Shown here one piece after another: positions 1 through 35,466 of a stretch of DNA of 35,466 nt. How positions within the stretch are numbered: the first letter of the stretch is position 1; the number at the start of each line of letters is the position of its first letter. The notes under the pieces were generated by a model. The model was given only the letters and a program-made list of their open reading frames with translations. It was not told where the DNA came from and did not search any database. The stretch comes from a virus: positions 1-35,466 of the IMG/VR virus record IMGVR_UViG_3300032309_002702; one strand, written 5' to 3'. The translations under genes and the position numbers were made by a program.

Positions 1-31
1 GATTCACTCACCTAACCTAAAGGAGCAACCC

Positions 32-676
32 ATGAGATTACAAGATTTAGCTGCAAGATTAGTAGCAGTAGAAGCTAAGTTAGCAACACTAACTGGCACA
101 TCAGTTAATACAGAAAATGCCACGAGCATTGAAGAACTAGACGCAAGATTATCCGTAGTTGAAGCCCATGTTGATCATTTGATTACTGTTCAAACTCAAG
201 CCCATGTTGATGCTATTATTTCTGCACCAGCTGGCAATGCACCGGTAGATGTTGAAGAAGTAGTTGCATTATCTCCAAGTGTTGATCATTCAGTCGCCGC
301 CGACATTGTTGCTGAGGTTGTTACAGCACAATTTGATGCAGATCCGGTTCATCACTCCGAAGTTGCTGATATTATTTCAGCCGCAGTAATGGCAGTCGTT
401 AAAGCAGAACCAGACGTGGTAGTTGATGCAGTTGCAATCACTGAAGCTATTGTACAAGCTGTAGCTGATATGCCAGCTCCAACAGCAGAAGCAGCGGAAC
501 AAGCAGCCGAAGCAGTTGCTAACATTGTTGCAGCAGCTACAGGTGAAGAAATTCATTCTGAAGTTCATCAACAAATACATGATGCAGTTTCCGCCCCAGC
601 AGATCCTGCACTAGATGACATCGAGCATCGGTTAGAGGCAGTTGAAGCAAAGGTCGATAGTTTATTGGGAAAGTAA
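32..676 (+). CDS. Ala/Val-rich protein with heptad-like repeats, function unknown
   Basis: The product has 214 residues and is acidic and low in complexity, rich in Ala, Val, Glu and Asp. I do not recognise the family. Three copies of a motif of the form RLxxVEAxVxxL lie near residues 9-20, 39-50 and 201-212. They look like short coiled-coil segments bracketing an Ala/Val-rich middle. There is no signal peptide or membrane segment. The start is fixed by an AAAGGAG Shine-Dalgarno at 19-25, seven bases before the ATG. The gene ends just before a hairpin region and a strong terminator, so it closes a transcription unit entering from the left. A structural or oligomerisation role in a virion is possible but unsupported by homology. 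Confidence 0.75.
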   Translation: MRLQDLAARLVAVEAKLATLTGTSVNTENATSIEELDARLSVVEAHVDHLITVQTQAHVDAIISAPAGNAPVDVEEVVALSPSVDHSVAADIVAEVVTAQFDADPVHHSEVADIISAAVMAVVKAEPDVVVDAVAITEAIVQAVADMPAPTAEAAEQAAEAVANIVAAATGEEIHSEVHQQIHDAVSAPADPALDDIEHRLEAVEAKVDSLLGK

Positions 677-678
677 TT

Positions 679-711
679 ACCAGCATAAAGCGCTGGTTTA
701 AGACTTTTTTT
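679..711 (+). terminator. hairpin with trailing T-run, weak terminator candidate
   Basis: ACCAGC at 679-684 pairs with GCTGGT at 692-697 across a 7-base loop. A run of seven T lies at 705-711. The T-run starts seven bases after the stem, so termination here would be weaker than at the hairpin at 760-779. Confidence 0.4.
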
Positions 712-759
712 GAAACGGGCCCAAAATAGAGGGATCGCTGGATGCTCGTAACCAGCACT

Positions 760-783
760 AAAGAGCCATGTGGCTCTTTTTTT
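760..783 (+). terminator. rho-independent terminator
   Basis: AAAGAGCC at 760-767 pairs perfectly with GGCTCTTT at 772-779 around the loop ATGT. A T-run to 783 follows directly. This is a textbook intrinsic terminator for the upstream gene. The stretch 677-832 otherwise holds only the weaker hairpin at 679-697 and a second GCTGG/CCAGC pair (737-741 with 752-756). I see no gene in it. Confidence 0.9.
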
Positions 784-819
784 ATGGATTAAATGTAATA
801 TTAAAGTAACTATATTATA

Positions 820-827
820 GTTAAATA
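820..827 (+). promoter_or_regulatory. late-promoter-like octamer GTTAAATA
   Basis: GTTAAATA resembles the NATAAATA late motif of T4-like phages. It lies five bases before the ATG at 833, and no Shine-Dalgarno is present. T4 late transcription starts about six bases after the octamer, which would fall on the A of ATG. Confidence 0.5.
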
Positions 828-832
828 ATGAT

Positions 833-1603
833 ATGAATACCGAACAAAAAACTTACCGAACTATAGCTATTAGCGATGTACATCTTGGTACTAAAGATTG
901 TAAAGCTGAATCTTTAAATAATTTTTTAAAACACAATAGTTGTGATACCTTGTATTTGGTAGGTGACATAATAGATGCTTGGAAAATACAACAAAATAGA
1001 TTACGGTGGTATCAAAGCCATACTAATGTGATACGCCGAATACTAGGACATGCTAAAAGAAATACCCGTGTAGTATATGTAGCGGGAAATCATGATGAAT
1101 TTTTACGCATTATGATACCGTACGGAATAAGTTTTGGTCGTATAGAAATTTGTAATCAAGCAGTACATATGGGACTAGACGGCCGCCGCTATCTAGTAGT
1201 ACATGGAGATTTATTCGATGGTATTACAAGGTTAGCTCCTTGGCTAAGTATGTTGGGCGACCGTGCTTATGATATAGTATTACGACTTAACAGTAAATTT
1301 AATTGGTGTAGACATCGATTAGGTTTTGGTTATTGGAGTTTAAGTCAGTGGCTAAAGCACCGTGTAAAAAAAGCGGTAGATTTTATATTCAAATTTGAAC
1401 AAAATATTACCAAATATGCAGCCAAGCGTGGATACGATGGAGTTATTTGTGGTCATATACACAAGGCTGAAATTAAAGAAATTGACGGCATAGTTTATAT
1501 GAACGACGGAGATTGGGTAGAATCTATGTCCGCATTAGTAGAACATCACGATGGTCGTTGGGAAATTGTTACTTGGAATCAAACAGCGGATCAAATTTTA
1601 TAA
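833..1603 (+). CDS. LpxH/YbbF-like metallophosphoesterase
   Basis: The 256-residue protein has all motifs of the calcineurin-like metallophosphoesterase fold in order: SDVHLG (D15, H17), GDIID (D45), GNHDE (N86, H87, D88), VHGDLFD (H124) and GHIHK (H208, H210). Spacing and overall sequence resemble LpxH-type UDP-2,3-diacylglucosamine pyrophosphohydrolases and their uncharacterised relatives. The family uses two divalent metals to cleave phosphoesters or pyrophosphates. A role in host lipid A or another nucleotide-linked lipid is inferred, not shown. It starts behind a late-promoter-like octamer without a Shine-Dalgarno, and its stop overlaps the convergent cyclase gene by six bases. The fold assignment is secure; the substrate is not. 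Confidence 0.88.
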   Translation: MNTEQKTYRTIAISDVHLGTKDCKAESLNNFLKHNSCDTLYLVGDIIDAWKIQQNRLRWYQSHTNVIRRILGHAKRNTRVVYVAGNHDEFLRIMIPYGISFGRIEICNQAVHMGLDGRRYLVVHGDLFDGITRLAPWLSMLGDRAYDIVLRLNSKFNWCRHRLGFGYWSLSQWLKHRVKKAVDFIFKFEQNITKYAAKRGYDGVICGHIHKAEIKEIDGIVYMNDGDWVESMSALVEHHDGRWEIVTWNQTADQIL

Positions 1604-2893
1604 TATATTATTTTTGCTGTTCCAATCAATTTCTTCAACTAGTGCTTCAGCATTAATTTTAAATACACCAAATTCTTGTTTGGTTATTCTACCTGCTATC
1701 TTTTCTAATCCTGCTTGTGCTGTAGGTTCTTTTAACCAACGAGCGACCCAATACCATTGAAATGCGTGTGAGTTATCAAAAACTTGATCATAATATTGAG
1801 CCAATTTAATTGCGGCTTGGGTATTTTTCTGTTTACCTGCTTGTGATAATGCAGCAACACCCTCTGCCGTTTCGTTTTTGGTAGCATCGGGAAGAGCTAA
1901 TAATGCTGTACCTAAATTGACACGAGCTTCAATATCTTTGTCAGCACAATTACGCCAAACTTGTAAACTAACATTTCGCTGACTTTCACCTAAATATCCC
2001 GATTCAAACAAGTTGCCTATAATTGTCTGATTATGTGGGTTCAACAAAATTTTATTACCGGCTTGAAATACCGCGGCTACTTTTCGTATATGTTTTTTTG
2101 GTATTAATTGGCGTTCGGCTAATTCGATTAATAACTCAAATGTACTCCGATCTCGGTTACGCACAGTTTTTGCTAGTAATATAGGTATAGCATGATCATA
2201 GTCACTGGCACTTAGAAATTTCTGTGCAGTCGGCATACTTATACTAGCATTAGCTACATCAGCCATTATATATTTTATAACATCTTCTGTACTTGATTCG
2301 TCATCAATTATTGGTGCTACAAACTTAGCAACACTTTTATCACTGTCAATTCGGGTGACCGAGGGGTTAGGTTCGGCACCAGTCACAGCTATTGACCATA
2401 TTTTTATAGGGTTATGTATATTTTTAAAATTTTGTAATCCGCGATCAACGAATTTTGCATCAGGGATCTTACCCGCTACGGCTTGGTATACTACATCACT
2501 CATGCCGATACCTCCGTAATCTGCTTGGCTTTCAATACGGGCAGCAAGATTTACAGCATCGCCCATTAGGTTAGTGCCCTGTACAACCACATCTCCTAAA
2601 TTAAGTCCAATGCGAAAACGCATTTGTGGTTGTTTAGGATTCCGTTTATTTCTTTCGTACAGTGCTTCTTGGCAAGCAATGGAGAATTTTACAGCATTTA
2701 CCGGACTGGCAAATTCAGCAAGTACACTATCTCCAGCACTATTAAAAATTCTGCCACGATATTCTTCGATCATGGGATCGATTATGCTACGACATTCGGC
2801 CAATATTTGCAAGGTACCTTCTTCATCAGCACTCATCATGCGGCTGTATCCAACAACATCGGTACAAAATATTGTGGTGAGTTTTCGTTCCAT
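1598..2893 (-). CDS. class III adenylate/guanylate cyclase with Sel1/TPR-like C-terminus
   Basis: The 431-residue protein begins with a class III nucleotide cyclase catalytic domain (about 3-170). The metal aspartates are visible in FCTDVVGYS (D12) and NSAGDSVLAEF (D55), and GDAVNLAARIES supplies the catalytic Asn and Arg. It resembles the soluble rhizobial-type cyclases with a DVVGYSRMM motif. The rest (about 200-431) looks like Sel1/TPR helical repeats, with stretches such as ALSQAGKQKNTQAAIKLAQ. The enzyme would make cAMP or another cyclic nucleotide; base preference cannot be read reliably. A Shine-Dalgarno-like AAAGAG lies six bases before the ATG, with a late-type octamer further upstream. 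A cyclase in a phage-like setting is unusual. Confidence 0.88.
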   Translation of the reverse strand: MERKLTTIFCTDVVGYSRMMSADEEGTLQILAECRSIIDPMIEEYRGRIFNSAGDSVLAEFASPVNAVKFSIACQEALYERNKRNPKQPQMRFRIGLNLGDVVVQGTNLMGDAVNLAARIESQADYGGIGMSDVVYQAVAGKIPDAKFVDRGLQNFKNIHNPIKIWSIAVTGAEPNPSVTRIDSDKSVAKFVAPIIDDESSTEDVIKYIMADVANASISMPTAQKFLSASDYDHAIPILLAKTVRNRDRSTFELLIELAERQLIPKKHIRKVAAVFQAGNKILLNPHNQTIIGNLFESGYLGESQRNVSLQVWRNCADKDIEARVNLGTALLALPDATKNETAEGVAALSQAGKQKNTQAAIKLAQYYDQVFDNSHAFQWYWVARWLKEPTAQAGLEKIAGRITKQEFGVFKINAEALVEEIDWNSKNNIL

Positions 2894-2903
2894 TTAGTGC
2901 TCT

Positions 2904-3275
2904 TTATCTATTTATTAGTAGATAGGCAAACAGTAAATAGGTCATTTGATGAGCAAATTGATCTGCTCCAAACTCGCGCCAAAATTTTGGTTTAGCAATG
3001 TCTTTACATCCAAAGCGCACCTTTAACCAATCTACATGGTAGTGAACAATTAAATCAACAATACCGCACACCAGTACCATTGCAGGTGAAATAGATATAA
3101 AAGGCATAAGAATAGCTAGGGCTACAAGTGTCCCTATGACATGGTCTAATGTATGGCTGAATCCAATTGGATCCCAATAGATACCTTTTTTTATTGTTTG
3201 AGCGTAAGACTGTATCCAAAAGTCAGCTATATAATGCTTGATTTGTAGAGATGTCAAGACTGCTAATATTTCCAT
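2904..3275 (-). CDS. DUF3307 family integral membrane protein
   Basis: The 123-residue protein has about three hydrophobic segments and matches the pattern of the DUF3307 family: an early KHYIADFWIQ (the family's HxxxDF.Q element) and a late GADQFAHQMTY (D-Q-xx-H). The family is widespread in bacteria and also found in tailed phages; its function is unknown. An AATAAATA octamer lies five bases before the ATG, with no Shine-Dalgarno. The downstream cyclase gene starts 11 bases after the stop, so the two probably form one transcription unit. Confidence 0.78.
   Translation of the reverse strand: MEILAVLTSLQIKHYIADFWIQSYAQTIKKGIYWDPIGFSHTLDHVIGTLVALAILMPFISISPAMVLVCGIVDLIVHYHVDWLKVRFGCKDIAKPKFWREFGADQFAHQMTYLLFAYLLINR
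2909..2916 (-). promoter_or_regulatory. late-promoter-like octamer AATAAATA upstream of the cyclase
   Basis: On the minus strand AATAAATA lies inside the last codons of the upstream DUF3307 gene, 15 bases before the cyclase ATG. Transcription from it would leave a leader of about ten bases that keeps the AAAGAG ribosome binding site (2900-2905). Confidence 0.4.
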
Positions 3276-3280
3276 AATAT

Positions 3281-3288
3281 TATTTATT
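3281..3288 (-). promoter_or_regulatory. late-promoter-like octamer AATAAATA abutting a start codon
   Basis: On the minus strand AATAAATA is separated from the ATG at 3275 by exactly five bases. This spacing would start a T4-type late transcript at the start codon. Confidence 0.5.
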
Positions 3289-3331
3289 AAAACTTAGTAG
3301 ATAACTTATTTTTATACAGTATTAAATAATA

Positions 3332-3339
3332 TATAAATA
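3332..3339 (+). promoter_or_regulatory. perfect TATAAATA late-promoter octamer
   Basis: TATAAATA matches the T4 late consensus exactly. It overlaps the AAGGAG at 3339-3344, six bases before the first ATG (3346) and twelve before the second (3352). A transcript from this promoter would lose the ribosome binding site and begin near 3346. Confidence 0.55.
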
Positions 3340-3351
3340 AGGAGTATGAAC

Positions 3352-3702
3352 ATGCAAGAAAAACTAGAAGAAGCACACGCTAAAGGTCAACTGATTGAAA
3401 AGATTACCTTTGCTCTATTACCACTGTTATTCTCATGTGTAGTGTACCTAATGAGTGCTCTACAGAACCTTAGCCATGACGTTACTATATTGAATGGTAA
3501 AATTTCTCTAGTAGTTACTAGTGATAACAAACAGGCCAACAATTCAGGAGCAGAACTTGCTCGTGAAAAATTACGTCAAGATCTTGAAAAAGAGATTCAA
3601 CGTAATCGTGATATGATTGCCGATAATCGTCAGCATATTGCCATTATAGAAGATAGAATGGGAATATCTAACAAAGTCAAATCGCCCTCTGCTAAAGATT
3701 AA
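3352..3702 (+). CDS. small membrane-anchored coiled-coil protein
   Basis: The product has 116 residues from this start, or 118 from the ATG at 3346. I prefer 3352 because AAGGAG at 3339-3344 lies seven bases before it but only one base before 3346. A hydrophobic segment near residues 19-40 is followed by a charged, helical, Gln/Arg/Glu-rich tail that looks like a coiled coil. The topology resembles small phage inner-membrane proteins, including some spanin subunits, but nothing identifies it as one. Its stop overlaps the convergent gene through TTAA at 3699-3702. I do not recognise a family. Confidence 0.7.
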   Translation: MQEKLEEAHAKGQLIEKITFALLPLLFSCVVYLMSALQNLSHDVTILNGKISLVVTSDNKQANNSGAELAREKLRQDLEKEIQRNRDMIADNRQHIAIIEDRMGISNKVKSPSAKD

Positions 3703-4325
3703 TCTTCGTAGTCTTGTCTTAAGTCGGGGTCAATGAGTTGTCCCCGCATTAAATATAGTGGACTTTTACGATAGATAATTACGTCGTGGAATGGATCAGT
3801 AATGATCTTGATACACCAAGTGATAGCAGTACGGCGGCTTTCAATAGCAGTAAGTTGAATCATTCTAAATATTACCCCGGCTACTCCCAACCATAACCAT
3901 CCCCAACCGATACGATTGAACAGTGTATCGGGGCTGGCATCGGGCATGATAAAATTAAATAACTCAGCATCAAAATAGGCTAGAATAGGCACCGCCGCCC
4001 AACAGGCTAATAATACTCTTTTGCGTTTGAGATTGAATCCCACTTTGATTTTTTCTTTGTACTCAAAGGTGGCCTTATTGTATTCATCGTACCCGTCGGG
4101 TTCAAAAAAGAAATGCCCAATTTGGCGTGTAGTCATGGCAATAAACCAAGCAATGTAAGAACTAATTACAGGATTGATAAACAAATATACATATGCTACC
4201 AAAAAACTAGTAGCCGAAATCAAGTGTAAAAATTGGTTAATTCTGCTGTGATGATAGTATCTGTGGTCGTCCCAACGTTGGATGCGTAGTGTTTCCCTGA
4301 TAGAGGGAAAAGTAATTTCAGACAT
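3699..4325 (-). CDS. Mpo1-like (DUF962-type) polytopic membrane protein
   Basis: The 208-residue protein has about four membrane segments. Conserved-looking histidine elements occur in order: RYYHHSRINQFLHL near residues 22-35, RQIGHFFFEPDGYDE near 67-81 and DPFHDVI near 177-183. The IGHFFFE block resembles the QxxGHxxFE signature of the Mpo1/YGL010w family, which includes an iron-dependent dioxygenase of fatty-acid alpha-oxidation. If the assignment holds, it would act on host membrane 2-hydroxy fatty acids; that is inference. The start has a good AAAAGGAT ribosome binding site, with TATAAATA 17 bases upstream of the ATG. Other His-rich membrane hydroxylase families remain possible. Confidence 0.6.
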   Translation of the reverse strand: MSEITFPSIRETLRIQRWDDHRYYHHSRINQFLHLISATSFLVAYVYLFINPVISSYIAWFIAMTTRQIGHFFFEPDGYDEYNKATFEYKEKIKVGFNLKRKRVLLACWAAVPILAYFDAELFNFIMPDASPDTLFNRIGWGWLWLGVAGVIFRMIQLTAIESRRTAITWCIKIITDPFHDVIIYRKSPLYLMRGQLIDPDLRQDYED

Positions 4326-4342
4326 ATGTAATCCTTTTGTAA

Positions 4343-4350
4343 TATTTATA
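4343..4350 (-). promoter_or_regulatory. perfect TATAAATA late-promoter octamer, leadered arrangement
   Basis: On the minus strand TATAAATA lies 17 bases before the ATG at 4325, with AAAAGGAT between them. This is the conventional T4 late-gene layout and contrasts with the octamers that abut start codons elsewhere in the window. Confidence 0.6.
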
Positions 4351-4374
4351 CATAATATTTGGGCAAAAATTATA

Positions 4375-4403
4375 TTGACATATTGTTTTAATAAATATAT
4401 ACT
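4375..4403 (+). promoter_or_regulatory. near-consensus sigma70 promoter with overlapping AATAAATA
   Basis: TTGACA at 4375-4380, a 17-base spacer, and TATACT at 4398-4403 make a near-perfect housekeeping promoter. AATAAATA at 4390-4397 lies directly against the -10 box and could also serve as a late promoter. AAAGGAG at 4419-4425 follows, five bases before the ATG at 4431. Confidence 0.8.
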
Positions 4404-4430
4404 TAAAATATTCTTTATAAAGGAGAACTC

Positions 4431-4985
4431 ATGAAGAAAATCGTTACTATCGCTGCTCTACTGACAGCAACAACTTTGGCTACCGCCGCTAGTATCACCG
4501 TCGAAGGTCAAATTCAAAACGGCGATCGTGGTGCTCGTGACAGCGACAACTATGCACTCAGTGTACAACAGTCTCTTAACAAGACTTTTGCCGCTGATGT
4601 TGGTGTCACTACTTTCCAAGAAGATGGTACTAAAGCATTGAGCAATAGGCTTGAAGTTGGTCTTACTGGTACTCGTTCGGTTGGTCCAGTAAACCTATAT
4701 ACTCGTGTAGCAGTTGGTGAAAAATTCAGCAATGGTGCTGATTTTGGTTATTACAGTGTAGAGCCAGGCGTTGAATACAATTTTACCAACAAACTAAGTG
4801 GTAAAGTAGGTTATCGTTTCCGTAATGGATTTGGTACAAACGGAAATCTTGACACTACTAATACCACTCGTGCCGGTGTTAGCTATGCTGTAACCAAGCA
4901 GGACGCAGTTGGTGTTCGTTATGATCAAGTTCGTGGTGATAGCTTTAACCACAGTTTTAACTTTGCATATACTCGTTCATTCTGA
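4431..4985 (+). CDS. secreted outer-membrane beta-barrel protein
   Basis: The 184-residue protein starts with a typical signal peptide: MKK, a hydrophobic run, and a signal peptidase I site near ATA/ASIT (about residue 20). The mature part alternates polar and hydrophobic residues in repeated strands with Gly- and Asn-rich turns, and it ends in YTRSF. A C-terminal Phe is the usual BAM-recognised end of small 8-10-stranded outer membrane barrels. The gene has its own strong sigma70 promoter and ribosome binding site, so early or constitutive expression in the host is likely. Changing the host surface, for example to exclude other phages, is a possible role. The specific family is not recognised. 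Confidence 0.82.
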   Translation: MKKIVTIAALLTATTLATAASITVEGQIQNGDRGARDSDNYALSVQQSLNKTFAADVGVTTFQEDGTKALSNRLEVGLTGTRSVGPVNLYTRVAVGEKFSNGADFGYYSVEPGVEYNFTNKLSGKVGYRFRNGFGTNGNLDTTNTTRAGVSYAVTKQDAVGVRYDQVRGDSFNHSFNFAYTRSF

Positions 4986-5039
4986 TATTACAGAACATAT
5001 TAATAGAGTGAATTTGTATAATTATAGTTATAATTAAAA

Positions 5040-5690
5040 ATGAATTCGCTAGTATTATTAACATCGGGTACGACTAAACCTCCCAAGAAAATTAATCATT
5101 CTTGGGAGCATATTGAAAATGCGATTGAACGATCTATTTCAGAAATAGGGCTGAGTAGCAAAGACATTGTACTTGATGTGTTTCCTGGAAACACTATCGC
5201 TCATTATACAGTAACAGCAATGCCTGCATACCGTGCAGGCTCAATGTTAATATCTGCTAAATTTGAAGCAATTGATTACATATCAAAATTCAATGAATAT
5301 CGCCCTACATACATTGCATTAATTCCTAAACATTGGGAATTATTAAAAGAGCATAATCAATGGAAAACAGTAGATATGAGTTGTGTTCGTTACATGACTA
5401 CTGGATCTGGTAAAGTCCCTCAAGAAATGATTGATGATTTTTTATCAAAGGGAGTTAAATTGGTCGCTAACTGGTATGGTATGACGGAACACCCGCCTCC
5501 TGTATTAATAGGCTATAATTCAGAACAGTTTGATTTAAATCCAACTTTAGGGTATACCATTGAATTTGCAGACGATGGCGAATGTATTATAAACGGATTC
5601 TACACCGGTGATTTATTCGATGTTGCAACTAAGAAATTTCTTATGCGAAAAAATGCTCTATCTAATATTAAGACTTGGAAAAATTCTTAA
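5040..5690 (+). CDS. miniature AMP-binding (ANL superfamily) domain
   Basis: The 216-residue protein carries the core adenylation motifs: the phosphate loop LLTSGTTKPPK at residues 6-16, YGMTE at 146-150 and TGD at 189-191. It ends at a degenerate hinge (MRKNALSNIK). Typical ANL enzymes have about 500 residues; here the roughly 150 residues before the phosphate loop and the whole C-terminal lysine domain are absent. The ATG sits just before the phosphate loop with only a TATAATTA-like element upstream, so the gene looks naturally small rather than frame-broken. It may adenylate an acid for a partner enzyme. The stop shares TTAA at 5687-5690 with the convergent oxygenase gene. Confidence 0.78.
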   Translation: MNSLVLLTSGTTKPPKKINHSWEHIENAIERSISEIGLSSKDIVLDVFPGNTIAHYTVTAMPAYRAGSMLISAKFEAIDYISKFNEYRPTYIALIPKHWELLKEHNQWKTVDMSCVRYMTTGSGKVPQEMIDDFLSKGVKLVANWYGMTEHPPPVLIGYNSEQFDLNPTLGYTIEFADDGECIINGFYTGDLFDVATKKFLMRKNALSNIKTWKNS

Positions 5691-6160
5691 TAGTTAGATA
5701 ATCTTTCCTTTAAGGTAGAAACGGTAACGACAATCCTTGGAGGTACTGGAATATAAACACTGTGAAATTTCGATACATCTAATTTGTGCCATCTATACAG
5801 ATCAATTACATGTTCTTCGTACATACTTTCGTTTGTTTTTTCTCTATGAAATCTAGTTGATCCATTACCAGATTGTATTACGTAGTTAAAAGCAATATCT
5901 CTGCAAGATAAATTATCCATATGTACTGGAAGATCTGCCGATAGCACAAATATATGTGTGTCGTGTTCGAAATTAAATAAAGATTCTGTAAATTTCTTCA
6001 GTTTATCACTGGCGTTAATGCTAGAAAAACATTGATAGGTCGATGCTTCTGTGTCACCTTGTGATGTATACCTTTCACCAGTATCAACAGTAATACGTAT
6101 GTCTTCTATAAGATCTTTTGGTATTTTAGGAAGATGATCTAAATATTCTAAGTTACTCAT
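5687..6160 (-). CDS. small 2OG-Fe(II) oxygenase-like protein
   Basis: The 157-residue protein shows the facial triad pattern of 2-oxoglutarate oxygenases: LPVHMDN (H80, D82) and a distal H133 in KFHSV, with R142 in PPRIVVTVS positioned to bind 2-oxoglutarate. A tRWHKLD-type element near residue 123 is typical of small phage-borne aspartyl-hydroxylase-like proteins. The ATG overlaps the previous stop by 8 bases (ATGAGTAA), so translation is probably coupled. It is the last gene of a three-gene block with another oxygenase and an acetyltransferase. The substrate is unknown. Confidence 0.65.
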   Translation of the reverse strand: MSNLEYLDHLPKIPKDLIEDIRITVDTGERYTSQGDTEASTYQCFSSINASDKLKKFTESLFNFEHDTHIFVLSADLPVHMDNLSCRDIAFNYVIQSGNGSTRFHREKTNESMYEEHVIDLYRWHKLDVSKFHSVYIPVPPRIVVTVSTLKERLSNY

Positions 6161-6716
6161 AGATTGTTCCTAGATTAAAATCATTGTAAACAAAATCGCC
6201 AAAAATTCTTATACTTATTTGTTCTCCGACTCCTTTTGGAAATCCGTGAGGAATAGAGTCGTTAAAAAAGACACATTTTTCTTTAACTTCAATATCTCCC
6301 TCCATCCACATAGGACCGGTCATTTTACTTGCTATGGTTAATCCTAAATTTTTATTAAGGTCTTTGGGTGTGTTATCGTCACTGTCAACATGAATAACTA
6401 ACGGCCCAGTAAGTACAAAAGCTCGAATCATCCCTACAGTGTTTATAGGTAACGATTCGACTAAAGATCTGATATAAGGGGTATGAATCGTTTCATCCCA
6501 TACCCAATCAGAATGAGGAATGAGTTTTGCTGTTTTAAAATCTTCAAAAACTTGTGTAGAATTTTTATTTAAAAAAACAGTTTTCCATCCATCTCCTTGC
6601 TCATTCAGATGCTGAATATCCCATCGTTCCTGCGGAATACTGAGAATTTCTTGTTCTAATAATTCTTCATTTACATCTATATCGACCGCAACAGCTTTAA
6701 TTTTTAACCAATTCAT
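6153..6716 (-). CDS. Asp/Asn beta-hydroxylase-like 2OG-Fe(II) oxygenase
   Basis: The 187-residue protein has VIHVDSD (H109, D111), a distal H157 in IPHGFP and R170 in SIRIFG. These are the iron and 2-oxoglutarate ligands expected of an aspartyl/asparaginyl beta-hydroxylase-type double-stranded beta-helix. It starts at a TAATG junction with the acetyltransferase gene, a sign of translational coupling. The residues are those of a working enzyme, but the substrate cannot be deduced. Confidence 0.7.
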   Translation of the reverse strand: MNWLKIKAVAVDIDVNEELLEQEILSIPQERWDIQHLNEQGDGWKTVFLNKNSTQVFEDFKTAKLIPHSDWVWDETIHTPYIRSLVESLPINTVGMIRAFVLTGPLVIHVDSDDNTPKDLNKNLGLTIASKMTGPMWMEGDIEVKEKCVFFNDSIPHGFPKGVGEQISIRIFGDFVYNDFNLGTIYE

Positions 6717-7474
6717 TAGTTAGTCCCAAATGTTAATGTTGGAATGTTATCCCATACAGTGTCATCTAATTTTTCAAATTCATCTATAAACTTAAACACA
6801 TTGTCTACGGGTAATGTTTTAAGTATTTCTAATTTTGCGTTCCACCAACGTGTTTTTAATAATGCTTGTTTAACATCATTTGGAAATCTGTCTCTAATCT
6901 TTTTTGCAGGTATACCTCCCACTATAGTGTACGGCTCTATGTCTTTGGTTACCACAGCATTAGCGGCAACTACGGCTCCATCGCCTATTGTCACCCCCGG
7001 CATAACAATAATTCCATCACCAAGGTAAACATCATTACCTATAATAACAGGCGTATTCATTCCTTCGATACTAGTCCTGTTTTTAGGAATATTAAGACGT
7101 TCTAGTTCGGCATCGGTGTAACTGGATTCTCTTGCCATTATAGTATCTGAATTTATACTAACTCCGCTAAAATTGTGCATTCCTCCTGCAATAGTGCATC
7201 GATAGCCAAATCCACTGTGTCTGCCGATGAATACATTTGAGCGCATATAGCCGCCACTTCGAATACTAGAATATGCACCAATAAAAATTCTATTAGGTGT
7301 ATCTTGAAAACTTGGACTCCAATTCATGGATCCCTTTTCAAACATAATACCCTCTAAATGTACGGTTTCTTTATATCGTATATTATGATCGTTAAGGGTT
7401 GCCTCACTGAGGCAAATATCAACAGGTAATGTTTTATTAAGAAACTGTTGTAGTTTATCTTCGATTTGTTTCAT
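6716..7474 (-). CDS. hexapeptide-repeat acetyltransferase (CatB/Vat-like)
   Basis: The 252-residue protein has a left-handed beta-helix. Hexapeptide repeats run from about residue 60 to 200, including IGNDVYLGDGIIVMPGVTIG and the closing VVGGIPAKKIRDRFP. H100 in GGMHNF sits where the catalytic His of the CatB/Vat xenobiotic acetyltransferases lies. It would transfer an acetyl group from acetyl-CoA to a hydroxyl or amino group of a sugar or small molecule. It is the first gene of the block and has a CATAAATA octamer five bases before its ATG. Downstream are two oxygenases, so hydroxylation followed by O-acetylation is a reasonable guess. Confidence 0.85.
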   Translation of the reverse strand: MKQIEDKLQQFLNKTLPVDICLSEATLNDHNIRYKETVHLEGIMFEKGSMNWSPSFQDTPNRIFIGAYSSIRSGGYMRSNVFIGRHSGFGYRCTIAGGMHNFSGVSINSDTIMARESSYTDAELERLNIPKNRTSIEGMNTPVIIGNDVYLGDGIIVMPGVTIGDGAVVAANAVVTKDIEPYTIVGGIPAKKIRDRFPNDVKQALLKTRWWNAKLEILKTLPVDNVFKFIDEFEKLDDTVWDNIPTLTFGTN

Positions 7475-7479
7475 GAATA

Positions 7480-7487
7480 TATTTATG
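7480..7487 (-). promoter_or_regulatory. late-promoter-like octamer CATAAATA abutting a start codon
   Basis: CATAAATA on the minus strand is five bases before the ATG at 7474. It is divergent to the octamer at 7501-7508, so one 39-base spacer serves both gene blocks. Confidence 0.55.
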
Positions 7488-7500
7488 AGTTGACCTGTAC

Positions 7501-7508
7501 ACTAAATA
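7501..7508 (+). promoter_or_regulatory. late-promoter-like octamer ACTAAATA abutting a start codon
   Basis: ACTAAATA is five bases before the ATG at 7514. A perfect TATAAATA (7507-7514) also runs into the start codon. No Shine-Dalgarno is present. Confidence 0.45.
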
Positions 7509-7513
7509 TAAAT

Positions 7514-8674
7514 ATGAAATTTATTCACAACACTGTAAGTCTTTGTAACGAGTGCTACAGACATATTCCGGGAATCGTCTACGAAAATAACGAGAAAATT
7601 TGGGTTACAAAACGATGCGATTATCATGGCGAACAACAAGAACTTGTTGAAATTGATTTAGAATTTTATTATTCTATAAATAAACAAGGTGGAAATAATT
7701 TTGTTTCCCTAATGTTTGAAGCAACAAATAAATGTCAACTTAACTGTCCACATTGTTACCACTTGCCGAATAATAAATCGATAGATAAACCTTTAGATTT
7801 ATTATTATCGACTATTGATAGCTATCCTAAGAGTTTTATTCCTATGATAGCAGGGGCTGAACCGTCTCTTTATACAAACATCATACCACTAGCCCATACA
7901 TTGGCTAACAAGTATGGAAGAACCAGAATGCTTACCAATGGTTTAAAATTTCATGATAAAAAATTTACACGATCATTATTAGAGAATGTTCAAGTATTTC
8001 CTGCAATAGGTTTAAATCACTGGACTTATCAGGGTAAAAAGATACATGATCAACAATTAGTTGCTATAGAAAATATCAAAGAGGTATCATCACTAGACGA
8101 TATAGGATATACTGTTGAGAATGTAAATCATTTACCTGAAATATTTGAAGAAATAGAAAAAATTGCCAGTCAAAAAGTCAAGATGGTTAGAATCAGATTT
8201 GGAAGTTTTATAGGCCGTAGCAGTGATAACCAGAGAAATTTTTTAAGCACCACCGTAAAATATATTAAAAACCTATTAGGTGATGAATTAATTTCTGCGC
8301 CGTTGGATGACAACCCTTATCATGTAATGTATGAATGGAAAGGTATAATATTAAGAATTATACAGTGGCCAGATGTAAGGAACATTGATATGGAAGAATT
8401 AAACACCGGACCGTGGGCTAATTTTCACGATGGTCCTATAACTAATTTTGTTCATCAGGTAATTCTTAGAGATGCCTTTGTGAATAATAACCAAATTAAG
8501 TTTGATGATTGCCCTTCTTACTATCACATAAACAACGGCGGAGACAATTACAAATATTGGAAATACGGATGGCCGGGCCCTGTAGATTTCAAAGAATTTA
8601 ATTATGTTATTACCGACGAAAGAAAAAAACCGTTAACCGTTCCTAAATTATTTCAGAGGATTAGTAATGACTAA
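7514..8674 (+). CDS. Tes/MJ0619-like radical SAM enzyme with N-terminal Cys knuckle
   Basis: The 386-residue radical SAM protein has CxxxCxxC at C74, C78 and C81 (in NKCQLNCPHC) and AGAEPS in the place of the usual GGEPT. Before the core is a CxxC...CxxH knuckle (C11, C14, C35, H38). That layout resembles the MJ0619/tetraether-lipid-synthase group, which alkylates unactivated carbons. I start the gene at 7514 rather than an upstream ATG at 7466, because the paralogues at 18192 and 19219 begin at the same point and because of the octamer spacing. Two oxygenase genes follow with 4-8 base overlaps. The C-terminus is about 40 residues longer than in its paralogues. Confidence 0.85.
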   Translation: MKFIHNTVSLCNECYRHIPGIVYENNEKIWVTKRCDYHGEQQELVEIDLEFYYSINKQGGNNFVSLMFEATNKCQLNCPHCYHLPNNKSIDKPLDLLLSTIDSYPKSFIPMIAGAEPSLYTNIIPLAHTLANKYGRTRMLTNGLKFHDKKFTRSLLENVQVFPAIGLNHWTYQGKKIHDQQLVAIENIKEVSSLDDIGYTVENVNHLPEIFEEIEKIASQKVKMVRIRFGSFIGRSSDNQRNFLSTTVKYIKNLLGDELISAPLDDNPYHVMYEWKGIILRIIQWPDVRNIDMEELNTGPWANFHDGPITNFVHQVILRDAFVNNNQIKFDDCPSYYHINNGGDNYKYWKYGWPGPVDFKEFNYVITDERKKPLTVPKLFQRISND

Positions 8675-9299
8675 GTGTTATCAAAAATTTAATATACCTA
8701 ACTTTACAGATATACAAAAAGAAGCTTTAGATTTTTTCGAAGTAAACACCCATCTTTTTCGTATCGACAACGAATATTTTGTTCATGTTCCGTTGGGTGA
8801 ATTCCCTCTCCTAAAACAATTTCTAGAAAGCCGAGCAAAGATTGAAATTAATGAAACCAGTGTTTATTTTATTACGCCTGGTTATAAATCTAAGATTCAT
8901 ATAGACGGGCTCAAAAAAGATAACGGAAAAGTTCCTGAAGGAATGATGATTGCTCATCAATGGGTTCTTATTTTGCCACTTAGTGGTTATGAAAATTCTG
9001 TTAGTAATTGGTATAGCAATGATGACGTTTCTGATGAAGATGAAAGAATATATAATCATGTCAGAGATCAATTTCCTTATAATTTTTATGTTTCATTTGT
9101 AAAAGATGATGTTGCACCAAATATAAATCCTATAGAAACTACTAACTTAGCTGGACCTTGCTTTATAAAATCTAACATATACCATGATGTTCATAATAAT
9201 GGCCCAAAAACACGAATGGTGTTCATTATTAGATTTAGAGAATTAGAACCTTATGAGTCTTCAGATTGTGTTTTTAATTACCAGGATCTCTTAATATGA
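8667..9299 (+). CDS. 2OG-Fe(II) oxygenase-like protein
   Basis: The 210-residue protein contains SKIHIDG (H78, D80), a distal His in IYHDVHNNGP (H173 or H176) and R183 in KTRMVFIIRF. That is the order and approximate spacing of a 2-oxoglutarate/iron oxygenase. The gene overlaps the upstream radical SAM gene by 8 bases and ends in ATGA with the next oxygenase, so the three are co-translated. The substrate is not deducible. Confidence 0.65.
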   Translation: MTKCYQKFNIPNFTDIQKEALDFFEVNTHLFRIDNEYFVHVPLGEFPLLKQFLESRAKIEINETSVYFITPGYKSKIHIDGLKKDNGKVPEGMMIAHQWVLILPLSGYENSVSNWYSNDDVSDEDERIYNHVRDQFPYNFYVSFVKDDVAPNINPIETTNLAGPCFIKSNIYHDVHNNGPKTRMVFIIRFRELEPYESSDCVFNYQDLLI

Positions 9300-9880
9300 C
9301 ATATATAGGAAACGAATTTGAATGGATAACCGACGAAATGATGACATTGTTAGAGAACAATGATGGCAGTAAACTTCCGGTGTGGAATCCTAATAGGTGG
9401 TATGGCCATCCGTTATTAGATAAAGTTAGATTAGCTGGTGAAGAATATTTTAAAGGAACAATGCCAAATAATTTTTTTCGTGTTTTTTATAGCCACACTG
9501 ATTGTATGGAAAATTTTAATTTTACCTTGCCTAATCTGATACCACCGCAAGAGTCTATAGTTTGGTGGTTTTCTAAATTAAATCCTGGTGAATATCAATT
9601 TACACACTACGATGCTATACTATTAGGAGTAGAGCACGATAATCCAGAATTTACAAATGTAAGTAGTGCAAAAAAATTAATAAATCCTAAACGATATACC
9701 ATGTTTCTTCAAGATTATGAACCCGGACATGCCTTCATATACGAAGACAAAATGAGTTCAAATTATAAAAAGGGAGATATCTTTGAATGGAGTAATCCAG
9801 AAACACTTCACGGCGCTGCAAATGTTAGTTTTAAACCTAGATATACTCTACAGTTGGTTATGTATGATATAGCGATTTAA
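9296..9880 (+). CDS. 2OG-Fe(II) oxygenase, paired with the paralogue at 21812
   Basis: The 194-residue protein has FTHYDA (H104, D106), a distal H172 in TLHGAAN and R182 in KPRYTLQLVMYD. It is clearly paralogous to the protein at 21812-22336: both share an IxDxxxxWITD-type N-terminus, LxPGEYQ/FQ before the HxD, and an F-x-EWS-x-P block before the distal His. Both copies close an operon that begins with a Tes-like radical SAM gene, suggesting duplicated cassettes. Its stop shares TTAA (9877-9880) with the convergent interrupted oxygenase gene. Confidence 0.75.
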   Translation: MTYIGNEFEWITDEMMTLLENNDGSKLPVWNPNRWYGHPLLDKVRLAGEEYFKGTMPNNFFRVFYSHTDCMENFNFTLPNLIPPQESIVWWFSKLNPGEYQFTHYDAILLGVEHDNPEFTNVSSAKKLINPKRYTMFLQDYEPGHAFIYEDKMSSNYKKGDIFEWSNPETLHGAANVSFKPRYTLQLVMYDIAI

Positions 9881-10371
9881 TAACCTAAAACATTAATCAT
9901 ATATTTAACTTTCATACTTCCATTAATACCAATATGTAACTCGTTAGGATTATTCCATTTAATAACTGTTCCTACAGGACAATTATATAAATGATCTCGG
10001 CCTAATATAAAGATATGACCTAACTCTGACGGAGTTATAAAAACAGCATAACGTTTAAGTTCACCTTTTGTTGGATCATGTATCTCAGCAACAAACGGAT
10101 CTCAATGCAGAGGAGCGAAAAACCCAGGATCAATGCGGCTAATCCAAAAACTATGAATAATGTTTAATCCTAAATATGATGCAATATCATCAACTAACGA
10201 TTGATCAAAGTGTACTTCAGGGTAATAGCTACGCCATTTAATGCTGTCAAAATTAAAATTATTTTTTAACCATAGAGAATATGTTTCTTCATATAGTGGA
10301 TCACTAGCCCACTGGTGTTCATATGCTGGAGTATTTTTAAATATTGTGAGTGGTTCGGTCGTGGTATTCAC
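9877..10371 (-). CDS. 2OG-Fe(II) oxygenase interrupted by one in-frame UGA
   Basis: A GTG at 10371 opens 89 codons ending in APLH, then UGA at 10102-10104. The frame continues without another stop for 74 codons to TAA at 9877-9879. The joined product (about 164 residues counting the UGA) aligns end to end with the intact paralogue at 23417-23908: DPGF versus DPGY, RYAVFI versus RYSVFI, IFILG in both, and GINGS and LGY versus IGY at the end. The UGA replaces the middle residue of the HxD iron motif (H89-stop-D91; HYD in the paralogue). The distal His is in ELHIGINGS. The intact downstream half and its shared TTAA stop argue for a recent mutation, a sequence error or readthrough rather than decay. 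Confidence 0.65.
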
Positions 10372-10376
10372 TTGGT

Positions 10377-10463
10377 CTATATATCATCCCAAGTTGTTCT
10401 CTCATAGTGGCCTGTATAACTACTGTCTTGTAATCTTAATAACGAGGGATCGAATTTTTCCAT
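10377..10463 (-). CDS. 28-residue peptide gene, candidate modification substrate
   Basis: A 28-codon frame starts MEKFDPSLLRL and ends in HYERTTWDDI. It has AAAAGG (10472-10477) eight bases before its ATG and AATAAATA (10485-10492) upstream, overlapping the stop of the methyltransferase gene. It fills an otherwise empty gap between two operon genes on the same strand. Aromatic residues and acceptors are dense in the last 15 positions (Y, H, Y, W, D, D). In a region full of radical SAM enzymes and oxygenases it could be a ribosomally made precursor. That is inference: I see no conserved leader motif and no second copy, and it may simply be a small protein or a chance frame. Confidence 0.45.
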   Translation of the reverse strand: MEKFDPSLLRLQDSSYTGHYERTTWDDI

Positions 10464-10483
10464 TTTTTTAACCTTTTATATTT

Positions 10484-11251
10484 TTATTTATTTTTTGTCC
10501 ATAGACACTTATAGCCAAAAATTCCTGTAGTTGCATTCGGCGCCACATCTAAGTAGTCAGGAAGTTGTTTAATTTCAATCATTGTAGGACGACTGTTTAA
10601 ATCTTCGCTAATTTCATTTATGATATCTCTATCAGATAATACTCGTACATCTAACAGCAGTTTACCGCCGATTTTAAGAGATTGTAGTGCCCTATTCCAA
10701 TATTGATCTTTAGAATAATGCCAACACCAAGATGCTGAAGACATTATTAAATCCGCATCTTTTGGAAAATTACTACTTGGATTTAAAAAATGAAACCTGT
10801 TCTTATTAAACCCTGAAGTGTCGATTGCATCAGTTACTACGTTCCAAGAATGATAGAACGGATGAGATTCTGTAAAAGATACCGTTTTGGGATCTAGTGT
10901 TTGGGGCCATTCACCTTCTTTATCTATTAGATAAAAAGTAGAGTTAGGAACGTAAGAGTATAACAATAAATCAATAACTGAACTTCCACAACCAATATCG
11001 ATAATTTTTGAATTGTCGGGTAAATCAAACACAGATAGTTCTTCTCGTTGATTCCATAATTCTTGATACTTGTTATGAAAATGCAAGTCGTGTATTGGCA
11101 TAAATTTATTGATCAAATCCCAATTTATCATGGATAGATCAGCATAATAGCACCCGCGCTGTGGAGTAACATATCGGACCAAAGATTCTTTATCAGACCA
11201 CTTTACTTTTAAGTCTCCCTTACTAGATTTTACTATTAACTGTTCATTCAT
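10484..11251 (-). CDS. class I SAM-dependent methyltransferase-like protein
   Basis: The 255-residue protein has a Rossmann SAM-binding motif, KIIDIGCGSSVIDLL, near residues 82-96. An acidic strand end, FYLIDKEGE, and a later ADLIMSSASWCWHY stretch (the motif IV position) complete the fold. The substrate is unknown. Its ATG overlaps the upstream dehydrogenase stop by 8 bases (ATGAATGA), so translation is coupled to that UGA-interrupted gene. Confidence 0.75.
   Translation of the reverse strand: MNEQLIVKSSKGDLKVKWSDKESLVRYVTPQRGCYYADLSMINWDLINKFMPIHDLHFHNKYQELWNQREELSVFDLPDNSKIIDIGCGSSVIDLLLYSYVPNSTFYLIDKEGEWPQTLDPKTVSFTESHPFYHSWNVVTDAIDTSGFNKNRFHFLNPSSNFPKDADLIMSSASWCWHYSKDQYWNRALQSLKIGGKLLLDVRVLSDRDIINEISEDLNSRPTMIEIKQLPDYLDVAPNATTGIFGYKCLWTKNK
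10485..10492 (-). promoter_or_regulatory. late-promoter-like octamer AATAAATA at a stop codon
   Basis: On the minus strand AATAAATA contains the first two bases of the methyltransferase stop codon TAA (10486-10484). Transcription would start about six bases downstream, leaving AAAAGG intact for the 28-codon gene. Confidence 0.4.
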
Positions 11252-11798
11252 TGTTTTCTATAATTAATTCTTTTATAAAAAAATTGTTAGAATTTTTAAC
11301 TATGACATTTACTAATTCTGCAAGACTATCTGTGTTAATACTGTTAGATCTGTCAAAGGAATCCGGTATGAGATAAAAATCAGTATCCATCAACCCTATT
11401 ATAATATTTAATATTTTAACAGATCCTTTATAATTTTTTATAATATTATTTAATTCTATTTTTGAATTTCTGTATAACTCTATCTCGCCTTTAAAATAAG
11501 GACTTTCTTTATATACTATTATACTAGAAATATTAACAACAATTTTTTCTGTATCATCTCAACATTTTAATATTTCATCGAGCATATCAATTTGCCCCTC
11601 AGGATGATAGGCATTGTTGATAAAAACATCAAAGTCTTTTATTTCATTGATAATATGTTCTCTAGTTAAACGATTGCTTATATCAAACCCATTAGTTCTG
11701 CTAAATCCCAAAACATTGTGTTCTTGTGATTTAAAAATTTTATATAAGGAATTTCCAAAACCTTGAGTATGGCCTGTTATTGCAACTTTCATGAACAT
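11244..11798 (-). CDS. short-chain dehydrogenase/reductase-like gene interrupted by one in-frame UGA
   Basis: From the ATG at 11798 (GAGGAG seven bases upstream) the frame starts MFMKVAITGHTQGFG, the glycine-rich NAD(P) loop of SDR proteins, followed by NNAYH at the NNAG position. After 79 codons there is UGA at 11559-11561. It then continues open for about 104 codons to TGA at 11244-11246, which overlaps the next gene's ATG. The continuation reads DDTEKIVVNISS, the usual SDR strand after helix 4, then a YRNSK element in the YxxxK position. Rejoined, it is a compact SDR of about 184 residues. From memory, related phage SDRs have Trp at the UGA position, but this is unchecked. Confidence 0.65.
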
Positions 11799-11821
11799 AA
11801 TTATGCTCCTCAGTTTCGTTC

Positions 11822-11829
11822 ACTAAATA
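11822..11829 (+). promoter_or_regulatory. late-promoter-like octamer ACTAAATA abutting a start codon
   Basis: ACTAAATA ends six bases before the ATG at 11836, with no Shine-Dalgarno. The divergent dehydrogenase gene uses a conventional GAGGAG instead. Confidence 0.45.
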
Positions 11830-11835
11830 TATATT

Positions 11836-12576
11836 ATGAACAACCGACTTTTTATAGATTTAGAAAAACATATAGACTTAACAGAATGGGATAATCTAAA
11901 ACCAGAAATTTGTAGGGGTATTGCTACCGCTAAAGATCTTGCCTGGGACGGAATTCATTCTACCTTAGGTGAAATTAGACCGCATGCTCAGGGGATAATG
12001 GTTAATCCATTATGGGAGGTAGTAAAGCAGTGGAAGGAGCTTCCTGAGGATGATCCTTTAAAAATTGCAGGCCTTGGATTAAATCATAACCAACTTACTG
12101 ATTATTTAAAAAATGCATTTGGGGCTTATGATTTCTATCGTGTCTATCCTGTTATTGAGAGATGTGGCACTTTGGCAGAGTGTTCAACACATTTTCCTGG
12201 ACTAGTAAAATGGATACATACTCTTGTCGAATACAATGTATTTGTCAATATATATCAAGTTAATTTAATAACTGTAGATTCTGGAGGTATACCTTGGGAA
12301 CATGCTGATTTCAACAGTGCGTATGCACCACACCCCGAGACACCTGATGAAATAAAAGAATTTATTAATATAAAAACAGACTGCGATAGACCATTTTATA
12401 TAATCGATCCAAACACCGGTGAACGTGTGTTTATGAACACCCGAGCTGCTTGGTGGAATGAAAATATTTGGCACGGTGGCCTTCCTATTCAACGTCCTAC
12501 ATATACGTTAAGGATTAATGGAATTTTCACAGAAGAATTTAGAACAAGAACAGGAGCAAGAAGCATAATATGGTAA
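11836..12576 (+). CDS. 2OG-Fe(II) oxygenase of the same family as 20267-21067
   Basis: The 246-residue protein has IPWEHADF (H156, D158), IWHGG (H213) and YTLRING (R226). It is paralogous to the product at 20267: both share L-x-PEI near the start, a TRAAWWN or CRAAWWN block, WHGG, and an ING/IDGxFTEEFR ending. These contain every ligand expected for iron and 2-oxoglutarate, so the enzyme is probably active. It overlaps the downstream TauD-like gene by seven bases; the pair forms a two-oxygenase operon. Confidence 0.78.
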   Translation: MNNRLFIDLEKHIDLTEWDNLKPEICRGIATAKDLAWDGIHSTLGEIRPHAQGIMVNPLWEVVKQWKELPEDDPLKIAGLGLNHNQLTDYLKNAFGAYDFYRVYPVIERCGTLAECSTHFPGLVKWIHTLVEYNVFVNIYQVNLITVDSGGIPWEHADFNSAYAPHPETPDEIKEFINIKTDCDRPFYIIDPNTGERVFMNTRAAWWNENIWHGGLPIQRPTYTLRINGIFTEEFRTRTGARSIIW

Positions 12577-13454
12577 ATTATAAATTAGATAAAAATAACT
12601 GGACCGTAATTATTGAAGATTTTGATATGAAAACAGTAACTCAAGAAGATATAAATCAAATATCTAAATTGGTTGCAAAGAATACTCTAGTAGTCATTCG
12701 AAATCAAAAGTTAAGTGTAGAAGATGAAGTAAGAATTTTAAAAATGTTTAAAGATGTACAAACATTTGTGGTTGCCGATTCTACTGATTATGTTAGTACC
12801 TTAGCAGGTGCAGTGGTAGCGGGATCAGAAGATCTTTTTCTACGAGTAAGCGGTAAGAAAGATGAACAGGGCCGTGTAGGTATTGCCGCGTATAATTGTG
12901 AGATGATATGGCATTGTAATGAACCAGGAGTTAAAGATAGAAAACCCATAGTTTGGTTACATAGTGTTGAAGGTTCTAATGGCTCTAGAACTAGCTATAC
13001 TAATAATAGTTTATCATATAGCAACCTTCCCGATAATCTAAAACACGAATTAGAAAATTGTCATCTTGAGATTTACATAGGACTAGGACTAGGTAAAGAC
13101 GAATTAGAATCCGATTATGAAGAATTATTAAAAATGGGTGAAAGCGGTATTGCTGAATATAATCCACCGTTAATAAAGATTAACAAGGCTGGAAATAAAG
13201 GAATATATTTCCCCATGTATCATGTTCATAAAATTAAAGAACTTGATAAAAAAAGAAGTAAAGAGATAACAGATTTTTTACGTGAATTTATAGTTCGAGA
13301 AGAATATGTTTATCACCATGATTGGCAAGACGGAGATATTTTGATTGCTGATCAAGAAATAGCTATACACAAACGATGGCCTTTTAATAAAATAACAGAA
13401 AGAACTCTACATAGAGCTTGTTTTGATTACCCGGATCAGGATTATATAAGTTAA
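12570..13454 (+). CDS. TauD/TfdA-like dioxygenase with Asn in the iron motif
   Basis: The 294-residue protein has the full-length layout of the TauD/TfdA family: NTLVVIRNQKLS near residues 38-49, an iron motif at IWHCNEPG (H115), a distal H267 in AIHKRWPF and arginines in ERTLHRACFDY (R278, R282). The usual HxD acid is Asn (N117), with Glu next to it (E118). Either the ligand set is altered, as in some halogenase-like relatives where the Asp is lost, or E118 substitutes. It is co-translated with the oxygenase upstream and ends in a TTAA stop shared with the convergent gene. Confidence 0.75.
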   Translation: MVNYKLDKNNWTVIIEDFDMKTVTQEDINQISKLVAKNTLVVIRNQKLSVEDEVRILKMFKDVQTFVVADSTDYVSTLAGAVVAGSEDLFLRVSGKKDEQGRVGIAAYNCEMIWHCNEPGVKDRKPIVWLHSVEGSNGSRTSYTNNSLSYSNLPDNLKHELENCHLEIYIGLGLGKDELESDYEELLKMGESGIAEYNPPLIKINKAGNKGIYFPMYHVHKIKELDKKRSKEITDFLREFIVREEYVYHHDWQDGDILIADQEIAIHKRWPFNKITERTLHRACFDYPDQDYIS

Positions 13455-14098
13455 GGCAATTCGTCTATAACAATGTATTCGCCGGTAATATTGTGTGCTT
13501 CTGCGGCATCCTCTATTAATTTTTTCCACTCAGGAGTAGCATCGTGTCTAGCAATAATCATATGCATACGATCCTCATCGCTATTATTAATTACTGAGTG
13601 ATGATAGTGTAAATTCATGGCATATACTCCACCAGCTTCCATGATTATTTCTTCACCGTCTCCCCATATCCATTTACAACCGTAAGGGTTGTTAAGAGCA
13701 ACATTAATATTTTCAATCAGCTTTATCCTTGAATCACTGTGTAAGGCAATCTTTCCGCCAGCTCGCAATAGCATAAATCGAACTCTACCATATTTGTTGC
13801 AAGGGAAAACTTCTTTAAGCCACTTGGTTGTTATAGGGCATAGATCTGCTATTTCTGTCCAATGCATATCGTTACTAGCATCTTTGCCTTTTTTATAACC
13901 ATAAGCATCATAATTTTCATGCTTGTTCCAACCAAGCCCGTGTAAGGTTAAACTTTCCCATCCATTATGGCTATACTCGCTGCTCCTGTGTGGACTAAAT
14001 TTATAAATTAATGCAAATGCTTCCGCACACATTTCTTTGTACGGAAGTTCTATATTTAATTTTAAATATCGACCTTCTGATTGAAAATATTCTTTCAT
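13451..14098 (-). CDS. aspartyl/asparaginyl beta-hydroxylase-like oxygenase
   Basis: The 215-residue protein fits the aspartyl/asparaginyl beta-hydroxylase family. LRAGGKIALHSDSR gives H120 and D122, the middle has NNPYGCKWIWGDGE, and LHYHHSVINNSDEDRMHMI gives the distal His (H166 or H167) and R177. All expected metal and cosubstrate ligands are present. It is the last gene of a four-gene block (pseudokinase, GNAT-like, two-domain protein, oxygenase) and starts at a TAATG junction. Confidence 0.8.
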   Translation of the reverse strand: MKEYFQSEGRYLKLNIELPYKEMCAEAFALIYKFSPHRSSEYSHNGWESLTLHGLGWNKHENYDAYGYKKGKDASNDMHWTEIADLCPITTKWLKEVFPCNKYGRVRFMLLRAGGKIALHSDSRIKLIENINVALNNPYGCKWIWGDGEEIIMEAGGVYAMNLHYHHSVINNSDEDRMHMIIARHDATPEWKKLIEDAAEAHNITGEYIVIDELP

Positions 14099-15537
14099 TA
14101 AGTAACTCCGAGCGGTCGTTCGCTACCATGTTTCCAATCATCGATGTGCCACCTAGGTGTTTTTAATTCTTCAATTTTTGTATAAACAAAATCTCTGACT
14201 TTATAAAGGTCCTGTTTTGGTTTATCTTTCCAAAATCCATCAGCAGCTCTTGAACTTAACATAACTTTCATGTTTGGATCTTTATTTTTAAGTTTTTGAA
14301 ACAACATATTTTCACAACTTATCCTATATTTTAAACTATTTGAAGCAATGAACGGTGAATAGGTATATAGATCGCTTAAATTCAGCAATGTATTTTTTCC
14401 TGCTTCTAACCAATCAATGTTGAATGACGCTGCATAGTCTATAAGAATATAATCATAGGTTAAGCTTTTAATTTTTTTCCAATGGTCATCCCAATCATCG
14501 AATGTTGTAATAAATTTATTCCACTGCTCTTGGATATTATCTTTGTAATTAGGCGAAATGTGTGGCGGATTATTGGGCAGCATTGGTTTATGAGTCCAGT
14601 AAAAATCTGCATATTCTTTTCCATCCCATTCTTCAACCATTTTTTTCATAAATGTTAAGCAGTTATAATTGATGTCTGTGAAAATCACTTTGGTATTTTT
14701 TGTATAGTCTACCAGTTGTAAATTCTTAATCCAATTAAATCCGATGCCAACTGTAACAAATTGTTCAATAGGTCCGTCCGACAATAATTCATTTTTTAGC
14801 TTATCCGAATTCCACCCTGCAAAAAAATTCATACAAAAAAAATGATAGTATTTAATATCTGCTAATTCTTTTAAAAATACATGATCATGTTCGTAATACA
14901 GATATTTTTTACAGTTTCGAATATTTTCATTTAATGTTAATAATATTTTATTATTTTCTAATCCAACATTTAATATATTCCATCCATGCAATTTGACAGA
15001 ATATATTTTAGGTTCTGTTCCTTTTTTAATCCATACCGGAATTTCTGGGTCATTATATAAGTATTCTTTACTTCTAATTGGCGCAATTTGCTGATATTCT
15101 ACCCACTCTTCATTTCCTATAATAGGACATTCTAATTGTTTAAATTGATCAAGGTTAATAATGTAAAACTGTTGATGTAATTCAAAACAAGCATTTTTTT
15201 TATAATAAGCTTTATCTCCTCTATCGAGAATATGTCCTGCTATAAAAAAATCTTCGTTACATTGTTTTTCAACAGCGTTAAACAGTCTATCAGATAATCC
15301 TAAACTAGTTCCAGCTGAGATAATAACCGCGTGGGTGTAATTATCTTTAGCAGCTTCCTTTAATAAATTATCTTCATCTTTACTGATAAAAATATCATAT
15401 TCGTGCATATCAATTCGATGTATTAAAGAATCACTTAGATTAATACATATTTCTCGTGAGTGGCCACTTTGACAATTATCTATAATATCTAAAATACAAT
15501 AAACAATTGATTTTTTCTTTTCGGTTCTAAATTTCAT
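14098..15537 (-). CDS. large two-domain protein, function unknown
   Basis: The product has 479 residues from the TAATG-coupled ATG at 15537, or two more from an ATG at 15543. The N-terminal half (about 1-165) has an alpha/beta pattern with YTHAVIISAGTS and FFIAGHILDR, reminiscent of nucleotide-sugar or glycosyltransferase-like folds. The C-terminal half has FVTVGIGFNWIKN followed by TKVIFTDINYN, resembling a Rossmann methyltransferase core with a degenerate glycine motif. I do not recognise a named family. Overlaps of 1-3 bases on both sides place it within the block ending at 13451. Confidence 0.7.
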   Translation of the reverse strand: MKFRTEKKKSIVYCILDIIDNCQSGHSREICINLSDSLIHRIDMHEYDIFISKDEDNLLKEAAKDNYTHAVIISAGTSLGLSDRLFNAVEKQCNEDFFIAGHILDRGDKAYYKKNACFELHQQFYIINLDQFKQLECPIIGNEEWVEYQQIAPIRSKEYLYNDPEIPVWIKKGTEPKIYSVKLHGWNILNVGLENNKILLTLNENIRNCKKYLYYEHDHVFLKELADIKYYHFFCMNFFAGWNSDKLKNELLSDGPIEQFVTVGIGFNWIKNLQLVDYTKNTKVIFTDINYNCLTFMKKMVEEWDGKEYADFYWTHKPMLPNNPPHISPNYKDNIQEQWNKFITTFDDWDDHWKKIKSLTYDYILIDYAASFNIDWLEAGKNTLLNLSDLYTYSPFIASNSLKYRISCENMLFQKLKNKDPNMKVMLSSRAADGFWKDKPKQDLYKVRDFVYTKIEELKTPRWHIDDWKHGSERPLGVT

Positions 15538-16088
15538 TACCATCTAGGATTCCTATTTAATTCTTCTAAAAATTTATCGGTATAGAATTCCCATACTGTT
15601 TGTTTGGTCCCTCTATAATATATTTCTTTAACCCTTTTCATTTGACCGGTAGCTTCCATGGCAGGACCAAAAATGTTATGCACCAATCTTTGCGTTCCTG
15701 TACTGTTTTTATTACTAGTAATATATAATTTAGCATTCGGTGGCACCCAAAAAATACAAGCGGGGATTAAAAACTGACTGGTAACATGTTGATGAGTCAC
15801 AATTTGATTCTTTGTTCGTAAATTGGGAATAGGTATATGATCAGAAAACACACACGTTCGAGCAGCAATCCTAAACGCATCTTCCCCCATTTCTGAAAAA
15901 CTATGTGCAGCAACGCTGCCCACCGCTTTATTATAATAATATAAAATCCAAACTGCCCAACATTTTTCTTTTGCTAAACTATCAACTAGCATCTGTTGAC
16001 TGGAATTATTTTCAAATCCTTTGGCTTTGGCTGTGGCATAAAATTCTGTTAAATCTAGTTCAGGAGTCCACTGTTTTATTTCAAACAT
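15537..16088 (-). CDS. GNAT-like N-acetyltransferase fold protein
   Basis: The 183-residue protein has a helix-rich start, then AVWILYYYNKAVGSVAAHSF (about 45-64), which fits GNAT strands 2-3, and ends with an FYTDKFLEELNRNPRW tail. The usual acetyl-CoA pyrophosphate loop (Q/RxxGxG/A) is not obvious, so it may be a divergent or inactive member. It overlaps the upstream pseudokinase-like gene by 13 bases. Treat the family call as tentative. Confidence 0.5.
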   Translation of the reverse strand: MFEIKQWTPELDLTEFYATAKAKGFENNSSQQMLVDSLAKEKCWAVWILYYYNKAVGSVAAHSFSEMGEDAFRIAARTCVFSDHIPIPNLRTKNQIVTHQHVTSQFLIPACIFWVPPNAKLYITSNKNSTGTQRLVHNIFGPAMEATGQMKRVKEIYYRGTKQTVWEFYTDKFLEELNRNPRW

Positions 16089-16756
16089 TTTACACGCTCT
16101 ATAAATTCGGCTGGGTAGTTTGTACTAAAACTTGACCAACATAGTTGATCCATCACTTCCCAAGGCTGTGGGATATCCCACTCTATTCCAAGAGTGCTCA
16201 AATGTTTACGGATCTCATCTTGTCTAGTACTGTAGATATGACTTTCAACTTCCGCAATACTTATTATTGCTTCACTTTTATGATATGTAAAGAAATAATT
16301 GATACTTTTGAGCTTGCCGTCAACTACAAAATAACTACTAGGATGCATACTATATTTGTGCCAACCTAACGATTTATGAGCTTTAATAATTTCAATCATT
16401 TGATCTTGCCAGTCAGGCAAGACTGTATCATAGTTTGCCATGTCGCAACCTGCTCGTTCCCAAAAGTCAGGGCCGTCTATTTCCAAATATAACTTACGAG
16501 CTTCTAAATCAATCTTAGTAATTTTTGGAATTAAATTTGGATATTTGTTACGCATCTGTGTTATAAAGTTAACTTCACGTAGCCATTTTTCTTCCATCTT
16601 AGCTGGATTCACTACTTGATTTTGTCCTTTATGATATTCGGTATCATTGTGATACCACTTACAGAACACTTTTTTATCCATGGATATAAGACTAGTATAA
16701 ATTAAATTGTTTCGGCAAAGACCCATGCCGGGTACATTGTTGTAATAATATTCCAT
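16076..16756 (-). CDS. protein-kinase-fold-like protein with lost catalytic residues
   Basis: The 226-residue protein resembles small phosphotransferases. REVNFITQM (60-68) fits helix C, IPKITKIDLEARKLYLEIDG (76-95) fits the central strands, and residues 134-155 (KYSMHP...VDGKLKSINYFF) match the catalytic loop and DFG-like region of APH/Kdo-kinase-type folds. The catalytic Asp before HP is Met and the DFG Asp is Asn (N153), so catalysis is doubtful. A paralogue lies at 23901-24590. I chose the ATG at 16756 because this N-terminus aligns with the paralogue; the longer frame would run into the divergent gene at 16785. Confidence 0.6.
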   Translation of the reverse strand: MEYYYNNVPGMGLCRNNLIYTSLISMDKKVFCKWYHNDTEYHKGQNQVVNPAKMEEKWLREVNFITQMRNKYPNLIPKITKIDLEARKLYLEIDGPDFWERAGCDMANYDTVLPDWQDQMIEIIKAHKSLGWHKYSMHPSSYFVVDGKLKSINYFFTYHKSEAIISIAEVESHIYSTRQDEIRKHLSTLGIEWDIPQPWEVMDQLCWSSFSTNYPAEFIERVKCLK

Positions 16757-16770
16757 ACTATAGTAATTAT

Positions 16771-16778
16771 CATAAATA
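16771..16778 (+). promoter_or_regulatory. late-promoter-like octamer CATAAATA abutting a start codon
   Basis: CATAAATA ends six bases before the ATG at 16785. The divergent gene starts at 16756, only 28 bases away, and has no matching octamer on its own strand. Confidence 0.5.
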
Positions 16779-16784
16779 TTATAT

Positions 16785-17432
16785 ATGAACAAATTTTCTG
16801 ATACAATACGGATTTCAGAATTAAATCCTTTGATGACCAATATTAATCAATGTGTGGCATATAATAAGTATGCAACCAACCCTGCAGTATTACAGGAATA
16901 TATCCAAACATATCAGACATTAATCGGAATCGAACAAGGAACTATTATTGATCTAGGGTCAGGACCATGCAATTTTGTTATAGCTCTTGCACAGGCGTTT
17001 CCTAAATTGAATTTTTTATGCTACGAAAATTCGCCAGCTATGGTAACGATAGCAACAGATAATATAAATTCAGTAGGGCTAAGTTCAAGAATTCAATTAA
17101 TTCAAAAAGATATTTTCAATATAACAGGTAAATACGATGTTGCGTTAGCAAACAGATTGCTTCATCACATAGATGAAACTAAAGAATTTTGGCAACTAAT
17201 GAATTCTATTAGTGAAAACATATTAGTTATAGATATAAATCGACCCCCAAAGTATCTGATAGATCAAATACGAAAAAGCAATGAATACCAAGAAGATGTG
17301 TACAAAGAAGATCTTATAAATTCTTTACAAGCCGCATATTCTTTAGAAGAAGTAGCTGAACAAATTAAAGAATATAGCTATACCATAATAACTGACAGCA
17401 ATTACAAGTTATTTGTTTACCACACTAAGTAA
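16785..17432 (+). CDS. class I SAM-dependent methyltransferase
   Basis: The 215-residue protein has the SAM-binding motif IIDLGSGPCNFV (54-65), the acidic ribose-binding region NFLCYENSPAM, an IQKDIF motif II/III position and a motif IV region, VALANRLLHHID. This is a standard small class I methyltransferase core with little extra sequence for substrate recognition. It is a single-gene unit with an abutting octamer. Its last 16 bases overlap the convergent oxygenase gene. Confidence 0.82.
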   Translation: MNKFSDTIRISELNPLMTNINQCVAYNKYATNPAVLQEYIQTYQTLIGIEQGTIIDLGSGPCNFVIALAQAFPKLNFLCYENSPAMVTIATDNINSVGLSSRIQLIQKDIFNITGKYDVALANRLLHHIDETKEFWQLMNSISENILVIDINRPPKYLIDQIRKSNEYQEDVYKEDLINSLQAAYSLEEVAEQIKEYSYTIITDSNYKLFVYHTK

Positions 17433-18163
17433 ACAGTTTTATTTTTTACAAGGCCGTACCCCTGTAATGCTATCCTGAGATTATTACTTCCATTTAAATC
17501 TTTTAATCCTATACGGTGAAGAACACGTTCATCTTGCAATAGCATTGTTCCTTTTTTATAGAAAGCAGATTTAAATTCATTTAAATTACATTCTGAATTA
17601 GGACAATCGTCTCCTATAAGATTTCGGTGTGTATTACATACAGGACTTATAGTTTGTGTTTCTTCATAATCTTTACCGAAAGATGAAAGTGTTTCAGGAT
17701 AATAGTCAAAACTATACTCACCTTCGCTTAGTAACGTAGTAAAAATTAATTTTTGATCAAAGTATTCGTTGAAATTTCCAGTATAATCGTCGAAATAGCG
17801 TTCGTATGGGAAACATGTAAGCATGTCGTCATAATGCCATACACTTGGATTTTTATTTTCGTTTAATTTAATAATTTGAAATCCAGGTTTACTAAAGCAT
17901 GGAATAAATTTAACTTCATCAAACATACTACCTAATTTATCGTTGAGCAATTGAGTTGCCGGTGAATCTATAGGACCTAGGTCAAAGTAATTTCCATAAT
18001 CCATTCCACAGTCTGTGAACGTAATTTTACGCAACAAACTGTTTCCAAGAATATACATACTAGTCCACGGACATACATACCATTTATCTTCGTGCTGTTT
18101 TACAAAATCAACTGCACTATCACATTCTTGCTCTGTAAAAAAATTATCAAAGATTTTAATCAT
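17417..18163 (-). CDS. prolyl-hydroxylase-like 2OG-Fe(II) oxygenase
   Basis: The 248-residue protein starts IKIFDNFFTEQEC, the usual opening of prolyl 4-hydroxylase-type oxygenases. It has SVWHYDD (H110, D112), VLHRIG (H216) and R230 in NNLRIALQGYG, a full ligand set. An insertion of about 80 residues between the strands contains a Cys-containing stretch (C176, C187, C192) that could bind metal. It is a single-gene unit with an octamer four bases before its ATG. Confidence 0.78.
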   Translation of the reverse strand: MIKIFDNFFTEQECDSAVDFVKQHEDKWYVCPWTSMYILGNSLLRKITFTDCGMDYGNYFDLGPIDSPATQLLNDKLGSMFDEVKFIPCFSKPGFQIIKLNENKNPSVWHYDDMLTCFPYERYFDDYTGNFNEYFDQKLIFTTLLSEGEYSFDYYPETLSSFGKDYEETQTISPVCNTHRNLIGDDCPNSECNLNEFKSAFYKKGTMLLQDERVLHRIGLKDLNGSNNLRIALQGYGLVKNKTVYLVW

Positions 18164-18167
18164 ATTA

Positions 18168-18175
18168 TATTTATG
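18168..18175 (-). promoter_or_regulatory. late-promoter-like octamer CATAAATA, divergent pair
   Basis: CATAAATA on the minus strand is four bases before the ATG at 18163. It is separated by three bases from the plus-strand TATAAATA at 18179-18186. Confidence 0.55.
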
Positions 18176-18178
18176 AGC

Positions 18179-18186
18179 TATAAATA
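18179..18186 (+). promoter_or_regulatory. perfect TATAAATA late-promoter octamer, divergent pair
   Basis: TATAAATA is five bases before the ATG at 18192. The whole intergenic space between the two divergent start codons is 28 bases and holds both octamers back to back. Confidence 0.65.
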
Positions 18187-18191
18187 GAGTT

Positions 18192-19226
18192 ATGGAATTT
18201 CATACTGTCAGCTTATGCAATCATTGTTATCGTCATATACCTGCAGGACGATTTGAAAAATGCGGTCGTATGATATTGGGTAAAACCTGTCCTAAGCACG
18301 GTTATCATGAATCAATATTAGATATTGACGCTAATTTTTATAATAATCAAAGATATAAAAGACGCAGACCTAGTTCATATTGGTTAGATATTACCAATCG
18401 TTGTAACTTAGACTGTCCACACTGTTACCAAATGCCTGATAATACTAGTAAGGATCCTGATATCGATTATTTATTATCAGAAATTATGAGTTGGCCAAAT
18501 AACGGATTTCCTGTTAGTCTAGTTGGAGCGGAGCCTACTATACGCAAAGACCTGCCTGATTTAATTTTAGCTATCCATAATTTACCCATAATGACTAGGA
18601 ATGTTTTAATTGTTACTAATGGTGTAATTTTGGCTAAATGGGACTATGTAAGTCGATTTAAAGGCATACCGAATTTAAAGTGGACTTTTGGATTAAATCA
18701 TCCTGATTATAACGGTGATCAAATTCGAGACAAACAAATGGAAGGTTTAGTAAATTGTTTTAAATTAGGATTAGAGGTTAAGACGCTGACTTATACATTA
18801 GCAACCTTAGAACAATTACCTGATGTGATGCATGAAGTACAACGCTTTGGCATTAATGCTAGAATTCAATTGGGAGTTGAGATCGGACGTGTACCAGAAG
18901 GTGACTTTAAAGAATTATATCTGTCAGAATTAGTACAAGCTGCTGAAAAGTTTTGTTTAGATAATAATTGGACTTGGGAACCAAATCATGAAGACGGCAA
19001 CCGCACACATTATGCAGTGCGTGTAAACGGAATCGATCATAAATTTATTAAATGGTGTGATGTAAGAACAATTGATTTAGAAGAAGTACAAAGTGAATCG
19101 TGGGCTAGCATTGTTCCGGGTAAACCCATGAGCCCATTACTACATCAGGTTATATTACGCGATCAAGCAATTAACCGAGGGAATATATTGTTAGACACAG
19201 TTCCTGAAAAATATAGACATGAATAA
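18192..19226 (+). CDS. Tes/MJ0619-like radical SAM enzyme, tandem copy 1
   Basis: The 344-residue protein has radical SAM cysteines C71, C75 and C78 in NRCNLDCPHC, VGAEPT as the SAM-binding GGEPT equivalent, and an N-terminal knuckle C9, C12, C33, H36. It is paralogous along its length to 19219-20280 and to the core of 7514-8674, with shared blocks such as LDITNRCNL, GLNHP and VHQVILRD/LHQVILRD. The C-terminus has no extra cysteine cluster. It overlaps the next copy by 8 bases and leads a five-gene operon of two radical SAM, two oxygenase and one methyltransferase genes. Confidence 0.87.
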   Translation: MEFHTVSLCNHCYRHIPAGRFEKCGRMILGKTCPKHGYHESILDIDANFYNNQRYKRRRPSSYWLDITNRCNLDCPHCYQMPDNTSKDPDIDYLLSEIMSWPNNGFPVSLVGAEPTIRKDLPDLILAIHNLPIMTRNVLIVTNGVILAKWDYVSRFKGIPNLKWTFGLNHPDYNGDQIRDKQMEGLVNCFKLGLEVKTLTYTLATLEQLPDVMHEVQRFGINARIQLGVEIGRVPEGDFKELYLSELVQAAEKFCLDNNWTWEPNHEDGNRTHYAVRVNGIDHKFIKWCDVRTIDLEEVQSESWASIVPGKPMSPLLHQVILRDQAINRGNILLDTVPEKYRHE

Positions 19227-20280
19227 AATACACGATACAACATCTATCTGCGAGCATTGCTATAGACATGTGCCTGCCGTTCTCTTTGAACGAAACGGTG
19301 CTGTATGGTTAGGCAAGACATGCAAGTGGCATGGAGAAAGTGAGCATTTAGTAGAACCCGACTCCGATTTTTACATTAATTATAAGTATCCAAAACCTAG
19401 TAATAGTACATATTGTTTAGATATTACAAATAGATGTAATTTGAATTGTCCACACTGTTATCAAATACCAGACAATATGAGTAAAGATCCTTCAATAGAG
19501 CATATTTTAGAAATAGTTAAATCATGGGATAATGACGGATATAATGTTGCATTGATGGGCGCTGAACCCACCGTAAGAAAGGATCTTTCAAATTTATGCA
19601 GTGCTATTCAATCATTGCCTGGTTTGCCCCGCAGTATCATGATATTAACAAATGGGGTATACTTATCAGAATATGATTATGTTAAACAATTTGCAGATAT
19701 GAAAAATGTATTATGGACCATTGGGCTGAATCATCCAAATTATCAAGGATTGACCGTTAGAAAAAAACAAATTCAAGGGATTGAACATTGTGTAAAATTG
19801 GGCATGAAAATTAAAAATGTTAGTTATACTCTTGAAACTGTTGCTCAGTTAGAATACTGCCTAGAAGAAATTCAAAAGTTTGGAAATAGTATTTGTCAAC
19901 AGTATAGGATAAGAGTAGGAACTGATATAGGAAGACATCCCGGCGAAGAAAAAATATTTTTATCAGAACTAGTAAATATGGTAAAAACCATATGTGACAA
20001 AAAAGGATGGGATCATCAGTATGATTCGGAATACGGAATTAGAGTTCATTATCCTCTACGTATCAATGGTATACTAGTTAAAATTATTCAATGGCCTGAT
20101 GTAAGAACTCTAGATTTAGAAGAAGATCAAACAGAGTCATGGGCTGACATGTTACCTGGAAAACCTATAAGTCCACTGGTGCACCAAGTTATTTTACGAG
20201 ACGGTGCAGTAAATAAAAACTTGCCCCTATATGACACTGTACCAAAAAAATATCAAAGGAAATATGATGCACGGCATTAA
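19219..20280 (+). CDS. Tes/MJ0619-like radical SAM enzyme, tandem copy 2
   Basis: The 353-residue protein has C73, C77 and C80 in NRCNLNCPHC, the knuckle C11, C14, C35, H38 and MGAEPT. It follows its closest paralogue in the window directly. The two have diverged throughout, so they probably act on different positions or substrates rather than being redundant. The 3' end overlaps the start of the next oxygenase gene. Confidence 0.87.
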   Translation: MNKIHDTTSICEHCYRHVPAVLFERNGAVWLGKTCKWHGESEHLVEPDSDFYINYKYPKPSNSTYCLDITNRCNLNCPHCYQIPDNMSKDPSIEHILEIVKSWDNDGYNVALMGAEPTVRKDLSNLCSAIQSLPGLPRSIMILTNGVYLSEYDYVKQFADMKNVLWTIGLNHPNYQGLTVRKKQIQGIEHCVKLGMKIKNVSYTLETVAQLEYCLEEIQKFGNSICQQYRIRVGTDIGRHPGEEKIFLSELVNMVKTICDKKGWDHQYDSEYGIRVHYPLRINGILVKIIQWPDVRTLDLEEDQTESWADMLPGKPISPLVHQVILRDGAVNKNLPLYDTVPKKYQRKYDARH

Positions 20281-21067
20281 TAATAAACCTTATTACAATA
20301 TGACTCCATATTTAGATATGAATCATTTTGATCAATTGCAGCCTGAGATAATCTCTGGATTCGCTTTAGCAAGACATTATGCTAAGGAAGGCACGTGGAT
20401 GGAGCCAGGTTTTACATTTGATAATATGAGTTATCGTGTAAATTGGAAACCTATATATGAAGCTATGCTAGAGTTTAAGTTACTGCCTGACAATGATCCC
20501 ATTAAAATATTTGGAATGAAATTAATGCCAAAAGATTTTAAAAATTTTCAAGAACGAAATATATTCACTCGGTATTTAAAAATGGCAATGGGTGCATATG
20601 ATCCTTATATTTATTATTACCTGTGGGAAGAAGGTTCATGGGATGAACGCACTGCTCCGCGAAAACTTACACCTGAAGCCGAATATTTTCCAAATGTCGT
20701 AAAGTGGGTTGAAAGTTTAGTAGGTAGTATATTTGAAGACATTGGCCGTGTCATTTTTTTTCATTGTGAGGCAGATGGCATACCATTTGAACATAGAGAC
20801 TTAGATGCTAAAAACGGCGTTAATGTAGTTAAGCCCCATCGCAATGAATTTATACATATACGGCCCAATACAAAGAAAGCTTTTTACCTGTGGGATCCTG
20901 AAACTAAAGACAAGACATACCTGAACTGTCGTGCTGCATGGTGGAACGATGTAGATTGGCATGGAGGAGAACGTATTATGGAACAAAGTTATGGTCTACG
21001 CATTGATGGTAAATTTACAGAAGAGTTCCGTAAACAATTGGGTATTGATCATTTAACTGAATATTAA
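20267..21067 (+). CDS. 2OG-Fe(II) oxygenase of the same family as 11836-12576
   Basis: The product has 266 residues from the ATG at 20267, or 267 from 20264. AAAGGA at 20255-20260 is spaced six bases from 20267, which I prefer; a longer frame from 20231 lacks support. Ligands are H176 and D178 in IPFEHRDL, H232 in DWHGGE and R245 in YGLRIDG. The TYLNCRAAWWN and IDGKFTEEFR blocks show paralogy with the protein at 11836. It sits in the operon between the radical SAM tandem and a methyltransferase. Confidence 0.78.
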   Translation: MHGINNKPYYNMTPYLDMNHFDQLQPEIISGFALARHYAKEGTWMEPGFTFDNMSYRVNWKPIYEAMLEFKLLPDNDPIKIFGMKLMPKDFKNFQERNIFTRYLKMAMGAYDPYIYYYLWEEGSWDERTAPRKLTPEAEYFPNVVKWVESLVGSIFEDIGRVIFFHCEADGIPFEHRDLDAKNGVNVVKPHRNEFIHIRPNTKKAFYLWDPETKDKTYLNCRAAWWNDVDWHGGERIMEQSYGLRIDGKFTEEFRKQLGIDHLTEY

Positions 21068-21068
21068 A

Positions 21069-21812
21069 ATGAATAATTTTTTTAAAGAACATTATAAAGA
21101 AATATATCAAGAATGGATAACTCCTTCTGATGTTAAAGACAAAACAATTCTAGATCTAGGAAGTCAATTTGGCTGGCTAGGTACATATTGTGTAGAAAAC
21201 GGTGTTAAAGAATATGTTGGTGTAGAACTAGATCCCTATGCTTATCATAGATCTATCGCTGAAAATACATCTTCAAATATTAGATTTTTTCATATGGACT
21301 TAGAAGATTACTTAGATGAATGTATTAGCAAACAGATATCGTTTGATATAGCAATTATATCAAGAACCTTAGAAGGTTCGCCGAATCAAGTTTCTATTTT
21401 ACAAAAATTATCTAAAACTGTAGACCACATTGTGTTAGAAGTTAACGTGCCAACCAACATTGTTGCATCTGATGTATTGACAGAACTTGAAAAAAATAAT
21501 CTCACCGATCAAGTACTAGAATTGATCAAAAAAACAAGACATGATATTGAGTATAAATCAAAATTTGTAGAATATCATGATTATTCGGGAAAACCTATAT
21601 GGGCTATTCCTAGTATAGGAATGTATAATTCAATAATGGTGAGATTAGGGTTTCAACTATCACTCGATACATACGAGCGGGTCAAACAAAAGTGGCCAAC
21701 TGAATACGGCTTTTTTCAACGAGGAAAAGCAATATTAAAATTTAAAAGAATAAAAAACGAAACACAGCCGATAAGTTGGAAAGAATGTATCGAACGCTCG
21801 GAAACATTTTAA
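21069..21812 (+). CDS. class I SAM-dependent methyltransferase
   Basis: The 247-residue protein has TILDLGSQFGWLGTY (26-40) as the SAM loop, YVGVELDPYAYH as the acidic strand and FFHMDLEDYL as motif III. A roughly 80-residue C-terminal part probably recognises the substrate. It starts one base after the previous stop and ends in TAATG with the next oxygenase gene, so it is tightly coupled in the operon. Confidence 0.8.
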   Translation: MNNFFKEHYKEIYQEWITPSDVKDKTILDLGSQFGWLGTYCVENGVKEYVGVELDPYAYHRSIAENTSSNIRFFHMDLEDYLDECISKQISFDIAIISRTLEGSPNQVSILQKLSKTVDHIVLEVNVPTNIVASDVLTELEKNNLTDQVLELIKKTRHDIEYKSKFVEYHDYSGKPIWAIPSIGMYNSIMVRLGFQLSLDTYERVKQKWPTEYGFFQRGKAILKFKRIKNETQPISWKECIERSETF

Positions 21813-22336
21813 TGAATTATATAGATAACTACAAACACTGGATTACAGATCAAAAAATATTTGATCATCTGACTAAATGCCAAGGTGATAGAACTCCGGT
21901 ATGGCAACCATCTAAATGGCAGGGTAATACTATTTTAGAAAAATTTACAGAAATGGCTCGACCTGGGTATTCTGACAATAAGTATTTCTTTCACCAAGTA
22001 AATGCTAAATCTGAAGAAATGCAAGGTTTCGAATTTATGTTGCCGATCGTTCCTAAAAAAAGAACTAATATTAATTGGTGGTTTGTAATCCTATATCCCG
22101 GAGAATTTCAGGCTATGCATATTGATCCGCAGTTAACTATGGTGAATAATCCTGTTCGTTATACAATGTTTTTACAAGATTGGGAACCTGGACACATTTT
22201 TGTATGGGATAATAAATATATAGCAGAATACAAAGCCGGTGATATGTACGAATGGAGCGATCCCATGACCGTACATGGCCCCGCTAATATAGGATACAAC
22301 ACAAGATATACATTACAGATTACATTGTATGATTAA
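21812..22336 (+). CDS. 2OG-Fe(II) oxygenase, paired with the paralogue at 9296
   Basis: The 174-residue protein starts at the TAATG junction; a longer frame from 21776 is unlikely because the paralogue at 9296 begins at the matching position. H103 and D105 are in AMHIDP, H155 is in TVHGPAN and R165 is in NTRYTLQITLYD. It closes the operon that begins at 18192. Its TAA shares TTAA at 22333-22336 with the convergent radical SAM gene. Confidence 0.78.
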   Translation: MNYIDNYKHWITDQKIFDHLTKCQGDRTPVWQPSKWQGNTILEKFTEMARPGYSDNKYFFHQVNAKSEEMQGFEFMLPIVPKKRTNINWWFVILYPGEFQAMHIDPQLTMVNNPVRYTMFLQDWEPGHIFVWDNKYIAEYKAGDMYEWSDPMTVHGPANIGYNTRYTLQITLYD

Positions 22337-23415
22337 TTAATCTGTTCACTAATTTTAATAAAAGGTCCGTTATTGCCGCAAAGTATTTTACATGTAGATG
22401 AAGAGTGATTCTTCCATTTATACTGTATTAAATTTTGCCAAAGATCGGTTTCCATAATTTCTTCAACCGAATGTTTTTTTGAGTCTAATGAATCTAGGCC
22501 TCCTAGTTCTTGTATGATAGAAAAAACTTCTAATTGAACTTCTTTGGCAATACTAGTAATGCTAGTTTCATCTATAAGCCCATATTTATCATACAATTCT
22601 ACGTCATAATTGGCATATAAAAAAGATCCTATTAAACAACAAGGCATTAAATATCCGTTAGCGTCAATATATAATTCATTGTCTTCAACTGCAAAACAAC
22701 TAATATTAGTTTTCCATTCTTTATAATTTATTAAATCTAGGAACTCTACTGGTTTAATTCTACTATTAGTAGGTGGATCTATATAGTATTCAATGGTTCC
22801 TTTTCTGTTGAGAACTGGAAAACTTTTACCAAATCGTTTACTATCTTTTACTGTAAATTTTGTAAACCCTAGGTCCAATGATAATGTTCTCGCCTCTTCT
22901 ATTTGATGTTCATTGTGCTTAAATTTTATAAAAACCCATTCTGCATTTCCGCCAGCGCTAATAAAAGCGCTAGCATTTTTTATAATAGTATTGTAGTTGG
23001 TTCCAATTCGATAAAGACTGTGTGTATCTTCTAATCCGTCTAACGCGAATATTACTCTATGATTTTTTGGCAAGAAACTGGCTAAAGAATTCCACCATTG
23101 TATATTATGCGCTGAGCCATTTGTATTAATTTCAATCATTAAACTAGGTTTCTTTGTAGTTGCATAATTACACATTTCTAATAAATTAGAATTTATGATC
23201 GGGTCGCCGTAATCTCCGCAAAAGTTAATACATACTATCTGATCTAAAACCCTATCATTAAAGGTATTACTAAATCTTTCTAATGTCCAATCTGTTAAAA
23301 TTAAATTAGGATTATCTATTCCGCCGTGTATATTTCTAAGGCACATGGGACAACTTGCTTGACACCTATTAGTTATTTCAATTTGTATTGTATGTAATTT
23401 AGTAAAAGAAAACAT
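22333..23415 (-). CDS. radical SAM enzyme with SPASM/twitch-like C-terminus
   Basis: The 360-residue protein has C18, C22 and C25 in NRCQASCPMC and NFCGDYGDP in the usual GGEP region. A C-terminal auxiliary cluster is suggested by C238 in NISCFAVE, by MPCC after LYIDANGYL, and by late cysteines (TCKILCGNN). It is paralogous to 34458-35444, sharing EIT.KCQA.CPMC, FALDGLEDTHSLYR/FGIDGLEDTHSLYR and HNEHQI. Peptide-modifying SPASM enzymes share this layout. It is the last gene of a six-gene block starting at 28205. Confidence 0.85.
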   Translation of the reverse strand: MFSFTKLHTIQIEITNRCQASCPMCLRNIHGGIDNPNLILTDWTLERFSNTFNDRVLDQIVCINFCGDYGDPIINSNLLEMCNYATTKKPSLMIEINTNGSAHNIQWWNSLASFLPKNHRVIFALDGLEDTHSLYRIGTNYNTIIKNASAFISAGGNAEWVFIKFKHNEHQIEEARTLSLDLGFTKFTVKDSKRFGKSFPVLNRKGTIEYYIDPPTNSRIKPVEFLDLINYKEWKTNISCFAVEDNELYIDANGYLMPCCLIGSFLYANYDVELYDKYGLIDETSITSIAKEVQLEVFSIIQELGGLDSLDSKKHSVEEIMETDLWQNLIQYKWKNHSSSTCKILCGNNGPFIKISEQIN

Positions 23416-23416
23416 T

Positions 23417-23908
23417 TTAATAACCTATTATGTGAAACATGTACTTTTTTTCTAGACTACCATTGATGCCGTTGTGCCATTCTTTATAATTATCCCATTT
23501 AAGAATAGTACCTTGCGGTTCGTTAACGTGATAATTTTTACCAAGTATAAATATCTGTCCTATACTGGGCGGATTAATAAAAACCGAATATCTTTTTAAC
23601 AGGCCATGTTTTAAATATTCTGATTCGTTATCGTCAATATCATAATGATAACCGGTCATATATCCTGGATCAACACAGCTAATCCAACTGCGTAAAGGAA
23701 TTATATTTAACATTGCTGATAATTTTAATGAGATATCTATGGTATCATAATAGTTAGTCCATTTAACAATATTGATATTAAAATTTTTATCTTTCCATAA
23801 ATTAATCATTACTTCATATTCAAGGTTTCTCATATCCCATCTTACAGGATCAACGGTAACTATTTCTCCGTCCACCAAATTACTAACAATATTATTCCAA
23901 TCAATCAT
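23417..23908 (-). CDS. 2OG-Fe(II) oxygenase-like protein, intact paralogue of 9877-10371
   Basis: The product has 163 residues from the ATG at 23908, which overlaps the upstream stop by 8 bases (ATGATTGA). A frame from 23932 would add eight residues. H88 and D90 are in GYHYDID and the distal H145 is in EWHNGING. The cosubstrate position near the C-terminus reads KKYMFHIIGY, with Lys where other members have Arg. The close paralogue at 9877 has a UGA exactly at the HYD tyrosine. Confidence 0.7.
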   Translation of the reverse strand: MIDWNNIVSNLVDGEIVTVDPVRWDMRNLEYEVMINLWKDKNFNINIVKWTNYYDTIDISLKLSAMLNIIPLRSWISCVDPGYMTGYHYDIDDNESEYLKHGLLKRYSVFINPPSIGQIFILGKNYHVNEPQGTILKWDNYKEWHNGINGSLEKKYMFHIIGY

Positions 23909-24590
23909 TGTATACTTCTTTAAAAATATCATGAAAGGGTGAATTAGGCCAATGTATATTTAAATGTTTGGTGACAGTAATTTTAAAAAAAGTTTTAAAA
24001 TCTATATAACCGGTATCGTCCGTTGCTTCATCAAACCGATATGCACCGTCTTTACCTATAATACCTTCTATAACTTTTCTTTCAACGAACCTTTCACTGT
24101 ACGGTACAATTGAATAATAGTCTATCGTTTTTAATATTCCGTCTTTTGATTTAAAAAAACAGTGTGGATATAATGCCATTTTATAAAAACTATTTTCTTT
24201 AGTTGCAATAAAGAATTCTCTAAGCTGAGTTTTCCAATCAGCAAACTCTTCATCTAAATTTCTATCATTCGTAAATAATACTTGAGACAATGTTTCCTTA
24301 TTCCACTCTATAAAAATTTTTCTAGTATTCATGTCAATATCATAAACTGTGGGGGTGAATTTTAAATGAGATAGTTCGGTTAGAAACTTAACTTCCCTTT
24401 CAAATAGCCATTGTATCAACCTATCCTCAATAGCTTTTTCGTTTTTTCGATATTCAGAATCTATACTATAGTGCATACACATAACAGTTTGTGTCGGATT
24501 AATTCTAGGTGTGTAAATCATATTTGAAGTATGAAGTGATTTATCGGGAGTCAGTTTATAATAATATCCCCAGTTACTAATATCTGTCAT
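23901..24590 (-). CDS. protein-kinase-fold-like protein, paralogue of 16076-16756
   Basis: The 229-residue protein starts at an ATGA overlap with the upstream radical SAM gene; a TTG four codons earlier is less likely. REVKFLTEL (65-73) and FTPTVYDIDMNTRKIFIEW (78-96) fit helix C and the following strands. Residues 136-158 (YKMALYPHCFF...DGILKTIDYY) fit the catalytic loop and DFG-like region. The loop Asp is lost (ALYPH), but the DFG-like Asp (D157) is kept, unlike in its paralogue. It could bind a nucleotide or peptide rather than phosphorylate. Both copies sit in operons with an oxygenase. Confidence 0.6.
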   Translation of the reverse strand: MTDISNWGYYYKLTPDKSLHTSNMIYTPRINPTQTVMCMHYSIDSEYRKNEKAIEDRLIQWLFEREVKFLTELSHLKFTPTVYDIDMNTRKIFIEWNKETLSQVLFTNDRNLDEEFADWKTQLREFFIATKENSFYKMALYPHCFFKSKDGILKTIDYYSIVPYSERFVERKVIEGIIGKDGAYRFDEATDDTGYIDFKTFFKITVTKHLNIHWPNSPFHDIFKEVYND

Positions 24591-26131
24591 ACTTTTACCC
24601 AACTTAATTTTTTATTAACATAAGACTGTACTAAATCTATATATTTTTGATCGGCAGTATCAATATTAGTTAATTTATAATCATATATTTCTTCATATTT
24701 ATTTGTTTCATAGTATGCAAATAATCTGTCGGACAAAAAAGGATTACATCCTCGAAGGCCAATAAAACCGTTATCTGAATAAAAATCTTTTACTAGAGTC
24801 TCTGCCTGATACCAATCCATATTGTCGTGCTTCCAAATTACGACATTATTCCTAGTACTGCCAACTCCTCCGCCTCGAGGCGTTGTGGATTTAAATATAA
24901 CATTGCCATTACTATCTTTAGTTACTTCATACCCCGGATTTTGCCTTGCTTCTATTTTTATTAATCCATTAGCAACTAGTTCTGTAGTAAATCTACTTTG
25001 ATTTGTAAGAGTTTCGTCATAATCGGGTACTTCTAAAATATGTGCGCTAGCACTTTGTCTAACCCAATTATTGTTAAGCCAGTTTAAAGATTTATTCCAA
25101 GATTCAACACTTTCGCCGGGTATACCGCAAATCATCTGTATATTTGCTCTATATCGTTTAGGCGCATGTATGTCTGTATATGCTTGAAACTCTAATAAAC
25201 CCTCTTGTAATTTTTCAGGGTCCATTCCTTTACGAACAAGTTTACCTGCTTCCTGATTAAATGTCTCAATACCCATACTATGTCCAAGGAATCCTAATCT
25301 GATGTAAGCGTTCCAATTTTCACGATGCTTAACTACTAAGTCTCCTCGAGCAAATCCGCAAATCCATGGGTGGTAACCTAATTCATCGACTGCCTCGGCA
25401 TATTTTTGTAGTTTCTCCGATCGGTCGTTAAATGTTTCGTCCATTACACGCCAATTGGTAATGCCCCATTTTTCGTAACCGCTTTGCATTTGAAGTTTAA
25501 ATTGTTCTTTGCTAACACTAACGTCTTTTGCTTGGCCTAATATAGGAAAATTGCAATAACTACAACTAAACATACAGCCACGCGCTGTTTCAATTTGCGG
25601 ACATTCCCACGGCATCATAAAATCTCTATCTTCGTAATCAACGAGATAACTTTCAAGTGGCGCACTAGGATAATGATATAATCCCCTAATAATTTTTTTA
25701 CTACCAAAAAACGCAGAATCAGTTAATAACGGCGCACCTAACGTTCCTTTAAGGTGTCGGCAAAGAGCTAAAATTGCGTTTTCTCCGTAACTATCTACCC
25801 AATAATCAACGTTTTCAGCAGGAGTAACTAAAGCATTATTTCCACCCACTACTACAGGAATTTCGGGGTACTCAGTTTTTAACCATGCAATAAATTCGTT
25901 TAAGTACGGGCTCCACGGATTTAAAAATGCAGTACCAAAACAAAACATAACCGTATTTGTCGAAGTACGTGAACGAACTAACTCCTGTAATTCTTCTAAT
26001 TTCCAAAATGCCGTAAAGTCTATAACTTCTACATCCCAATCGTTTACTCTTAGAAATGTAGCTACCCGATGACACCACAATGTGCGCTCCCATCGTTTTG
26101 CAGTCAATGAAAAGAATAATGCATGATTCAT
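24587..26131 (-). CDS. B12-type radical SAM protein with degenerate cobalamin domain
   Basis: The 514-residue protein has a Rossmann-like N-terminal domain (1-130). IPVVVGGNNALVTPAENVDY and DSYGENA resemble cobalamin-binding radical SAM enzymes, but the DxHxxG cobalamin motif is missing. The radical SAM core has C186, C190 and C193 in RGCMFSCSYC, and a late GIPGES motif typical of this subgroup. The C-terminal 130 residues are unassigned. The family includes methyltransferases and ring-forming enzymes; without the His ligand, base-off cobalamin binding would need another arrangement. It is co-translated with the oxygenase at 26128 (ATGA). Confidence 0.82.
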   Translation of the reverse strand: MNHALFFSLTAKRWERTLWCHRVATFLRVNDWDVEVIDFTAFWKLEELQELVRSRTSTNTVMFCFGTAFLNPWSPYLNEFIAWLKTEYPEIPVVVGGNNALVTPAENVDYWVDSYGENAILALCRHLKGTLGAPLLTDSAFFGSKKIIRGLYHYPSAPLESYLVDYEDRDFMMPWECPQIETARGCMFSCSYCNFPILGQAKDVSVSKEQFKLQMQSGYEKWGITNWRVMDETFNDRSEKLQKYAEAVDELGYHPWICGFARGDLVVKHRENWNAYIRLGFLGHSMGIETFNQEAGKLVRKGMDPEKLQEGLLEFQAYTDIHAPKRYRANIQMICGIPGESVESWNKSLNWLNNNWVRQSASAHILEVPDYDETLTNQSRFTTELVANGLIKIEARQNPGYEVTKDSNGNVIFKSTTPRGGGVGSTRNNVVIWKHDNMDWYQAETLVKDFYSDNGFIGLRGCNPFLSDRLFAYYETNKYEEIYDYKLTNIDTADQKYIDLVQSYVNKKLSWVKV

Positions 26132-26793
26132 AGTATCTTAAACTCCGCGGTTAATGCCTGTTTAAGTGAATCTATTTTTTCCTTTTCAATATTAAATTTT
26201 ATTATCATGGGAGAATGTGAAAAATTGTTTATAAATCCGGATTTATTTGCAAAATTGAACCATGGACTTAATTTATTATCAAACACGAATCTAGCATCGT
26301 CGGCATTTGTTATAGTAGTAGATAAATTTATTTCTATTGGATTTTTTAATTTATTATTTTTTAGTAATTTTCTAACTACTAATTGCACCCTAGCATATCG
26401 ACCAAAGTTAGTAGCAGTGTGTAAAAATCCTGCGTCCATATCGTACCAAATTCCGTCTTGTTCCAACAGATACATTTTTTCTTTTACTAAATCCATGAGA
26501 TAGCATTGCTCTCCTAATATATTAAGATGATATCGGTCGTCAATATCTGCATGAATTTGATAACAATGAGCAGGATCTAAAATAATTATTCTTGCTTCGC
26601 CCTTAGGTATGGGTAGTGAATTATATAAAATTTCCCAAACAGTGTTCTTATACTCATTTTTAATAGTCCAAAAATCATAAAAGAAACGGCCACTAGGCTG
26701 ATTTATGGCTAACTTAAAATCAATCTCGGGCAATTGACATATTGCTTCATGTAATAATTTTAGATCAATATAATATTCTGATTTTTTAATCAT
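26128..26793 (-). CDS. aspartyl/asparaginyl beta-hydroxylase-like oxygenase
   Basis: The 221-residue protein has CYQIHADID (H81, D83), FLHTATNFGRYARVQLVVR (H125, R135) and a GIWYDMDAG turn before the distal strand, all typical of the 2OG-Fe(II) fold. ATGA overlaps at both ends show translation coupled to the twitch-type radical SAM gene before it and the B12-type gene after it. The substrate is unknown. Confidence 0.75.
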   Translation of the reverse strand: MIKKSEYYIDLKLLHEAICQLPEIDFKLAINQPSGRFFYDFWTIKNEYKNTVWEILYNSLPIPKGEARIIILDPAHCYQIHADIDDRYHLNILGEQCYLMDLVKEKMYLLEQDGIWYDMDAGFLHTATNFGRYARVQLVVRKLLKNNKLKNPIEINLSTTITNADDARFVFDNKLSPWFNFANKSGFINNFSHSPMIIKFNIEKEKIDSLKQALTAEFKIL

Positions 26794-28205
26794 AATAAGT
26801 GTGCCAACTCAGGAAATACTATCTTAAAATCTGTGTTTCTTTGAGCATCTATAACATTAATATATTCTCGAAAATCCGGTAACAAATTAGTATGATCTTC
26901 GGCATCCATCCAATTTAAAATCCCCTCCCAACGCTTCCAACCGTATGGATTTTTAATCCAAAACTCGTCGTCACGAGAATAATTATTCCATAGCCATTCT
27001 TTTAATTCGTCAAATAATTCTCTAACATGATGTTTATCTTGTTCAGGTAATACTCTGAGACTAAGCCATGTGGGAATCCATAGTAAATGAACACCGATTA
27101 GTCCGCCGCCGTTTGTTTGACCGGCTACATTCTTTTCAAAGTTTAGTTTTTTAAACCCTGATTTGACCTTCCATTTAATAAAATCAGGAATGTGTTTTAT
27201 GTTTAATATCTGTACAGCCAGTGCGATGTTAAATTGAATTTTGTCACTGGTGTTTTCCATTCTCCACAAATTCTGTTTAATAATGTTCCAGTCAGTTGGA
27301 TAGCGTATATATCCTACTCTGTCTCCCATACCGTCTAGGCTAATACCTACTTTAACTTTCTTAAACTGTTCCCATATTTCAATCATTTCGTCATTAATTA
27401 ATAATCCGTTCGTGTTGTATCTTAATCCAATTTGACCAGCATAACCTTTTTTAATTATTTCTAACAAAAATTGTTTGTGTTCTTTAATTAATAAAGGCTC
27501 TCCGCCGGCAAAGTACAATTCTTTAAGGTTGGGGACTTGATCGTATATTTCACGCCAAAACTCAGGATTTTCATGCCAGTAATTATTAAAACTTTTTGGA
27601 TTCCAATCTAGTTGTTTTTTTATTAATGGACTCTGAAAAATAGGATAAACTTTCTTAAACTCCGATACCCATAGACTACTATCATGCGGACTACACATAA
27701 TACATTTTAAATTGCATGTATGGCCTAGACGTAAATCTAGATATTGTAGTTTATAAGGAACACTACCGTCTTCTTCTGTTTCTTCAATGAGTTTAGGAAT
27801 ATTAATATTATTATAATGCCAAGTGCTAGTCTCCCATATTCTTTTGCTAGATATTCCCTCTCCCTCTTCTTTGTAACATTTTAAACAACTTGCAGGAATC
27901 TCGCCCTTCAACATTGTTTTTCGTACGGATTTCATATAATTATTATTAAATACTTCGGTAGGCAGATTGTGACCAAAATTTGCAGGCTTACCATCTTCTA
28001 GCTTAACTAAACCTACTGTATAGTCGCCCGAGGCTGCACCACTAGCGTTCGCAACACAGCAAATACGCATATCGCCGTTAGGTCTGGTCGCTAAATGAAT
28101 CCAAGGCAATACACAGAAACTAGGAGTACCTGTTACCTGTTTAATTTGTTCTTGCCACTGACCTAATTGGGTATCAATCGGTTGCATCCAAAAAGTCTTA
28201 TTCAT
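26790..28205 (-). CDS. twitch-domain radical SAM protein
   Basis: The 471-residue protein opens with an N-terminal twitch-like cluster domain: FCVLPWIHLATRPNGDMRICC (30-50), then C107 and C110 in ASCLKC. The core follows with C164, C168 and C171 in HTCNLKCIMC, FAGGEPLL, NTNGLL and ISLDGMG. It belongs with the N-terminal-twitch radical SAM proteins often seen in environmental phages and bacteria; their targets are unknown. I start at 28205: an ATTAAATA octamer lies five bases upstream, and the longer frame to 28379 would overlap the divergent PLP gene. It leads the six-gene block down to 22333. Confidence 0.85.
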   Translation of the reverse strand: MNKTFWMQPIDTQLGQWQEQIKQVTGTPSFCVLPWIHLATRPNGDMRICCVANASGAASGDYTVGLVKLEDGKPANFGHNLPTEVFNNNYMKSVRKTMLKGEIPASCLKCYKEEGEGISSKRIWETSTWHYNNINIPKLIEETEEDGSVPYKLQYLDLRLGHTCNLKCIMCSPHDSSLWVSEFKKVYPIFQSPLIKKQLDWNPKSFNNYWHENPEFWREIYDQVPNLKELYFAGGEPLLIKEHKQFLLEIIKKGYAGQIGLRYNTNGLLINDEMIEIWEQFKKVKVGISLDGMGDRVGYIRYPTDWNIIKQNLWRMENTSDKIQFNIALAVQILNIKHIPDFIKWKVKSGFKKLNFEKNVAGQTNGGGLIGVHLLWIPTWLSLRVLPEQDKHHVRELFDELKEWLWNNYSRDDEFWIKNPYGWKRWEGILNWMDAEDHTNLLPDFREYINVIDAQRNTDFKIVFPELAHLL

Positions 28206-28210
28206 TAAAA

Positions 28211-28218
28211 TATTTAAT
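28211..28218 (-). promoter_or_regulatory. late-promoter-like octamer ATTAAATA, divergent pair
   Basis: ATTAAATA on the minus strand is five bases before the ATG at 28205. Its divergent partner is at 28233-28240. Confidence 0.5.
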
Positions 28219-28232
28219 CCACATCTAGAACT

Positions 28233-28240
28233 TATAAATA
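28233..28240 (+). promoter_or_regulatory. perfect TATAAATA late-promoter octamer, divergent pair
   Basis: TATAAATA is five bases before the ATG at 28246. The two divergent ATGs are 40 bases apart with both octamers between them and no Shine-Dalgarno for either. Confidence 0.65.
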
Positions 28241-28245
28241 TTTTA

Positions 28246-29112
28246 ATGAATAGTGTAGCAATTGCTCTAAAATACTCATGTGAATATTTACAATTAGATC
28301 GACCCAAACCGCTCAGTGATAATAATATAGAAAGTCTCATCCAAGATATATTGGCAGGACGTATAGATAAAGATATCACAGCTACAGTTTATTCTAATTT
28401 CAAAAAAGAATGCATCCAATGGTTTTTAAACTCTAAACTTAATAAGTTAACTGGATTAGAACAGTTTCAAAGAATAGATATTATCAATGGATGTACTCAA
28501 TATATTGACAATCTGTACATGCAATATCCTATTCAAACAATACACGGCGATTATAGGTATCATGAACGATTGGGATTACAAATTCAAGTAAATCATGATT
28601 TTACAACATTAATACCCGAAGTTCCGTTAATAATTGCTTTACCATTTCCTAATAACGGAAGCATACATAACGACATGGCAGCGATATTAGATAAGTGTTA
28701 CAGTAGTAATATAATGGTTCACATTGATGCCGCTTGGATCAGTGCAAGTCGAGATATTGAATTTGATTTTAGTCATCCTGCAATTCACTCAGTTGGGATG
28801 AGTCTGAGTAAGGGACTGGGATTAGGATGGAATAGAATAGGCCTAAGATGGCAAAGATATATGGTACAAGACGCAATCACACTTATGAACGATTTTAATA
28901 TGAATTTGCGTTTAGTCGCTAAAATAGGCCTGCATTTCATTCGTAATTTTTCTAGTGACTATTTATGGACCATGCATAGTGAAAGATATTATAAAGTTTG
29001 TAGAGATTTTAATTTGACGCCTACTAATTCAATTCATTTAGCTTTGAATGGTATCGATCCTGTCGGAGTTAGTCCACTAATTAGATATTTAGAAAATAAT
29101 GGAACTAATTAA
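28246..29112 (+). CDS. compact PLP-dependent fold-type I enzyme
   Basis: The 288-residue protein carries IMVHIDAAWISAS (D161 would pair with the pyridine nitrogen) and GMSLSKGLGLGWNRIG, with K189 as the Schiff-base lysine and R197/R201 after it. These are the landmarks of the aminotransferase fold. At 288 residues it is about 100 shorter than usual, mainly in the N-terminal half and C-terminal domain. It could be an aminotransferase, decarboxylase or lyase. It leads a five-gene operon and overlaps the PP-loop gene by 14 bases. Confidence 0.75.
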   Translation: MNSVAIALKYSCEYLQLDRPKPLSDNNIESLIQDILAGRIDKDITATVYSNFKKECIQWFLNSKLNKLTGLEQFQRIDIINGCTQYIDNLYMQYPIQTIHGDYRYHERLGLQIQVNHDFTTLIPEVPLIIALPFPNNGSIHNDMAAILDKCYSSNIMVHIDAAWISASRDIEFDFSHPAIHSVGMSLSKGLGLGWNRIGLRWQRYMVQDAITLMNDFNMNLRLVAKIGLHFIRNFSSDYLWTMHSERYYKVCRDFNLTPTNSIHLALNGIDPVGVSPLIRYLENNGTN

Positions 29113-29833
29113 TATAGATGGCGTAGAAATACCTTTTGATGATTCTTGGGGTAATATAGCGATTGCCTTATCAGGTGGCGCCGATAGCGCATTATTATTA
29201 TATCTATTATGTACATTGATTAATGAGTTTAAATCAAATACATATATACATTGTATTAGTCATATAAGAATGTGGAAAACACGGCCTTGGCAGCAACAGG
29301 ACAGTCTGAAAATATTTCAAGATATATCTTATAGATTTAATATTCCTATGACTAGGCATACTAATTTTATTGCACCCGACTTAGAATACGGCAATATAGG
29401 ACCCAGTATTAAAGATGAATACAATAAAATGGTTAGTGGCGATAATATTCAACAACGAGCATATAGTGAATATGTTTGTCACAAAAATAATGTAAAATGT
29501 TTCTATAATGCTGTTACTAGGAACCCATCTATTAATTTACAAGGTGCAATGCATGAAAGAGATATTAATAAAACTGACAGTAACAAACATATGGAATTTA
29601 TGCAACATATGGGATCTATTGCAAGTCACCCGTTTAGATTTATCAACAAGTCTTGGGTACTAAAACAATATCGTGAATATAATATTATGGATTTATTTGA
29701 AAAAACTCGTAGTTGCGAGGGTGAATTTGAGGGAATAAATTATAATACATATGTACCAAACATGTTTGTGCCAACTTGCAATAACTGTTTTTGGTGCTTA
29801 GAAAGGAATTGGGCAGTTGAACAATCAAAGTAA
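29099..29833 (+). CDS. QueC-like PP-loop ATP pyrophosphatase
   Basis: The 244-residue protein has the PP-loop SGGADS at 25-30. A C-terminal zinc-site pattern is formed by C206, C227, C230 and C233 in TCNNCFWCLERNWA, matching the Cys arrangement of QueC/ExsB-type 7-cyano-7-deazaguanine synthases. It probably adenylates a carboxylate for amidation or nitrile formation. No queD, queE or queF homologue is evident beside it, and the neighbours are radical SAM and PLP enzymes, so the substrate may differ from the queuosine pathway. The next gene starts 17 bases inside its 3' end. Confidence 0.75.
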   Translation: MELINIDGVEIPFDDSWGNIAIALSGGADSALLLYLLCTLINEFKSNTYIHCISHIRMWKTRPWQQQDSLKIFQDISYRFNIPMTRHTNFIAPDLEYGNIGPSIKDEYNKMVSGDNIQQRAYSEYVCHKNNVKCFYNAVTRNPSINLQGAMHERDINKTDSNKHMEFMQHMGSIASHPFRFINKSWVLKQYREYNIMDLFEKTRSCEGEFEGINYNTYVPNMFVPTCNNCFWCLERNWAVEQSK

Positions 29834-31082
29834 AACATTTTGTATGCATCCTTTTACGGGATTAGCTACTAGGGAAGACGGTGCGATATGTGCTTGTTGT
29901 CGTAGTCATCCTGTGGGATTTATCGATAATCAAAAATTAGAAGATATATGGAATAATGTAACAATGAAGCGTATCCGTAAACAAGTATTGAACGGTGAAC
30001 GACCTAATGAATGTGAACCATGCTTTAGTTTAGAAGATCAGGGCGTAGAAAGTTTAAGGTTAAGACATATTACAGATAGAATTCCCGAATCTAGAATCAA
30101 CTTATATCCCGACGCATTAAGTAAGCTGCATGATGATTATAGTATGCCCTTTGAGATCCCTACAATGGAACTTAAACTTAATAATTTATGCAATTTAAAA
30201 TGTCGTATGTGTCATCCAATGGATAGTACAAGTTGGAACGACTGGGGAGAGATTAAAGAATTTTATAAGAAAGAAGATAATATTATGTTCTATATCGTCG
30301 AAGAACATAATTTAGAAAATAAACCACACTTGGATAAATTTCAAGATAATCCTGAATGGTGGAATAGCTTACAACAATTGTTACCATACTTTCGTAGAGT
30401 AGAATTTGCAGGTGGCGAACCATTAATGGATCCACAGCATTATAGAATCTTAGATATGCTCAAACCTTACGGACATCAGATAGAATTAAAGTATGCTACT
30501 AATGGCACAACATTGGGAATAAAAGGTGGGAGAACAGTTCATGAATATTGGCCTCATTTTAGAAGCGTTGCCGTTAACGTCAGCCTTGATGGAATCGGTG
30601 ATGTTTACGAGTACATTCGCGGTAACAGCGATTGGAGTTTGGTTGTAAAAAATATTAAAGAAATACAAACTATCCCAAACATTGCACGGATAGTTGGAGC
30701 CGTCACAGTACAAGCAAGCAATGTATTAATGCTTGATAAAATGATAGAATACTTTTTAGATGACCTTGAGATAATATTCCATGCACATAGAGTAGAGTAT
30801 CCTAAAGTCTTATCGGCACAAGTTTTGCCTCCAAAACTAAAAGAACTGGCAATACAGCGATTACAGGACGTAAGTTATCGTGTTGAAGACTTTAAATTCG
30901 TCAAGAAACATCCACAGCTACTAGAGTATACTCTAAGACAAATTAAAGATAACATTAACTACCTAAGCGCAAGAGACCAAAGTGACAAATGGCAAGACTG
31001 TGTTGAATTTAATCGCAGATTGGATACTACTCGCAACCAAAGCTTTACAGATGTAACTCTAGAGTTTAAAAATTATGTTTAA
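29817..31082 (+). CDS. twitch-domain radical SAM protein
   Basis: The 421-residue protein has N-terminal cluster cysteines C9, C25, C27, C28, C66 and C69, then radical SAM C125, C129 and C132 in NLCNLKCRMC, followed by FAGGEPLMD, ATNGTT and VSLDGIG. It is a paralogue of 26790-28205. The start is TTG at 29817, with AAAGGA nine bases upstream; the first internal ATG would delete the cluster cysteine C9. The downstream gene overlaps by 8 bases. Confidence 0.84.
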   Translation: MNNQSKTFCMHPFTGLATREDGAICACCRSHPVGFIDNQKLEDIWNNVTMKRIRKQVLNGERPNECEPCFSLEDQGVESLRLRHITDRIPESRINLYPDALSKLHDDYSMPFEIPTMELKLNNLCNLKCRMCHPMDSTSWNDWGEIKEFYKKEDNIMFYIVEEHNLENKPHLDKFQDNPEWWNSLQQLLPYFRRVEFAGGEPLMDPQHYRILDMLKPYGHQIELKYATNGTTLGIKGGRTVHEYWPHFRSVAVNVSLDGIGDVYEYIRGNSDWSLVVKNIKEIQTIPNIARIVGAVTVQASNVLMLDKMIEYFLDDLEIIFHAHRVEYPKVLSAQVLPPKLKELAIQRLQDVSYRVEDFKFVKKHPQLLEYTLRQIKDNINYLSARDQSDKWQDCVEFNRRLDTTRNQSFTDVTLEFKNYV

Positions 31083-31881
31083 GATTGTGTTAACAAACAA
31101 CATAGAGGACAGTGAATTACTATTCAAAGTAAGAGAGACTCCAATTGCAAAAAAATGGTTTGATGAACTTTGTAAAAATTATTCTATATATGAAAATGAT
31201 AGATTTGGCAACTGGAGCATAAACTATAATTTGATAAATGAACTTAATAGACAGATTGATATTATTAACAATTACGAAAACATTATAGATCGCAACGTGT
31301 CTATTACAACTACGCAAGACGATCTTAATTACTTGCACAAGTTCTTTGAAGATCTGCGAGGAGAAGTTACCATTGGCACTGCATGGTTTCGACAAGCACC
31401 TGAAGATGTAAAAATAGCCTTAGAGAAATTTAATATACTAATACACCAGCTGGAAGAACAACTGCGATCTCCCGAGTATCCCACTCTAGTAGTAACTTTT
31501 AATAATCATGTTCGAAATTTACTTACTAAAGAAGATATGAAGGAATTTACATTCCACTGGAAAAAAGGAACTGTGTATATAAATTATTGTCATGTGGGTA
31601 AGCCAGTGTTAGATGTGTTTAAAGACAAGGATAAAATTGCTGAAGGAGTGAGACCTCAAACACATTACAGTGCAGATTTCATGATTAAATTCGGACCATC
31701 TACAAACTATTTTATTTTCATGTTAAGAAAACTAATAATTAACATATGGTTAATATTTCAAAAATTTAAATTTAGTAATCCAAACATAGGATATATTCCA
31801 GTTGCAGATCTGGTTGGCAATTTCAATATAGAAAATTATAGAAGATTTAATAAAGTCAAAAGTATACAATGTTTAAAGTAA
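31075..31881 (+). CDS. protein of unknown function in a radical SAM operon
   Basis: The 268-residue protein has a mostly helical N-terminal half and a strand-rich middle, including FTFHWKKGTVYINYCHVGKP and RPQTHYSADFMIKFG. A hydrophobic segment near residues 217-231 could be a buried helix or a membrane segment. No cofactor motif is visible. It lies between two radical SAM genes with overlaps of 8 and 13 bases, so it is probably a partner or scaffold of those enzymes. I do not recognise a named family. Confidence 0.7.
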   Translation: MFKIVLTNNIEDSELLFKVRETPIAKKWFDELCKNYSIYENDRFGNWSINYNLINELNRQIDIINNYENIIDRNVSITTTQDDLNYLHKFFEDLRGEVTIGTAWFRQAPEDVKIALEKFNILIHQLEEQLRSPEYPTLVVTFNNHVRNLLTKEDMKEFTFHWKKGTVYINYCHVGKPVLDVFKDKDKIAEGVRPQTHYSADFMIKFGPSTNYFIFMLRKLIINIWLIFQKFKFSNPNIGYIPVADLVGNFNIENYRRFNKVKSIQCLK

Positions 31882-32771
31882 CTAGCCGTTGGCCTCATCA
31901 AGACAGTATCAAGATTGAGTGGAATCTTGGTAAACGCTGTAACTACGATTGTAGTTATTGTCCTAGCATTATACACGACAACTCAAGTCCGCATACTAAT
32001 ATTGAAATCCTTAAAGCAACTGTGGATAAATTGATGACATTGGGCAAACCTATACGTCTCAGTTTTACAGGCGGGGAACCGACTGTTCATCCCAATTTTA
32101 TCGAATTAGTAAAATACGCCAATCATAAGAATATAAAATGGATTAGTGTCACAACTAATGGCACATTGCCGTTTGAATTTTATTCAAAACTGCCAGTAGA
32201 TCAATATGTTATTAGTCTGCATTTAGAATATAATTGGCAAGGTGTTTGGGAAACTGTTCGCAAGTTATCCGAAACCAATGTAAAAGTTATGGCGCAGATT
32301 ATGGCACACCATGACCATATGCAAGAAGTCTATCAAATACGTACTAAATGCCTATTAGCAGAGATTCCTAATACAGTAAGACGTATTAGATGGACTGAAG
32401 GAGATCACGATCTGTTCGACGACCTGCGGTATCATCCTGACGATTTAAAATGGATCAAAGAGCAAGAAGCAACTGTCTTAGAAAATACATTACTCTTCTC
32501 AAAAGAAGTAACTGATTCACCTAAGGGCATGCATGCCAACGATGTTATCAAACTACATTTAAATAAATTTAAAGGTTGGACTTGCAACGCAGGTATAGAA
32601 AGTCTAATGATAAATTGGGACGGAGATGTACACAGAGCAACTTGTAGAGTCGGTGGTAGTCTAGGCAACATCTATGAAGACAATCTCGTTGCACCTAGTG
32701 AACCCGTAACTTGTGATCGTAATTTTTGTACTTGCGCGGCAGACATTCCACTAACTAAGTTTAAACTTTGA
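31869..32771 (+). CDS. short radical SAM enzyme with C-terminal Cys cluster and KFKL tail
   Basis: The 300-residue protein has C24, C28 and C31 in KRCNYDCSYC, FTGGEPTVHP and TTNGTL. A C-terminal auxiliary site is indicated by GWTCNAGIESL, RATCRVGG and CDRNFCTCAADIPL. It is paralogous to the convergent gene at 32751, with the same cysteine order. Both proteins end in KFKL, and those last codons lie in the 21-base overlap of the two genes. The auxiliary cysteines suggest a second iron-sulfur cluster, as in SPASM/twitch peptide-modifying enzymes. Confidence 0.84.
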   Translation: MFKVTSRWPHQDSIKIEWNLGKRCNYDCSYCPSIIHDNSSPHTNIEILKATVDKLMTLGKPIRLSFTGGEPTVHPNFIELVKYANHKNIKWISVTTNGTLPFEFYSKLPVDQYVISLHLEYNWQGVWETVRKLSETNVKVMAQIMAHHDHMQEVYQIRTKCLLAEIPNTVRRIRWTEGDHDLFDDLRYHPDDLKWIKEQEATVLENTLLFSKEVTDSPKGMHANDVIKLHLNKFKGWTCNAGIESLMINWDGDVHRATCRVGGSLGNIYEDNLVAPSEPVTCDRNFCTCAADIPLTKFKL

Positions 32772-33788
32772 CACGTGGGTCTCAGGTGAGCAAAAGCAAT
32801 TCTTTTTAGTACATATAGAAGGTTTGAAATTTGGATTAAATTTTTCTACAAACAATTCGTCTAGTATATTAAACGCATAGTCTACCCCGTATATGAGTTC
32901 TTGGCAAGCTCCTTTGAGTTCACCGTTCCAGTGAATATAAACGTTATCAATACCAATATCACAACTCCACCCTTCGAACCCGTTCCAGTTGTTACTAATA
33001 TAAGTGTTAGATTTTGCCTTCACAGTTTTTCCGTTTTCAAAATATGCCAGGCTTTCGTATAACTTTATTTGGCCTTCAAAGATTAGTTTTCTATTTTTCC
33101 ACAGCCACCAAGGGCTCGGTATTCTTTTTAACGAATTTTTTAAAAAGTTTTTTTGGTCTTTTGTTAATTGTTTGTCATTAGCATCAATAACTTTAATACC
33201 TGCGATTTGAACAACTTCTGGTTCAATTACTTCGTCAGCCATAATAAACCAATTGTGTTTACTGTTCTTTTTCATATACTCAATAACATCTAACCCTTCT
33301 TGCCAATGCTGTTTGTCCATAAGAACTTTTACAGTAACTTTCTTGTTAAATTCAAATAGAGTATCTGCTACAGCAATCATGTGGTCAGGATCAGCTTGTG
33401 CTATATGATAAGATAAATGTGCGTTATCAATTAAATAACCGTTCTCTTTCCACCATCGTAAAGTTCTTGATCCATTGCTGATTAGAGAAAAATATATGTC
33501 ATTATCCTTTTTTACTTCTCTTAAGAAAGTTGCGAGATCTTTCCATAGCGTCGGCTCACCGCCGGCCATTTTAAGATGTATTTTAGTTTTACCTAAGTTT
33601 GTTTTATATTTTTCTATAAGATGATTAAAGTTATTGACTATTAGAGTTAAGTTTTTAGGAGACAGATAGTCACCGTCGTTATTGTTGGGCCAACAATACC
33701 AACACTTGTAGTTGCAGACATTATTGGGATTCCATCGTATTTCTAAGATATTAGGATTTTGTGTTGATACAATTTTAATAGGTTTCAT
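32751..33788 (-). CDS. radical SAM enzyme with C-terminal Cys cluster and KFKLS tail
   Basis: The 345-residue protein has C25, C29 and C32 in NVCNYKCWYC, MAGGEPTLW and ISNGSR. The C-terminal cysteines lie in GWSCDIGIDNV, GACQELIYG and CTKKNCFCSPE, matching its convergent paralogue. TATAAATA lies about 60 bases upstream, inside the stop of the methyltransferase gene. No good Shine-Dalgarno is visible before the ATG at 33788. Confidence 0.84.
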   Translation of the reverse strand: MKPIKIVSTQNPNILEIRWNPNNVCNYKCWYCWPNNNDGDYLSPKNLTLIVNNFNHLIEKYKTNLGKTKIHLKMAGGEPTLWKDLATFLREVKKDNDIYFSLISNGSRTLRWWKENGYLIDNAHLSYHIAQADPDHMIAVADTLFEFNKKVTVKVLMDKQHWQEGLDVIEYMKKNSKHNWFIMADEVIEPEVVQIAGIKVIDANDKQLTKDQKNFLKNSLKRIPSPWWLWKNRKLIFEGQIKLYESLAYFENGKTVKAKSNTYISNNWNGFEGWSCDIGIDNVYIHWNGELKGACQELIYGVDYAFNILDELFVEKFNPNFKPSICTKKNCFCSPETHVSKFKLS

Positions 33789-33849
33789 ATTAAGTGTGTA
33801 TCCATTGTGTTGATATATTCTTTAATAGCATGTCTTCCGCTCTCGTTCT

Positions 33850-34458
33850 TTATTTATATCCTATAATAATATATCTATCATATATGGGTAAGTTCTTAGT
33901 GCCAAAAAATTTTTCATTCAGGTGACACTGTTGTTTAAATTCATTTAAGTCTTTACTGATACGAACGTGTTCATCTATTTGATAATTATTTCCTTGTACT
34001 ACAATCATTGCGCCTATGGGGGTATTATCTAACCACTTATCATATTGTTTTTGTGTAATATGCTCGCAACTAGTATTGATTACAATGTCAGCAACATAGT
34101 TAGTACGATTGCACATATCAGTGGTTATTGCAGTAAAACGACCCTGATTATATTCGATGCGATTCATTTCTATTGCAATATTTTCGACATTTGGATCAAT
34201 GTCTACACTACGAATACTTGTAATATTTAAATCAGATTGAAACAACATACTAGCCAATGTTCCAACCCACCCGCCGTGAATTTCAATGATCAATGATTTT
34301 TTATTATCATTAGATTTAATAATATGCCCTACGGAATCTATTAGCCATTCTTTACTTTTAATTTGCCCGCTCCAAAAAGCATCTAATGTACGATTTGGGT
34401 TATTTGAAATGCGTATAGCATTCATCCAATGGTGCAGGTGTTCAGTATCTATAATCAT
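33850..34458 (-). CDS. class I methyltransferase-like protein
   Basis: The 202-residue protein has KSLIIEIHGGWVGTLASML (54-72) in the place of the SAM loop, an acidic IRSVDIDPNVENIA strand and motif IV near DIVINTSCEHI. The glycine motif is modified (IHGGWVG instead of GxGxG), which some phage methyltransferases show. It starts at a TAATG junction with the upstream radical SAM gene. Confidence 0.75.
   Translation of the reverse strand: MIIDTEHLHHWMNAIRISNNPNRTLDAFWSGQIKSKEWLIDSVGHIIKSNDNKKSLIIEIHGGWVGTLASMLFQSDLNITSIRSVDIDPNVENIAIEMNRIEYNQGRFTAITTDMCNRTNYVADIVINTSCEHITQKQYDKWLDNTPIGAMIVVQGNNYQIDEHVRISKDLNEFKQQCHLNEKFFGTKNLPIYDRYIIIGYK
33851..33858 (-). promoter_or_regulatory. perfect TATAAATA late-promoter octamer inside a gene end
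   Basis: TATAAATA on the minus strand overlaps the last codons and stop of the methyltransferase gene (Y-K-stop). A late transcript would start near 33845 and give the downstream radical SAM gene a leader of about 55 bases. That leader (33789-33849) contains only a 13-codon frame that I do not call. Confidence 0.5.
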
Positions 34459-35444
34459 TAATTTTCAAATTGTTCACGAAGTCGGTCAAATACTCCGCAT
34501 TGTCTAGCGCATTCATTTAATGGAGAATTGGTCCATGTTTCTTTTATGCGATTAAAATACCCACTTTCAAAAATTTCTTCTAGGCTCTGTTGTTTTAAAT
34601 TAGGAAAATCACGAATGACATCTACATAATTATTTCTACCTGGATTATTAGGAGGCCTCCATTCTAATTCTAACCAACAACACGGTGCTACATTCCCATT
34701 CGCTCCTATATATAATTGTTTCCACTCTACTGATTTACATTGAATTATTGGATTACTAATTTTTTGTGCATTGTTCATTTTTACAAACATTGTTTGACTT
34801 TTCTTAGATGGTTTAATAATGTGTACGGTCCTACCCTGATCGTTTAATACATTTAAATAATCATTTTTAAATCTAGCAGTATGTTTAATATTAAAGTCTT
34901 CAAACCCTAATTTTTCACTTAATCTTTTACACTCATCAATTTGATGTTCATTGTGTTCAAAAACTAACATACTCCAAATAGCACGGCCGCCGGCATTAAT
35001 AAATGTAGTGGCATTTTCGATAATATCATTAAAATCAGTAGAAACTCTATATAAAGAATGAGTGTCTTCCAATCCGTCTATTCCAAATGTTACCTGAGTT
35101 TTAGTATGTGCTAATTCTTTCCACCAATGTTTAGTTCTAGCACTGCCATTAGTATGAAAACTTATATCTAAGTTAGGATTTATATCTCTAGAATATTGAA
35201 TAATTTCTAACGTATCAGCAGCAACGATAGCGTCACCTAGGTTACCGCAAATTAGTAATACTTGTAAATTTTTTATTATCTTTGCTGGAATCCATTCTTT
35301 ATATTGATCTAGTGTTATCTCAACTAAATCAAAAAAAGGCATAATTCTACCACCTTGAATCCTTCTTGGACACATGGGGCATTTTGCTTGGCATTTAGTC
35401 GTTATTTCTAAATGTATGCTTTTTATATCATCTAATTTATACAT
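34458..35444 (-). CDS. radical SAM enzyme with SPASM-like C-terminus
   Basis: The 328-residue protein has C18, C22 and C25 in TKCQAKCPMC, LICGNLGDA in the usual GGEP region and FGIDGLEDTHSLYR. A C-terminal cluster region has QCKSVEWKQ, APCCW and late cysteines in NECARQCGVF. It is a paralogue of 22333-23415. It is the first gene of the block ending at 32751; its promoter lies at or beyond the window edge. The last 22 bases of the window hold only its upstream region. Confidence 0.85.
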   Translation of the reverse strand: MYKLDDIKSIHLEITTKCQAKCPMCPRRIQGGRIMPFFDLVEITLDQYKEWIPAKIIKNLQVLLICGNLGDAIVAADTLEIIQYSRDINPNLDISFHTNGSARTKHWWKELAHTKTQVTFGIDGLEDTHSLYRVSTDFNDIIENATTFINAGGRAIWSMLVFEHNEHQIDECKRLSEKLGFEDFNIKHTARFKNDYLNVLNDQGRTVHIIKPSKKSQTMFVKMNNAQKISNPIIQCKSVEWKQLYIGANGNVAPCCWLELEWRPPNNPGRNNYVDVIRDFPNLKQQSLEEIFESGYFNRIKETWTNSPLNECARQCGVFDRLREQFEN

Positions 35445-35466
35445 ATTTTTCTTTTGGGTAATTTAC

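Follow-up and report, generated by a model that had tools for sequence, protein, structure and literature searches.

The oxygenase gene OX, in which an in-frame UGA stands at the middle position of the HxD motif, is probably (about 0.7) a recently inactivated phage gene, and the accessory block of which it is the last member, composed of a short-chain dehydrogenase-like gene (SDR), a methyltransferase-like gene (MT) and OX, appears to be losing function. As judged by comparison with relatives, the loss-of-function reading is supported by two independent, presumably disabling changes in OX, a further one in SDR and the intact state of the same block in a related contig, L049. The pattern at this locus suggests the ordinary, recent loss of genes, or a fault in sequencing, and not a novel mode of stop-codon decoding; of the first two, a recently inactivated oxygenase is preferred and a faulty consensus is less likely.

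Results

The sequence analyzed, referred to as the window, is an IMG/VR virus record 35,466 bases long; lesion positions are given on the minus strand. The features of the locus are as follows.

9296–9880, plus strand: oxygenase-like gene of 194 codons, intact and convergent with OX, with which it shares a TTAA
9877–10463, minus strand: OX, what is left of a gene for a 2OG-Fe(II)-type oxygenase (195–196 codons at full length in relatives)
9877–10101, minus strand: the 74 codons downstream of the UGA, which are conserved, and the TAA; they contain the distal His and, ten residues on, a Lys
10102–10104, minus strand: in-frame TGA at the x of HxD in OX; Cys (TGT) in L040, L041 and L049, Tyr in the paralogue
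10376–10380, minus strand: one-base deletion in codon 29, from DNA alignments against L041 and L049
10377–10463, minus strand: 5′ OX fragment, an ATG, 28 codons and, after the lost base, a TAG whose position sets its end
10484–11251, minus strand: MT, intact methyltransferase-like gene of 255 codons between SDR and OX
11244–11798, minus strand: SDR, 184 codons, resembling short-chain dehydrogenase genes and interrupted by a single TGA, two genes upstream of OX
11559–11561, minus strand: in-frame TGA in SDR; Trp in four homologues, L049 (the closest; TGG), L043, L044 and L046
23417–23932, minus strand: intact paralogue with HYD, aligned to OX

The codon at 10104–10102 is indeed TGA, preceded by His and followed by Asp, and the frame is open before and after it, as an initial sequence-only reading had described. 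Also borne out were the match to a paralogue, which has HYD at the same site (23932–23417; 41% identity over 138 residues), and the conservation of the 74 codons past the UGA, which are open (~0.001 by chance in shuffles) with a dN/dS of 0.086 relative to L041. OX and the convergent gene overlap at 9877–9880 in a shared TTAA, again as claimed. Overlapping TAA stops of this kind occur in five convergent pairs in the window (3699, 5687, 9877, 13451 and 22333), and the arrangement at 9877 is retained in L041 and L049; in both, the convergent oxygenase-like gene (dN/dS 0.10 versus L041) is placed as it is here. The frame proposed for the oxygenase, 9877–10371, does exist, on the minus strand (the strand had been left unstated), but it covers no more than the 3′ portion of a gene of 195 or 196 codons.

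The description of this oxygenase as otherwise intact did not hold, as it had overlooked a frameshift upstream of the UGA. DNA alignments against both L041 and L049 place a deletion of one base in codon 29, within an AT repeat (ATATAT). The OX proteins of L040, L041 and L049 are 195–196 residues long and begin 31 residues ahead of GTG 10371, and the native start in the window is ATG 10463, downstream of an AAAGG ribosome-binding-like site. Residues encoded from this ATG are 89% identical to residues 1–28 of L041 OX, at which point the frame meets TAG at 10379–10377, so that the native start gives 28 residues only. Neither a slippery heptamer nor an RF2-like signal was seen by inspection at codon 29, and programmed −1 or +1 frameshifting was rejected. 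Translation might conceivably resume at GTG 10371, five bases past the TAG; the product would terminate at the UGA, ahead of the distal His (H178) and the 2OG-binding Lys (K188), so that from the sequence no active oxygenase would be expected. A three-base difference near the distal His was considered as another lesion and rejected, since it is an insertion in L041 that L049 and the paralogues also lack.

Intact OX genes are present in the viral contigs L040 and L041, both 88% identical to the window frame (L041 ORF 2364–2954, by amino acid identity), and in L049 (ORF 4798–5385, colinear with OX), whose protein is 73% identical to that of L041. Alignment of homologues at the stop, the check that had been proposed, identified the residue: all three relatives have Cys (TGT), while the wider aligned family has Tyr. 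The suggestion that the UGA is read through as Trp or Arg is therefore not supported; the relatives carry neither, and the upstream frameshift detaches the frame from its native start. A tolerant DNA pattern spanning the UGA matched, among viral contigs, only L040 and the contig of L041, both with TGT. A DNA search of public phage genomes with the region returned no match, no relative emerged when the OX family alignment was run against bacterial and archaeal genomes, and scans that left out records very near the window found no second genome with either the OX or the SDR UGA.

Purifying selection is still visible in OX on both sides of the UGA. Relative to L041, dN/dS is 0.05 before the UGA and 0.09 after it, compared with 0.10 and 0.155 for the intact neighbors. 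Counts polarized with L049 as the outgroup give 5 replacements and 17 silent changes on the window branch and 6 and 15, respectively, on the L041 branch; thus neither dN/dS nor an excess of replacements on the window branch gives any sign of relaxed selection. A gene long free of selection would carry many more replacements; therefore, the OX lesions are either recent or errors of the consensus. This agrees with the initial view that the gene has not undergone old decay and that the UGA reflects a base error or a fresh nonsense mutation.

A second gene interrupted by UGA, missed in the initial reading, lies two genes upstream of OX, at the head of the same minus-strand run. SDR is open except for a single TGA at 11561–11559, and its true stop, also TGA, overlaps the MT start. 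The encoded protein is 69% identical to that of an intact L049 ORF (3457–4023). No Pfam family matched it above its cut-off (RmlD_sub_bind/adh_short gave a partial match below it); however, it has an N-terminal TGHTQGFG, which resembles TGxxxGxG, and a YRNSK (YxxxK), which lies past the UGA. MT, between SDR and OX, is intact (dN/dS 0.155), with 81% identity to L041 and 63% to L049, and has a weak match to Methyltransf_31 below the cut-off. In L049, the SDR-MT-OX block is intact and is followed by the same convergent oxygenase gene. Directly upstream of it is a flavin-dependent tryptophan-halogenase family gene (L049:1867–3456; PF04820, E 1e-85), which is absent from the matching place in the window, and L040 and L041 have the MT-OX pair without SDR; the gene content of the block therefore varies.

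We next consider what the intact enzyme is. In a family alignment of 24 sequences, H120 and D122 of HxD, the distal His H178, and K188 are invariant. The x of HxD is no iron ligand in the 2OG oxygenase fold. No family in Pfam, PHROG or NCBIfam claims the OX sequence, and a sequence profile compared with solved structures found no credible relative. An AlphaFold2 model of L041 OX (pLDDT 80.9) has the double-stranded beta-helix fold of 2OG-Fe(II) oxygenases and matched proline 3-hydroxylase, PHD2, AlkB and a Shewanella oxygenase with Z of 11 to 12.6 over 137–163 residues (best match Z 12.6 over 152 residues, rmsd 3.9); Foldseek matched it to 2OG oxygenases with an E of 5e-5. The model and the conserved residues suggest that the intact relatives of OX are 2OG-Fe(II)-type oxygenases, with a predicted dependence on 2OG and Fe. 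They share the fold and the HxD...H, with a Lys ten residues on, with proline 3-hydroxylase (1e5s), PHD2 and the Shewanella oxygenase (3dkq); they differ in belonging to a family that the databases do not claim, and the window copy differs further in being truncated. Among viral 2OG oxygenases, which include those of uncultured Caudovirales phages and cyanophages, the best fold matches were Caudovirales phage proteins of ~200 amino acids (E 3e-9, TM 0.69), but these are uncharacterized and the best are less than 20% identical. Together with its neighbors (a methyltransferase, SDR and many radical SAM and oxygenase genes), OX probably belongs to accessory modification of small molecules or glycans.

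The three lesions, two in OX and one in SDR, fall within 1.9 kb, or 5% of the window, in two genes of one block, and no lesions were detected in the rest of the window. Homologues of all intact window proteins at related loci had no internal stops (428 matches, 104,074 aligned residues). In a whole-contig search covering 38 related records, stops appeared in only four paralogue hits, all near the 5′ end; in two of these, from L012 and L030, the tblastn stop was rejected as a lesion, being upstream of a conserved MINW start. The 7-mer TTGAGAT is common to both UGAs, but it was rejected as a shared signal, since its count in the window (eight) matches expectation (7.6).

Discussion

Under the gene-loss reading, the ancestral phage would have had a minus-strand SDR-MT-OX block such as L049 still has. 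Since then, OX would have undergone the codon 29 deletion and acquired a nonsense mutation at the x of HxD; SDR would have acquired a single nonsense codon, with its translation stopping ahead of YxxxK. The block would be dispensable accessory metabolism, because L040 and L041 have it without SDR and the window lacks the halogenase found upstream in L049. We infer both the presence of these lesions in the living population and the resulting loss of activity. Two findings run counter to gene loss: selection on OX gives as yet no sign of having relaxed, and both nonsense codons are UGAs derived from a UGN box, which random one-step routes would give ~9% of the time for each. We regard the latter as a mild, post hoc oddity. 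Like the nonsense and frameshift pseudogenes of bacteria and phages, OX has intact relatives, an open downstream frame and multiple disabling changes; it would differ from them in being very young, with a substitution pattern that is still that of a selected gene.

The alternative to be taken most seriously, although we consider it unlikely, is an error of consensus or assembly, in which OX and SDR are intact in the living phage and a poorly covered stretch yielded two wrong bases and one missing base. The apparently undisturbed selection on OX would be expected under this explanation, as it would under recent loss, and the missing base lies within the ATATAT repeat. On the other hand, three errors would have to have fallen within 1.9 kb with none detectable in the other 33 kb, and related contigs, built from the same kind of data, have 0 internal stops across the aligned residues examined. 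This clustering makes a genuine loss specific to the locus more likely than random error, although it is not proof.

We think it very improbable that the phage uses or tolerates leaky UGAs where Trp and Cys codons would stand in its accessory enzyme genes, with near-cognate tRNA-Trp or tRNA-Cys decoding both UGAs on host ribosomes to give a little full-length enzyme, and with the OX frameshift a sequencing error or a later lesion. The idea draws on the fact that relatives have Trp (SDR) and Cys (OX) at exactly the sites of the UGAs, and that the tRNAs for these same two residues, tRNA-Trp and tRNA-Cys, are said to decode UGA in E. coli (PMC5373646). Changes from UGN to UGA make up 8.7% of the one-step nonsense routes in the window, and two out of two would occur with a probability of ~0.8%, figures which weight all base changes alike and were sought in retrospect. 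E. coli nudL and pheL, whose UGAs are read through by near-cognate tRNA-Cys and tRNA-Trp (PMC5373646), provide a parallel in the same two residues that relatives carry here; they differ in that OX has an upstream frameshift and that OX and SDR are known here from their DNA alone. It is because this frameshift, which has no slippery heptamer at its junction by inspection, needs a separate excuse that we rate leaky reading so low. Furthermore, neither a supporting hairpin nor a tRNA gene was found in the window, no second genome with either UGA came to light in the scans, and the comparison concerns only two events, made post hoc.

Selenocysteine at the OX UGA was rejected: Cys in the close relatives L040, L041 and L049 would make a classic Sec/Cys pairing, but no stable hairpin follows the UGA (z +0.3 and −0.6 versus shuffles) and a SECIS-like signal is absent, the rest of the aligned family has Tyr at a position that is no iron ligand, the OX frame is disconnected upstream, and the second UGA stands at a Trp position. 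Reassignment of UGA to Trp throughout the phage or its host, to which the Trp in four homologues at the SDR UGA might point, is excluded for the whole window by the 7 of 42 listed intact genes that terminate in TGA, with no more than short extensions after it, and by 281 Trp codons that are TGG against just two in-frame TGAs, one of which, in OX, replaces Cys.

The case carries a caution: a stop in the catalytic motif of a conserved frame resembled recoding, and reading upstream with an orthologue at hand revealed a second lesion in OX and another broken gene in the block. It also illustrates, on a small scale, how accessory genes turn over in environmental phages. Should the UGAs prove to be read after all, they would represent residue-preserving nonsense codons in phage metabolism.

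The wider window (5000–35466) is dense in radical SAM, 2OG-oxygenase-like, TauD, methyltransferase, hexapeptide transferase and PP-loop genes, includes several paralogous oxygenases, and is unusually metabolic for a phage contig. Two of the radical SAM genes, at 7466–8674 and 18192–19226, have an HMPTM zinc ribbon. The first 5 kb, containing phosphoesterase, nucleotide cyclase and DUF3307 genes, have a G+C content of 37–40%, and most of the rest ~29–36%; the shift near 5 kb is a possible boundary of an imported block. At 5040–5690 is a short AMP-binding protein that covers only positions 167–346 of the 384 in its profile; this could be an acyl-CoA ligase that has been truncated, or a minimal phage form.
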